DNA of 56,183 nt from NCBI GenBank assembly GCA_900314605.1, contig OMVX01000017.1, positions 1 through 56,183 of the forward strand. The letters run 5' to 3'. The notes beneath the pieces are model-generated. The model was given only the letters and a program-made list of their open reading frames with translations. It was not told where the DNA came from and did no database searches. The stretch is from an uncultured Methanobrevibacter sp. GTDB lineage: Archaea; Methanobacteriota; Methanobacteria; Methanobacteriales; Methanobacteriaceae. A program made the position numbers and the translations under genes. This document shows positions 1 through 56,183 of this stretch, one piece after another; position 1 is the stretch's first letter; each line of letters opens with the position of its first letter.

Positions 1-1
1 A

Positions 2-73
2 ACAGAGAATGGAATTTTAAAAAGATTTGACTTAAAATTAAAGTTTTGGGATGAGGAAAATGCAATTCTCTAA
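2..73 (+). CDS. 3' end of an unidentified gene entering from the left
   Basis: Frame 2 is open from the window edge to a TAA at 71-73. It gives a plausible C-terminus ending LKLKFWDEENAIL with normal-looking codons, while the other frames hit stops. The fragment is too short to assign a family. It is read as the tail of a gene upstream of tpiA. Confidence 0.4.
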   Translation, partial: TENGILKRFDLKLKFWDEENAIL

Positions 74-112
74 AAATCACTTAAGTTTTTGAAAGTGCCG
101 ATTTTTTATTTT

Positions 113-128
113 AAAAAATATTTATATA
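113..128 (+). promoter_or_regulatory. Promoter of tpiA (BRE/TATA box)
   Basis: An A-rich stretch followed by TTTATATA at 121-128 matches the archaeal BRE plus TATA-box pattern. Transcription starting about 25 bases downstream would give a leader of roughly 40-45 bases before the tpiA ATG at 193. Confidence 0.6.
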
Positions 129-192
129 TTAATTAATATACTAATAGGTATATTTTAATTATTCATAACTAAATTTTTTATGAGGTATTTTT

Positions 193-870
193 ATGAGTAA
201 AATAAAAACTCCAATTGTTATTTTAAATTTTAAAACTTATTTAGAATCCTGTGGAGATAGTGCCCTAAATTTAGCAAAAGCTTTAGAAAGTGTACAGGAA
301 GAAACTGATATCAAAATGGTTGCTTGTCCACAAGCATGTGATATTTATAGAATTAAAAATGAAACATTCATAGATGTTTTATCTCAACATATTGATGCAG
401 TATCACCTGGAAGTCACACTGGTTCTACACTATTTGAAGGTGTACTTGCAGCAGGAATAGATGGATCTTTAATTAATCATTCAGAAAAAAGACTTACCTT
501 AGCAGATATACAGGCAGTTAATCAACAATTATTAGATAATGATTTAATTTCATGTATATGTACTAATAATGTTGAAACGAGTGTTGCAGCTGCAAGTTTT
601 AATCCTGATATTGTTGCTATTGAACCACCAGAATTAATTGGTTCTGGTATAAGTGTTTCACAGGCAGAACCTGAAATTGTTGAAGGTACTGTAGATAAGG
701 TTAAAGCAATTAATAAAAATGTTAAAGTATTATGTGGTGCAGGTATATCTACAGGTGATGATATGGCACAGGCACTTGAACTTGGTGCTGAAGGTGTACT
801 TCTAGCTTCAGGTATAGTTAAGGCCGATAATCCAAAAGATGCTTTACTTGATTTGGTAAGTAAAATTTAA
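193..870 (+). CDS. tpiA: Triosephosphate isomerase, archaeal type
   Basis: Interconverts dihydroxyacetone phosphate and glyceraldehyde 3-phosphate in glycolysis/gluconeogenesis in the cytoplasm. The 225-residue length fits the short archaeal TIM family (bacterial enzymes are about 250). Visible motifs are NFKTY near the N-terminus (substrate-binding Asn and Lys), NHSEKR with the catalytic His, AIEPPELIGSG with the catalytic Glu and flexible loop, and the phosphate-binding GAGIS and LLASGIV segments. The start ATG has GAGGT about 7 bases upstream. It sits in a small central-carbon cluster with a glyoxalase-like hydrolase and pgk, but wide spacing suggests separate transcripts. No anomaly was seen. 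Confidence 0.97.
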   Translation: MSKIKTPIVILNFKTYLESCGDSALNLAKALESVQEETDIKMVACPQACDIYRIKNETFIDVLSQHIDAVSPGSHTGSTLFEGVLAAGIDGSLINHSEKRLTLADIQAVNQQLLDNDLISCICTNNVETSVAAASFNPDIVAIEPPELIGSGISVSQAEPEIVEGTVDKVKAINKNVKVLCGAGISTGDDMAQALELGAEGVLLASGIVKADNPKDALLDLVSKI

Positions 871-993
871 TTTTTCCTTATTCATTTTTTAATTATTTTT
901 ATCTATTGTTTTAGTTCATAATCTTCTAATTTTCAAAAACAATATCTATGTTTTTTACATAAAAAAGTAATTAATAAAATTCTTTATCCTTTG

Positions 994-1005
994 TTTATAT
1001 ATAAA
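994..1005 (+). promoter_or_regulatory. TATA box upstream of the MBL-fold hydrolase
   Basis: TTTATATATAAA lies about 46-57 bases before the start at 1051. This is the expected position for an archaeal TATA box with a short leader carrying the GGTGAT ribosome binding site just before the ATG. Confidence 0.6.
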
Positions 1006-1050
1006 TAAATATTTGTATTAATATAGTACATTTTAAATTATTTTGGTGAT

Positions 1051-1689
1051 ATGATGGTAAAAATAGATAATATTACTCCAATTATAAGTAGGGATTTTAA
1101 TTCAAATACATACATTTTTAATGATATTATAGTAGATCCTGGAAGTTCTTTAAATATTAACTATCTATTAGAAAATATTAAGCTTGCAGGTTTATCAATA
1201 GATAATATTAATAAGATTATTAATACCCACTGTCACTTTGACCATACAGGTGCAGATGAATATTTACAAAAAGAATTTGGTTTAGATGTTTATTTACATC
1301 CATTAGATGCAGATGCTATAATTCGCCATGATGATGAAGAAACTGTTGCAAGTCACTTTGCAGCTTCCACTCCAGATATTGATGTTAAAATCATAGAAGA
1401 AGGAGATAAGTTTTATGATTTTGAAGTAATTCATACTCCAGGACATACACATGGAAGTATATGTTTGTATAATGGTCAGTCATTAATAACCGGAGATACA
1501 GTATTTAGTGAAGGAAGTTTTGGTAGAACTGATTTTAAAACAGGTTCATCTATTGACCTTAAAAAGTCTCTTAAAAAACTGAATGAATTAGATGTTTCAA
1601 ATCTTTTTACAGGTCATGGACCATATGTAGAATCTAATGGTAATCAGTATCTTGCTTTATCATATAAAAATTCTTCTTTATTATTTTAG
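1051..1689 (+). CDS. MBL-fold metallohydrolase, glyoxalase-II-like
   Basis: A metallo-beta-lactamase-fold hydrolase of about 212 residues. The metal-binding motif HCHFDHTGAD occurs near residue 60, followed by HTPGHTHGS, GDTVF and a C-terminal GHGP. These supply the two-metal ligand set typical of glyoxalase II-like thioester hydrolases. The substrate cannot be read from sequence: hydroxyacylglutathione is unlikely in a methanogen, so a different thioester or phosphoester is probable. Two adjacent ATGs (1051, 1054) both follow GGTGAT, and either may be used. It lies between tpiA and pgk with its own TATA box, so it is probably transcribed alone. Confidence 0.88.
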   Translation: MMVKIDNITPIISRDFNSNTYIFNDIIVDPGSSLNINYLLENIKLAGLSIDNINKIINTHCHFDHTGADEYLQKEFGLDVYLHPLDADAIIRHDDEETVASHFAASTPDIDVKIIEEGDKFYDFEVIHTPGHTHGSICLYNGQSLITGDTVFSEGSFGRTDFKTGSSIDLKKSLKKLNELDVSNLFTGHGPYVESNGNQYLALSYKNSSLLF

Positions 1690-2122
1690 TTATTTTTAAG
1701 CTTTAAGTAATCTATTGATTACAAAATATTTTTTTTTAATCCTATTTTTTTATATTTACATTATTTTAACTGAGAATGAGTTTTATAATAAGTTTTTTAT
1801 ATTTTATTTTTATATGAGATTTATACAAGTTTTTTATATTTTTTCATATATTTTATTTAATATATCCTGGTTTCTTTACTTGTTAACTATTTTTAAATTA
1901 ATTTGAATATATTAATCTATTTTAAATCTATAATTTTCTATAATATTTAATATTAAATTTATTATTAATAATTAATCATTAAACTTTACTTATATTTGAT
2001 TATAAAGGATTTTTAAGAAAAAATTCCTATTAAGTTAAAACATTTTTTTTTAAAAAAATTACTAAATTTTATTAAATAGTACTAATATAACCTATAATAA
2101 TATACTTATATTGAGTGAGATT
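1690..2122. other. AT-rich intergenic region between the hydrolase and pgk
   Basis: About 430 bases, extremely T-rich in the first half. A 63-codon hydrophobic frame beginning with TTG at 1715 has no ribosome binding site and is mostly Phe, Ile, Tyr and Leu, as expected from random T-rich DNA, so it is not called. The second half should carry the pgk promoter: TATA-like ACTAATATAA at 2081-2090. Confidence 0.6.
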
Positions 2123-3355
2123 ATGGATTTAAACTTTAATACAATTGATGATTTTGAAGTAGAGGGTAAAACTGTTTTATTAAGAATTGATATTAATTCA
2201 CCTGTAGATCCAAATAGTGGTGTAATTTTAGATAATACTCGTATGAAATTACATTCAAAGACTATTATAGAACTTGCAAGAAAAGGTGCTAAAGTTATTC
2301 TTTTAGCTCACCAATCTCGTCCAGGTAAAAATGATTTTACCACGTTAAAACAACATTCTAAAGTATTAACTCAACTATTAAATCGTAAGGTTAAATATGT
2401 TGATTCTATTTTTTCTAATCCTGCTATTATGGCTATTGATAATCTTCAACCTGGTGAAGTTATACTTCTTGAAAATGCCAGATTCTTTTCTGAGGAAAGC
2501 CTTAAACGTTCAAAAGAAGAACAGTCTCAATCTTTGATGGTTAAAGAATTAAGTCCTCTTATTGATTATTTCATTAATGATGCATTTGCAGCAGCACATC
2601 GTGGTCAGGTCTCACTTGTAGGTTTTACTGAAAATACTCCATCTGCTGCTGGTCGTGTTATGGAGTTTGAACTTAAAACTATACAAAATACCTTAAATAA
2701 TGTGGTATCTCCATGCGTTTTTGCACTTGGTGGTATGAAAGCAGATGATTCTATTATGGTATGTGAAAATGTATGTAAAAATGGTACTGCAGATTATGTT
2801 TTAACAAGTGGACTAGTTGCTAATATTTTCTTATCTGCTGCAGGATATAATATAGGTAAACCTAATATGGATTTAATCAAATCACAAGGATACTTAGACC
2901 AAATAGAAAAATGTAAAGGTCTTCTAGAAAAATACCCTAAACAGATTATTATACCAAGTGATGTAGCACTTGAAATTGATGGTGAACGTGTAGATGTTAG
3001 TGTAGATAATATTAGTGATCATCCTATCTTTGATATAGGAAAGGAAACAAGTGCTAATTATGCTAAAAATTTAATTAATGCTAAAACCATATTTGCTAAT
3101 GGTCCTGCAGGTGTTTTTGAAGATCCAAAATTCTCTATTGGTACAGAAGATATTATTAATGCTATTGCTTCAAGTAAGGCATATTCTATAATTGGTGGAG
3201 GCCATATTGGTGCTGCAACTGTAAGTATGGGTTATGAGGATAAGGTGGACCATGTAAGTAGTGGTGGTGGAGCATGTATTAATTTACTTGCAGGTAAAAA
3301 ACTTGAAGCTGTTGAGGCTTTAATAGAAAATAAGAAAAAGTTTCACAGTAATTAA
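2123..3355 (+). CDS. pgk: Phosphoglycerate kinase
   Basis: Transfers phosphate between 1,3-bisphosphoglycerate and ADP in glycolysis/gluconeogenesis. About 410 residues, normal for the archaeal family. Motifs include LLRIDINSPVD near the N-terminus (substrate-binding Arg and Asn), LAHQSRPG, NDAFAAAHR and the C-terminal GGGHIGAATVSMG nucleotide-binding loop. An in-frame TTG lies at 2111, but GAGTGAGA at 2113-2120 is a ribosome binding site for the ATG at 2123, so that ATG (MDLNFN) is chosen. It belongs with tpiA, 1.2 kb upstream, in the same pathway. Confidence 0.96.
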   Translation: MDLNFNTIDDFEVEGKTVLLRIDINSPVDPNSGVILDNTRMKLHSKTIIELARKGAKVILLAHQSRPGKNDFTTLKQHSKVLTQLLNRKVKYVDSIFSNPAIMAIDNLQPGEVILLENARFFSEESLKRSKEEQSQSLMVKELSPLIDYFINDAFAAAHRGQVSLVGFTENTPSAAGRVMEFELKTIQNTLNNVVSPCVFALGGMKADDSIMVCENVCKNGTADYVLTSGLVANIFLSAAGYNIGKPNMDLIKSQGYLDQIEKCKGLLEKYPKQIIIPSDVALEIDGERVDVSVDNISDHPIFDIGKETSANYAKNLINAKTIFANGPAGVFEDPKFSIGTEDIINAIASSKAYSIIGGGHIGAATVSMGYEDKVDHVSSGGGACINLLAGKKLEAVEALIENKKKFHSN

Positions 3356-3374
3356 GTCAAACAATTTTAAATAA

Positions 3375-3383
3375 TTTTATATA
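3375..3383 (+). promoter_or_regulatory. TATA box for a probably leaderless transcript
   Basis: TTTTATATA ends only about 25 bases before the ATG at 3408, and no Shine-Dalgarno-like motif precedes that ATG. The spacing predicts transcription starting at or very near the start codon. Confidence 0.45.
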
Positions 3384-3407
3384 TTTATTAATATTATATT
3401 TTAATTT

Positions 3408-3764
3408 ATGAAGGTCCCTGATATTACAAAGTATATGTGCCATAGACATCCTGATAGGACTTTTTCATATAATGGCCATTATTTTCCTGTTTGTGCCCGA
3501 TGCACAGGTTTTTATACAGGGTTATTTATATTTGAAATTTATACTCTTTTAAACAATGTAAATATTAGTTTTCCTCTATTTTTATTATCTCTAGTTTTAA
3601 TTCTACCAGCCTTTATTGATGGTTTTACTCAATTTTTAGGTTTAAGAGAAAGTTTTAATAGTTTAAGATTTGTATCTGGTTTTATTGGAGGTATAGGTCT
3701 AATTATAGCTTTGACTTATATTTTTAAAACTCTTTTGATATTGGTTAATCTTATTAATCCTTAA
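3408..3764 (+). CDS. DUF2085 family membrane protein
   Basis: A small integral membrane protein of 118 residues. The N-terminal cytoplasmic or surface segment has the cysteine/histidine signature CHRHPDRTF followed by PVCARCTGFYTG, characteristic of DUF2085. At least three hydrophobic membrane segments follow. The family function is unknown; the Cys/His pattern suggests metal or redox chemistry, which is inference. Its stop codon shares the TTAA at 3761-3764 with the stop of the convergent thiE, a minimal tail-to-tail arrangement. It has a TATA box but no ribosome binding site, so it is probably translated from a leaderless mRNA. Confidence 0.85.
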   Translation: MKVPDITKYMCHRHPDRTFSYNGHYFPVCARCTGFYTGLFIFEIYTLLNNVNISFPLFLLSLVLILPAFIDGFTQFLGLRESFNSLRFVSGFIGGIGLIIALTYIFKTLLILVNLINP

Positions 3765-4390
3765 TCTAATTTGTTAAATTCTTTAAGCAGTTTTTCACTT
3801 GTTTCTTTAGGATATTTTGAGTTCATTATAGCAGATATTACACATATTCCATCAGCATTTGTACCATTAAGTTTTGATACATTATCTTCATTAATTCCTC
3901 CTATTGCAAGTACTGGAATATTTACTGCTTCTTTTATTTTTTTAAATTCTTCTATTGTCACTGATTCAGCATCATCCTTGCTTGTTGTTGGAAATACTGC
4001 TCCACATCCTATATAGTCTGCACCATCTTTTTCTGCTTTTATTGCTTCTTCTACTGTTGATGCAGAAATTCCAAGTATTCTATCTGGTCCTAGTATATCT
4101 CTTGCAATTTCCCCATCTATATCATTTTGTCCAATATGTGCACCATTTGCTCCAAGACCAATACATATACTTAATCTATCATTGATTATAAGTGGAACAT
4201 TATATTCATCAGTTAATCTTTTAACCGCTTTTGCCCTTTCATAGAATGGTATAAGTTCAAGTTCTTTTTCACGAACCTGCACTACACTTACACCACCTTT
4301 AAGACTTTCTTCAATTTGTGTTAAAAATTTTTCATCATTTTTATCTTTTTTATCTGTTATAAGATAAAGTGAATAGTCAATATTATCCAT
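3761..4390 (-). CDS. thiE: Thiamine-phosphate synthase
   Basis: Couples hydroxymethylpyrimidine diphosphate and hydroxyethylthiazole phosphate to form thiamine phosphate. A TIM-barrel protein of about 209 residues with the family landmarks YLITDK, VVQVREKE, LIINDR, GAHIGQ, GISAST, YIGCGAVFPTTSK and AIGGI near the C-terminus. An upstream in-frame ATG exists at 4399, but GGATGA sits correctly before the ATG at 4390, so MDNIDY is the preferred start. It lies downstream of thiM on the same strand, about 200 bases away, suggesting a thiamine salvage unit. No TPP riboswitch was recognised upstream. Confidence 0.95.
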   Translation of the reverse strand: MDNIDYSLYLITDKKDKNDEKFLTQIEESLKGGVSVVQVREKELELIPFYERAKAVKRLTDEYNVPLIINDRLSICIGLGANGAHIGQNDIDGEIARDILGPDRILGISASTVEEAIKAEKDGADYIGCGAVFPTTSKDDAESVTIEEFKKIKEAVNIPVLAIGGINEDNVSKLNGTNADGICVISAIMNSKYPKETSEKLLKEFNKLD

Positions 4391-4432
4391 TATTATCATC
4401 CATTATTTAATCAATTATGAGTAGTGATATTT

Positions 4433-4601
4433 TTATTAATTATCTTAGGGTTAATTGTTTTTTTAGTTTTATAGTGTAGTTATTTTTAAATTTTTATTAA
4501 TTATATTAGGTTAATTGTTTCTTTATAATTTTAGTTTTTTAGTTTAGTTATTTTAAATTTTTATAGTTTTAGTTTTCTAGAGTGGTTATTTTTAATTTTT
4601 T
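4433..4601. repeat. Degenerate tandem repeats between thiM and thiE, resembling the thiM 3' end
   Basis: Two to three imperfect units of about 40-65 bases. Each contains variants of an AT-rich segment ending TTATTTTTAAATTTTT, and two of them carry TTAATTGTTT. The unit nearest thiM shares CTAGAAAACT (minus strand) and flanking sequence with the last codons of thiM, suggesting decayed duplication of the gene end. No protein is encoded. Confidence 0.5.
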
Positions 4602-5472
4602 ATATTTCTAAGTTTTCTAGCTTAGCTCTTTTAAGTAGAGTTTCACTATTTAACTTGTATAGTTCATCTATAAGCCTTGTTCTAAATGATCCAGAACCAA
4701 GGGCATTGTTTTTTATGTATTCAGCAGAAAGTTCTCCAGCTATTCCTATTGAAAGAGCACCAGTTATTGTTGCAAGTAATATATCATCATTTGAACCTAT
4801 AAATCCTCCAATTATTCCAGTTAACATACATCCAGAACCAGTAATACGGCTCATGAGAGGGTCTCCATTTTTTATGGTGTATACATTTTTACCATCTGAT
4901 ATTATATCAATATGGCCTGATGCCATAACTACTACATTAATCTTTTCTGCTAATTCTTTTACTATTCTACCGTTGACTTTTATATTTTCTTTTGAGATTA
5001 TATCCTCAGGGGCAACATCTACACCTTTTACAGTTTCTTCATTTTCTATATCTATATTATATTCTTTTGCAAGGATTTTTATCTCTGACATATTTCCCCT
5101 TATAACACTTATACTATAGTTATTAATTATTTCAACTGAGGTATTTGTTCTAAGTTCACTTGCTCCTGCTCCTACAGGGTCAAATATTACAGGTTTATAT
5201 AAATTATCTGCTTCATCTAGACTTGCATACATACCTTCTATTTGACTTTTTGTTAAGGTTCCAATATTTATTACAAGGCTATCATTAATATTTACTATGT
5301 CTTTTTGTTCTTGAGGGTCTTCACTCATTAAGGGACTTGCACCTATTGCAAGTAATCCATTAGCAACGTCATTAACAGTTACATAGTTTGTAATACATTG
5401 GGTTAAAGGATTTTTTTCTTTTAGATTTTTTAATGTTTGAGGAATTTTATTTAATATTTCACTACTATTCAT
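4600..5472 (-). CDS. thiM: Hydroxyethylthiazole kinase
   Basis: Phosphorylates 4-methyl-5-hydroxyethylthiazole, a thiamine salvage step that feeds ThiE. A ribokinase-fold protein of 290 residues with motifs TQCITNYVTVNDVANG, GASPLMSED, FDPVGAGAS, RGNMSEI and the catalytic/anion-hole segment GDPLMSRITGSGCMLTG. The last segment contains the conserved GSGCM with the base-catalytic Cys. The start ATG at 5472 follows a weak GTGGT. It is the first gene of a probable thiM-thiE minus-strand unit. The C-terminal tail beyond the core is slightly long, and its 3' nucleotides are echoed by degenerate repeats downstream. Confidence 0.95.
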   Translation of the reverse strand: MNSSEILNKIPQTLKNLKEKNPLTQCITNYVTVNDVANGLLAIGASPLMSEDPQEQKDIVNINDSLVINIGTLTKSQIEGMYASLDEADNLYKPVIFDPVGAGASELRTNTSVEIINNYSISVIRGNMSEIKILAKEYNIDIENEETVKGVDVAPEDIISKENIKVNGRIVKELAEKINVVVMASGHIDIISDGKNVYTIKNGDPLMSRITGSGCMLTGIIGGFIGSNDDILLATITGALSIGIAGELSAEYIKNNALGSGSFRTRLIDELYKLNSETLLKRAKLENLEI

Positions 5473-5676
5473 TATACCACACTATAATTTTACATTTTAT
5501 CTATTTTCAATTTTTTAGCAATATTTAATATTTTTTTTTCATTTTTTTTTAAATTATTTATTATAATATATATTTATGTTAATTTTTACTCTTTTAAAAA
5601 TTTTAATAAAAGTCTTATTTAATAGTAAGATTTATAAGTAAAAAATCATATAATTTTATATGTTATTATATTTTAT

Positions 5677-5749
5677 GCCTCAGTGGCTCAGTCGGTAGAG
5701 CGCCAGACTTGTAATCTGGTGGTCGGGGGTTCAATTCCCCCCTGGGGCT
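5677..5749 (+). tRNA. tRNA-Thr (anticodon TGT)
   Basis: A complete cloverleaf: acceptor GCCTCAG pairs with CTGGGGC, anticodon stem CCAGA/TCTGG encloses loop CTTGTAA with anticodon TGT, and T-stem GGGGG/CCCCC encloses TTCAATT. The CCA end is not encoded. It is first in a cluster of five tRNAs. Confidence 0.95.
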
Positions 5750-5951
5750 TATATTATTGCTTATTTATTTATTAGATTATTATATTTTTATTATTTTCTT
5801 AAATATTAGCTAAATTTTCTTAGTTTTTTATTTGAATAATAATTTTTTATACTATTATTAATAAATTAAAAGAAGGTTTATTTTTTTTAGTATTTTTAAT
5901 AAAAAAATATTATTTTTTTAAATTTCAAGAAAATTATCTAAAATCATAAGC

Positions 5952-5961
5952 TTTATATATA
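5952..5961 (+). promoter_or_regulatory. TATA box for the tRNA-Pro/tRNA-Tyr pair
   Basis: TTTATATATA lies about 65-70 bases upstream of tRNA-Pro, in an otherwise featureless AT-rich gap. A start about 25 bases downstream would give a short 5' leader removed by RNase P. Confidence 0.5.
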
Positions 5962-6023
5962 ATGTTAAACTTACATATCATACGATATTTATTACTTTAA
6001 GTAATATTTTAATCTATTAATTA

Positions 6024-6099
<76 letters not shown>

Positions 6100-6103
6100 C
6101 TGT

Positions 6104-6177
<74 letters not shown>

Positions 6178-6238
6178 TTTTACTTTTGTTTTTCTAATTT
6201 ATGGAAATTTTTCTAATTTTCTATAATATTAGCAAACC

Positions 6239-6248
6239 TTTATATATG
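6239..6248 (+). promoter_or_regulatory. TATA box for tRNA-Asp
   Basis: TTTATATATG lies about 65-74 bases upstream of tRNA-Asp, the same spacing as the TATA box before tRNA-Pro. This supports both being real stable-RNA promoters. Confidence 0.5.
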
Positions 6249-6312
6249 AGGGTAACAAAAGTATTTATGTTACATATTATTAAATCTAATATGTGAAATT
6301 ATATTTGTATGT

Positions 6313-6384
6313 GCCTTGGTGGTGTAGGGGCTATCATGTGGGCCTGTCGAGCCCGCGACTCGGGTTCAAATCCCGGCCAAGGCG
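6313..6384 (+). tRNA. tRNA-Asp (anticodon GTC)
   Basis: Acceptor GCCTTGG pairs with CCAAGGC. The anticodon arm GGGC-CTGTCGA-GCCC carries GTC, and the discriminator is G, as expected for aspartate identity. No CCA is encoded. Confidence 0.94.
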
Positions 6385-6475
6385 CTTTACATTAATTTCA
6401 TTTTGTTTTTTTCTTATAAGATTTAGATATGTATACAAATTTTGTATTGGAAAATTCCAAAATTTATTATTTTAA

Positions 6476-6549
<74 letters not shown>

Positions 6550-6616
6550 TTTTTCTTGTTTTTTATATAAATTTATCGTTTTTTCAATAATCTTTTTCAT
6601 TATGGAGGAAATTAAT

Positions 6617-6862
6617 TTGAAATTGGATATCCAAAAGCATCATTTAGTTCCAAAACATGAGATTTTAAGTGATGAAGAAAAAGAAGAATTTATTAGCAAT
6701 TTAGAATACGATCAAGAAAATCTTCCTAAAATTTTATTAAAAGATCCTGTTGTTAAAGATATAGGTGCTGAAGAGGGAGATATTCTTAAAATTACTAGAA
6801 ACAGTCAAACTGCAGGAGTTTTTGAAACTTATCGTTTGGTTGTAGATAAAGAAGCAGACTAA
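6617..6862 (+). CDS. rpoH: DNA-directed RNA polymerase subunit H (RPB5 C-terminal homolog)
   Basis: A small assembly-platform subunit of archaeal RNA polymerase, homologous to the C-terminal domain of eukaryotic RPB5. The body shows KHHLVPKHEILS, LPKILLKDPVVKDIGAEEGDILKITR and YRLVVD, the full family signature. An in-frame ATG lies at 6602, but it overlaps GGAGG (6604-6608), which is positioned as ribosome binding site for TTG at 6617. The product from TTG (81 residues, beginning KLDIQKH) matches the usual 77-81 residues. It heads the RNA polymerase gene block but is separated from rpoB by 565 bases. Confidence 0.95.
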   Translation: MKLDIQKHHLVPKHEILSDEEKEEFISNLEYDQENLPKILLKDPVVKDIGAEEGDILKITRNSQTAGVFETYRLVVDKEAD

Positions 6863-7427
6863 ATTTAAAATTATGATTAATAGATATAAGTATAAAAACT
6901 GATTTTTAATATTTTTTAGTTTAGTGGATTAAATAGGTGTATTTGTCCATTTTTTATTTTAAACTAAAAGTACTTATATTATCAATATTTTCTGAATTTA
7001 TAAGAATTAGATAATCTCTTATAAACAGATATTAAATTTATTACTTTTATCTTATAGTTGTTTTATTAAATAATTAATTTAATTTGTTAAAATTAAGATT
7101 ATGGAAAGGTATCATTGATAATTTAAGATAAAATTAAGATATCTGAATGAAATCATTGATAATTTAATCATTCATAATTATGTTTTAAACATTATCTATT
7201 AAGTTCAAATTACCATTAAAATTAATTTACTTTTAATATAGCTTTATTAAGAAAATTAACTAAAATTAATTAACTAAATTAAATTTAGATTATTGCTTAA
7301 ATGTAATTAAATAAGTTAAAATATTTTATACTTAGATGTATGGTTTAACTTTATTTTAACAGATAGCTTAAAATTATAAAATTAATATTTTTAATTAATA
7401 ATTACACATAATTTATGGAGGAAGTCC
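6863..7427. other. Long AT-rich region between rpoH and rpoB
   Basis: 565 bases without a supported gene. It holds an exact 16-base direct repeat (7111-7126 and 7152-7167) and, nearer to rpoB, a TATA-like TATTTTATACTT at 7322-7333. The latter would give rpoB its own leader of about 70 bases. Several short AT-rich inverted motifs are present, but none forms a convincing RNA. Confidence 0.5.
7111..7167 (+). repeat. Pair of exact 16-base direct repeats upstream of rpoB
   Basis: ATCATTGATAATTTAA occurs at 7111-7126 and again at 7152-7167, start-to-start spacing 41 bases (about four helical turns). The repeats lie some 260 bases before rpoB, so they could be a regulator-binding pair, but AT-richness makes chance similarity possible. 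Confidence 0.5.
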
Positions 7428-10400
7428 ATGACAGAAAAGACATGGGATTTGGTTGATTCATTTTTTGAAGAATATGACCTTGTAGATCATCATATTAAAT
7501 CATATAATGATTTTATAAATAAACGTATACAAGAGATTATAGAATTTACAGATGAGATAAGTTTAGAAAATGGAAAATACAAAGTACGTACTGGCCAAGT
7601 AACTATTGAAAAACCTTTTACTAAAGAGGCAGATGGTTCTAAAACTGATATTTTTCCAACAGAAGCTAGACTTAGGAATTTAAATTATTCAGCTCATATG
7701 TATTTGGAAATGGCTCTTGATCAGGAAGGAGAACCTGAATCTGAATTTGAAAAAGTATATATTGGTGAATTACCTGTTATGCTTAAATCTAACATCTGTC
7801 ATTTAGATGGTTTAGATGAAGAACAATTAGTTAGTGAAGGTGAAGATCCTCAAGACCCAGGTGGATACTTTATTGTTAATGGTTCAGAAAGAGCTGTTGT
7901 TACTATGGAGGAGATAGCTCCTAACAAGATTATTTTAGAACGTATGGATAACGCTGAAGATAGACATGCTAAAGCTATTGTTACATCTATTAAAAGTGGT
8001 TTTAGAGCAAGAATCACTCTTGAATATAAAAAACCTAGAAAAAGTGGAGTCTTTTTAAGAATTTCCTTCCCTTATGTACCTGGGGAAATTCCACTTGTAA
8101 TACTTTTACGTGCTTTAGGTTTATCTACCGATCAGGAAATCATCACTGCAATTAGTAATGATTCTAATTTCCAAATGATGATTGCAGATGATATTCAAGT
8201 ATCTAATACTAGTCTTAATATTGATAATGAAGAATTGGAAGGTATGTCTCCTGAAGAACGTGGGGAATATTATCGTTTAGCTGCAGTTAAATATATTGGT
8301 AATCGCGTAGCAAAAGGTATGACAGAGGAATACCGTATTAAACGTGCTGAAGACGTTATTGACAGATATTTACTTCCACATATGGGTGTGGATGAGGAAA
8401 AACGTAACGATAAAGCTATATATTTAGCAGAAATGACAGAAATGTTACTTCAAGTTATTGATGAACAACGTGAACCTCACGATAAAGACCACTATACTAA
8501 TAAAAGACTTAGGGTTTCTGGAGATTTAATGGAAGATTTATTTAGGGTTGCATTTACTTCACTTACCCGTGATATGAGTTATCAATTAGAACGTAGTATT
8601 TCCCGTGGTAAAGAATTATCTATTAAACAAGCAGTTAGAAGTGATGTTTTAACTGAAAACATTAAACATGCTATTGCTACAGGTAATTGGGTTGGTGGAA
8701 GAGCAGGTGTAAGTCAGCTTTTAGATAGGACCTCTTATATGGGTACATTATCTCACCTTAGACGTGTTGTATCCCCTCTTACCAGAAGTCAACCTCACTT
8801 TGAAGCAAGGGATTTGCACCCAACTCAGTTTGGTAAAATTTGTCCTAATGAAACTCCAGAGGGACCTAATTGTGGGCTTGTTAAAAACTTAGCATTAATG
8901 TGTAAAATCTCAGAAGGTGGTGGCACCGATAAAACCATTGAAACTATTGAAAGTATGGGTGCTTTAAATGGTAATTTAGAAGGTGCTAAGGTTTATATTA
9001 ATGGTGAGCTCATTGATTACTGTGAAAATCCTGAAGAATTTGCTGTTAATATAAGAGAAAAACGTAGAGCAGGAGATATTTCATCTGAGGTAAATATTAC
9101 CTATTATGAAGATACTAATGAGGTTTATATTTTTGATGATCCTGGGCGTGCAAGAAGACCTGTTATTATTGTTAAAGAGGGTGTGCCACTTTTAAGTGAA
9201 AATCATCTTAAACAAGTTTCTAAAGGAGATCTTAAATGGGATGATTTAATTAAAATGGGTCTTATAGAATACTTGGATGCAGAAGAAGAGGAAAACACTT
9301 ATATTGCAATGACTCTTGATGATTTAAATGAAGATCATACTCATTTAGAAATTGACCCAGCAACTATGCTTGGTATCTGTGCTGGAATTATTCCATTCTC
9401 AGATCATAACTCTTCACCAAGGAACACAATGGAATCTGGTATGACAAAACAGGCATTAGGTTTATATGTATCTAATTATGGTTTACGTACTGATACAAGG
9501 GCACATTTATTACACCACCCTCAAAAACCTATTGTAAAAACACGTATTATTGATTCTACTCACTATGATGAAAGACCTTCCGGTCAAAACTTTGTTGTAG
9601 CACTTATGAGTTATGAAGGATATAACATGGAAGATGCAATGGTTTTAAACAAATCTTCACTTGAAAGAGGTTTAGGTCGTAGTAGTTTCTTCAGGTCTTA
9701 TGATACATCAGAGAAAAAATATCCTGGTGGTCAGGAAGATAAATTTGAAATTCCATCTAAAAGTGTTAAAGGTTACAGATCTGATGAAGCTTACAGAAAT
9801 TTAGATGATAGTGGTATTGTTAATCCTGAAAGTAAAGTAGTATCTGGCGATGTCCTTATTGGTAAAACTTCACCTCCAAGATTCTTAGAAGAAATCGATG
9901 AATTTGGAGCAAGCTCTGAAAAACGTAGAGAAACTTCTGTTACTGTACGTCATGGTGAAGAGGGTATTGTTGATGCAGTACTTTTAACTGAAACTGTTGA
10001 AGGAAGCCGTCTTGCTAAAATCCGTGTTCGTGATACAAGACAACCTGAATTTGGTGATAAATTTGCTTCAAGGCACGGTCAGAAAGGGGTTGTTGGTCTT
10101 ATATTATCTCAAGAAGATATTCCATTTACTGAAGATGGTGTTGTTCCAGATATTATTGTTAATCCACACGCTATCCCTTCCAGGATGTCTGTTGGACAGG
10201 TACTTGAAATGGTTGCAGGTAAAGCAGGATGTTTAAAAGGTGAACGTATTGATGGTACTCCTTTTAATTCTGAAATTGAGAAGGATATTAAACAAACCTT
10301 ACTTGACTATGGATTTGAATCTGCAGGATGTGAATCTTTATACAGTGGAGTAACTGGTGAGAGAATAGAAGCAGAAATATTCATAGGTGTTGCATTCTAT

Positions 10401-10787
10401 CAGAAATTACACCATATGACTTCAGATAAAGTTTATGCTCGTTCAAGAGGTCCAGTACAAGTACTTACACGTCAACCAACAGAAGGTAGGGCACGTGAAG
10501 GTGGTTTAAGATTTGGTGAAATGGAAAGAGATTGTCTTATTGCTCATGGTGCAGCACTTGCACTTAAAGAAAGATTACTTGATGAATCAGATATATTTGA
10601 AGCTATTGTCTGTAGTAATTGTGGTATGTTAGCAGTCTATGATAAAATGAGAGACAAAGTATATTGTCCTATCTGTGGAGATTCAGAAACATACCCTATT
10701 GAAATCTCTTATGCATTTAAATTATTGCTTGACGAACTTAAAAGTTTATGTATATTCCCTAAATTGGTTTTAAAAGATAAAGTTTAG
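7428..10787 (+). CDS. rpoB: DNA-directed RNA polymerase subunit B, intact (B''+B' in one chain)
   Basis: The second largest catalytic subunit, 1119 residues, full length compared with unsplit archaeal RpoB of about 1120. From N to C: the protrusion/lobe with [18 protein letters not shown]; fork region [11 protein letters not shown] and [15 protein letters not shown]; hybrid-binding domain with [14 protein letters not shown] and [17 protein letters not shown]; wall and anchor [12 protein letters not shown]; and a C-terminal zinc ribbon CSNCG...CPICG. GGAGGA at 7417-7422 gives a strong start at ATG 7428. In many euryarchaeal methanogens this gene is split into two genes; here the reading frame is continuous. 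It is followed after 39 bases by rpoA1, clearly one operon. Confidence 0.98.
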
Positions 10788-10826
10788 GAGTTGTCGAATT
10801 TAATATTTTATTAAGGAGCCAATAAA

Positions 10827-13472
<2,646 letters not shown>

Positions 13473-13482
13473 GAGGAATATT

Positions 13483-14751
13483 ATGCCAGAAAGTTTAACA
13501 AAAGATGAAATAATTAAAAAAGTTGAAGATGTACTTAACAAGAAAGGTATTACATTTCCTCCAAGTTATATTGAACAGATTGCAGAGGCATATATTAGAC
13601 GTGAATTAACTGATAAGGAACTTGATACTTTAATTGATAAAGTTCAAGAAGCTTATAAAAGATCATTTGTTCAAGCTGGTGAGGCAGTAGGTACAGTTGC
13701 TGCTCAATCAGTAGGAGAACCTGGTACTCAGATGACCATGCGTACTTTTCACTATGCAGGGGTAGCAGAGTTAAACGTAACTTTAGGTTTACCACGTCTT
13801 ATTGAAATTGTAGATGCTAGGAAAAAAATCTCTACACCTACAATGGATATATACTTATCTAGTGAAGAAAATGAGGATGGTATTGTACCAAATCAAGATG
13901 AAGAATTTGTACGTAAATTAGCTAATCGTATAGGTAAATCTACTATTAATGATGTTATTGCTGATTTTAACATTAATTATGCTGATTATAATGTTGAAGC
14001 TGTTATTAATAAAAGTAAATTAGAGGATAAACGTCTAGACTATGATGAAGTAATTGCTAAAATTGAAAAAGCACATAAAAAAGTTAAAATCAATGATAAT
14101 AAATTTACTTTTGAACCAGGCAAACAGACTATACGTGAATTACGTCTACTTGCTGATAAAGTAAGAGATACACAAATTAGTGGTTTAAAAAATATTGGTA
14201 AAGTTATTATTAGAAAAGAAGATGAATGGATTATACATACCGAAGGTTCCAACTTAAAAGAGATTCTTAAAATAGATGGAATTGATAATGAAAAAACCAC
14301 AACTAACAATATTGATGAAATCTATAATGTTTTAGGTATAGAAGCAGCTCGTAATTCTATAATTCATGAAGCTTTAAGAACTTTATCAGAACAAGGTCTT
14401 TCTGTAGATATTAGACATATTATGCTTGTTGCAGATATGATGACCTCTGAGGGTATTGTCAAATCTATTGGTCGTCATGGTATTGGTGGTGAAAAATCTT
14501 CAGTACTTGCTCGTGCAGCATTTGAGGAAACAGGTAAACACCTTTTAACTGCAAGTATTCGTGGTGAAACTGATAAACTTACAGGGGTTATAGAAAATAT
14601 TATTATCGGTCAACCTATACCATTAGGTACAGGTTCTGTTGATATTATTATGGATAAAACCCAAGATGAGGCTACCACTAAATCTAATAGAACAAAGTCT
14701 AAAAAGATTTTAAAAGAGATTGAAAAGGAAAGAACAAAAAGTATGTATTAG
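13483..14751 (+). CDS. rpoA2: DNA-directed RNA polymerase subunit A''
   Basis: C-terminal third of the largest RNA polymerase subunit, 422 residues, slightly long for the family (about 390-400) because of a basic C-terminal extension. The trigger-loop region [18 protein letters not shown] is at about residues 75-95, and cleft/jaw segments LADKVRDT and EARNSIIHE-like follow; the motif [16 protein letters not shown] is clear. GGAGGA lies before ATG 13483. It completes the rpoB-rpoA1-rpoA2 operon. The next gene is 476 bases away. Confidence 0.97.
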
Positions 14752-15227
14752 ATTAATAATGAAGTATTTTTCAAGTTCAATTTTATATCTAATATTTATT
14801 AATTTTTTTAATATTTAATTAATCAATTTAAATAATCTTTTTTATTTAAATATTAATTATTTTAATTCTTTTCATTTTTTAATTAAGTTTTAAAATTAGA
14901 TTATCATTACATTTATTAATGATGTAATATAATCTTTTATTGTATTATTTTATTATTATATTCATATGTAAAACTGATTATTTAATTAATAGTTTTGCTT
15001 AAACCTTAAAGAAGTAGAAATCATCATTCTAAGATTATATTTCTGTTTAATTCTCATTATAATCTGTTTATTTAGATTGAAGATTTTTATTTAATAAAGA
15101 CTACTTAAAACTTTATTTAATATTTGGTTTTAAATAGTTTTACAGACTCTAATATAGGCTCTGTTACAGAATTAATTTATAAATAATTAATTCTAAAATT
15201 TAAAAATATATAATTATTAGGAGGCAG
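14752..15227. other. AT-rich spacer between rpoA2 and rpl30e
   Basis: 476 bases with no coding potential seen on either strand. A TATA-like TTTATAAATAA near 15175-15185 precedes rpl30e and implies a separate promoter for the rpl30e-nusA pair. Nothing else was recognised. Confidence 0.5.
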
Positions 15228-15527
15228 ATGATGGACGTAGATAGAGCAATCAGAGTAGCAGTAGATACAGGTGATGTAATTCTCGGCTCTGAAAAATCAA
15301 TTCAATCTTTAAAATTAGGTAATGGTCAACTTGTTATTGTAGCAAAAAACAGTCCTAAAGATATTATTGAAGATGTAGAATACTATTCTAAACTTTCTAA
15401 TGTTCCTTACTATGTGTATGATGGTACCAGTGTAACTCTTGGTTCTGTTTGTGGTAAACCATTTACTGTAGCTACATTAGTTATTAACGATCCAGGAGAT
15501 TCTACTATACTAGAAGTAATGGGGTAG
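15228..15527 (+). CDS. rpl30e: Large ribosomal subunit protein eL30
   Basis: A 50S ribosomal protein of the L7Ae/L30e fold, 98-99 residues. It has the family pattern DVDRAIRVAVDTGDVILGSEKSIQSL, then IVAKNSP, NVPYYVYDGTSVTLGSVCGKPF and a C-terminal VINDPGDSTIL. Two adjacent ATGs (15228 and 15231) follow AGGAGG, and the second gives the better spacing. Only six bases separate it from nusA, so they are co-transcribed. In many archaea rpl30e lies between the RNA polymerase genes and nusA, and here that order is kept. Confidence 0.96.
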   Translation: MMDVDRAIRVAVDTGDVILGSEKSIQSLKLGNGQLVIVAKNSPKDIIEDVEYYSKLSNVPYYVYDGTSVTLGSVCGKPFTVATLVINDPGDSTILEVMG

Positions 15528-15533
15528 ATTTTA

Positions 15534-15965
15534 GTGTCTATTAAATTTAGTTCTAAAGAAATTAAAATTATTGCATTATTTGAAAGTATGACTGGAGCTA
15601 TGGTTCGTGATTGTATAATAGATGAGGAACATAGCAAAATTACTTTTGTTGTTAAAAATGGCGAAATGGGTTTAGCTATTGGTAAAGGAGGAAGTACTGT
15701 AACAAAATTTAAAAAGGCAGTAGATAAAGATATAGAAATTGTAGAACATAATGATGATCCTACTGTTTTTATTAAGAATATTCTTGCTCCTGCAGAACTT
15801 CAATCTGTTAAAGTTACTAAAAACCGTTCTGGAGAAACTGTTGCTTTTATTACTGCAGATAATGCTAATAAAGGTAAAGTTTTTGGTAAAGGCGGATCCA
15901 ATATTAAAAGAGCTAAACTTCTTGCAGAAAGACAACATAATATTAGTAATATAACTTTAAAATAG
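15534..15965 (+). CDS. nusA: Archaeal NusA-like transcription termination/antitermination protein
   Basis: A compact archaeal NusA of 143 residues made of two KH RNA-binding domains and lacking the bacterial N-terminal polymerase-binding and S1 domains. Each KH domain shows its loop: GLAIGKGGSTVTKFKK (about residues 43-58) and GKVFGKGGSNIKRAKLLAE (about 114-132). The start codon is GTG at 15534, six bases after the rpl30e stop. It probably acts on elongating RNA polymerase or rRNA. A T-rich tract follows immediately. Confidence 0.95.
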   Translation: MSIKFSSKEIKIIALFESMTGAMVRDCIIDEEHSKITFVVKNGEMGLAIGKGGSTVTKFKKAVDKDIEIVEHNDDPTVFIKNILAPAELQSVKVTKNRSGETVAFITADNANKGKVFGKGGSNIKRAKLLAERQHNISNITLK

Positions 15966-15976
15966 TTAAATTACTT

Positions 15977-16024
15977 ATTTTTTATTATTTTTATTATTTT
16001 TTTTTTAATTTTATACTTTTTTTT
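15977..16024 (+). terminator. T-rich terminator region after nusA
   Basis: Several closely spaced runs of T (up to ten) directly after the nusA stop fit archaeal intrinsic termination, which depends on U-tracts without a hairpin. It also separates nusA from the convergent HEAT-like gene. Confidence 0.5.
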
Positions 16025-16257
16025 ATTAAAAGAGTAATTATATATTATTATTCTTTACTTATTTTATTTATCTTATTTTATATAGGGATTTTTTAATATT
16101 TCTAACATTTTTTTAATAAAGGGTGTTCTCTAAATTTGTATTTTTATTAATAATTTCTTTATTTTGAAAATAAAAGATTTATAAGGATTTTAAAAATAAT
16201 TTTTAGACTTTTATGTATACTCTAAAAGTTGATTAAATAAATAATAATATTTATCAA

Positions 16258-17019
16258 TTAATCCATATTTTTTACAAGAAAACTTTTGCTGTGAATTTTA
16301 TCTATTGCAGTTTTTCTTACTCTACTGCTTTTATCATTTTTTGCTATGTCTTTTAATGTTTCTTCATCACTTATTTTACCAATAGCAGCTATACGTACCG
16401 TTTCATTTGAATGTGTTTTAACTATACTTTTTAAAAATTCATCATCTGTTATTTTTAAAATAGCAAGTGTTGATAAGTGTTTACATGATTCGTTTTTTGC
16501 AATATTTTTTAATATTCTAGTATCGGTAATATTTTCTATTGCTTTTATAGATATGTTTTCACTATCATTTTCTTTAATTTCTTTATATTCTCTTTTTATA
16601 ATATCATATAATATTTCATTATTATTTATTTTTTCAATTGCTGCTATACGAACACTACTATCATGATCTTCCAGTCCAATCTCTTCTAGTATACTTTCAT
16701 CTATTGTTTTTGTACTAATAATCTGTTTTTTAAGATAGTTTTCATTAGTATTATTTAATATATTAGTTATTATTTCTGTATCTTCTATATTTTCAAGTGC
16801 TTTTTTTCTTATTATCCACTGATAATTTCCACATACAATTTCTTTTAATATTTTTTCATCTTTTATTTTAGCTGTAGCTTCAAGACATATATATTTATCC
16901 TTATTTTCTTTTATAATTTTTAACAGTTCTTTATCTTCTTTAATTTTATCTAATTCAGTTATATTCTTTTGTTTTTCATCTATTTTCTCTTTTTTTTTAA
17001 GTTTATTAAAAAATCCCAT
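16258..17019 (-). CDS. HEAT-like repeat protein
   Basis: A protein of about 253 residues with a basic, lysine-rich N-terminus (MGFFNKLKKKEK) followed by roughly seven or eight alpha-helical repeats of about 26 residues. Their consensus resembles I-x-DE-x-x-LK-x-IAKN-x-S-x-x-VR-x-AAI-x-KI, which is HEAT/PBS-lyase-like. Such repeats are protein-interaction scaffolds, so no enzymatic role can be inferred. An upstream in-frame ATG at 17037 exists, but AAGGTG lies 6 bases before the ATG at 17019. It is convergent with nusA and placed inside the otherwise conserved transcription/translation gene block, so it looks inserted. Confidence 0.75.
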   Translation of the reverse strand: MGFFNKLKKKEKIDEKQKNITELDKIKEDKELLKIIKENKDKYICLEATAKIKDEKILKEIVCGNYQWIIRKKALENIEDTEIITNILNNTNENYLKKQIISTKTIDESILEEIGLEDHDSSVRIAAIEKINNNEILYDIIKREYKEIKENDSENISIKAIENITDTRILKNIAKNESCKHLSTLAILKITDDEFLKSIVKTHSNETVRIAAIGKISDEETLKDIAKNDKSSRVRKTAIDKIHSKSFLVKNMD

Positions 17020-17264
17020 TAATGACACCTTACACATTTTTTCTATAAACTAACTGGATATAATTTTATTAATTCTTAAGATAATTGGGAAATACTTAAA
17101 ATATATACAAAAAGGAATAATATTAAAACATATATTTGTCTTTTCATTTGTAAAAATTCACCTTATGTTGTTAATTTATACACTTTTTTTTAAATTTTCC
17201 TTTTTTTTATTTGTTTTATTTTTACTATATTCCTTTTTATTTTAATGATATTTATCAATTTTTT

Positions 17265-17311
17265 ACTTGTTGATAATGTTGATTGTGTTAACTTTATATA
17301 CTTGTTGATAA
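17265..17311 (+). repeat. Direct repeats before the antitoxin-like remnant
   Basis: ACTTGTTGATAA occurs exactly at 17265-17276 and 17300-17311, 35 bases apart, ending about 45 bases before the ATG at 17357. Position and spacing fit an operator pair, as antitoxin genes often autoregulate. Confidence 0.4.
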
Positions 17312-17356
17312 GATTCATATAATTTGAAGTTTAATTATATATTTAGGATAGATTTA

Positions 17357-17494
17357 ATGGAAAAGACTATTAGAGTCAGTTTATTAAATCATAAAAGACT
17401 TGCAGATATAGCTCATAAGAATGATTCTTTTAATGACATAATCGAATAGATTTTATTTGAGTATTATAAATTTTGTGTTAACCCTCTTTTTTAG
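17357..17494 (+). pseudogene. Antitoxin-like gene interrupted by a TAG codon
   Basis: ATG at 17357 opens a 30-codon frame beginning MEKTIRVSLLNHKRLADIAH and ending FNDIIE, then TAG at 17447-17449. The frame continues ILFEYYKF to a TAG at 17492-17494. The pattern TIRV-x-hydrophobic, DSFNDII, then a helix resembles short VapB-type ribbon-helix-helix antitoxins, in which the sequence normally runs on through II-x-RLL. The stop falls exactly at that point. Read as a nonsense-broken antitoxin without a recognisable toxin partner. The resemblance is by pattern only. Confidence 0.45.
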
Positions 17495-18025
17495 AATGAT
17501 TTTTTCAAATTTTAATTTTATAAAAAATTTTAAAAAATTAATTTTTATATATAAAAAACATTAGCTTTATAAGGTGCAATGTATATAATTTATACTAATA
17601 GATATTGCTAAATATCTCTATGTTGTTTTTCTTAGGAATTTGTTTAATCAGGTTCTAAGAGGTTTTTTATTTGTATTATGCATAGATTCTATAGCTATAA
17701 GTTACTTTTTGCTTATGGAAAATTTATTAGTATTAGTTAGCACTATCTATAGATAAATTTTAATTAAATTAAAATATTGTAATTCTTATTATAATTTTTT
17801 TAATCTAATTAGTAATGTGTGCAATATATTTAAAATTACTAATTATTTATTCTAAATTTATTAAATTACAATTAAATTATTTAAAATATCCGGACTAATT
17901 TAATTTTATTTATCTTAATTATTATGATTCTATCTAATTTAAAAATTTAGATTACATTATGTCTCATCAATATAATGTAAATCGCAGCGGTGGATTTTTA
18001 ATTATTTAGTTTATTAATATTACAT

Positions 18026-18071
18026 TCTTTGAAAACTAAAAGTCCAAGAAGTTATATATAGTTTTCAAGGG
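18026..18071 (+). promoter_or_regulatory. Dyad enclosing the rps12 operon TATA box
   Basis: TTGAAAACTA (18029-18038) is the perfect reverse complement of TAGTTTTCAA (18059-18068). Pairing extends to 13 pairs if two G-T pairs are allowed. The 20-base loop ends in TTATATATA (18052-18060), a good TATA box about 80 bases before the rps12 ATG. It could be an operator that overlaps the promoter, or a hairpin if transcription starts further upstream. Confidence 0.5.
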
Positions 18072-18140
18072 TATTATTTAAAATTTTTAGGTTCAATCCT
18101 ATTGTATTAGTAAAATAAAAAAATTAAAGAGGTTAATATA

Positions 18141-18566
18141 ATGCCAGGACTTTTTGCAGCAGGTAAACTTAAAAAAAATAGACAAAATTTTAAGTGGAAA
18201 GATGTAGATTATAAAAGGAAAGCATTACGTTTAGATGTTAAGGCTGATCCTCTTGAAGGAGCTCCTCAAGCTAGAGGAATTGTTATTGAAAAAGTTGGTA
18301 TTGAAGCAAAACAGCCTAACTCCGCTATCCGTAAATGTGTACGTGTTCAATTAATTAAAAATGGTAAACAATTAACTGCGTTTGCACCAGGTGATGGGGC
18401 AATTGGATTTATTGATGAACACGATGAAGTAATGATTGAAGGAATCGGTGGACCATCTGGAAGGTCTATGGGAGATATTCCAGGTGTTCGTTGGAAAGTA
18501 TCTAAAGTTAACAATGTTGCATTATCTGAAATGGTTTCAGGTAAAATAGAAAAACCTGTAAGGTGA
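18141..18566 (+). CDS. rps12: Small ribosomal subunit protein uS12
   Basis: Decoding-centre protein of the 30S subunit, 141 residues, archaeal/eukaryotic (S23) type. Motifs include [31 protein letters not shown], with the loop that contacts the decoding site, then [25 protein letters not shown] and [14 protein letters not shown]. An AGAGGT-like ribosome binding site precedes ATG 18141. It is the first gene of the str-type operon rps12-rps7-fusA. The stop overlaps the AGGTGA ribosome binding site of rps7, indicating translational coupling. Confidence 0.97.
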
Positions 18567-18571
18567 ATATT

Positions 18572-19135
18572 ATGTCTGATTTATTATTTGATAAATGGGA
18601 TTTATCTGAAGTTGAAGTAAATGATCTTGGACTTGTAAACTATATTTGTCTTGAAGGTAATGATGTACCTCACACTTCAGGTAGACATGTTAAAAGACAA
18701 TTTGCAAAATCTAAAGTTTCTATTATAGAAAGATTAATGAATAAAATCATGAAATCTAAAAGAAACGCTGGTAAAAAAAATAAAGCTTATGCTATTGTTA
18801 GTGAAGCTTTAGATATTATTCATGATAAAACTAAAAAAAATCCTGTTCAAATTTTAGTTACTGCAATTGAAAACACTGCACCTCGTGAAGAAACTACTCG
18901 TATTAAATATGGTGGAATAGGTTATCAAGTTGCTGTAGATATATCCCCACAAAGAAGAGTAGATTTATCTTTAGGTTTTATTACAAGAGGAACATTTAGA
19001 TCTGCATTTAAAAATAAAAAAACTGCAGGTGCATGTTTAGCAGATGAATTACTCCTTGCTTCTAATGAAGATTCAAGAAGCTTTGCATTACAGAAAAAAG
19101 AAGAGAAAGAAAGAGTAGCTAAAGCAGCTCATTAG
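18572..19135 (+). CDS. rps7: Small ribosomal subunit protein uS7
   Basis: Primary 16S rRNA-binding protein that organises the 30S head, about 187 residues (archaeal type). Motifs include VERLMNK-like IIERLMNKIMKSKRNAGKKNKAYAIV, NPVQILVTAIENTAPREETTRIKYGG and YQVAVDISPQRRVD. A GTG at 18563 is in frame and overlaps the rps12 stop, but AGGTGA at 18561-18566 is placed five bases before ATG 18572, so that ATG is the start. It is tightly coupled to rps12 and followed 28 bases later by the EF-2 gene. Confidence 0.96.
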   Translation: MSDLLFDKWDLSEVEVNDLGLVNYICLEGNDVPHTSGRHVKRQFAKSKVSIIERLMNKIMKSKRNAGKKNKAYAIVSEALDIIHDKTKKNPVQILVTAIENTAPREETTRIKYGGIGYQVAVDISPQRRVDLSLGFITRGTFRSAFKNKKTAGACLADELLLASNEDSRSFALQKKEEKERVAKAAH

Positions 19136-19163
19136 ATTTATTATGTTTATATAGGTGATTTCT

Positions 19164-21356
19164 TTGAGTAGACGAGACAAAATGATTGCAAAAATTAAAG
19201 AATTAATGTTTAAACCTGAACAAATCAGAAATATCGGTATTTGTGCTCATATTGACCACGGTAAAACCACATTATCTGATAACCTTCTTGCTGGTGCAGG
19301 TATGATTTCTGAGGAGTTAGCAGGTGATCAAAGATTCTTAGATTTTGATGAACAAGAGCAAGCTCGTGGTATTACTATTGATGCAGCAAACGTATCTATG
19401 GTTCACGATTATAAAAAAGAGGAATACTTAATCAACTTAATTGATACTCCAGGTCACGTTGACTTCGGTGGGGATGTTACCCGTGCAATGAGAGCTGTAG
19501 ATGGTGCAGTTGTAGTTGTTTGTGCAGTAGAAGGTATTATGCCACAAACTGAAACTGTATTTAGACAAGCTTTAAAAGAAAATGTTAAACCTGTTTTATT
19601 CATTAACAAAGTGGACCGTTTAATTAATGAGTTAAAATTAGATGGTAAGGAATTACAAGACAGATTCTTAAAAATCTTTATGGAAGCTAATAAATTGATT
19701 AAAAATATGGCTCCTGAAGATAAAAAAGAGGAATGGGCTCTTGATTTTACTGATGGTAGTGTAGCATTTGGTTCTGCATATCATAATTGGGCTATTAATG
19801 TACCTACTATGCAGGAAACTGGAGTAAACTTTAATGATATTATTGATTATTGTAATAATGATAATCAAAAAGAATTAGCTCAAAAAGTACCTTTATCTGA
19901 TGTATTACTTGGTATGGTAGTTGAGCACTTACCTTCTCCTAAAGAAGCACAAGTTTACAGAGTACCTAATATATGGGATGGAGATGCAGATTCTCCAGCT
20001 GGTGAAGGTATGATTAATACTTCTCCTGATGGACCACTAGCAGTAATGGTTACAAATGTATCTGTAGATAAACATGCAGGTGAAATTGCAACTGGTAGGG
20101 TTTACGGAGGAGCTATTGAAAAAGGTACAGAAGTATATTTAGTTGGTGCTCATGCTAAAAGTAGGGTACAACAAGTAGGTGTATACTTTGGACCTGAAAG
20201 AGTTAACACTGATAAAGTTCCTGCAGGTAATATTGTTTACGTTGCTGGTGCAAAAGGTGCTATTGCTGGTGAAACCTTATGTTCTCCTGAAGATAAAATT
20301 AAAGAATTTGAAGGTTTAGAACATATTTCAGAACCGGTAGTTACTGTTGCAGTAGAAGCTAAAAATACTAAAGATTTACCTAAGTTAATTGAAGTATTAA
20401 GACAAGTTGCAAAAGAAGACCCAACTATTAAAGTTAATATTAATGAAGAAACTGGTGAACACTTAGTATCTGGTATGGGAGAACTTCACTTAGAAGTTAT
20501 TACATTTAGGATTAATGATAAAGGTGTAGAAATTACTACCTCAGAACCTATTGTTGTATACAGAGAAACTGTTGCTGGTACTGCTGGACCTGTTGAAGGT
20601 AAATCCCCTAACAAACATAACAGATTCTATATTGAAATTGAACCTATGGAAGAAGAATTATTTGCTGCTTATCAAGCAGGTGACCTTAAAGAAGGTCGTG
20701 TTAAATCTAAAGAAGAAGCAAATACTTTCATGGAATATGGAATGGATAAAGAAGAAGCTAGAAGAGTTTGGGGCGTATACAGTAAAAGTATGTTCATTAA
20801 TATGACTCGTGGTATACAATACTTAGATGAGGTTAAAGAGTTATTAATGGAAGGATTTGAATCTGCTATGGATCAAGGTCCTATTGCAAATGAAATTTGT
20901 ATGGGATTAAAATTCAAATTAATGGATGCAAAACTTCACGAAGATGCTGTTCACAGAGGACCTGCACAAGTTTTACCCGCTGTTAGAAAAGCAATCTTTG
21001 GTTCTATAATGTTAGCTAAACCTACATTACTCGAACCTATGCAAAAAGTATTTATTAATGTACCGCAAGATTATATGGGTGCATGTACTAGGGAAGTTCA
21101 AAACAGAAGAGGTAACATTGTAGATATGCAACAAAGTAACGATATGGTTACTATTGAATCTAAAGTACCTGTTGCTGAGATGTTTGGATTTGCTGGAGAT
21201 ATTCGTTCTGCTGCTGAAGGTAGATGTTTATGGTCTACAGAAAACTGTGGATTTGAAAGATTACCTGGTGAGTTACAGAAAAATATTATCAGACAAATCA
21301 GACAAAGAAAAGGTTTATCTGAAGAACCTTATGGTGCATCCCATTACTTAGAATAA
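19164..21356 (+). CDS. fusA: Elongation factor 2 (aEF-2)
   Basis: Translocation GTPase, 730 residues. GTP-binding motifs are [10 protein letters not shown] (G1), ARGITIDAA (switch I), [10 protein letters not shown] (G3) and NKVDR (G4). The C-terminal domain IV contains [14 protein letters not shown], whose His is the diphthamide target. An in-frame GTG lies at 19155, but AGGTGA (19153-19158) precedes TTG 19164. The product from TTG begins [14 protein letters not shown], as expected for methanobacterial EF-2, so TTG is chosen. It is third in the rps12-rps7-fusA operon. Confidence 0.96.
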
Positions 21357-21378
21357 ATAATTAAATTATTAAAATTTA

Positions 21379-21408
21379 AAATATTTTCTAAAAAGAAATA
21401 TTTTTTTT
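21379..21408 (+). terminator. Hairpin plus T-tract after the EF-2 gene
   Basis: The arms AAATATTT at 21379-21386 and 21396-21403 can pair, and are followed by a T run to 21408. This is a plausible terminator 23 bases after the EF-2 stop, though the stem is only A-T pairs. Confidence 0.45.
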
Positions 21409-21620
21409 ATTTTAATTATTTAATTTCCTTTATATTTTCATATTTTTATTATTCACTGAATTTTAAAGGATTTTAAAGCAAAATTCTTAATTAACATTTA
21501 TTTTAAAATTCTAAATTATACAAAAAGAATTTTATAATTAATGTATTAATTAAAAAAATTAGAATTTTATTTTTTCAAATTTTTCGAAAAAATAAAAAAG
21601 ATTAGTAAAAAATCATTATG

Positions 21621-21632
21621 TTTTTATATATG
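21621..21632 (+). promoter_or_regulatory. TATA box of the EF-1alpha gene
   Basis: TTTTTATATATG lies 75-86 bases before the tuf ATG at 21707. A start about 25 bases downstream gives a leader of about 50 bases carrying GGAGGT. The gene therefore has its own strong promoter, separate from fusA. Confidence 0.6.
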
Positions 21633-21706
21633 AAAGTACAATTTTTAAATATGCTATATGCATAATCCAAACTAATGATTACAATTTTAGACTGGAGGTT
21701 ATTATA

Positions 21707-22948
<1,242 letters not shown>

Positions 22949-22966
22949 GTTTAAAATATTAAGTTT

Positions 22967-23003
22967 TTAAAGTTTTAAACTTTAATAAAACTTATTTCAT
23001 TTT
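22967..23003 (+). terminator. Possible hairpin terminator between tuf and rps10
   Basis: The palindrome TTAAAGTTTTAAACTTTAA (22967-22985) is followed by a T-run at about 22997-23003. It may be a partial terminator or attenuator reducing rps10 relative to tuf, but AT palindromes are common here. Confidence 0.35.
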
Positions 23004-23080
23004 TTTAAAATTTAATTTTTAAAATTATTTTTTAAAAAAAATTAATCTATATTTTTTGTTTATTTTTGGGAGGAAAATTA

Positions 23081-23392
23081 ATGAATCAACAAGCAAGGAT
23101 TAAACTTACTGGTACTAATCCAGATGATCTTTCAGATGTTTGTGATCAAATTAAAAAAATTGCAGAAAGAACTGGTGTAGACATTTCTGGTCCTATTCCA
23201 CTTCCAACTAAAAAATTAGTTGTTCCTACAAGGAAATCTCCTGATGGAGAAGGTAAAGCTTCATGGGAAAAATGGGAACTTCGTATTCACAAACGTTTAG
23301 TTAGTATTGGTGCTGATGAAAGGGCTATGAGACAAGTTATGAAAGTCAAAGTACCTGATCAAGTAAGTATTGAAATTGAACTTAAAAGTTAA
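23081..23392 (+). CDS. rps10: Small ribosomal subunit protein uS10
   Basis: 30S head protein, 103 residues, archaeal type. It has [42 protein letters not shown]-like sequence running into [29 protein letters not shown] and the C-terminal [15 protein letters not shown]. An in-frame TTG lies 15 bases upstream, but GGGAGG at 23068-23073 fits ATG 23081 (MNQQAR). It follows tuf by 132 bases and is likely co-transcribed in part. Confidence 0.96.
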
Positions 23393-23545
23393 TTAATTTT
23401 ATAATAGTTTGAATATTAATAATTCTTAAATATCTATTCTTTAGGATATTTAATTAATATTTTAATTATTATAGATATTGTGTTATTTAATATTATAATT
23501 AATTCACAAGTCTATGTATTTTTTAATTACTCCTTATTTTTCATT

Positions 23546-23629
23546 GCCGAGATAGTCTAGTCTGGTAAGGCGCAGGACTTGAAATCCTGTGGAGTAACCT
23601 CCTCCTGGGTTCAAATCCCAGTCTCGGCG
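23546..23629 (+). tRNA. tRNA-Ser (anticodon TGA)
   Basis: A class II tRNA of 84 bases with a long variable arm. Acceptor GCCGAGA pairs with TCTCGGC, anticodon stem CAGGA/TCCTG encloses CTTGAAA with anticodon TGA, the variable arm is GGAG/CTCC, and the T-arm and G discriminator are present. No CCA is encoded. Confidence 0.95.
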
Positions 23630-23773
23630 TTTTAATAATTTAAATTTTACTTTTTTTTATTATTTTTTGACTCTTTTTGAATATTCTTTTATATATTCTA
23701 AATATTTTTTTTCTTGTTTTCATATCCCTTTTTATCAATTTTATTAAATACTAATTAATATATATAATATAGT

Positions 23774-24337
23774 ATGGAAATTTCTAAAGAAGAAATGAAA
23801 GAGTATATATGTAAAATTTATGCTCGTTTAGATAAGGTTTCTCCTGTAGATTTTGATTGTGGAGAGCTTTGTGGTGAAGTATGTTGTGTCTATGATTTAG
23901 ATGATGATGCTGAAGAACTTGCATTATATCTTCTTCCAGGTGAAGAGTTAATGTATGAGGATACTGACAGTTTCCAGTTATATTATCTTGATTCATCAGA
24001 GATAAGATATCCTCATTCTTGGAAGGGTCAAATTTATTTGGTTAAATGTACTAATCCTCCTAAATGTGATCGTAGTATTAGACCAATACAATGTAGAACA
24101 TTTCCACTTATTCCTCATATTTCTAAAGATGGCCAGTTTCATTTAATTGTTGATGAAGAAGAATTTCCATATATTTGTCCTCTTGTACATGATGGTGTCA
24201 AATTAAATGAAGATTTCATTCTTGAAACATATAATATATGGAAGGTATTAGCACGTAATCCTCTTGTATTTGATCTGATTGATATGGATTCTAGAAAAAG
24301 AGACAATTGTAATCGTAATTATCAGATTATAATATAA
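23774..24337 (+). CDS. YkgJ-like cysteine-cluster protein
   Basis: A cytoplasmic protein of 187 residues with cysteine motifs FDCGELCGEVCCVYD (about residues 27-41), CTNPPKCDRSIRPIQCRTFPLIP (about 93-115) and a later YICPLV. This pattern, with CRTFP, is typical of the CxxCxxxCC cluster (YkgJ/UPF0153-like) proteins thought to bind zinc or an Fe-S cluster; their function is unknown. No ribosome binding site is obvious, and a TATA-like stretch just upstream suggests a leaderless transcript. The last 23 codons are repeated with only five mismatches immediately downstream, so the present C-terminus may derive from a duplication. Confidence 0.8.
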   Translation: MEISKEEMKEYICKIYARLDKVSPVDFDCGELCGEVCCVYDLDDDAEELALYLLPGEELMYEDTDSFQLYYLDSSEIRYPHSWKGQIYLVKCTNPPKCDRSIRPIQCRTFPLIPHISKDGQFHLIVDEEEFPYICPLVHDGVKLNEDFILETYNIWKVLARNPLVFDLIDMDSRKRDNCNRNYQIII

Positions 24338-24428
24338 AACACTGATTAATTAAAGAATTTTTGATTTAATTGATATGGATTCTAGAAAAAGAGATATTTG
24401 TAATCTTAATTATCAGATTATAATATAA
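24269..24428 (+). repeat. Tandem copy of the 3' end of the cysteine-cluster gene
   Basis: The last 69 bases of the gene (24269-24337) recur at 24360-24428, offset by 91 bases, with only five differences. The second copy still reads FDLIDMDSRKRDICNLNYQIII followed by TAA in the same frame, but it has no start and lies after the functional stop. This is a clear partial gene duplication. Confidence 0.9.
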
Positions 24429-24509
24429 ATTCTAAGATTAGTTAAAGACTTAATATAAATAAAAAAAAGAAAAAAATAAAATAATTTTTAAAACAATTAT
24501 AAACTTTCA

Positions 24510-25661
24510 CTATTTAAAACCAAGTAGGTTTATTTTCTTTAACATCATAATCCATGTTATTATCAGTGATAATAAACATGATATAATTATAAATGATGGT
24601 TTATAGAAGTATCCAATAATTATGAATATAATTGTAAATAATATATGTATAATACCTGCATTATAATTTTTGATTGATTCCTGTAGGAATGAATTTGTTT
24701 TATCTATTTTTTTCATTTCAATTGTAGCAACTATAAAGCCTATGTTAATCATAATAAAATCTAGACCATAAAGACATTGGGGTACAAATTCATTAAAGTT
24801 ATTAGCTACAAAATTTGTTAAATATGGTATAAATGATAAAAATAATAATGATACTGATATCGCCCAGATAGCTTTATAATTTATCTTTTTTACTATTGAA
24901 AATAGATTACAGCTTAGATTCCATATTTTAAAACAAACAATAAAACTAATTGCATATGCTATAAGATCAAGTTTTATTTCAAATAAAGCATCTAGATTAC
25001 CATTTGCAGCAAGTGGGATTTCAATAACAATTATTGTAATAATTATTGCAATAATCGCATCGATTAATGCTTCAAATCTTTCTGTATTTTCAATTTCTTT
25101 TCCCTGCTTTCTATTATATATAATACTTAAAGCTACTGCAAAAAGACTTGTAATATAAATTCCAGGTATGAATATTGTATATGATATTATAAAACCAATC
25201 AGTGTAACAATTATAGGGAATATATAATGACTTCTTTTAATATTTAATTCTTTTAATTTTCCATTTGACTTATTAGCTCCAAAAATTGCTATTACTGATA
25301 TAATATGAGATAAATTTGTAAAAAGTATTAGTAATCCAAATACTGTCTCAGCAGTTAATGAATATATATTTAATGCTACATATTTTGCAAAATATGGAAA
25401 AAGTGTAAATAAAAAGATTGAAGATCCATATGCAAGTAAAGCTCTATTATCTATATAATCTATATGTTGGAATAATTTCTGATTACTATACCAGATATTG
25501 ATAATTGATAAGAATACTATAATATATGTTATAAAATCAAGGTAATTACTAAAAAACCCTCCCCATGTAGGGTTTATAGGTTCTGAAATTTTTAAGACTA
25601 AAATTGTTATAATTATTGCAAGTACTGCATCATAAAAAGTTTCAAATCTATTAGTATTCAT
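24510..25661 (-). CDS. TMEM175-like (DUF1211) membrane protein with two fused repeats
   Basis: An integral membrane protein of 383 residues with about twelve hydrophobic segments in two homologous halves. The first half begins RFETFYDAVLAIIITILVLKI (residues 5-25), and the second begins RFEALIDAIIAIIITIIVIEI at about residue 195. Both are followed by FxxxLxxYAIxFI, IW and NxxFxF-like segments. This is the TMEM175/DUF1211 potassium-channel fold, where the prokaryotic forms usually carry one six-helix repeat and assemble as tetramers, while the animal protein has two. The first transmembrane FSD signature is changed to FYD and LID. Ion selectivity is therefore uncertain. It is transcribed alone, toward the cysteine-cluster gene. 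Confidence 0.8.
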   Translation of the reverse strand: MNTNRFETFYDAVLAIIITILVLKISEPINPTWGGFFSNYLDFITYIIVFLSIINIWYSNQKLFQHIDYIDNRALLAYGSSIFLFTLFPYFAKYVALNIYSLTAETVFGLLILFTNLSHIISVIAIFGANKSNGKLKELNIKRSHYIFPIIVTLIGFIISYTIFIPGIYITSLFAVALSIIYNRKQGKEIENTERFEALIDAIIAIIITIIVIEIPLAANGNLDALFEIKLDLIAYAISFIVCFKIWNLSCNLFSIVKKINYKAIWAISVSLLFLSFIPYLTNFVANNFNEFVPQCLYGLDFIMINIGFIVATIEMKKIDKTNSFLQESIKNYNAGIIHILFTIIFIIIGYFYKPSFIIISCLLSLIITWIMMLKKINLLGFK

Positions 25662-25781
25662 AATTCTAATATAGTTTTTATTGATAAATAAATATTATTT
25701 TTTAGTATTATTTGTTTACTTATTTTTTAATATCTACTTTTATTTGATTAAGCTTGAGCTTTTTAATAAAAGTAATAGGTT

Positions 25782-26597
25782 TCATAGGATTTTTTTTAAT
25801 TCTTTATTTAATTCTTCAATTGTACTTACAACAGTTTTATCATTTAACCCTTCTATATATGGCCTATTTACTATAATTATTTTTATGTTTAATTTATTTG
25901 CTGCTTCTATTTTTTCTCTAAATCCACCAGTATTCCCACTTTCTTTTGTTAATATTATTTTTGCATTTACCTTTTTATATAAATCTAGATTTTCCTTAAG
26001 ACTTATTTTTTTATCTTTATTTTTACTTGCTGTCATTGGGAATATATGGTCTTCACTTATCCCAAGTTCTCTACATTTATCTAGGGATGTTTTAACCCTT
26101 AATACTCTTATGTAGAATTTATCTACCTCTACATTTTTTAATACAGAACTAGCAGTATTGATTCCTCCAAGATGAAGAACATTTCCTTTAAGTGACTGGT
26201 TAATTATTAATTTTCCAGCTTCTTCAAAGGATTTTACATTGTATACATTATTAAAGTTTATATTTTCAATATCTTCAATGTGTAAGGATGGTCTTTCAAA
26301 TCGGATAAAGGATATTTTTTTTATATCTACAATCTCTGATGCTGTTTTTGTTACATGGACTGCAAAGGGGTGGGTAGCATCTATATATAGGTCAATATTA
26401 TATTCATCTAAAACCTTAAGAATATCCTCTTTTGGAAGGGGTCGTGATATTACCTTATCACTTCCAGATTCTTTTGCTATATTACCTCCATATTCTGTTG
26501 TAGTACTTGTGATAATATAGTTTTTAGAATAATTTTCTTTTAAAAATTTTATTATCTCTATAGATTCTGCAGTTCCACCCATAATAAATATATTCAT
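25782..26597 (-). CDS. cbiJ: Precorrin-6A/cobalt-precorrin-6A reductase
   Basis: Reduces (cobalt-)precorrin-6A in corrin ring synthesis, needed for cobamide-dependent methyl transfer in methanogenesis. 271 residues with the N-terminal nucleotide-binding pattern MNIFIMGGTAESIEII, the family motif DLYIDATHPFAVHVTKTA at about residues 70-87, ISFIRFERPS, and the C-terminal TKESGNTGGFREKIEAA and VNRPYIEG. AGGAGA precedes the ATG. A 144-codon frame on the opposite strand across its 3' half is an artefact of its low-complexity codons. No other cobalamin gene is nearby, so it is a stand-alone gene here. Confidence 0.93.
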   Translation of the reverse strand: MNIFIMGGTAESIEIIKFLKENYSKNYIITSTTTEYGGNIAKESGSDKVISRPLPKEDILKVLDEYNIDLYIDATHPFAVHVTKTASEIVDIKKISFIRFERPSLHIEDIENINFNNVYNVKSFEEAGKLIINQSLKGNVLHLGGINTASSVLKNVEVDKFYIRVLRVKTSLDKCRELGISEDHIFPMTASKNKDKKISLKENLDLYKKVNAKIILTKESGNTGGFREKIEAANKLNIKIIIVNRPYIEGLNDKTVVSTIEELNKELKKIL

Positions 26598-26715
26598 ATA
26601 ATCTCCTTATTTTAAGCATTGGATTTATTAAGTTTTTTAATTTTTTTTTTTACTATTTCCTTTAATTTGGTTTTTTACATTTTTATTATTTAGTGATATT
26701 TTTAGGCAAATGTTT

Positions 26716-29346
26716 TTATTTCCCTTTACTATTAGAACTTTTAAGAAATGTTTTTCTCATAATATATTCGCCAATAAATATACTTGTTCCAACTATAAAT
26801 ATTAAAATCCAATCTACAAGGCCAATTGCTGTTGTTCTAAATATTATTTGTAATGGTTCAATGTATATAACTAATAATTGAAGTATAAAAGAACCAATAA
26901 TAGCATAGGTAAATGCTTTATTTTTCTCATCACTATTTGCCCTATTATTTATAGCATTAAATAATTGATATACTACAAATAATGAAAAAGCTATTGTCAT
27001 AGCTTTAGTTAATGCTAGTTTATATCCAAGAACCATATTTTTACTTAATTCATATTCAAACAGGGCTAATGTTCCTATAGTCATTATTAATCCTGAAATG
27101 AATATCCTTAGTAAATCTTTTTTATTTAATATTTCTCCATTTTCAGCTTTACGTTTCATTAAATTTCTTTCAGCCCCTTCTGCTCCAAGTGATTGAGCTG
27201 GAGGTCCATCCATAATAATATTAATCCATAATATTTGTATAGGATTAAATGGTATAGGCATATTTAAAATACTTGCTGTTACTATAGTAAGTATTGCTCC
27301 TACATTTGTAGAGACCTGAAATTTTACAAACCTTCTTATATTGTCAAATATTTTACGTCCTTCTTCAATTGCTTTTACAATTGTTGAAAAATCATCATCC
27401 TGTAGAACCATATCTGCTGATTCTTTTGCAACATCTGTTCCACCACCCATTGCAACTCCAATTGATGCTTTTTTAAGTGCTGGTGCATCATTTACACCGT
27501 CCCCTGTCATTGATACAACATTATCTTTTGATTTTAATGTTTCAACTATTCTAACTTTCTGTTCTGGATAGACTCTAGCATATACTTCTACATCATCACA
27601 GATTTTTAAGTATTCCTCATCACTAAGCTGGTCTAGTTCTGTTCCTGTTAATACTTTACCATTATTTAATATTCCTAATTCTTTTGCAATTGCACTGGCA
27701 GTGTCTTTATGGTCTCCTGTAATCATTCTTACTTTTATTCCTGCACTTTTACATTTTTCAATTGCTTCTTTTGCATTTTCTTTTGGAGGATCCATTATTC
27801 CTATTATTCCAGATAGTGTAAGTTCCCTTTCAATTTCTCCATCAGGTATATTTTCTATACTATCTTTCGGGTTTATATCTATAGTTTTATATGCAAGTGC
27901 CAGTACTCTTAAACTTTTATTACTCATTTTTTCAAATCTTGAAACTACCTTTTCTTTAATTTCATCATCAATAATTTTAATAGTTCCCTTATCATCTATG
28001 TATTTACATAAGTTTAAAACTATTTCAGGAGCACCTTTTGTATAGGATATTATTTTTTTATTATTGGATGTATAAGTATCACTATTATTTTCCAAATCAG
28101 TCTCATTTTCATTAAGACTATGTATTGTTGTCATCATTTTACGTGTACTTGTAAGTGGAATTTCACCTAATCTTGGATATTTATCGCTTAAAGTACTGGT
28201 AGGATAATTACTTTCACTAGCAAATAAAAGTGCTGCACCATCAGTTGGATTACCAATAGGCTTATCATCTTTTAAAATAGCATTATTACAAAGATAAGCA
28301 CATTCAATACTTTTATCAGAGTAGATTTCACTTTCACGAACACTCATCTGATTTAAGGTAAGTGTACCTGTTTTATCACTACATATAATATTACAGCTTC
28401 CAAGAGTTTCAACAGCAAGAAGTTTTCTAATAACAGCATTAGATTTTGCCATCCTTTGCATTCCAAGTGCAAGAGTTAAAGTTAAAACAGCAGGAAGTCC
28501 TTCAGGTACAGCTGCAACTGCAAGAGAAACTGCAGTCATAAAGTTTTCAACAATATTCATTCCCCTAAAGAATTCAAGTATAAATACAAGTATACAAACA
28601 ATAACTGCAATTGCTCCTAAATACTTACCAAGTTTATCAATTTTCTTTTGTAGAGGGGTTTCATCAGAATCTTCCTGTATAATTTTTGCAATTTTACCAA
28701 TAGAAGTATTCATTCCAATATTAAAGACAAGACCAACTCCTCTTCCAGAAACAACAGTTGATTCCATATATAAAATCTTATCCTCTAATTCTCTCATATC
28801 CATATTGTCAATATTATCATTTTCATCATAATCTCCATTTTTAAGCACAGGTTCAGATTCTCCTGTAAGTGAAGATTGATCAATCTTAAGTTCAATAGCC
28901 TTAAGAAGTATAATATCAGCAGGAATCTTATCTCCCTCTTCAACAGTAACAATATCTCCAATAGTAAGGTCTTTAGCATCAATTAATGATTTTTTACCTT
29001 CTCTTTTAACTAAGGCAGTTGTATTTACTATATTTTTCAATTCTTCCATAGCCTTTTCAGCTTTATGTTCTTGACGATAACCAATAATTGCATTAAATGT
29101 AACTACAACTAGAATTACAATTGAATCTATAACATCCCCAATAATATATGCAGCAATTGCAGCAATAATAAGTAATATAATTAGCGGTTCACTAAACTGC
29201 TTTAAAAAACTAATAATTGGACTTGTTTTTTCACTCTCTTCAATTACATTTAAACCAAACTTTTCCTGTCTGATTTTTACTTCCTGATTATTAAGTCCAT
29301 CCCTATTGGATTCGTATTTTTTTAAAATTTCATCGGTTTTTGTCAT
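26716..29346 (-). CDS. P-type Ca2+-like cation-transporting ATPase
   Basis: Membrane pump of 876 residues with all P-type landmarks: actuator SSLTGESEPV, M4 ion-binding AAVPEGLPAVLTL, phosphorylation site CSDKTGTLT (Asp near residue 322), nucleotide-binding KGAPEIVL, hinge GDGVNDAPALKKA and M6 WINIIMDGPPAQSLGAE. The PEGL motif and the N/D pair in M6 are typical of the P2 Ca2+-ATPases (SERCA/PMCA group), so Ca2+ or Mn2+ export is most likely. An upstream in-frame start at 29376 exists, but AAGTGA lies just before ATG 29346 (MTKTDEIL). Direct repeats lie in its upstream region. Confidence 0.93.
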   Translation of the reverse strand: MTKTDEILKKYESNRDGLNNQEVKIRQEKFGLNVIEESEKTSPIISFLKQFSEPLIILLIIAAIAAYIIGDVIDSIVILVVVTFNAIIGYRQEHKAEKAMEELKNIVNTTALVKREGKKSLIDAKDLTIGDIVTVEEGDKIPADIILLKAIELKIDQSSLTGESEPVLKNGDYDENDNIDNMDMRELEDKILYMESTVVSGRGVGLVFNIGMNTSIGKIAKIIQEDSDETPLQKKIDKLGKYLGAIAVIVCILVFILEFFRGMNIVENFMTAVSLAVAAVPEGLPAVLTLTLALGMQRMAKSNAVIRKLLAVETLGSCNIICSDKTGTLTLNQMSVRESEIYSDKSIECAYLCNNAILKDDKPIGNPTDGAALLFASESNYPTSTLSDKYPRLGEIPLTSTRKMMTTIHSLNENETDLENNSDTYTSNNKKIISYTKGAPEIVLNLCKYIDDKGTIKIIDDEIKEKVVSRFEKMSNKSLRVLALAYKTIDINPKDSIENIPDGEIERELTLSGIIGIMDPPKENAKEAIEKCKSAGIKVRMITGDHKDTASAIAKELGILNNGKVLTGTELDQLSDEEYLKICDDVEVYARVYPEQKVRIVETLKSKDNVVSMTGDGVNDAPALKKASIGVAMGGGTDVAKESADMVLQDDDFSTIVKAIEEGRKIFDNIRRFVKFQVSTNVGAILTIVTASILNMPIPFNPIQILWINIIMDGPPAQSLGAEGAERNLMKRKAENGEILNKKDLLRIFISGLIMTIGTLALFEYELSKNMVLGYKLALTKAMTIAFSLFVVYQLFNAINNRANSDEKNKAFTYAIIGSFILQLLVIYIEPLQIIFRTTAIGLVDWILIFIVGTSIFIGEYIMRKTFLKSSNSKGK

Positions 29347-29398
29347 AGATTTCACTTTCAAATCAATTATAATCAATAATCATATAAAATAGTTTTTT

Positions 29399-29421
29399 TT
29401 TATTTTATTTTATTTTATTTT
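29399..29421. repeat. Five-base microsatellite upstream of the P-type ATPase
   Basis: About four tandem copies of TATTT-type pentamers lie directly upstream of the TATA-like element of the minus-strand ATPase. This is a slippage-prone tract in a promoter region. Confidence 0.5.
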
Positions 29422-29437
29422 AATGTTCACTTAGTAT

Positions 29438-29473
29438 ATTAACTAGTTTACTTGGAAATTAACTAATTTACTT
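29438..29473. promoter_or_regulatory. Paired direct repeats upstream of the P-type ATPase
   Basis: ATTAACTAGTTTACTT at 29438-29453 recurs as ATTAACTAATTTACTT at 29458-29473, 20 bases apart (two helical turns) with one mismatch. A third CTAGTTTA core lies near 29502. They sit about 45-80 bases upstream of the likely TATA box (minus strand TTTTATATGA near 29392). This geometry suits a dimeric regulator. Confidence 0.4.
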
Positions 29474-29598
29474 ATTTGTACTATTTACTTATTATATTAC
29501 ACTAGTTTAATTAGTATATTATAATCTTTTTTTATAATAAACTTATCTAAATCTAAATATTAAAAACAGATTTTTCATAAGCTTTATTTTAAGGATTT

Positions 29599-30003
29599 TT
29601 ATCTAAAATCATAAATATAAAAATTAGCTTTTTTATAATTTTTTAACTTCATTAAAGCTAATTTCCTACTTAGGTTTTCTCCACTTAAAGGTTTAATAAT
29701 AAGTTGACATTTAATAGTTTTTGCAAGATTAAATATGTATGGTTGAAGTTCATAGGGAGGTCTAATAGAATACATTAAATCAATATCCCTATATAAGTTG
29801 TAATTAGGATTTTTCAAATCATCTTTAATAATATCTTCCTGTGTAGGTTTAATATCTGTTTTTATAAGGTTAATATTATCATATTTTTCTATAATATTAC
29901 TTACATCATAGAAATGACCTATGGCAAGTTCTGCTACATTAAGATTTTTACCATTAATAAATTTAGAAACATATTCTCCAAAGTCATCCCACATTCTACT
30001 CAT
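29599..30003 (-). CDS. UPF0146 family protein
   Basis: An uncharacterised archaeal protein of 134 residues. It shows a Rossmann-like start (LNVAELAIGHFYDVSNIIEK), an acidic switch LIKTDIKP and the family segment DLMYSIRPPYELQPYIFNLAK. The last recalls a SAM-binding fold, though no catalytic motif is visible and function is unknown. UPF0146 is found chiefly in methanogens. It is a single gene between the P-type ATPase and divergent rimI. A second in-frame ATG at codon 4 is an alternative start. Confidence 0.85.
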   Translation of the reverse strand: MSRMWDDFGEYVSKFINGKNLNVAELAIGHFYDVSNIIEKYDNINLIKTDIKPTQEDIIKDDLKNPNYNLYRDIDLMYSIRPPYELQPYIFNLAKTIKCQLIIKPLSGENLSRKLALMKLKNYKKANFYIYDFR

Positions 30004-30235
30004 TCCTATGTGTTTATTTAATATTCTATTTTAATAAATTTATCGTAAGTTAGTAATTATTTTAAACTTAAATGATTTTAAGTTTTAGTTTAACAATATA
30101 ACTTAGTGTTTCTAAATTAAATATTAATATAAAATTAAATATATTATATTATATTAATTACTAAAACTATACTTATTATTTTATAGTCTTATTTTCCATA
30201 AATAATAATGTTTATCTGTTTTTGAGGTTTAATTT

Positions 30236-30670
30236 ATGATTATCCGTCAATTTATTGAAAATGATCTTAAAAGGGTCTATGAAATAGAAACAATGTCATT
30301 TAATTCATCTTATGGTGTAGAAATGATTTTAAAGCTATTTAAAATAGGTTCTGGTTTTTTGGTAGCAGAAATTGATGGGTATATTGTAGGTTATATTATT
30401 TTCTGGATGAAGGAAGAAAATGAGGGCCATATTATTTCTTTGGCTATTGATAAAAATTATCGAGGTCTTGGAATAGGAACTTCTCTTTTAAAAAAAGCTA
30501 TTTTAGTTTTTAAAAATGCGAATGCTGAATTTGTTTCTCTTGAGGTTAATGCAAACCATGAGGATAGTGTAAGATTTTATAAAAACTTTGGTTTTTATAT
30601 AGACAGGAAGGTTCCACACTATTATGATAATGATGAATCAGCATATGTAATGTTTTATGATTTTGAGTAA
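30236..30670 (+). CDS. rimI: GNAT N-acetyltransferase, RimI-like
   Basis: An acetyltransferase of 144 residues resembling RimI/Ard1, which acetylate protein N-termini in archaea. Motif A is visible as GHIISLAIDKNYRGLGIGTSLLKKAI, containing the acetyl-CoA pyrophosphate-binding R/Q-x-x-G-x-G/A loop. The substrate-side NANHEDSVRFYKNFGFYIDRKVPHYY matches the RimI C-terminal pattern (N-x-x-A/S-x-x-x-Y-x-x-x-GF). GAGGT lies 7 bases before ATG 30236. It is a single gene followed by T-rich tandem repeats. The substrate is inferred from family, not shown. Confidence 0.88.
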   Translation: MIIRQFIENDLKRVYEIETMSFNSSYGVEMILKLFKIGSGFLVAEIDGYIVGYIIFWMKEENEGHIISLAIDKNYRGLGIGTSLLKKAILVFKNANAEFVSLEVNANHEDSVRFYKNFGFYIDRKVPHYYDNDESAYVMFYDFE

Positions 30671-30991
30671 TTTTTGCTTATATTTTATAGTACTTTTATT
30701 CTTTAAAAAGAAGTAGATTATATTTTTTAAAATTTAGTAAGTATTAATTTTAGAAGATTTTTATTAGTTTTTTTTTTAAAATTAATATATTATTTATTTT
30801 TAAAATATATTTTATTAGATTTTTTTTTAAAATTTAGTATACTATTTAGTTTTAGAAAGATTTTTATTAGATTTTTTAAAAGTTAGTATAGTATTTAGTT
30901 TTAGAAGTAATTTTATTTAATTTTTTGAATTTATTCATAATTTTAAATAAAAAAAGTAGGGATTAAAAAAAGTAGAGATTAAATTAAAAAT
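30671..30991. repeat. T-rich degenerate tandem repeats between convergent genes
   Basis: Between about 30723 and 30920 lie four imperfect units of about 50 bases. Each has a T6-T9 run, AAAATTTAGTATA-type sequence, TTTAGTTTTAGAA and TTTTTATTAGA. Nothing else is seen in this 321-base gap. The T-runs on the plus strand would terminate rimI transcripts before the convergent zinc-ribbon gene. Confidence 0.6.
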
Positions 30992-31534
30992 TTATCTCCT
31001 AAATAAGCTAGTTAAGTTATTATATTCCATTTGTCCAATATGTGTTATTGTATCCATATTTATTGTACCATTTGCAAATAGTATTATTAGAAGGACAATA
31101 TAGAATGCATATATTGCTAGTTGTATAACTCCATGTCTTTTAATATTATAATCTTTACGTGTAACCAAGTAAATACTTACAATTATTCCTAGCATACTAC
31201 CTATTATAGCAAGTACATATCCGAGGAATATTAAGAAATTCATTCCAAAAGATCTTTTAGGTTTATCAAATTCAGGAGTTATAGGTTCTTCATTTATATA
31301 TTCTTGATTCCTTGTTAAAGTTGTTGGATTATTATCAGTATTTTCTTCTTTATTTTCTGTGATATTTGGAGTATTATCGCTAGTTTTTTCATTAGGTTCC
31401 TGTGCAAATATTGTTGGTTCAGGGATGTGGATTATTGGAGAATTTTCGGGGGTGAATTCTTTTCCACAATATATACAGAATCCAAATCCTGAACGATCTG
31501 TTTTTCCACAATTTGGACATTTTCTTATTTCCAT
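30992..31534 (-). CDS. Zinc-ribbon membrane protein
   Basis: 180 residues: an N-terminal double-CxxC zinc ribbon (CPNCGKTDRSGFGFCIYCG, residues 5-23), an Asn/Thr/Glu-rich linker to about residue 90, then two hydrophobic segments (FLIFLGYVLAIIGSMLGIIVSIYLV and LAIYAFYIVLLIILF) with the RRKDYNIKRHG-like basic loop between them. The function is unknown. The architecture, a cytosolic zinc ribbon joined to a membrane anchor, recurs in the two downstream-encoded proteins of this cluster (34197-36974). It is transcribed alone on the minus strand. Confidence 0.75.
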   Translation of the reverse strand: MEIRKCPNCGKTDRSGFGFCIYCGKEFTPENSPIIHIPEPTIFAQEPNEKTSDNTPNITENKEENTDNNPTTLTRNQEYINEEPITPEFDKPKRSFGMNFLIFLGYVLAIIGSMLGIIVSIYLVTRKDYNIKRHGVIQLAIYAFYIVLLIILFANGTINMDTITHIGQMEYNNLTSLFRR

Positions 31535-31727
31535 AATATCATTCCATCTTTATTTATTTTAATAGTCCTTTATTAAATGGGTTTATATTAAAGTTTACAT
31601 TTATATTTTTTGTTTATTTTTCTATAATTTTTTATGAATAGTATTTTTTTTATTTTTATTATTTTCTTTTATATATTTTATATGGAATAAAATTATTAAG
31701 CTAAATTTAATTTAGCTTAATTAGTAA

Positions 31728-32867
31728 TTATCTTTTACGTTTTTTTCTTATTCCAATATATAATAGGATTCCACCTATTATTACAATTATTGGTATTGCA
31801 ATTAATAATATATTCATATCTTCATATGATTTAAATTCAGATGTTTTTGGAAGATTCATAGTATTTGCATCATGGTCATCATCGGTTATAAGTGCAAAAT
31901 TATATAATAAATCATTATACCCTATACTTGCACCATTATATTCTATATAATCAGGTGCACGTCCATTTTTATCCATATAATCTTTTACTATTTCTCCCAT
32001 TTCTTCATAATCATATATACTATAACTTGATGCGGTACTTAAAGAATAATCTTTAGGATTTGTCGCATTTTGGTATTTGCCTGGTTCATTTAAACCTTCT
32101 CCTGAAATATATGATGATAAGAGGTATAATGCTTGTGGGCCGGTATATCCTGCGTATGTAACATTTTTCTGTCCTAAATGTTGTTTAAGTATTATATCTC
32201 CTGAGATGTCTCCAATTACACTTACATCTAACTTAGTACGTATAACACTATTTTCATTTAGGTTTTCGTTTGAAGAATCATAATTGTGTATGGCTTCTAC
32301 TATTTGACTTGCAATGTATTGGTTTTTTTCACTATCACTATAATACATATCTCCATCTTCATCTGTATTTTCAGGTAATGATTGCACTGGTTGTATAATA
32401 TTTACCCCTGCTTCACTTAAAAAATTTCCAGGGTTTTTTAGTGAAAGAAAAGTTTTATCTGACCAGTTATCGTCCCATGCTCTTCTTAGTAGTGATAGGT
32501 TATTTAAATCAATAGAACCTACATTAACGAATATTACTTGTTTATCTACTTTTGTAGAGTATTTACCTAACTCATATAAATTTGCTGCATCTGAAAATGC
32601 AAAACTTACACATACATCAGTATTTGATTCCATAGCTCTTGTACCTTCACCAGGTCCCGGTGCATCTGGATCTACTTCTACTGTTATACTACTATCTTCG
32701 GCTTCAATATAGGTTTTTATTTCATTAAGCATTTTAGCTTCTTCACCTTTTTGGCCAAATAGGTTATCTGAGGTTAAAAATACTGATGTTGCATTAACTG
32801 CACTAAGGGTAGGACTTAGCATTATAGTTAATAATATTAATATTGTAAGTATCTTTTGAATATTCAT
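31728..32867 (-). CDS. Secreted, C-terminally anchored surface protein with a pseudomurein-binding-like repeat
   Basis: 379 residues with an N-terminal signal peptide (KILTILILLTIMLSPTLSAVNA) and a C-terminal membrane helix (ILLIAIPIIVIIGGILLYIGI) followed by KKRKR, so most of it lies outside the cell. The stretch MDKNGRAPDYIEYNGASIGY followed by NDLLYNFALI (about residues 299-328) resembles the NGR-x-P-x-Y-V-x-hydrophobic-x-G core of pseudomurein-binding repeats. The N-terminal half (TVEVDPDAPGPGEG, VNVGSIDLNNLSLLRRAWDDN) has no enzymatic motif known to me. GGAG precedes the ATG. A cell-wall-associated role is inferred. Confidence 0.7.
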   Translation of the reverse strand: MNIQKILTILILLTIMLSPTLSAVNATSVFLTSDNLFGQKGEEAKMLNEIKTYIEAEDSSITVEVDPDAPGPGEGTRAMESNTDVCVSFAFSDAANLYELGKYSTKVDKQVIFVNVGSIDLNNLSLLRRAWDDNWSDKTFLSLKNPGNFLSEAGVNIIQPVQSLPENTDEDGDMYYSDSEKNQYIASQIVEAIHNYDSSNENLNENSVIRTKLDVSVIGDISGDIILKQHLGQKNVTYAGYTGPQALYLLSSYISGEGLNEPGKYQNATNPKDYSLSTASSYSIYDYEEMGEIVKDYMDKNGRAPDYIEYNGASIGYNDLLYNFALITDDDHDANTMNLPKTSEFKSYEDMNILLIAIPIIVIIGGILLYIGIRKKRKR

Positions 32868-32917
32868 AACTAATCTCCGTAGGTTTTCTAATATTTTTTA
32901 ATTATTTAATAAATTTA

Positions 32918-33958
32918 TTAAATTTTAGTTTTTCCATTTAAAATATCTTTATAGTCTTTAAGATTTTTCTCTAAAAGTTCAGGAATATTTAATTCATATG
33001 GGCATTTTTCTATACATTTACCGCAGCGGTTACATTCTTCAATTTTCATCATCATCTCTTGAGCTTCAGGAGTTAGACTTGGCTTAGAGGGCATACGTCT
33101 AATCCACAGTGACATTCTTGCACATTTAAATATTTCTATTCCTACACTACATGGGCTACAGTATCCACATCCTCGACAGAAATCTCCACTTAACTCTTGT
33201 CTGTCTTTTTTAATAATATTACTAAGTTCATTATCAAGTTTCACATCTTCTTTCATGTAAGATAAGAATTCGGATAGTTCTTCTTTTCTTTGAACCCCCC
33301 AAATTGGTGCTACATTATCAAATTCATTAATATATGCATATGCTGCTTTAGAATTTCTAAGTAATCCTCCACCCATAGCTTTCATTGCTATAAATCCAAT
33401 ATTTGATGCATTTGCTTTTTCAACAATTTCTAAATCTTTAACATTACTTATATATGAAAAGGGATACTGTATTGTTTCATATAATTCGCTTTTTATTGCT
33501 TCAAGTGCAATTTCATGTTTATGGCTTGTTATTCCAATATGCCTAATTTCACCTTCATCTTTTAAATCTAAAAGAGTATCATAAATCTCATTATCTTCTG
33601 ATGGTTTTGGTAAAAATGGAGGATCATGTAATTGGTATATATCAAGATATTCTGTTTGAAGATTTTCAAGAGATTCATTTAGATCTTTAAGTATACCCTC
33701 TTTTGTAAGTTCTTTTGTTTTACTTGCAAGAGTAATACTTTCTCTTGGATACTCTTCATTAAATCCTTTAAAGCCTATCCCAATCTTTTTTTCACTATCT
33801 GTATATAATCTTGCAGTATCATAAAAGTCCATACCTTCATGGTATGCTTTTTGTAGTAGATAAGTACTTTCTTTTACACTTACCCTTTGTATAGGCAGTG
33901 CTCCAAAACCATTTTTTTCTATGGTGATATTTGTTTTACCTAATGTAATTTTTCTCAT
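32918..33958 (-). CDS. Aldo/keto reductase with C-terminal 4Fe-4S ferredoxin domain
   Basis: A cytoplasmic oxidoreductase of about 346 residues. The aldo/keto reductase barrel carries GFGALPIQR, the catalytic-type DTARLYTDSEKKIG (Asp, Tyr), a lysine in ASKTK, IYQLHDPP (His) and IGITSH. The C-terminus adds cysteine clusters CRGCGYCSPC and CNRCGKCIEKCPYE, the latter a 4Fe-4S binding pattern. This fusion is common in anaerobes and suggests electron exchange with ferredoxin-type donors; the substrate is unknown. A TTG at 33967 is in frame, but ATG 33958 (MRKITLGKT) aligns with the family start. Confidence 0.9.
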   Translation of the reverse strand: MRKITLGKTNITIEKNGFGALPIQRVSVKESTYLLQKAYHEGMDFYDTARLYTDSEKKIGIGFKGFNEEYPRESITLASKTKELTKEGILKDLNESLENLQTEYLDIYQLHDPPFLPKPSEDNEIYDTLLDLKDEGEIRHIGITSHKHEIALEAIKSELYETIQYPFSYISNVKDLEIVEKANASNIGFIAMKAMGGGLLRNSKAAYAYINEFDNVAPIWGVQRKEELSEFLSYMKEDVKLDNELSNIIKKDRQELSGDFCRGCGYCSPCSVGIEIFKCARMSLWIRRMPSKPSLTPEAQEMMMKIEECNRCGKCIEKCPYELNIPELLEKNLKDYKDILNGKTKI

Positions 33959-34196
33959 TTTAACCAAGATTCATAATGTTTTTTTTTAATTAAATAATAT
34001 TTTAATAAATAAAAATAGTTTTAAAGAATTTAAGTCCAGTTCTTTAATATTTTTTTTAAATCATGTATTAATTCTAAAATAAAAAATTTATAAAGAATTT
34101 TTATTTAAAAAAAGTTTTAGGTGTTTAAATTAGTTTTCCTAAAAAATTTTTATTTTTAGAAAATTTCTAATTTAATCCTTTTATAAAATTATATAA

Positions 34197-35135
34197 TTAA
34201 TTGAATATTTTTAATGTAGATATAATCTCACTTTCTACCTTGTTAAGATTTGCTTCATTTTTCTCAGATGTTGTAAATATTATATCATATTCACTTTCTC
34301 CATTTACAAATCCTATATCTCTGGTTATATTTCCATTAGCAGTATAAGTTACATTATATCCAGTGTGATTACCAAGTTTTGCTAAATCATTATAGGTAAC
34401 AGTTCCTTCAATATTATATGCTATATTATTCACTGCTGCTTGTTGTAAATCTTCAATACTTGCACCGGCATAACCATTTTCAGATAGACTTGTAATAGCA
34501 AATTTTACAGTAACATTATCCTTTGAAACTTCTAAAAGATAGTCAGTATTATTAATTTTTTGATAATTATTAGGTATACTTACAGAATAATCAGTTACAT
34601 TATAAGTAGTAAATCCAGAATCATTAGTGCTTATATTAGAATTACCAAATACTCCTATAATAATAATCACTATAAAAATTGCAAGTAAAATTAATCCCCC
34701 ATATATTATTATACGTTTATTTTTTTCACTTACACTTGGAGTATTAATCTCTTTTTTAGAAGAAGGTTTTTCCTTAAAAAGATTACTTTTTTCTTTCTTT
34801 TCAACTTTATTAGCTTGTTGAACTTTTTTCTCAGTTGGTTGAATTTTTTTCTCAGTCTGTTGAACTTTTTTCTCAGTTTTCGGAACTTTTTTTACAGTTG
34901 GTTGAACCTTTTTTTCAGTATTTTTAGTTTTTTCATAGGTAAATATTCTTCCAAGACTAGTGTCTTTTTTAACATTACCTTTTTCTTTTTTTGCTTCTTT
35001 TTCATTTCTAAAAATACTATCCGGTGTCTTGTCATTAAGTATTATTTTCTCTTCAGGTAGTTTTGTATGACAATCAACACAGTATTCCTCATTATTAATA
35101 TGTTCTTTACCACATTTTGGACAATATTTTGCCAT
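34197..35135 (-). CDS. Zinc-ribbon membrane protein with basic repeats and extracytoplasmic domain
   Basis: 312 residues: zinc ribbon CPKCGKEHINNEEYCVDCH (5-23), a strongly basic Lys/Gln/Thr-rich region with about five repeats of TEKK-V/I-Q-PT/QT (about 73-110), one membrane helix (IIIYGGLILLAIFIVIIIIGVFG, about 141-163), then an outside domain of about 145 residues. The outside domain (YSVSIPNNYQKINN ... GYNVTYTANGNITRDIGFVNG ... IISTLKIF) resembles PsbP-like domains found in many methanobacterial surface proteins. Function is unknown. AGGGAT precedes the ATG. It shares its whole layout with the next gene on the strand, whose repeats are acidic instead of basic. Confidence 0.75.
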   Translation of the reverse strand: MAKYCPKCGKEHINNEEYCVDCHTKLPEEKIILNDKTPDSIFRNEKEAKKEKGNVKKDTSLGRIFTYEKTKNTEKKVQPTVKKVPKTEKKVQQTEKKIQPTEKKVQQANKVEKKEKSNLFKEKPSSKKEINTPSVSEKNKRIIIYGGLILLAIFIVIIIIGVFGNSNISTNDSGFTTYNVTDYSVSIPNNYQKINNTDYLLEVSKDNVTVKFAITSLSENGYAGASIEDLQQAAVNNIAYNIEGTVTYNDLAKLGNHTGYNVTYTANGNITRDIGFVNGESEYDIIFTTSEKNEANLNKVESEIISTLKIFN

Positions 35136-35304
35136 GATATCCCTAATTAATCTGGTTTTTATTTAAATAAAATTTTAAATTAATTTTTAAACAAAAATAT
35201 ATTATTTTTACTATTAATTTAATATTATATTTTATAAATATATTATAAAACTTTTATTAAGTTTTTTGTATATATTAGTTTCTATTTTTTTTATTAATAA
35301 TTAA

Positions 35305-36974
35305 TCAGTAGAATGTTAAACTTCTCTTTAATTGATTAATATCCTTATTAAATGAATCTATATCATCAGATATGAATAAGAATGCATATTCTTTATTATC
35401 TTTAATAAAGCCTATTGTACGATATTCATAATTATCAGTACCCTCTTTACTTGTAACATCATATACTTTTACATTATTAACTTTTTGTGTTGTTGCCTTT
35501 TTAACTAAAGCTCCACTTCGAATATCTAATTCTTCTGTTGCCCCTTTTATCTCTGATAATTTTCGCCCTGAAGCCTTTGATTGATAAACACTTAGAAGTA
35601 CTTTATGTTTATCTTCCTTAGATTTAAAACTACCAATAACATTTTGATCTGTAGTATTATATTTTTCCCAGGTAGATGGTAGTTTAAATGATATAACATT
35701 GTTTGTATATTCTCCTGGTTCTGCATTACTTACACTTAAGTAATTTAAGGAGTTTTCATCAATGTATTGGATTGTTACTGTTCCAACTATTGCAACTAGT
35801 AAAAGAACACTTAAAAAGAGTATTGCATTTTTATGAACATATCTAAAGGAATTTTTATCAATTTTATTATCATCATTATCTATATCGTCATTAAAAAGTT
35901 TTCCATTGAACAAACCTATAGATATTTTTTTCTTTACTTTCTGGATTTTTGTTTTTTCTTTATATTTTTTTAAGCTTTTTTTCTCAGAGCTATAATCATC
36001 ATATGTTTCATCATCGTTGACTTCCTCTCTATCATAGTCATACATAGATTCTTGCCCTGAAGGATATCCTAGAATTGTTTCTGCATTTATATGGTCTAGG
36101 TTTTCTATTCCTTTTGTTATTATTTCTTCTAGGTTGTCGTTGTTTTCTGTTTGTTCTTGTGTGTGTTCGATAGGTATGTATTGGTCTTCGGTTTCTAGGT
36201 TTTCTATTTTTCTATTTCTTCTAGGTTGTCGTTGTTTTCTGTTTGTTCTTGTGTGTGTTCGATAGGTATGTATTGGTCTTCTGGTTCTAGGTTTTCTATT
36301 TCTTTTGTTATTATTTCTTCTAGGTTGTCGTTGTTTTCTGTTTGTTCTTGTGTGTGTTCGATAGGTATGTATTGGTCTTCTGGTTCTAGGTTTTCTGTTT
36401 GTTCTTGTGTGTGTTCGATAGGTATGTATTGGTCTTCTGGTTCTTCAGGTGTGTGTTCAACGTAAATGTATCCGTTATCTGGTTCTAGGTTTTCTGGTTC
36501 TTCAGGTGTGTGTTCAACGTAAATGTATCCGTTATCTGCTTCTAGATCTTCTGTTTCGGAGGGGATTGTTTCTTCTAAATAATAATTATCCTCAAAGATT
36601 TCATCTTGACTATGATCTACTATAATATAGTCATCATATTTTCCTTCAATTTTTTCTTGTAAACTAGGGTTTTTTTCATCTTCCCTATTTATAAAATTAG
36701 AATTTGATGTAGGTTCTCTTATAAATGCATTTAAAGTATCCTCTGCAATATCTTCATTTGTTTTAGTTTCTTCAGGTGTTTCTAGAAACTTTTCACTATC
36801 ATGATTTGCAGATGATTTTAAAGTTGGTTTTTGCAAATTTTCAATATTATCATTTATTATTTCTTCTGAATTTTCGTCTTTTTCTAAAGCGTCTTTTAAA
36901 TTTGCACCACATGATTTACAGGATGTCTCATCCTCATTATTTTCTGTTCCACATTCAGGACATTTAATCTTCAA
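35305..36974 (-). pseudogene. Frameshifted zinc-ribbon surface protein with acidic repeats (possibly phase-variable)
   Basis: One gene read in two frames. The upstream part (36974-36204, TTG start after GGTG) encodes a zinc ribbon CPECGTENNEDETSCKSCG and an acidic repeat region, then stops at TAG 36206-36204. The repeat continues in another frame (IENLETEDQYIPIEHTQEQT, HINAETILGY) straight into the downstream part (ATG 36045) with a basic segment, a membrane helix (AILFLSVLLLVAIVGTVTIQYI) and an outside PsbP-like domain. Repeat spacing is 99 bases in the neighbouring unit but 92 at the break. A single added A in the A5 tract (plus-strand T5, 36207-36211) would restore one 556-residue protein. 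It could be phase variation, decay or a sequencing error. Confidence 0.8.
36130..36545. repeat. Coding repeat array in the zinc-ribbon surface gene
   Basis: On the minus strand there are four nearly identical units encoding QYIPIEHTQEQTEN (plus-strand landmark GATAGGTATGTATTGG at 36169, 36261, 36360 and 36417; spacings 92, 99 and 57). Two units encode GYIYVEHTPEEPEN. Near identity at silent positions indicates recent expansion. This is a protein repeat, not a CRISPR: there are no unique spacers. Confidence 0.9.
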
Positions 36975-37476
36975 AAAACAACACCATTTATTTATTTGAT
37001 AATTTATTTTTCAAAAATTTTTTAGTAAGTGTTTTTATTTTATTGTTCATTTTATTTAAATACTATTTATTTTATTTTCTTTTTATTTTTTATCCATTCA
37101 AAATAGAATTTTCATTTTTTAATAAGTATTTTTTTAGTTTCTAATTTATTATATGTCTTTATTTTTATCTAGATTAGATTAGTATTTTTTTAATATTTGT
37201 AATACTTATGAAAATATGGGGTATTATAAAACAAGTTTGATTATTTAGGTAAAACTCCTTATTAATATTTATATTATTGTTTTAATAACAAATATAAATT
37301 ATATGGATTTAAATTTAAATTTAAGAAAAAGTATTTTTTTGAATTTTAATAAATTGTATTAACATTATCCTTTTTGAAGTTTAATTAATTAAAAAAAGTT
37401 AATTCATAAAATTTTAATAAATAAAAATTAAATTAAAAATGCTATACAAAAAAATAAGATTTGAATTTAATGAGAA
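36975..37476. other. AT-rich intergenic region, no gene seen
   Basis: About 500 bases between the frameshifted surface gene and the UbiB-family gene. It should contain the promoter of the surface gene (minus strand), but no clear TATA box, repeat or RNA structure stood out. Confidence 0.5.
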
Positions 37477-39090
37477 TTATTTACGAACAATATTGTTTAG
37501 TACAATATATGCTCCAATAATTGCACTGAATGTAAATCCTATTAATCCTATTGCAGACATATCAAATATTTTTGGACCACTATTTGCTAAAATAGTAAAT
37601 GATGAACCTATAAGTAAAGCAGAAAGAATTAAAGATGCAGAAATTTGGTTTTTAAAGTCTCTTAACTCTTCAAGTTTTATATTTATTTCTATTTCACCTT
37701 TTTCGATTTTAGCCATTGTAGAATTAATTCTTTCTGGCATGTCTTTAAGTAGGTGTTCAACTTCTAAAAGATAATTTAAACTTCCTGTTGCAACATTAAC
37801 TGGATTAAATTTATGACGTATTAATCTTTTAGATAATTTTTGAAGTACTTCTGCTGCATTAAATTTAGGGTTTAAATTATAACCAATATCTTCAATAAGT
37901 GCACATCCTCTCCCAATCATAACAAATTCTCTTGGAAGTGTTACACCATGTTTAATCATAGTGTCTATTAATTTTTCTAAGACTCCGTCCATCTGATCTA
38001 ATTCTGCTCCCATATATCTATTTAATAAATCATTAATATCCATATTTAATTCTTCAGTATCCTGTTCTGGAGTTAGAATTTTCATATAGATTAAGTGTTT
38101 AATAAGGTGATTTGGATTTCCATCAAATAAAAGGAGGATGAGCTGTGCTAAATCACTTCTAAAATCTTCATTTAAAATTCCCATCATTCCTAAATCAATA
38201 AAACAAGGTACACCATCTTCACCAATTATCATATTCCCTGGATGAGGATCTGCATGGAAAAATCCGTCAATCATTATCTGTTTAAAGTAAGCATTAACAA
38301 TGTCATCTCCTAATTTTACATTGTCAATATTTTCTACTTTATTACCATATAATTCTGTTACATTATATCCTTTAACAAGTTCCATGTTAATGATTTTAGC
38401 AGTACATAATTTAGGATAAACTTTAGGATATCTTACATAATCTTCATTTTCAAAGTTTTTTGTGATTTTTTGGATGTTCATTACTTCTTCCATATAATCA
38501 AGTTCTTTGAAAATTGACCTTTCAAATTCTGCTATAATTGCAGGTAGGTTATAGGTTCTTGTACTTGTAATATATTTATCAGCTATTCTAGCTACTTTTT
38601 TCATTATTTTTACATCTTCTGCTACAGTATCATATGAACCTGGTTTTTGAACTTTAACTGCTACTTCTTCACCATTTTCTTTTAATTTAGCTTTATAAAC
38701 TTGACCAATAGATGCAGACCCTAGGGGTTCATCATTAAATTCACTGTAAACTTCATCTAATGGTTGTTTAAGTTCTTCTTCTATAACTTTTTTTATTTCT
38801 TCAATTGGTGTAACAGGAGTATTATCTCTAAGTTTTGCAAGTTCATCTGCAATATCCTGTCCAACAAGATCTGGTCTTGTAGCTAATATCTGACCTAATT
38901 TAATAAAAGCAGGACCTAAATCTTCAAATGCTAATCGAAGATTAGTTGCATCAATATCTTCATCATATTCAGCATCAATACCTTTTTTACGTTTTCTTGA
39001 AGATTTGAATAATTTTCCTAGTTTATATTTTTTTGCAACAGCATAAATTTCTTTACTTCTTTTGGATTTTTCCTTGTTTTGATTTGTCAT
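37477..39090 (-). CDS. ABC1/AarF/UbiB family atypical kinase
   Basis: 537 residues. The N-terminal extension holds the family KxGQ motif in GPAFIKLGQILATRPDLV (about residues 54-71). The A-rich loop LGSASIGQVYKAKL, the ATP-binding Lys in VAVKVQKPG, and catalytic FFHADPHPGNMII (about residue 280) with FIDLGMMG follow. Two hydrophobic helices close the C-terminus (ISASLILSALLIGSSFTIL and IGLIGFTFSAIIGAYIVL). Homologues support ubiquinone synthesis in bacteria; methanobacteria lack quinones, so the role here is probably membrane lipid or isoprenoid related, which is inference. Convergent/independent unit; ATG 39090 is the only sensible start. Confidence 0.92.
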   Translation of the reverse strand: MTNQNKEKSKRSKEIYAVAKKYKLGKLFKSSRKRKKGIDAEYDEDIDATNLRLAFEDLGPAFIKLGQILATRPDLVGQDIADELAKLRDNTPVTPIEEIKKVIEEELKQPLDEVYSEFNDEPLGSASIGQVYKAKLKENGEEVAVKVQKPGSYDTVAEDVKIMKKVARIADKYITSTRTYNLPAIIAEFERSIFKELDYMEEVMNIQKITKNFENEDYVRYPKVYPKLCTAKIINMELVKGYNVTELYGNKVENIDNVKLGDDIVNAYFKQIMIDGFFHADPHPGNMIIGEDGVPCFIDLGMMGILNEDFRSDLAQLILLLFDGNPNHLIKHLIYMKILTPEQDTEELNMDINDLLNRYMGAELDQMDGVLEKLIDTMIKHGVTLPREFVMIGRGCALIEDIGYNLNPKFNAAEVLQKLSKRLIRHKFNPVNVATGSLNYLLEVEHLLKDMPERINSTMAKIEKGEIEINIKLEELRDFKNQISASLILSALLIGSSFTILANSGPKIFDMSAIGLIGFTFSAIIGAYIVLNNIVRK

Positions 39091-39251
39091 ATGTACTGTT
39101 ATTATTAAATAGTATTTATAAAAGTTTTGGATTATAATAAATATTATTGATTATTTTTCAACTTTTTGGTTAAGTATTATGAAAATTGCTTAAAAGTGAG
39201 ATATTTTATATCTGTGCTTTATTTTAAAGCATTATTTTCTATTGGATTTAT

Positions 39252-40196
39252 TCAATTTATAATTTCATCAAATTTATCTAAAAGGTCTAATATTTTATCT
39301 TTTTTAATAATACTATTTACCCAGTCTTCAGGTATATGCTCATATCCATAATAAATACCTGCAATTCCTCCACTGATTGCTGCAATTGTATCTGTATCTT
39401 CTCCTAGATTAGCAGCTTTTAAAACGGCATCCTTGTAGTTTGTAGTGTTTACCAGACTCCATAGTGCTGCTTCTAAACTACTTATTACATATCCTTTACT
39501 GGAAATATTGTCTCTACTTTCATCAAAAATAGATTTGTCTATTATTCTTCTAAAATGATTGTTGAATTCTTCCCTTTCATCTTTATCCTTGTAGTAGCCA
39601 ATAATATTATCAATAGATTTACTTATAAGCTCTCTTAAATTTCCATCATTTTTAAGTAAATTACAGATTATCTCACAATAGATATGGCAGGATATTAAAC
39701 TTCGTATGTGTGAGTGGGTTAATCTTGAAATATTATAGATAAGGTCTACATCTTCACTTTCTAAATGATCTTTAGGTCCAATATAGTATGCTATTGGAAG
39801 TATTCTCATAAGTGAACCATTACCATTATCCCTTTCTTTTTTACCACCACATTCTAAAGGAGCAATTCCAATTTCATAATTTGATAATCCTTTAATTGTA
39901 GTTTTACCTATATCAAAACATTTTCCATTTGGAGTGTATTCCCCATCATTATACCATTTAAGGAATCTGCTCATTATCTCATCATAATCAATTTCCTTTT
40001 TACAGATTATACTATCAATTGTACAAAGTATCATTGAACTGTCATCTGAAAAACTACCTTTAGGCTGGTTATATGTTCCATGACCTATCATATCATTTAT
40101 TGGATATTCGTCAAGATCTTCTCTTTTTACAAACTCATAAGGAACACCTAATGCATCTGCCACTACAAATCCCATTATACCTTCTTTTGATTTCAT
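39252..40196 (-). CDS. ADP-ribosylglycohydrolase family protein
   Basis: A DraG/ARH-like hydrolase of 314 residues that removes ADP-ribose from proteins or small molecules using a di-metal centre. Metal-binding motifs are GSFSDDSSMILC (about residues 47-58) and the C-terminal GEDTDTIAAISGGIAGIYYG with the second metal DTD. NGNGSLMRILPIAYY is also typical. A start at 40208 is in frame, but its own codons form GGTGAA five bases before ATG 40196 (MKSKEGIMG), so 40196 is preferred. No ADP-ribosyltransferase (DraT) or nitrogenase gene is nearby, so the substrate is unknown. Confidence 0.9.
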   Translation of the reverse strand: MKSKEGIMGFVVADALGVPYEFVKREDLDEYPINDMIGHGTYNQPKGSFSDDSSMILCTIDSIICKKEIDYDEIMSRFLKWYNDGEYTPNGKCFDIGKTTIKGLSNYEIGIAPLECGGKKERDNGNGSLMRILPIAYYIGPKDHLESEDVDLIYNISRLTHSHIRSLISCHIYCEIICNLLKNDGNLRELISKSIDNIIGYYKDKDEREEFNNHFRRIIDKSIFDESRDNISSKGYVISSLEAALWSLVNTTNYKDAVLKAANLGEDTDTIAAISGGIAGIYYGYEHIPEDWVNSIIKKDKILDLLDKFDEIIN

Positions 40197-40402
40197 ACTT
40201 TCACCCATATAAATTTAAACCAATATTTATTAATCTTTTTTTTTAGTTTACAATTTTTTTAACAATCTTTTTATATTTTTATCTTTAAAAATTTTTTATA
40301 ATATATTATTCATTTAACAATTTTTTAAATTTATATTTATTTTTTTTATGGTTTTAACAAATTTTATTAAATAGTATTTAGTAAATTATATTAGTGATAT
40401 GA

Positions 40403-41413
40403 ATGACTGACCCTAAAATAAAAAATATTTATTCTGTAACTGATGATGTTCCTCTTGAAGGTGATGTAAATTTATATACATTAGCAATATTTTCACCTGA
40501 AGACGGATTTTCTAAAGGTGATAAGGTAGCGGCATTCTCAATTGAAGATTATAATAAAATTGAAGATATGTCTATAGAGTTAACTCAAAAAAATCAGGAG
40601 ATTCAAAATTTAAATGAAGTAGTTTCTAATCTTCAAGCACAAAATGATAATGATGTTAATCGTCAAGGTAGAGCTACTCAAGAAGAGTTAAGAGACCTTA
40701 AAAATGAGTTAATTCTTAAAGATAAGGAAATATATAATCTTAATAGTATAATTTCCCAGTTAAAAGACGAAAATAATAATGTTTTAAGTGAAAAAGATGA
40801 AGAAATATCTTCACTTAAAGATGAGATTGTTTCACTTACAGAACGTTTAACTGCAAATGCTAGTGATGAATTTTTACCAGATAATATTGCACAAAGTGAT
40901 GAATTATATGCTCTTCAAAATAAGGTTAACCAGCGTAATGAATTATTATATGAGGTAACTGAAAATATTAACCAGACTATGGAAGAGGCAATATTAGAAA
41001 CAGTTAAAGAAACCACTAAACTTGTTAATGCTAATAATAAATCTACCCGACAAAAAATTAATAATGTTGTTGATAAAACTGAAAAAGAAGTTACTGAAAG
41101 AAATAGGGCTATGGCTAGTAATATTAATAATATGGTTGACAGTATTAATGAGGAAATTAGGAGTGTTAGTTTTTGGAAATTACTTTTCAATAGGAAAGAT
41201 ATTGAAATTAAAATACCAACTAGTGATTTAAATAAACAGGTTAAAATTAATATGCCTGATGATATTATTGAAGATAAAGAAGTTAATGTTGATGTTTTAA
41301 AAATTAAAAATGAACATAGAATTGATAACTTAAAACAATTATGGATTGAAACAGAACATGAACCATTGGAAAACGAACCTATAGATGTTGATCATATTAC
41401 TAGAAATGAATAA
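40403..41413 (+). CDS. Long coiled-coil protein of unknown function
   Basis: 336 residues without signal peptide or membrane segment. An N-terminal globular part (IYSVTDDVPLEGDVNLYTLAIFSPEDGFSKGDKVAAFSIEDY, about 1-55) is followed by heptad-rich helices to about residue 260 (ELTQKNQEIQNLNEVVSNLQ, LKDENNNVLSEKDEEISSLK, NQRNELLYEVTENINQTMEE, RAMASNINNMVDSINEEIRS). A short C-terminal domain ends IDVDHITRNE. I do not recognise the family. GTGAT precedes ATG 40403. It is divergent from the ADP-ribosylglycohydrolase and convergent with the cysteine peptidase. A structural, SMC-like bridging or cytoskeletal role is possible but unsupported. Confidence 0.7.
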   Translation: MTDPKIKNIYSVTDDVPLEGDVNLYTLAIFSPEDGFSKGDKVAAFSIEDYNKIEDMSIELTQKNQEIQNLNEVVSNLQAQNDNDVNRQGRATQEELRDLKNELILKDKEIYNLNSIISQLKDENNNVLSEKDEEISSLKDEIVSLTERLTANASDEFLPDNIAQSDELYALQNKVNQRNELLYEVTENINQTMEEAILETVKETTKLVNANNKSTRQKINNVVDKTEKEVTERNRAMASNINNMVDSINEEIRSVSFWKLLFNRKDIEIKIPTSDLNKQVKINMPDDIIEDKEVNVDVLKIKNEHRIDNLKQLWIETEHEPLENEPIDVDHITRNE

Positions 41414-41524
41414 TATATTAACTTGTCAGATTATCATATTAAATAAGTAATATTTTACTTATTTAACATTTTTCTATTTTTAGGGTTTAGCCATTTTTTT
41501 TTAATTCATATTTCTTTTTTTTAG

Positions 41525-42229
41525 CTAGTTTTTAGTATTAGGAATACTTTCATGAGTATTTTGTCTAGTCCATTTAGGACCAAAACTTTTATACAAATTA
41601 TATGCTGATTTTTTTGTTTTAGCACTTAGTTTATAATTAAGTTTAACAATTAAACTAATACCAGCAAATTTAGTTATAAAATATTTTAAAGAATTCCAAT
41701 CTGTTGGAACTTTACACCTTCCCCCTTTATTATAGCTTCCATATGAGTTACTAACTAAAATTTTCTTACCATCTTTACTTACATCAATGATAGAAACATA
41801 ATGATCAGGTAAATTAGCAATTAATGCACATCCCGTTTTTCCTAATAGTCTTACAGCTTTATCAATAGATTTTCTAGTAAAATAACTTGCTTTAAAACCA
41901 GTCTTTTTTATAGCTGCTTTAAGTTGTGGAATATTAACTCCACGTACATCTCGTGTTTTTATCTGGAAGTAATATTCAGAATAATAGTTTCTTAATGCTA
42001 AACTGCACATACTAGCTGATGTAGGCCCACAGGTATATTCTGTATGTTGAACAGCACGAACCTCACAATAAGTATATGATTTTCCCTTAAGATTTGCAGT
42101 TACCCATTTAGGTTTTTGATTATATTTATTTTTTGTAACAAGCCATTTATTAAGTTCTCTTTCAATTACATTCCATTTTTCACGTTTTATAATATGATTT
42201 ATATTAGGGCATGCTTTTGATTTAAACAT
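41525..42229 (-). CDS. C39/papain-like cysteine peptidase domain protein
   Basis: About 234 residues. The catalytic Cys lies in HTEYTCGPTSASMCSLALR (about residue 65-67), a His in LPDHYVSIIDVSKDGKKILVSN (about 143), and Asn/Asp in SNSYGSYN. This Q/E...C...H...N order matches the C39-like peptidase domain that methanobacteria often attach to surface adhesins and pseudomurein-processing enzymes. Here it is free-standing: no signal peptide, no pseudomurein-binding repeats. It could be cytosolic, or a lysis enzyme from an element. A TTG start at 42262 is also in frame; ATG 42229 is used. Neither has a good ribosome binding site. Confidence 0.7.
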   Translation of the reverse strand: MFKSKACPNINHIIKREKWNVIERELNKWLVTKNKYNQKPKWVTANLKGKSYTYCEVRAVQHTEYTCGPTSASMCSLALRNYYSEYYFQIKTRDVRGVNIPQLKAAIKKTGFKASYFTRKSIDKAVRLLGKTGCALIANLPDHYVSIIDVSKDGKKILVSNSYGSYNKGGRCKVPTDWNSLKYFITKFAGISLIVKLNYKLSAKTKKSAYNLYKSFGPKWTRQNTHESIPNTKN

Positions 42230-42503
42230 AGTATATTTGGATAATTTTCCATATAAATACAAAAAATAACTATCTCTTTTTATTTTTTTCTATTTTTTAC
42301 ATTTATACAGAGATTTTTATATTAAATTTTAAAGTTTTTTCTTTAAATATATTTTAAAAATCGTTTTTTTAGTATTTTTATATTATATATCTCTTAAGTA
42401 GTTTATTTTAAAAAAGTAGTTAATTGAATAAGTTAATTGAATATATTTATTATTATGTTTTTTTTTTTTAAAAAATAGTAATGCCAAACCCTTTCCTACT
42501 TAT

Positions 42504-43346
42504 TTAGTATTTCCTTTTAAAAATGTTTGTTATATCTTCTTTTTCTATTTTACAGCTACCACGATATTCGGCTTTTTCACCTGCATGTTCTAATTTTTTT
42601 ATACCAATACGAAGATTTCCAAGTCTATATGCATTTTCACTAATATCTGCAAGTAGATTATCACTTATCACTCCCGGATAAAAGCCAAGATCACATCTTT
42701 GCTTTAAAATACTGTAGACTTCTTGGTGTGTGTAGAAAGGAAAACGTATTTCTATTGGTAGATGTATTGTTGATACATTCAAATCGGTAGCATTGATTTT
42801 TCTCTCTGAGCTTATTGCAATTACTGATATTTCCACATGGGGATATTCTTCATGTGCTCTTAGTAATGTATATAAGGTTCTATTTAATTCTATTGGAGTT
42901 TTTATATTGTTAAATTCATCTAGTGCAACTATTAAAATTAGTTTTTTTTCAATTAAATAGTCCATTATACGATTGTAGAAGTTATAGGTATTTAAACTTG
43001 CAATATTTTCATGAAATAGTTCAAGGTATATTTTTGAAAATATCTGGTATTCTGTTCTATGTAGTCTGCAATTTATGTATACTGTAAATACATTGGGAAA
43101 TCTTTCAGAGATTAGTTGAAAATATCGTTTCAGTGTACTGGTTTTTCCAGTTGCATTTCTACCTTTAAGTAGCATGTGGTAGGGTGCACGATTATGTTCA
43201 ACTCTTCTTGAGTGAAATGCCATTGTATCTAGTTGATGGTTTCGATATTGGTAGAATTCAGGTATATATTCTGTTGTAAAAACTTCTCTGTTTTTAAATA
43301 TACTTCCTTCTTCTTCAATAAGATCGAATATAGTTTTCTGTTTCAT
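42504..43346 (-). CDS. Cdc6/Orc1-like AAA+ ATPase lacking the winged-helix domain
   Basis: 280 residues. The N-terminus (IFKNREVFTTEYIPEFYQYR) follows the Cdc6/Orc1 pattern of basic linker and HR-type contact. Walker A is LLKGRNATGKTS (about residues 60-71), Walker B is LILIVALDEFNN, sensor 1 is VIAISSERK, and a lid segment LADISENAYRLGNLRIGIKKLEHAG resembles the Cdc6 sensor-2 helix. Normal archaeal initiators run on for about 100 residues with a winged-helix DNA-binding domain that is absent here. GGGAGGTT gives a strong start at 43346. It may be a regulatory or degenerate initiator, or an element-borne ATPase. Confidence 0.75.
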   Translation of the reverse strand: MKQKTIFDLIEEEGSIFKNREVFTTEYIPEFYQYRNHQLDTMAFHSRRVEHNRAPYHMLLKGRNATGKTSTLKRYFQLISERFPNVFTVYINCRLHRTEYQIFSKIYLELFHENIASLNTYNFYNRIMDYLIEKKLILIVALDEFNNIKTPIELNRTLYTLLRAHEEYPHVEISVIAISSERKINATDLNVSTIHLPIEIRFPFYTHQEVYSILKQRCDLGFYPGVISDNLLADISENAYRLGNLRIGIKKLEHAGEKAEYRGSCKIEKEDITNIFKRKY

Positions 43347-43848
43347 TTTAACCTCCCTTAAATCTTTTTTACATTAAAAGTTTTCATCATAAATTTATTT
43401 AAAAAGATTCCAAGAGCTTATGGAAACTAATATTTATTTATATTATCTGTGAAGGTTCATATTTTTAAAGTATTTATTAGCTGTAAAGCTACTATTTTTA
43501 TTCATTTTTTCTATTATTCTGATTTATAAAGTTTATTTTTCCTCTATTATAATTTTATATGGTATTTTTATATTTTATAATGGTATTTTTATTTTTTTAT
43601 ACCAAATATTTATTTTAAATATTTTTTTAAATATTTCATTCTATTTTTTCAATATTTAAGTATTATTTCAATACAAGATTATAGAAAAATTTTGTTTTTA
43701 TTTATTTTCATTTTTAATTGTTACTTAAATTTTCATATTATAGTTAATTTAAAATAATAATTTAAACATAAATTAAATTAATATAATAAACCTGCAAAAA
43801 TTTTTACTAATTATGGGTTTATGAATATTATTTGCTTATGGTGATTTA
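43347..43848. other. AT-rich region between the Cdc6-like gene and carA
   Basis: 502 bases without a gene. It carries TTCCA/TGGAA half-sites at 43408-43412 and 43421-43425, and a near repeat ATGGTATTTTTAT near 43560 and 43579. Promoters of both divergent genes must lie here. No set of origin-recognition-box repeats was found. Confidence 0.5.
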
Positions 43849-44931
43849 ATGGAAAATAGGGCTAAATTAGCTTTAGAAGATGGAACTATCGTAAAAGGTG
43901 AATCCTTTGGTTATGAGACTACCAAGATTGGTGAAGTTGTATTTTCAACTGGTATGGTAGGATACACCGAATCATTAACAGATCCTTCATTTAAGGGTCA
44001 AATTTTAATGTCAACATACCCTTTAGAAGGTAATTATGGTGTGTCTGAAGACCATTATCAATCTGATAGTATTCAGGCTGATGGATTTATAGTAAGAGAA
44101 GTTTGTAAGAAACCTTCAAGATATACATACCAGAAAACTTTAAATGATTTTCTGAAAGAGTATGAAATTCCTGGTATTAGTGGAATTGATACTAGAGATT
44201 TAACTTTAAAAATAAGAACTGAAGGTTCAATGAAAGGTGCATTAAGTACAGAAGATATTAGTGATGAGGAACTTTTAACTCTTGCAAGAGAACAGAAAAG
44301 TATTGTAGATAGAGATCTTGTTCCTGAGGTTTCAATTAAGGATACTCAAGTTTATGGTGAAGATAATAAGTATAAGGTAGCTATTATTGACTGTGGTGTT
44401 AAAGAAAGTATAATAAATGATTTTCTTAAAAGAGATTTAGGTGTTGTACGTGTACCATATAATACTAGTTATCAGGAGATTTTAGATCATGATGTTGATG
44501 GTTTACTTGTTTCCTGTGGTCCTGGTAACCCTGCAAGATTAACTGAAACTATTGAGAATGTTTCCCATCTTACAAATAGACTCCCTATTTTCGGTATTTG
44601 TATGGGTCAGCTTGTTATTGCAAAAACATTTGGTGCAAAAACATTTAAAATGAAATTTGGTCATAGGGGAGGAAATCAACCTGTAAAAGATTTAAAAACA
44701 GGTAAAGTATATATTACCAGTCAAAATCACGGATTTGCTGTTGATGCAGATTCACTTAAAGGTACTGATTTGGAGCTTGCTCAGATAAGCTTAAATGATG
44801 GAACTCCTGAAGGATTTGTTCATAAAGAGTTGCCTATTAAAACTATTCAGTATCACCCAGAAGCAACTCCAGGTCCAACTGATACAAATATTTTATTTGA
44901 TGAATTTAAGGAAACTATTATAAATTACTAA
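43849..44931 (+). CDS. carA: Carbamoyl-phosphate synthase small subunit
   Basis: Glutamine amidotransferase subunit, 360 residues, that supplies ammonia to CarB for carbamoyl phosphate (pyrimidine and arginine synthesis). The N-terminal domain shows [17 protein letters not shown]. The class I glutaminase domain has [12 protein letters not shown] with the nucleophile Cys in GICMGQ, and [13 protein letters not shown] with the catalytic His-Glu. GGTGAT lies before ATG 43849. It is followed 34 bases later by carB on the same strand, forming the carAB operon. Confidence 0.97.
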
Positions 44932-44965
44932 ATTAAGATTTTTACGATTATAAAAGAGTGATAAA

Positions 44966-47900
44966 ATGCCTGTGGATAAGGATATTAAAAAAGTACTAAT
45001 TATTGGTTCTGGTCCTATTCAAATTGGTCAAGCTGCAGAATTTGATTATTCTGGTTCTCAAGCATGTAAGTCTTTAAGAGAGGAGGGTATTGAAACTGTT
45101 TTAGTTAACAGTAATCCTGCAACTATTCAGACTGATATGGATATGGCAGATGTTGTTTATACAGAACCTTTAACTCCAGAACTTGTTAAAAAGATTATTG
45201 ATAAAGAAAAGGTAGATGCAATACTTCCAACTATGGGTGGACAAACAGGTCTTAATATTGCAACAGGTCTTGGAGAGAAAGGATTACTTGATGGAATAAA
45301 GGTTATTGGTTCTGATGTTGAAACTATTGCAAATGTAGAGGACCGTGACCTTTTTGCATTATTTATGGATAAGCTTAATGAACCTATACCAAAATGTCAT
45401 GCAGTTGAATCTATTGATGAGGCCCTTGAAGCTATTAAAGATATTGGTTATCCTGCAATTGTAAGACCAGCATTTACCTTAGGTGGTACTGGTGGAGGAA
45501 TTGCAAATAATGAAGAAGAATTAATTCAAATCACCCAGCATGGATTAGATATGAGTTTTATTGGTCAGGTTTTAATTGATGAATCTGTTCTTGGTTGGAA
45601 AGAATTTGAATATGAGGTTATGCGTGATAAAAACGATACTTGTATTATTGTATGTAATATGGAAAATATTGATCCTATGGGTATACATACAGGGGAAAGT
45701 GTTGTTGTTGCACCTGCACAGACTTTAGAGGATAAGTATGCACAAAGATTAAGAGATGCATCTATTAAAATCATCAGGGCTTTAGGTATTAATGGTGGAT
45801 GTAATATTCAGTTTGCAGTTAATCCTGAAACTGGAGAATATAAGGTTATTGAGGTTAACCCTAGGGTAAGTAGAAGTAGTGCACTTGCAAGTAAAGCAAC
45901 TGGTTATCCTATTGCAAAAATTTCATCAAAAGTAGCATTAGGTCTAACATTAGATGAGATTAAAAATGATATTACAAAAGAAACTCCTGCATCATTTGAA
46001 CCAAGTATTGATTATGTTGTAGTTAAAGTTCCAAGATGGCCATTTGACAAATTCAAAGGTATTAGCCGTGAGATTGGTGTACAGATGAAAGCTACTGGAG
46101 AAGTTATGGCTATTGGAAGAACCTTTGAAGAAGCATTCCAGAAAGCTTTAAGATCTCTTGATTTAGGTTTTGATGGTTTTGAGGATATAGAATATACTAA
46201 GGAATCTCTTGAACATCCTGATGATGAAAGATTTATGGCACTTTATTCTGCTATAAAAGATGGTATGGATTTAATGGAATTATCAAATTTAACTCAAATA
46301 GACACATTCTTCCTGGATAAAATAGAAAATATTGTAAACTTTGAAAAGGATCTTAGTTTAGATAAACTTAAAAGTGAAGAATACTTTAGACGTGCTAAAC
46401 AGTTAGGGTTTACAAATAAAAGACTTGCAGTAATCCTTGGTGTTGATACTGATGAGATTAATAAAATCCAAGAGGACCATAATATTATTACTCACTATAA
46501 AATGGTAGATACCTGTGGTGGAGAATTTGCAGCTAAAACACCATACTACTATTCCTCCTATGATAGAGGAGATGAGTTAACTGTCCAAACAGATAAGAAT
46601 AAGAAGATTATTATTATTGGTGCAGGTCCTATAAGAATAGGTCAGGGTATAGAATTTGATTACTGCTGTGTACATTCTTCTCTTGCACTTAAAGATCAGG
46701 GTATAGAAACAATCCTTATTAACAATAACCCTGAAACTGTAAGTACAGATTATGATATTTCTGATAAACTCTTCTTTGAACCATTAAGCTATGAAGATGT
46801 AATGAATATTATAAAAAGAGAAAAGCCTGATGGTGTTATTGTACAGTTCGGTGGTCAAACATCAATTAATCTTGCAGTACCACTTGCAAATGCAGGTGTA
46901 AAGATTCTTGGTACTCCATATGACAGTATTGATATAGCTGAAGACAGGGATAGATTTTCACAATTATTATCTAAATTAAATATTTATCAGGCACCATTTG
47001 GTATAGTACACTCATACGAGAAAGCTAAAGAAGAGGCTAATAGAATTGGTTATCCAGTTCTTGTAAGACCATCATATGTTATTGGTGGCCGTGCAATGGA
47101 GATTGTCTATGATGATAGTGAACTTGAAAAATACATGAAAGAAGCAGTTAAGGTTTCACCAGAACATCCTATTTTAGTAGACAAATTCCTTGAAGATGCA
47201 ATTGAACTTGATGTTGATGTTTTAGCTGATGGTGAAGATGTATTTATTGCAGGAATAATGGAACATATTGAAGAGGCAGGTGTACACTCAGGAGACTCTG
47301 CATGTGTAATACCTCCACATATTGTACCTAAACATTTAATTGATGAGATTAAAGAAAACACCCGTAAAATTGCACTTGAACTTAATGTTGTAGGTTTAAT
47401 GAATATTCAATATGCAGTAAAATTAGATACTGAAATGGTATATATTATTGAGGCTAATCCTAGAGCAAGTCGTACTGTTCCATTTGTAAGTAAAGCTATT
47501 GGTGTACCTATTGCAAAAATTGCAACACTTTTAATGACAGGTCATAAACTTAAAGACTTTGGTCTTACAGATGAAATTAAAATTAACCACGTTGCAGTTA
47601 AAGAATCAGTATTCCCATTTTTAAAATTATCTGAAGCTGATACTATACTTGGTCCAGAGATGAAATCTACTGGTGAAGCGATAGGTATAGATGAAGATGT
47701 AGGTATGGCATTCTATAAATCACAATTGTCTGCAGGAATGGATTTACCACAAAAAGGTAAGATTTTTATCAGTGTACGTGATAAGGATCAAAAGAAAGTT
47801 CAATCTATTGCTAAGAAGGCACATAATCTAGGATTTGAACTCTGTGCTACTCGAGGTACAGCTGAGGCTATAAGGGATGTACCTGTTGAAAAAGTTAAAA

Positions 47901-48169
47901 AGGTTTCTCAGGGAACCCCTAATATTAGAGATCAGATATTGGATAATAAAATAGATATGATTATCAATACCTCTTATGGAAAACAGGCTGCTCGTGACGG
48001 TTATATTATTAGGCGTCTTGCAATTGAACTTGGTATTCCATATGTAACTACTTTAGCTGGTGCAAGAGCTGCACTTTATGCTATTAAATCTGCAGTAGAT
48101 GCTGATATTAATGTTAAATCATTAAACGACTATGCTGGCGGAAACTTTGATATGGACTTAAAAGGTTAA
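44966..48169 (+). CDS. carB: Carbamoyl-phosphate synthase large subunit
   Basis: Full-length CarB of 1067 residues with the two homologous ATP-grasp halves. The first half begins [23 protein letters not shown], with [13 protein letters not shown] and [22 protein letters not shown]. The second begins [21 protein letters not shown], with [14 protein letters not shown] and [20 protein letters not shown]. The C-terminal allosteric domain includes FATRGTAE-like [13 protein letters not shown]. Makes carbamoyl phosphate from bicarbonate, ammonia and two ATP. GAGTGAT before ATG 44966 is the ribosome binding site. It is co-transcribed with carA. Nothing is abnormal. Confidence 0.98.
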
Positions 48170-48707
48170 ATCTATTATTAACCTATTTTCCATTTTTTTT
48201 TAAACAGCTTTTATATTTTTTCTAGGTTTTATTTTTTATTATTTTTTTTAAATAGAGTTATTATTTTTTTTAGGCATTATTTTTTATTATTTTTTTTTTA
48301 AATAAGGTTATTTTTTTTAGTTTTTATTTTCAATTATTTTTTTAAACAGCTTTTATAATTTTTTTCATTTTTTTATGGTGTTTAAATCTTTTTTTTAAAG
48401 TAAATAATGATTATTTAAATCTAAATTTTATAATACTTTCAGTTAATAAAATAGTAATTCAATATTTTTATCTAATAATTAAAGGTATTTTCATAATCTT
48501 TATAAATAATATAACATAGAGTATCTATAGTTACTAAATTATATGGATTAATTATATTTTTTTTAGTAACTACAAGAAGGTATTTTATACCTATTTATAA
48601 TTCGTATGGGTTAATTTAAGTGTAATTTAACTTATACATTTGTATTTAACTGTTGCTAATTATAACAGCAGTTTATTTAAATACATAGATTTTATGGAGG
48701 AATATAT
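48170..48707. other. T-rich repeats and dyads between carB and the secreted protein gene
   Basis: From about 48193 to 48375 lie three or four degenerate units of about 50-60 bases with T8-T10 runs (plus strand), suitable as a multiple U-tract terminator for carAB. Further on are two dyads: 48528-48572 (11-base arms) and the hairpin GGTATTTTATACC at 48579-48591. Both precede the gene at 48708. Confidence 0.55.
48528..48572. promoter_or_regulatory. Perfect 11-base inverted repeat upstream of the secreted protein gene
   Basis: TAGTTACTAAA (48528-48538) is exactly reverse-complemented by TTTAGTAACTA (48562-48572) around a 23-base AT-rich centre. It lies about 135-180 bases before the ATG at 48708. 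It could be an operator or an RNA hairpin if transcribed. Confidence 0.45.
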
Positions 48708-49169
48708 ATGAGAAGTATAAATAAAATCTTATTTATTGGTATGTTTATATTTTTACTTATGGGTGCTGTATGTGCTGCAACTGATATAGATTCATTAAAA
48801 GCACCTAAAGGTTTTTCTGAAATTAAAAATGGAACTGCTACTTTTGAAAAAAATAATGAAAAATGTATTTTATATATAGATAAAATTGATAGTAAAGAGT
48901 TCCAAGACTTTTTATCTAAACACAAAGATCATATTAAATATGAAGAACTTGGTAATGATACTTATTCTTATACAGATGAAGACAATAGCAATTCTGGAGC
49001 AATAGAAAAAGTTAAAATTGATAATGCTGATTATGTTGTCTATACTCAATTTGAAGGTAAAAAAGAATTATCTAAAAAGGAATTAAAATTCTCTAAAAAT
49101 GTTTTAATATTGTTTAATGAGGCTAACAATTTAAAAGCTGAAGCTGGTTTAAAAGAATCACTTAAATAG
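48708..49169 (+). CDS. Small secreted protein of unknown function
   Basis: 153 residues with a clear signal peptide (MRSINKILFIGMFIFLLMGAVCAATD; cleavage likely after VCA or AAT). The mature part is charged, about 130 residues: APKGFSEIKNGTATFEKNNE, LYIDKIDSKEFQDFLSKHKD, NADYVVYTQFEGKKELSKKE and a helical tail. It resembles small extracytoplasmic proteins common in methanobacteria, but no named domain is recognised. GGAGGA before ATG 48708 is a strong ribosome binding site, and a textbook terminator follows. It appears to be a monocistronic, well-expressed gene. Confidence 0.75.
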   Translation: MRSINKILFIGMFIFLLMGAVCAATDIDSLKAPKGFSEIKNGTATFEKNNEKCILYIDKIDSKEFQDFLSKHKDHIKYEELGNDTYSYTDEDNSNSGAIEKVKIDNADYVVYTQFEGKKELSKKELKFSKNVLILFNEANNLKAEAGLKESLK

Positions 49170-49183
49170 ATACTTTTTAGATT

Positions 49184-49237
49184 ATAGTGTAGAGTATAAT
49201 ATATGTTTTAAATATTATCTACACTATTATTTTTTTT
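49184..49237 (+). terminator. Strong hairpin terminator after the secreted protein gene
   Basis: ATAGTGTAGA (49184-49193) pairs perfectly with TCTACACTAT (49218-49227). An inner TAATAT/ATATTA extends the stem after a small bulge, and an 8-base T run follows. It starts 14 bases after the stop codon. This is an unusually good hairpin-plus-T-tract for an archaeon. Confidence 0.75.
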
Positions 49238-49505
49238 ATTTTATTTTGTAAAATTCTGTTCAAATAAAATTAAAACTATAAAATTCTGTTTTTATATATT
49301 TAAATTAATTTTCAAGTATAATTACTTAGTTTTTCTCAATTGGATTATTATTTAACTATTTTTAGCTATATAGTTCCTGTGAAAAAATTTTTTAGTTTAA
49401 GGTACTGCTATTTCTTCTGTTTAATGTCTTATTTTTCTTTTTTAATCAAGTTTTTCAATTCATTAATTTCATCTTTCAACTCTTTATTTTCTCTTTGAAC
49501 AGTTT
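49238..49505. other. Spacer containing the out-of-frame tail of the channel gene
   Basis: With the terminator, the gene-free stretch here runs from 49170 to 49505. Its right end, 49444-49505, belongs to a coiled-coil tail that is open on the minus strand in a frame different from the channel reading frame. Between 49240 and 49440 nothing was recognised. Confidence 0.5.
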
Positions 49506-50069
49506 TTAATTCATTATATCTTCTGTTTTCTCTTCAATATTTTTATTAATTTCTTCTTTAGTGTCTTTATCTTCTTTTTCTATCATACGATCTGTTAAAA
49601 ATGAGGCCATTGATGCAGTAATTGTAGAAAATATGAATATTCCAATTAAAATTAAAATAATCGCTAAAATTTTTTCATTATAAGTTATAGGGGTTACATC
49701 ACCATATCCTACTGTTGTTAATGTAACTATAACAAAATAAAAATCATCAAATCCATTATAACTTGGACCATAAAGGTCGAATAATAATGTGAAGATTATT
49801 ATAATAGTAAGTATTACTCCAAATATTTTATGTAGCCCTGTTTTTTCACAAAATTTTCTAACAAACTTTACTCTTACAGGTAAAAGTAATATTCTACTTA
49901 ATTCAAACAGTTTAAAGAATTTTAATAGTCCAAAACCAGGCATAAATGTAAATAATATAAAGTCATATGGTATAGAAGCTATTAATCCTAATATATTAAA
50001 GGGTTTTAGTATAAATTCTTTTTTTGATGGGGTATGATAGAGGGCTCTTGCATATTCTGCTAAAAGCAT
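49506..50069 (-). CDS. Potassium channel, remaining pore part (S2-S6)
   Basis: 187 residues with the K+ selectivity filter TLTTVGYGDVTP (about residues 115-127). The pore is flanked by helices VILTIIIIFTLLFDLYG and ILAIILILIGIFIFSTITASMASFL, and preceded by IPYDFILFTFMPGFGLLKFFKLFELSRIL, an S4-like segment with few basic residues (RVKFVRK follows). It belongs to the voltage-gated-like ion channel family. The first helix lies upstream behind an in-frame TAA, and a coiled-coil tail lies downstream in another frame, so the gene is probably a decaying full-length channel. The ATG at 50069 has no ribosome binding site. Confidence 0.75.
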   Translation of the reverse strand: MLLAEYARALYHTPSKKEFILKPFNILGLIASIPYDFILFTFMPGFGLLKFFKLFELSRILLLPVRVKFVRKFCEKTGLHKIFGVILTIIIIFTLLFDLYGPSYNGFDDFYFVIVTLTTVGYGDVTPITYNEKILAIILILIGIFIFSTITASMASFLTDRMIEKEDKDTKEEINKNIEEKTEDIMN

Positions 50070-50234
50070 GATACAAACTATTAAATCAAAATATTATATT
50101 CCGATTATAATATCTTTTGGAAGTTGAAATATTATAGCACTAATAATCAGTATCATATCAAAAATTATTAAACCATTAAAACCGTAATAGATAATTTGTG
50201 ATTTAAAATTTATCTCTCTACCTGCTATTTCCAT
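50070..50234 (-). pseudogene. 5' part of the potassium channel gene, cut off by a TAA
   Basis: ATG at 50234 opens 46 codons (MEIAGREINFKSQIIYYGFN followed by GLIIFDMILIISAIIFQLP, a membrane helix matching S1). They end at TAA 50096-50094, after which the same frame runs YFDLIVCIMLLAEYA straight into the channel. A single nonsense codon thus separates S1 from the rest. AGATGA upstream of 50234 could be the original ribosome binding site. Confidence 0.75.
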
Positions 50235-50669
50235 TATTAATCATCTTCCCTAATGATATTCCTAAATTTATATGGATTTATTCTCATAATTTCTTTTTAA
50301 AATTTATAAACTAAGGTTATTAACTTATGTTAAAGATATTATTAAATATTTTTGATATACTATATTTTAAAACGGATAAAATTTATTCTAATGTTTGTTA
50401 CTTTTTAAATCATCTTAATCATATGGAACTAAACTTTATAATTAAATGGTAATTTATTTATTTATTTTTCATTCGCAATTAAAATCTTAAATAGGGTTAT
50501 TTTGTCTTTTATAGGGTTTATTATCTATTTTTAGATTTGCCAATATTTATAAATGTAGATTTATCAATATTAATTAACTTAGCTAATATTGAGGCTAAAA
50601 CATCATATTAATCACAAAATTTATATATTGAATTAATTATACCAACTTTTATATATTTATTGAAGGGAG
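50235..50669. other. Intergenic region upstream of the TPR-like gene
   Basis: 435 bases. A 41-codon frame at 50327-50452 (MLKILLNIFDILYFKTDKIY...) has a weak AAGGTT before it and is probably chance. A TATA box for the next gene lies at 50620-50628. An imperfect inverted pair GCCAATATT/AATATTGAGGC spans about 50538-50595. Confidence 0.45.
50620..50628 (+). promoter_or_regulatory. TATA box of the TPR-like gene
   Basis: TTTATATAT lies 51-59 bases before the ATG at 50679. The resulting leader would contain the strong GGGAGGTGA ribosome binding site. Confidence 0.5.
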
Positions 50670-50678
50670 GTGAAAAGT

Positions 50679-50909
50679 ATGGGTTTATTTAATTCAATGT
50701 TAAATACTGCTGCAGGAATGTCAAATGCAGCTAGACAACAAAGGGCAATTCAATTAAATCAAATGGGAGTAGAATTAGTCCAATCTTTTCGTTATGAAGA
50801 GGTGCTTCAATATTTTTTAGAAGCTCATGAACTAGCTCCTAATGACCCTAGAATAAAACAGAATATTGATTTATGTTATCAAGCTTTAAAAATGATTGAT
50901 GAATATTAA
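50679..50909 (+). CDS. Short TPR-like protein
   Basis: 76 residues. An N-terminal helix (MGLFNSMLNTAAGMSNAARQ) is followed by one complete tetratricopeptide-like repeat: LNQMGVELVQSFRYEEVLQYFLEAHELAPNDP, with the usual hydrophobic, Gly and Pro positions, and the first helix of a second repeat (IKQNIDLCYQALKM). A GTG at 50670 overlaps GGGAGGTGA, which is the ribosome binding site for ATG 50679. It is probably a cytosolic protein-binding adapter. Neither neighbour suggests a partner. Confidence 0.7.
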   Translation: MGLFNSMLNTAAGMSNAARQQRAIQLNQMGVELVQSFRYEEVLQYFLEAHELAPNDPRIKQNIDLCYQALKMIDEY

Positions 50910-50943
50910 TAACTTATTTTTTTAATTTTGCTTATATTTTTTT

Positions 50944-51016
50944 ATTAAGTTTTTTAATTTATTAATTTTATCTTTTAATTCTTTATTTTTATCTTTTAAC
51001 AGTTTTTAATTTATTA
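50944..51016 (-). repeat. Degenerate second copy of the channel's coiled-coil tail
   Basis: This stretch matches 49444-49516 over its whole 73 bases at roughly four-fifths identity by eye, with two compensating one-base gaps. At the left copy the minus strand reads NELKTVQRENKELKDEINELKNL; here the same region is full of stops. It lies just downstream of the helicase stop, so a gene end has been duplicated and has decayed. Confidence 0.65.
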
Positions 51017-51094
51017 TTAGGTTAAATCTTTAAGAGACCTAAATTTTTAATATATTGAATAAATGAATTAGTAGGTAAATAAGATATGTATTTT

Positions 51095-54000
51095 TTAATC
51101 ATCAATTTTTTTAGTTTCATTACAGTCTTTATTAAATGTACATATATATTTGTTTTTTTTAGTGTCCTTAATTAAAATTCCATCACAGTTAGGATTAGGA
51201 CATTTTTCGACATATTTATAATCTTCTAGGTTAACCCAATAGGGTCCTCCATTATAATGATAGGAGTCCTCTAGATGCTCACTACATCTAACATATTTTG
51301 TGTGCCTTTTATTATTTTGGACAATAGTTATTTTTCCCTCATTACAATAAGGACAATTAATATTAGTTTTTCTATATTCAAATTCTTTTTTAGGTTCATC
51401 TTCTTTAATATAGAAATTTTCATCTAAATTTTCATCAATACGTATAAAAGAAGATTTAAGATTATGATCCTCTATCAATTCCTTAATAAAAGGGGATTTA
51501 TCCATATTTGGATATAATAAATAAACATTATTTAATGTTCTGGTTAATGCAACATATAGTAATCTTCTTTCTTCTGCATATAGATATTCTTCTTTTTCTT
51601 TAAGAAAATAAAGTATGGAGTCATCTTCTATTTTATTTGGAAATCCACTAAAACCATCTTTTAAATTAAGAATAATAACTTCATCATATTCTAAACCTTT
51701 TGCTTTATGTATTGACATAAAAGTAATATCTAATTCTGGTTTTATTAAACATGTAATTTTAGTACCGTCTTCTGATTTAAAAATAATATTATTATTAATA
51801 AAATCATCAATATCATTATTATTCCGTCCTAATAATAAAATTTTAGCTTTTTCTTTTTTAGGATTTCTTTTAATAATTTTATCGATGATTGCATATAATT
51901 TCAAAACTTTATTTCTCTTAGGAGTCACTAAATATTTAGTGATTTTTATAGGTCCGGAATTATTTTTTTTCACTGATTTTAATTTCTTTTGTTCCTGTTT
52001 TTTATTTTTTAAAATAAATTCAGAAGCAATGTTGTTAAGTATATTATAATTTCGTCGATTTTCTTCAATTTTAATTAACTCAGGATTAGGGAAATATTTA
52101 TCAAAATTAATAAATAAATTCATATCCGAACCATTAAACCTGTAAATTGATTGCCAGTCATCACCAACAATAAATATTTTAGCATTTGTAATTTTTTGAA
52201 GTTCTTGTAATAAGAATGCTCTTACTGGATTAATATCCTGATATTCATCAACCAATATATAATCATAAGATTTATTATATTTTTTTCTTTGAAGATATTC
52301 TAATGCTAAACTTATTTGCCTATTGTAACCTATTTCTTCTTCGTTTAATTTACAGTATTTATCATAAATATCACTTACAATATCTAAAAATAGTTCCTGC
52401 CGTTTTCGTTTATATCCGTCCCTTTCAGATTTATTCTTATCCTTAAATGTATCTAATTTATTTTTCTTTAGATTTTGAGCTTCAAATATATTTATAAAAT
52501 TCATTATTAATTCATTGAAATTTTTGAAGTCTTCTATTCTTTTTGTATTTTTCAATACTTCTAAAATTTCTTTCCGGTCCATCTGTCCTATTTTAACATT
52601 ATTTTCTTTTAATTTTTCTTCCAATTTTTCTAAAAGTTCACCTTCGGCTAAGTAATAATAATAGGTCGTAAGTAATTTGGAGTCCTGTTTTTTATGAAAA
52701 TTTATTTTACGATTAATCTGATCTTCATAGTCCTCTCCCAGCCATTTTTCATTATTCTGCCTACCAATACCAAAATGCTCTAAATAGATATCATATTCAG
52801 GTAGATAAAAATCCGGTCGATAAGGAGTCCAGTCTTTTTTTTCATTAAAAAATTCGCTTATCCAATCATCTTTTGATTTAAGATTAATTAATGAAAAATA
52901 ATTTCCAGAATATAAAAAGTGATTTTGAATAAATTCTATAAGTTTGAAATCATATAATTTTTCATATTCATATTCAATTTCGTGCATAAATAAATAATTT
53001 GCAATTATCAATTCTCCTATACTTTTTACAGTCTCCCCTTGCATTGTTCGTTTAACTTGTCCAGATTCATAATACTTTTGCTTCAAGGTTCTTAAATCTT
53101 TTTCTTTTTCATAAGACAATAATTCATTATAAGTTTTATAATCTTTTGTATCTGCAGGAGGGTTAATATAATAACTGAAATATTCGATTAATTTTGATAA
53201 TTTATTATCATCAATTAAGTTTTTAGAATAATTTTGCACCGTTTTTTTTAAATTGTCTCCTCCCATTACTTTATCGTATCCACAATCTTTAATAATTTTT
53301 CTACAAAATTTATGAAATGTACAGGCTTCAACTTTATTATTTTCATCTAAACCTTCATTAACCTTCTCAGATAGGTCTAGGGATCCTTCGTAACTATAAG
53401 ATAAACATAAAATCTTTTTTGGAGATACACCCTTTTTTTCAATTAGATACTTAACTTTTTTTTGTATAGTGAATGTTTTCCCAGTACCTGCTCCAGCTAT
53501 AACTTTCATATTTTTCTCATCTAAAACAATGGCTCTTTTTTTATGATAGTCGGATATATCACTAAAAAAGTCTTTATTCTTTTCAATTTCCTTATCTAAT
53601 TTGGTTTCATTTAATTTTTTTATTCTATTAGATTTTTTATCACTTAAATTTTTATAATTTTTTAAATCATCATAAGTTTTTCTAAAGTCAGTTATAACTT
53701 CCTTTTCGTGCCTAATCTTATCTTTTAAAAACTTAGGAATACTATTTATTTTAGATAATTCTTTATCTAATTGTTCATATTCTTTGATTATTTTTTCTCT
53801 TTTAGCATAATTTATAAATTCACAGGTTTCTAAATCCTTATTAAATTGTTTTATTTTTTTAATTTTATTATCAATAAATATAATGTCATTAAAATGAGTC
53901 AAATATTTTTTAAACAGTACAATATCTTCTTGTGTTGATTCGTCAAATTCTTTTTTAATTTTATTATATATTTTTAAGTATTCTTCTTTTGATGTAATCA

Positions 54001-54766
54001 TCTCGGAAATACCTTTTTCATTAAAAATTTTCACTTTTGAAATTAATAAATCAATTTCTTTTTTTGTTTGGCCTTTATAGTTTTCTTTATATGTATTCAT
54101 TAGCTTATACAGATTCTTATTTTGGATTTTAATAATCTCTTCTGGTTCCAGTTCATTATTTTCTTTTTTTGAATTTAATATATTAAATATATCTTGAGGG
54201 GAGTAATCATCTATTTTTTCTATATCTCCTGGGGATTTTAGTAACTCCTCAGCTATTTTATTTCTTAATACCTTATCTCTTTCAAAATTAAGTTCAGAGT
54301 TTATACCAAGAATATAACACAAGTCACTGTTGTTAAATTCTTTTAATTTATTTTTAATATGTTTCTTATCTTTTTGACTAGGGGTTATTCTTTTTTTATT
54401 AACAATATCATTATTATTTATTCTTCTATTTTGAGAAATATATAAAAGATGGTCTATAACTATTTTAACTTCCACATAATAATTTTTATTGAAAAATTTT
54501 GTTTTTTTTAAAGATTCATCATATTCCCAGTTAATTTTTTTAACTTTTTCAAGTATATCATATAAATAACGTTCAATATGATTATTATTTGGTCCATTAT
54601 TAATCTCATATAATATTTTTAATATAATATATAATGCATCTTCTTTAGTTATTGTGTTAATTTCAATATCTCTTTTTAATATACCTTTAAAATCAATTAT
54701 TCCTGTTGGTGTAATCGTAATATATTTATTACAAATATATTTTATTCTATTTTTTATATTATCCAA
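51095..54766 (-). CDS. UvrD/Rep-type superfamily 1 helicase with nuclease-like insert and zinc-finger tail
   Basis: 1223 residues. An N-terminal Lys/Glu/Asn-rich helical region (about 1-410) is followed by Walker A VIAGAGTGKTFT (about 420-431). An inserted domain YRPDFYLPEYDIYLEHFG ... INFHKKQDSKLLTTYY (about 647-700) has the D...E-x-x pattern and lysine of PD-(D/E)XK-type nucleases. Then come helicase motifs VDEYQDINPVRAFLLQ (II, about 838), VGDDWQSIYRFNGSD (III), FMSIHKAKGLEYDEVI (V) and YVALTRTLNNVYLL (VI). The C-terminus has zinc fingers CPYCNEGK...C and CPNPNCDG...CTFNKDC like topoisomerase IA. It resembles helicase IV-like repair or defence helicases. TTG start with GGTGAT. Confidence 0.88.
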   Translation of the reverse strand: MDNIKNRIKYICNKYITITPTGIIDFKGILKRDIEINTITKEDALYIILKILYEINNGPNNNHIERYLYDILEKVKKINWEYDESLKKTKFFNKNYYVEVKIVIDHLLYISQNRRINNNDIVNKKRITPSQKDKKHIKNKLKEFNNSDLCYILGINSELNFERDKVLRNKIAEELLKSPGDIEKIDDYSPQDIFNILNSKKENNELEPEEIIKIQNKNLYKLMNTYKENYKGQTKKEIDLLISKVKIFNEKGISEMITSKEEYLKIYNKIKKEFDESTQEDIVLFKKYLTHFNDIIFIDNKIKKIKQFNKDLETCEFINYAKREKIIKEYEQLDKELSKINSIPKFLKDKIRHEKEVITDFRKTYDDLKNYKNLSDKKSNRIKKLNETKLDKEIEKNKDFFSDISDYHKKRAIVLDEKNMKVIAGAGTGKTFTIQKKVKYLIEKKGVSPKKILCLSYSYEGSLDLSEKVNEGLDENNKVEACTFHKFCRKIIKDCGYDKVMGGDNLKKTVQNYSKNLIDDNKLSKLIEYFSYYINPPADTKDYKTYNELLSYEKEKDLRTLKQKYYESGQVKRTMQGETVKSIGELIIANYLFMHEIEYEYEKLYDFKLIEFIQNHFLYSGNYFSLINLKSKDDWISEFFNEKKDWTPYRPDFYLPEYDIYLEHFGIGRQNNEKWLGEDYEDQINRKINFHKKQDSKLLTTYYYYLAEGELLEKLEEKLKENNVKIGQMDRKEILEVLKNTKRIEDFKNFNELIMNFINIFEAQNLKKNKLDTFKDKNKSERDGYKRKRQELFLDIVSDIYDKYCKLNEEEIGYNRQISLALEYLQRKKYNKSYDYILVDEYQDINPVRAFLLQELQKITNAKIFIVGDDWQSIYRFNGSDMNLFINFDKYFPNPELIKIEENRRNYNILNNIASEFILKNKKQEQKKLKSVKKNNSGPIKITKYLVTPKRNKVLKLYAIIDKIIKRNPKKEKAKILLLGRNNNDIDDFINNNIIFKSEDGTKITCLIKPELDITFMSIHKAKGLEYDEVIILNLKDGFSGFPNKIEDDSILYFLKEKEEYLYAEERRLLYVALTRTLNNVYLLYPNMDKSPFIKELIEDHNLKSSFIRIDENLDENFYIKEDEPKKEFEYRKTNINCPYCNEGKITIVQNNKRHTKYVRCSEHLEDSYHYNGGPYWVNLEDYKYVEKCPNPNCDGILIKDTKKNKYICTFNKDCNETKKIDD

Positions 54767-55241
54767 ACAATCACCATATTTTTAATAATTAATTTTCATT
54801 TGTTAATAAATAAATATTTTATTTATATATTTAATTTTTTTCATATATTCCTTCTTTGAGGATTTAAATAACTCTAATTTTATATAAACTTATTTTTCTC
54901 TTATTAATTATTATTATTCAAAAAATAAATATTTTTCTATATACACATTTTTTTCATTATTCTATCAAATTTCTGTTTTTATTTTTAAAAAACTTAGCTT
55001 GTGTGATATTTATAATAGTTTTCTAACTATTTTTTTAGTTACAATTCTTTTTTTAATTTACAAAAATTTATTTTATTATAGAAAAGTAAACTAATATTTT
55101 AATTCATATCAATATAATATAAAATCTTTAAATAAGATTACCACAATTTTAACAGATATTGGATAAAACTTTTATTAGTTTAAATAACATATATACTCTA
55201 ATAGAAATTATTTTTTTAAAGATGATTATAAGGTAAAGAAT
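54767..55241. other. AT-rich divergent promoter region
   Basis: 475 bases between the helicase gene and the divergent CPBP protease. No gene, repeat or structured RNA was recognised. A TATA-like ACATATATACT near 55187-55197 could serve the protease. Confidence 0.5.
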
Positions 55242-56051
55242 ATGGATTTTTCAGTTACTAATTTTAATGTTAGGTTAAGAAGTATTAAATTAGGTGAACT
55301 TCTTGTTGCTATTATTGTAGCTTCTTTTATCTCAATAATTTTAGCAACATTCATACCTGAATATTCACAGTATGATGATTTGTTTATTTTAACTATGCAT
55401 ATATTATTACTTGCATTTTTCATATATGCACTTAGAGGAACATGTGGTTTAAAAGATGATATTAAGGATATTTTTAAACCTTCAAATAAAAAGGAAATAT
55501 TATATTTGTTTGTATTAAACTTCTTTTTTGCATTTATTTTTATTGCATTTATTGCAGTATTCGGTATATTATTAACATCTGTGGATCCATCCTCTTCTGT
55601 AACATTGGATCTTTCTACTGTTGATGTAGGGCCTATTTATTACTTTTTAGATTTACTTACAGGGATTATTGGTGCACCATTAATTGAAGAGTTAATATTT
55701 CGTGGTGTAATATTTAATCGTTTAAGACTTAGAATTGGACTTATTTGGGCTATGGTCATATCTTCAATTTTATTTGCATTATTACATGATCCTGATACAA
55801 TGATTAGTGCATTTGTATTTGGATTGTGTATGTGTATATTATATTTAAAAACTGATAATATTTTTATTCCAATGACTGTCCACTTTTTAAATAATCTTTT
55901 CTCTTATGGAACTGACCTTCTACAATTAAATGGATTTTTATTTAGTTCTCCATTTGCTATTATAATATTTATAGCATCTCTTTTATCTCTTATAGGAATT
56001 ATTTTCTATTTATATAAGGGTATAAAACAAGGACGTACAGAAGATATATAA
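55242..56051 (+). CDS. CPBP (CAAX/Abi) family intramembrane metalloprotease
   Basis: A membrane protein of 269 residues with about eight hydrophobic segments. The three catalytic motifs are present: EELIFRGVIFNRLR (EExxxR, about residues 149-162), FALLHDPDTM (FxxxH, about 182) and TVHFLNNLFSY (HxxxN/B, near 218). Members cleave within the membrane; in bacteria some give immunity to bacteriocins and in eukaryotes they process CAAX proteins. The substrate here is unknown. AAGGTAA precedes ATG 55242. It is the last gene in the window; 56052-56183 holds nothing recognisable. Confidence 0.9.
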   Translation: MDFSVTNFNVRLRSIKLGELLVAIIVASFISIILATFIPEYSQYDDLFILTMHILLLAFFIYALRGTCGLKDDIKDIFKPSNKKEILYLFVLNFFFAFIFIAFIAVFGILLTSVDPSSSVTLDLSTVDVGPIYYFLDLLTGIIGAPLIEELIFRGVIFNRLRLRIGLIWAMVISSILFALLHDPDTMISAFVFGLCMCILYLKTDNIFIPMTVHFLNNLFSYGTDLLQLNGFLFSSPFAIIIFIASLLSLIGIIFYLYKGIKQGRTEDI

Positions 56052-56183
56052 TATTATCTTCTTTTTTAAATTTTTAAACATATAACACTGCTAGAAACTT
56101 AAGCAAAAATTGATTATATGTTAACATTGTTATATTTTTATTTTAGAAAATTTTTTATACTTTTATTTGCAAATAGTGTTATT

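Follow-up and report, generated by a model that had tools for sequence, protein, structure and literature searches.

Frame break in a coding repeat linker separates the zinc ribbon from the membrane and PsbP-fold parts of a Methanobrevibacter gene

Two neighboring minus-strand reading frames (36974-36204 and 36045-35305) in a 56,183-nucleotide stretch of DNA from an uncultured Methanobrevibacter species, referred to here as the window, are the halves of one gene whose frame is broken inside a coding repeat array. The locus is most likely a single gene for a single-pass membrane protein, with a zinc ribbon inside the cell joined through a long, acidic, repetitive linker to a membrane helix and, outside, a PsbP-fold domain. 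We estimate a probability of about 0.5 that the break is a real, recent and possibly polymorphic frameshift in a fast-evolving coding repeat linker, and not a selected switch. The evidence comes from one consensus allele in one draft assembly (2.37 Mb, 103 contigs, 27% G+C), the one genome of this species analysed. The parts of the locus are as follows.

36974-36204, minus strand: upstream half ORF, TTG start, 256 aa, with the zinc ribbon and acidic repeat linker; TAG stop at 36206-36204
36045-35305, minus strand: downstream ORF, ATG start, 246 aa, with the membrane helix and outer domain
36982..36985, minus strand: GGTG ribosome-binding site, 7 bases upstream of the TTG, conserved in four species
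36897..36974, minus strand: zinc ribbon, CxxC-CxxC (PF13240, E 1.3e-5, 25.3 bits against a cutoff of 25)
36113..36557, minus strand: coding repeat array of 57-bp and 99-bp units, T-poor and with C-ending codons
35305..36203, minus strand: downstream half in the -1 frame, with the remaining array, membrane helix and outer domain
35773..35835, minus strand: predicted membrane helix (hydrophobic stretch and AlphaFold helix 64-90)
35308..35733, minus strand: PsbP-fold outer domain (AlphaFold model and Foldseek)
34197..35135, minus strand: adjoining intact paralogue with a K-rich repeat linker

Sequence searches reached little beyond the zinc ribbon: the outer domain had no match in Pfam, a PDB search by sequence returned zinc ribbons and similar entries only, and searches of NCBIfam and of viral contigs gave nothing informative. 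An AlphaFold model of the downstream ORF, of moderate confidence (domain pLDDT about 70-83), had PsbP proteins as its best Foldseek matches (E 4e-7, probability 1.00), which supports the PsbP-like label that an earlier note had given the outer domain from the DNA letters. With an N-terminal zinc ribbon and an outer domain of PsbP/Mog1 type, the gene belongs with the zinc ribbon - linker - TM - PsbP-fold proteins, although the continuous frame expected of such a protein is absent from the window gene and present in three congeners. The predicted helix would place the ribbon and linker inside the cell and the PsbP-like domain outside. Proteins of the same domain order and fold are found in other Methanobacteriales (Methanothermobacter and many Methanobacteriaceae); most of those elsewhere have short linkers and intact frames, whereas linkers in this genus are long and, in some copies, repetitive. 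The same layout was recovered in the adjoining paralogue, as had been claimed: its zinc ribbon is weak (PF13240 E 0.0011, below the cutoff), its linker is a K-rich 21/42-bp repeat, and it is homologous to the window gene over the helix and outer domain (hhalign E 1.2e-11).

The acidic repeat that precedes the TAG at 36206-36204 carries on seamlessly in the -1 frame until it enters the second ORF; the -1 frame is open for 379 codons and reaches back to 36444, which bears out the continuity described in the earlier note. A 99-bp array was detected by TRF (score 481). The GAACACACAC landmarks lie at 36359, 36260 and 36168, so that a spacing of 99 is followed by one of 92, and the seven missing bases that had been reported are indeed missing. 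The break and the repeats that flank it are located as follows.

36200..36215, minus strand: break point, ATAGAAAA in two tandem copies, containing the A5 tract (36211-36207) and the TAG; the unit is 92 bp, not 99
36213..36281, minus strand: 69-bp direct repeat, copy 1
36121..36189, minus strand: 69-bp direct repeat, copy 2, located 92 bases downstream of copy 1 and 100% identical to it

The longest exact repeats at the locus measure 85, 79 and 69 bp. Because the 57- and 99-bp units are multiples of three, their ordinary gain or loss alters the length of the linker and not its frame; the 92-bp unit alone is able to shift the frame, by -7n for n copies, and only n = 0 or 3 leaves the gene in frame. 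Toggling of the protein by loss or gain of a repeat, as the earlier note proposed, is not expected from the ordinary units and could come only from the 92-bp one. The composition of the array is also unusual: within 36207-36515, 25 of 26 codons end in C, against 19% over all ORFs of the window and no more than 58% in the other coding arrays examined, and T makes up 10% of 36113-36557. Elsewhere in the window, AT-rich tandem repeats of 48-50 bp, apparently intergenic, occur at 30714-30926 and 48194-48365.

Comparison with the congeners shows what the unbroken gene looks like. In all three analysed it is a single open frame of 522, 424 and 394 codons from stop to stop, and the unusual TTG start and GGTG ribosome site are kept in all four species; the joining of the two window ORFs into one ancestral chain is thereby confirmed. 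Both ORFs also lie at the coordinates first given for them. The same neighboring paralogue is present at the loci of two congeners (L007 and L008), and in a sister genome (G002, locus L025) a UbiB-type kinase gene, this gene, the paralogue and an aldo/keto reductase gene follow one another in the order seen in the window. The downstream ORF and its orthologues share 49-60% identity. Against the nearest sister, the downstream half has a dN of 0.162 and a dS of 0.54 (ratio 0.30), compared with a dN of 0.297 and a dS of 1.08 (ratio 0.28) for a pair of intact genes; it is thus still under purifying selection, and we found no further stops or lesions in its open frame. These data indicate that the break is recent or that the downstream half is still expressed. 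A decayed pseudogene is excluded by the ratio of 0.30 and the open downstream frame, and a long-standing split within the genus by the three whole congeners; a broken frame shared by relatives, with decayed downstream coding, which the earlier note named as a refuting outcome, was not seen in these congeners. The comparison of frame and repeat number among relatives that the note had proposed showed linkers that differ in each species, and no congener in the other frame state at the same site.

More than one route could have produced the 92-bp unit. The earlier note had described a one-base frame error, repairable by one extra A; relative to the 99-bp parent unit, the actual difference is a net change of -7 together with two substitutions within about 25 bases of the break. 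The best models that allow one deletion and one tandem duplication are -9 and +2 (in the A run) or -15 and +8 (ATAGAAAA doubled); they fit equally well, leave over the same two substitutions, and contain deletions (-9 or -15) that are in-frame by themselves. The A5 tract may be part of the mutation event. It does not qualify as a special slippery tract, since, of all A runs in the gene with at least five bases, it ranks with the shortest, several others being A6 or A7, and since A/T runs of at least five bases occur throughout the window (12.8 per kb); a homopolymer-driven switch at this site, as first suggested, is accordingly not borne out. Frame breaks in coding repeats are a known kind of event, and we infer that recent slippage or recombination in the tandem-repeat linker would have left one unit at 92 bp instead of 99. 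Recombination between the 69-bp perfect copies 92 bases apart would remove the odd unit; as it is the sole frame-shifting unit and is bounded by these copies, its loss in this way would be the most natural reverse step.

The foregoing presumes that the 92-bp allele is real in cells, which the genome at large suggests it is. It is nevertheless conceivable, although we think it unlikely, that the organism itself has an unbroken gene and that the 92-bp unit is an artifact of reads mishandled within a repeat whose exact copies reach 85 bp: exact repeats of 85, 79 and 69 bp are awkward for short k-mers, the changes cluster within about 40 bases, the two substitutions near the break could mean a locally poor consensus, and the genome is a draft. 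However, no frameshift was found in any of the 230 conserved genes checked in this genome, which cover ~239 kb of coding sequence, bounding the chance of an error in a locus of this size at about 2% and making a routine sequencing error unlikely. Across 693 kb of this genome, every other repeat array that is clearly coding keeps to one frame, even though some exceed 1 kb and reach about 19 copies. Moreover, the 39-base stretch that holds the break has no second copy in the same 693 kb, where exact matches extend to a maximum of ~16 bases, which means that array units were not simply mis-joined here. As a separate observation from this genome, a gene at locus L104 (12102-11320), 80% identical to its counterpart in genome G001 and presumably TatD-like, as judged by eye, has one in-frame stop in mid-gene.

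A selected phase variation, in which the number of out-of-phase 92-bp units among the 99-bp ones, or the short tract at the break, toggles the membrane and outside domains, is in our judgment distinctly unlikely. Such an archaeal switch by unit phase would alternate, as recombination between the 69-bp copies adds or removes a 92-bp unit, between a surface protein anchored in the membrane and a soluble protein with the zinc ribbon, and the long linkers of the family would be expected to break repeatedly. The 92-base offset of the 69-bp perfect copies, with its -7n rule, would suit this scheme, as would the selection on the downstream half. The locus also shares with the phase-variable contingency genes of bacteria, surface genes with coding simple-sequence repeats (PMC11868660, PMC2831843), a membrane or surface protein frame broken within a coding repeat that could expand or contract. 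In contrast to those genes, it has 57- and 99-bp units with one odd 92-bp unit and no long short-unit tract. Only one allele of the species has been seen, with no variant; the other unit lengths keep the frame, the tract is short and ordinary, and the break lies mid-gene, far from the 5′ end toward which longer A/T tracts tend to be placed (homopolymer survey, PMC2831843). A conserved switching element is also lacking, the linkers being species-specific and the short-linker relatives intact. Our searches of the open-access literature turned up no account of phase variation driven by repeats in Methanobrevibacter.

A second linker break within the genus would also fit such switching. In the sister genome G002 (locus L025), the K-rich paralogue is broken in its linker, just after its own 54-bp repeat array, as follows.

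5055-6083 and 6068-6616 (L025): split K-rich paralogue, with a -1 shift located at an A6 tract or close to it; both halves look conserved

This break alone proves little, given the higher background of that genome (about 2 frameshifts among 155 genes tested). The genus has two broken copies, this paralogue and the window gene, and no other copy has a repeat array as strong as theirs. Across the family, short-linker relatives occur in 85 genomes and keep an intact frame in 84, the remaining one being cut by a contig end, and splits occur in 2 of 8 long-linker copies against 0 of 85 short-linker ones (Fisher p 0.007, or p 0.08 when the gene that prompted the comparison is left out). A non-repetitive family member is split after the helix in two Methanothermobacter-type genomes (G046 and G047; loci L196 and L197), whose loci are 99.4% identical and in which both halves persist, while five other Methanothermobacter-type genomes have the gene intact; repeats are therefore not the sole route to a break. 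A family-wide tendency to split was not seen among the 84 intact short-linker relatives, with splits confined to the two long-linker copies and this one Methanothermobacter lineage. Breaks thus happen occasionally and, in this genus, within the copies with the strongest arrays, although the numbers are small.

We also considered recoding, in which ribosomes would slip by -1 at GAA AAA TAG as the lysine tRNA pairs anew with AAA, so that part of the product would be the full-length chain. An AAA that follows an A just before the stop permits perfect re-pairing, the downstream frame is the -1 frame and has not decayed, and the three splits observed in the family all shift to the -1 frame, a weak point when only two directions are possible (p about 0.25). 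In archaea, fucA1 of Sulfolobus solfataricus, encoding an alpha-L-fucosidase, is recoded at an A-AAA-AAT heptamer (PMC8211752) and resembles the window gene in its two overlapping frames, their -1 relation and the A run at the junction. In that gene, however, the heptamer is complete, a stem-loop is predicted and two strains share the position of the break (PMC8211752), whereas sister copies of the window gene are intact. The site here does not complete an X-XXY-YYZ heptamer, GAA AAA TAG permitting only one-tRNA slippage, and no stimulatory RNA structure was found (minimum free energy -0.3 kcal/mol, z +0.5). Nor is the site conserved, the three orthologues being open throughout and requiring no slip; on balance we give recoding little credence. 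Least credible of all is that a zinc-ribbon fragment and a membrane/PsbP fragment are made and act apart as two functional proteins, for although the ATG at 36045 is in frame (no other start codon in this frame was found from the TAG to position 35990) and both halves persist after the split in the two close Methanothermobacter-type genomes, no strong Shine-Dalgarno site precedes this ATG, and the repeat code that continues in frame upstream of it marks the split as recent and not built for reinitiation.

Returning to a recent frameshift in the repeat linker, ordinary decoding of this allele would be expected to give only a soluble zinc-ribbon/linker fragment of 256 residues, and the membrane and outside parts would be lost unless the frame were recovered. 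The locus shows that, in this family, coding repeats in the linker can interrupt the reading frame with the domains on either side remaining conserved. It also cautions that apparent half-genes annotated in methanogens may belong to a single gene. If alleles in both frames were found in one population, the gene would illustrate how repeats drive phase variation of a methanogen membrane protein.

Follow-up and report, generated by a model that had tools for sequence, protein, structure and literature searches.

A probable recent frameshift in an in-frame coding minisatellite interrupts the assembled gene for a Methanobrevibacter membrane protein

In a 56,183-nt contig of an uncultured Methanobrevibacter sp. 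(OMVX01000017.1, analysed over its whole length and called the window here), part of a draft genome of 2.37 Mb in 103 contigs, two minus-strand reading frames are separated by a stop codon inside an acidic coding repeat. Is this a gene that switches part of its product on and off, or one that was broken by accident? The initial annotation had joined the two frames into a single surface protein gene and proposed an archaeal on/off switch. We assign a probability of roughly 0.58 to the reading that the break arose recently by a frameshift within a coding minisatellite whose units are in frame, an ordinary event and not an evolved switch; in this reading, we infer both that the assembled bases are real and that the event is recent.

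The upstream frame (36204–36974, minus strand) encodes 256 aa from a TTG start and ends within the repeat at a TAG (36206–36204) that directly follows a run of five A (A5, 36211–36207). The downstream frame (35305–36045, minus strand) encodes 246 aa counted from its first ATG and is open for 379 codons from stop to stop. For comparison, three other Methanobrevibacter species were available with one genome each; the records of two of these read Methanobrevibacter sp. 87.7 and uncultured Methanobrevibacter MAG from reindeer. All three hold the gene as a single open frame (505, 416 and 386 aa) that begins at TTG, and in every case the two halves can be aligned with the uninterrupted protein. As judged from these alignments, the two frames, whose coordinates in the initial annotation were exact, are confirmed as one ancestral gene (gene 1, 35305–36974, minus strand). 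That a single base would rejoin them is more than chance, because in the three congeners this protein is encoded without interruption. The TTG start is conserved in all four species. A scan of a genome collection returned only two congeners as relatives, both already known from the whole-genome search, and no relative was found among the viral contigs searched. A different, zinc-ribbon-like protein of the same genome (L002:1501-1535, G000:C43) contains a 35-base stretch that is 91% identical to gene 1 and encodes DDYIIVDH.

The gene 1 product is predicted to be a single-pass membrane protein with a zinc ribbon inside the cell, an acidic linker, a membrane helix and a PsbP-like domain outside. 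The N-terminal zinc ribbon (CPEC...CKSC, residues 4–26, 36897–36965, minus strand) lies in the upstream frame, has two CxxC pairs and passes the PF13240 cut-off narrowly (25.3 bits, cut-off 25). The membrane helix (AILFLSVLLLVAIVGTVTI, 35770–35826, minus strand) coincides with a hydropathy maximum of 2.79. The outer domain (35344–35715, minus strand) scored above the curated PF18933 (PsbP_2) cut-off of 27 both as a query on its own (29.8 bits) and in the genome search (31.6 bits), although hmmscan with the whole 246-residue frame did not list PsbP_2. Its AlphaFold2 model has a mean pLDDT of 87.9, and the top Foldseek matches of this model were PsbP/CyanoP structures (E 6e-7 to 1e-5), in line with a PsbP fold. 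In outer domain, fold and order of parts, gene 1 is therefore like the zinc-ribbon/membrane-helix form of PF18933 in Methanobacteriaceae, from which it is set apart by a lineage-specific minisatellite in its long acidic linker and by the broken frame in the assembly. Nine further genes combining a zinc ribbon, a membrane helix and a PsbP-like domain were examined across the family, and all are single open frames. The neighbouring paralogue (gene 2, 34197–35135, minus strand) is intact and has the same layout, with a lysine-rich in-frame repeat of 21/42 bases (array at 34817–34933); since these units are multiples of three, changes in array length keep the frame. The earlier argument from this common layout to a single ancestral chain is borne out by the congener frames, the alignments and the PsbP-like outer domain. 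A second gene of the same genome also exceeds the PF18933 cut-off (G000:C32:73925-74437, L175), and at 30992–31534, near the gene pair, another small protein combines a zinc ribbon with membrane helices.

The linker of gene 1 is encoded by an acidic minisatellite (36113–36515, minus strand) detected with Tandem Repeats Finder, in which landmarks are spaced 57, 42, 57, 99 and 92 bases apart and the final unit is of the 99 type; the array includes near-identical copies of about 80 bases. The units of 57, 42, 57 and 99 bases are multiples of three, so that normal gain or loss of a unit preserves the frame. The sole exception is the unit carrying the break (36169–36260, minus strand), which is 7 bases short, as its landmark spacing is 92 instead of 99. 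The reading frame of the repeat differs before and after this unit, and the landmark spacing thus agrees with the earlier description of a repeat that continues across the TAG in another frame with 7 bases missing. The accompanying proposal that gain or loss of a repeat would toggle the frame could apply to the odd 92-base unit and the 8-base tract inside it, but not to the ordinary units. A CCA to ACC change is also present in the 92-base unit, which must therefore have undergone further changes. Elsewhere in the window, A+T-rich tandem repeats occur at 30714–30926 (about 49/101 bases, between genes) and 48194–48365 (about 48 bases).

How did the deficit of 7 bases arise? According to the initial annotation, one extra A in the A5 tract would restore the gene. 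This is correct as arithmetic, but it is probably not the history. The A5 at the break is an ordinary tract in this genome: 534 kb of ORFs contain 2,189 A5, 1,047 A6 and 352 A7 runs. The break is also spanned by AAATAGAAAAATAGAAAA (36200–36217, minus strand), a tract of 2.25 copies of an 8-base unit that contains both the A5 and the TAG, identified by a tandem-tract scan and by reconstruction. It is the only tandem tract in gene 1 at the out-of-frame periods scanned (4, 5, 7, 8, 10, 11, 13 and 14). A period-8 tract of this length has a frequency of 0.0016 (0.16%) in local dinucleotide shuffles, and 534 kb of other ORFs contain two comparable tracts. An 8-base tandem duplication accounts for the break better than a change in a homopolymer does. 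A reconstruction combining a 15-base deletion with an 8-base duplication (−15 +8 = −7) yields the sequence seen across the break. This is a fewest-step reading with alternatives, as −9 followed by +2 also gives −7.

Under the favoured history, the linker would have gained its minisatellite in this lineage, with units in multiples of three whose copy number normally changes in frame. The first step would have been the in-frame loss of 15 bases between two GAAATA copies within one unit, and a tandem duplication of 8 bases (ATAGAAAA twice) would then have shifted the frame and exposed the TAG. If the break is real, translation would end in the linker and yield a soluble 256-residue fragment that has neither the helix nor the outer domain. 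Like any short duplication, this one could revert by slippage.

Between the downstream region and its nearest congener we obtained a dN of 0.16 and a dS of 0.53 (dN/dS about 0.3), and lineage-specific changes in this region numbered 13 versus 12. The downstream half is thus under ordinary constraint and free of accelerated decay, in a test that is blind to a recent break that has become fixed. The break must therefore be recent, unreal or bypassed, rather than the mark of an old pseudogene, and we take the event to be recent or else confined to the strain or the assembly. The initial annotation had named relatives with the same broken frame and decayed downstream coding as the pattern that would speak against it; what we found is three intact congeners and the constraint just described.

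An unreal break, that is, a sequencing or assembly error in the array of a gene that is intact in the organism, is in our judgement unlikely, yet it has to be taken seriously. The break lies in a repeat with near-identical copies within a draft assembly, so that the assembled bases, as they stand apart from the reads, may be wrong. Furthermore, the authors of the GeneTack survey take a lone break whose homologues are intact to be probably a sequencing error (PMC3711429). We estimated break rates from sampled stretches of this genome (about 720 kb), of the reindeer MAG (G002, 454 kb) and of a further sister assembly (G003, 1.35 Mb); the automatic test missed gene 1 itself, as the upstream match in G002 was 34.5% identical and fell under the 35% filter, whereas two other comparisons do reveal it. 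About 6 of the 228 gene regions compared in the reindeer MAG are broken (a paralogue of gene 2 included, roughly 2% per gene), as are about 2 of 316 in G003. Those in well-conserved genes, mostly single-base events, look like assembly errors and include L110:7170-7290, L056 (G002:C8:47960-48080), L097:19380-19500, L112:19290-19400 and G003:C4:71720-71830. If the reindeer MAG comes from the rumen study that its record name suggests, its reads were Illumina reads of 100–150 bases (PMC7820578). Against an error in gene 1, this genome has one other break in about 271 compared gene regions, a single-base change outside a homopolymer. That break lies at L150:6480-6620 (G000:C33), and G003 has an intact 520-residue homologue of the gene. 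In addition, an 8-base tandem duplication is unlike the single-base losses seen elsewhere, and a k-mer assembler would not be expected to invent one. The low break rate and the duplication form together therefore favour a real mutation.

If the mutation is real, could it be one state of a phase-variable switch, in which slippage of the array or of the A tract switches expression of the membrane and outer parts within a population? We consider this very unlikely. The setting is suggestive: like bacterial slipped-strand phase-variable (contingency) genes, gene 1 encodes a surface protein with a repeat in its coding sequence, the break lies inside the array, the downstream half is intact, and the frames would be rejoined if one 8-base copy, or the 92-base unit, were lost. 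In vitro, archaeal replicative polymerases have also been found to slip from one short direct repeat to another (PMC4134008). The GeneTack survey used tracts of 7 or more for calling phase-variable genes (PMC3711429), whereas the homopolymer here is an A5; the array units other than the 92-base one keep the frame, and the 8-base unit that spans the break is present in 2.25 copies only. Nor does the break recur, being found in one of four species and absent in all three congeners, and a comparable array is absent from gene 1 of two congeners, while the third has a different one. For these reasons the on/off switch proposed earlier is not supported. The reindeer MAG offers a possible parallel in its paralogue of gene 2 (L010:5887-7430), which has a much longer lysine-rich array and, just after this array, the helix and the PsbP-like domain in another frame (L010:5887-6870). 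We considered this break as a sign of recurrent switching and downgraded it, since about 2% of the compared genes are broken in that assembly. It carries little weight because several of those breaks are ordinary single-base losses in conserved genes. We doubt strongly that the outer domain of a methanogen surface protein is switched here by slippage of an out-of-frame unit within an otherwise in-frame coding minisatellite, and the adjacent paralogue likewise in a sister species. Nothing shows a mutation rate or selection befitting a switch, and among the papers we searched, none relevant to Methanobrevibacter phase variation was found.

A break could also be bypassed at the level of expression. 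Although recoding, or translation of the second half on its own, is conceivable, our results lend it no support. The halves might now be two separate functional proteins, the second starting at the ATG at 36045, and the downstream frame does keep its helix and domain under constraint; this is highly improbable, however, given that the parts are fused in all congeners and that we found no clear ribosome-binding site ahead of this ATG. Barely credible is the idea that transcript slippage or programmed −1 ribosomal frameshifting rejoins the halves at the A5: the required direction is indeed −1 at GAA AAA TAG, and the Sulfolobus alpha-L-fucosidase gene, with two frames in need of a −1 shift and an A-rich site, is a documented case of such frameshifting (PMC8211752), but gene 1 has no in-frame slippery heptamer (X XXY YYZ) within 400 bases of the break (the nearest, at 36672, is about 460 bases upstream), no stimulatory RNA structure downstream of it (minimum free energy −0.3 kcal/mol, z −0.06) and no conservation of the site among the homologues of the three congeners, and the runs singled out by a survey of transcript slippage in bacteria have about nine A (PMC1088944).

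A recent frameshift in the in-frame minisatellite thus remains the reading we prefer. It has a parallel in the chitinase of Pyrococcus furiosus (PF1233/PF1234; PMC3575233), likewise an archaeal gene that a small frame error has divided and that is whole in a relative. There, the split is attributed to a one-nucleotide insertion, whereas the break in gene 1 sits within a repeat array and matches an 8-base duplication. As it stands, gene 1 is one interrupted copy of a gene that is intact elsewhere, and it matters little in itself. It does carry a caution: a 7-base deficit in a coding repeat can mimic one missing homopolymer base, where a deletion plus a short tandem duplication is the likelier history. 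Telling a switch from an accident takes homologues as well as a genome-wide break rate. Should variation at this site be found within a culture, gene 1 would become a documented slippage switch in a methanogen surface protein.
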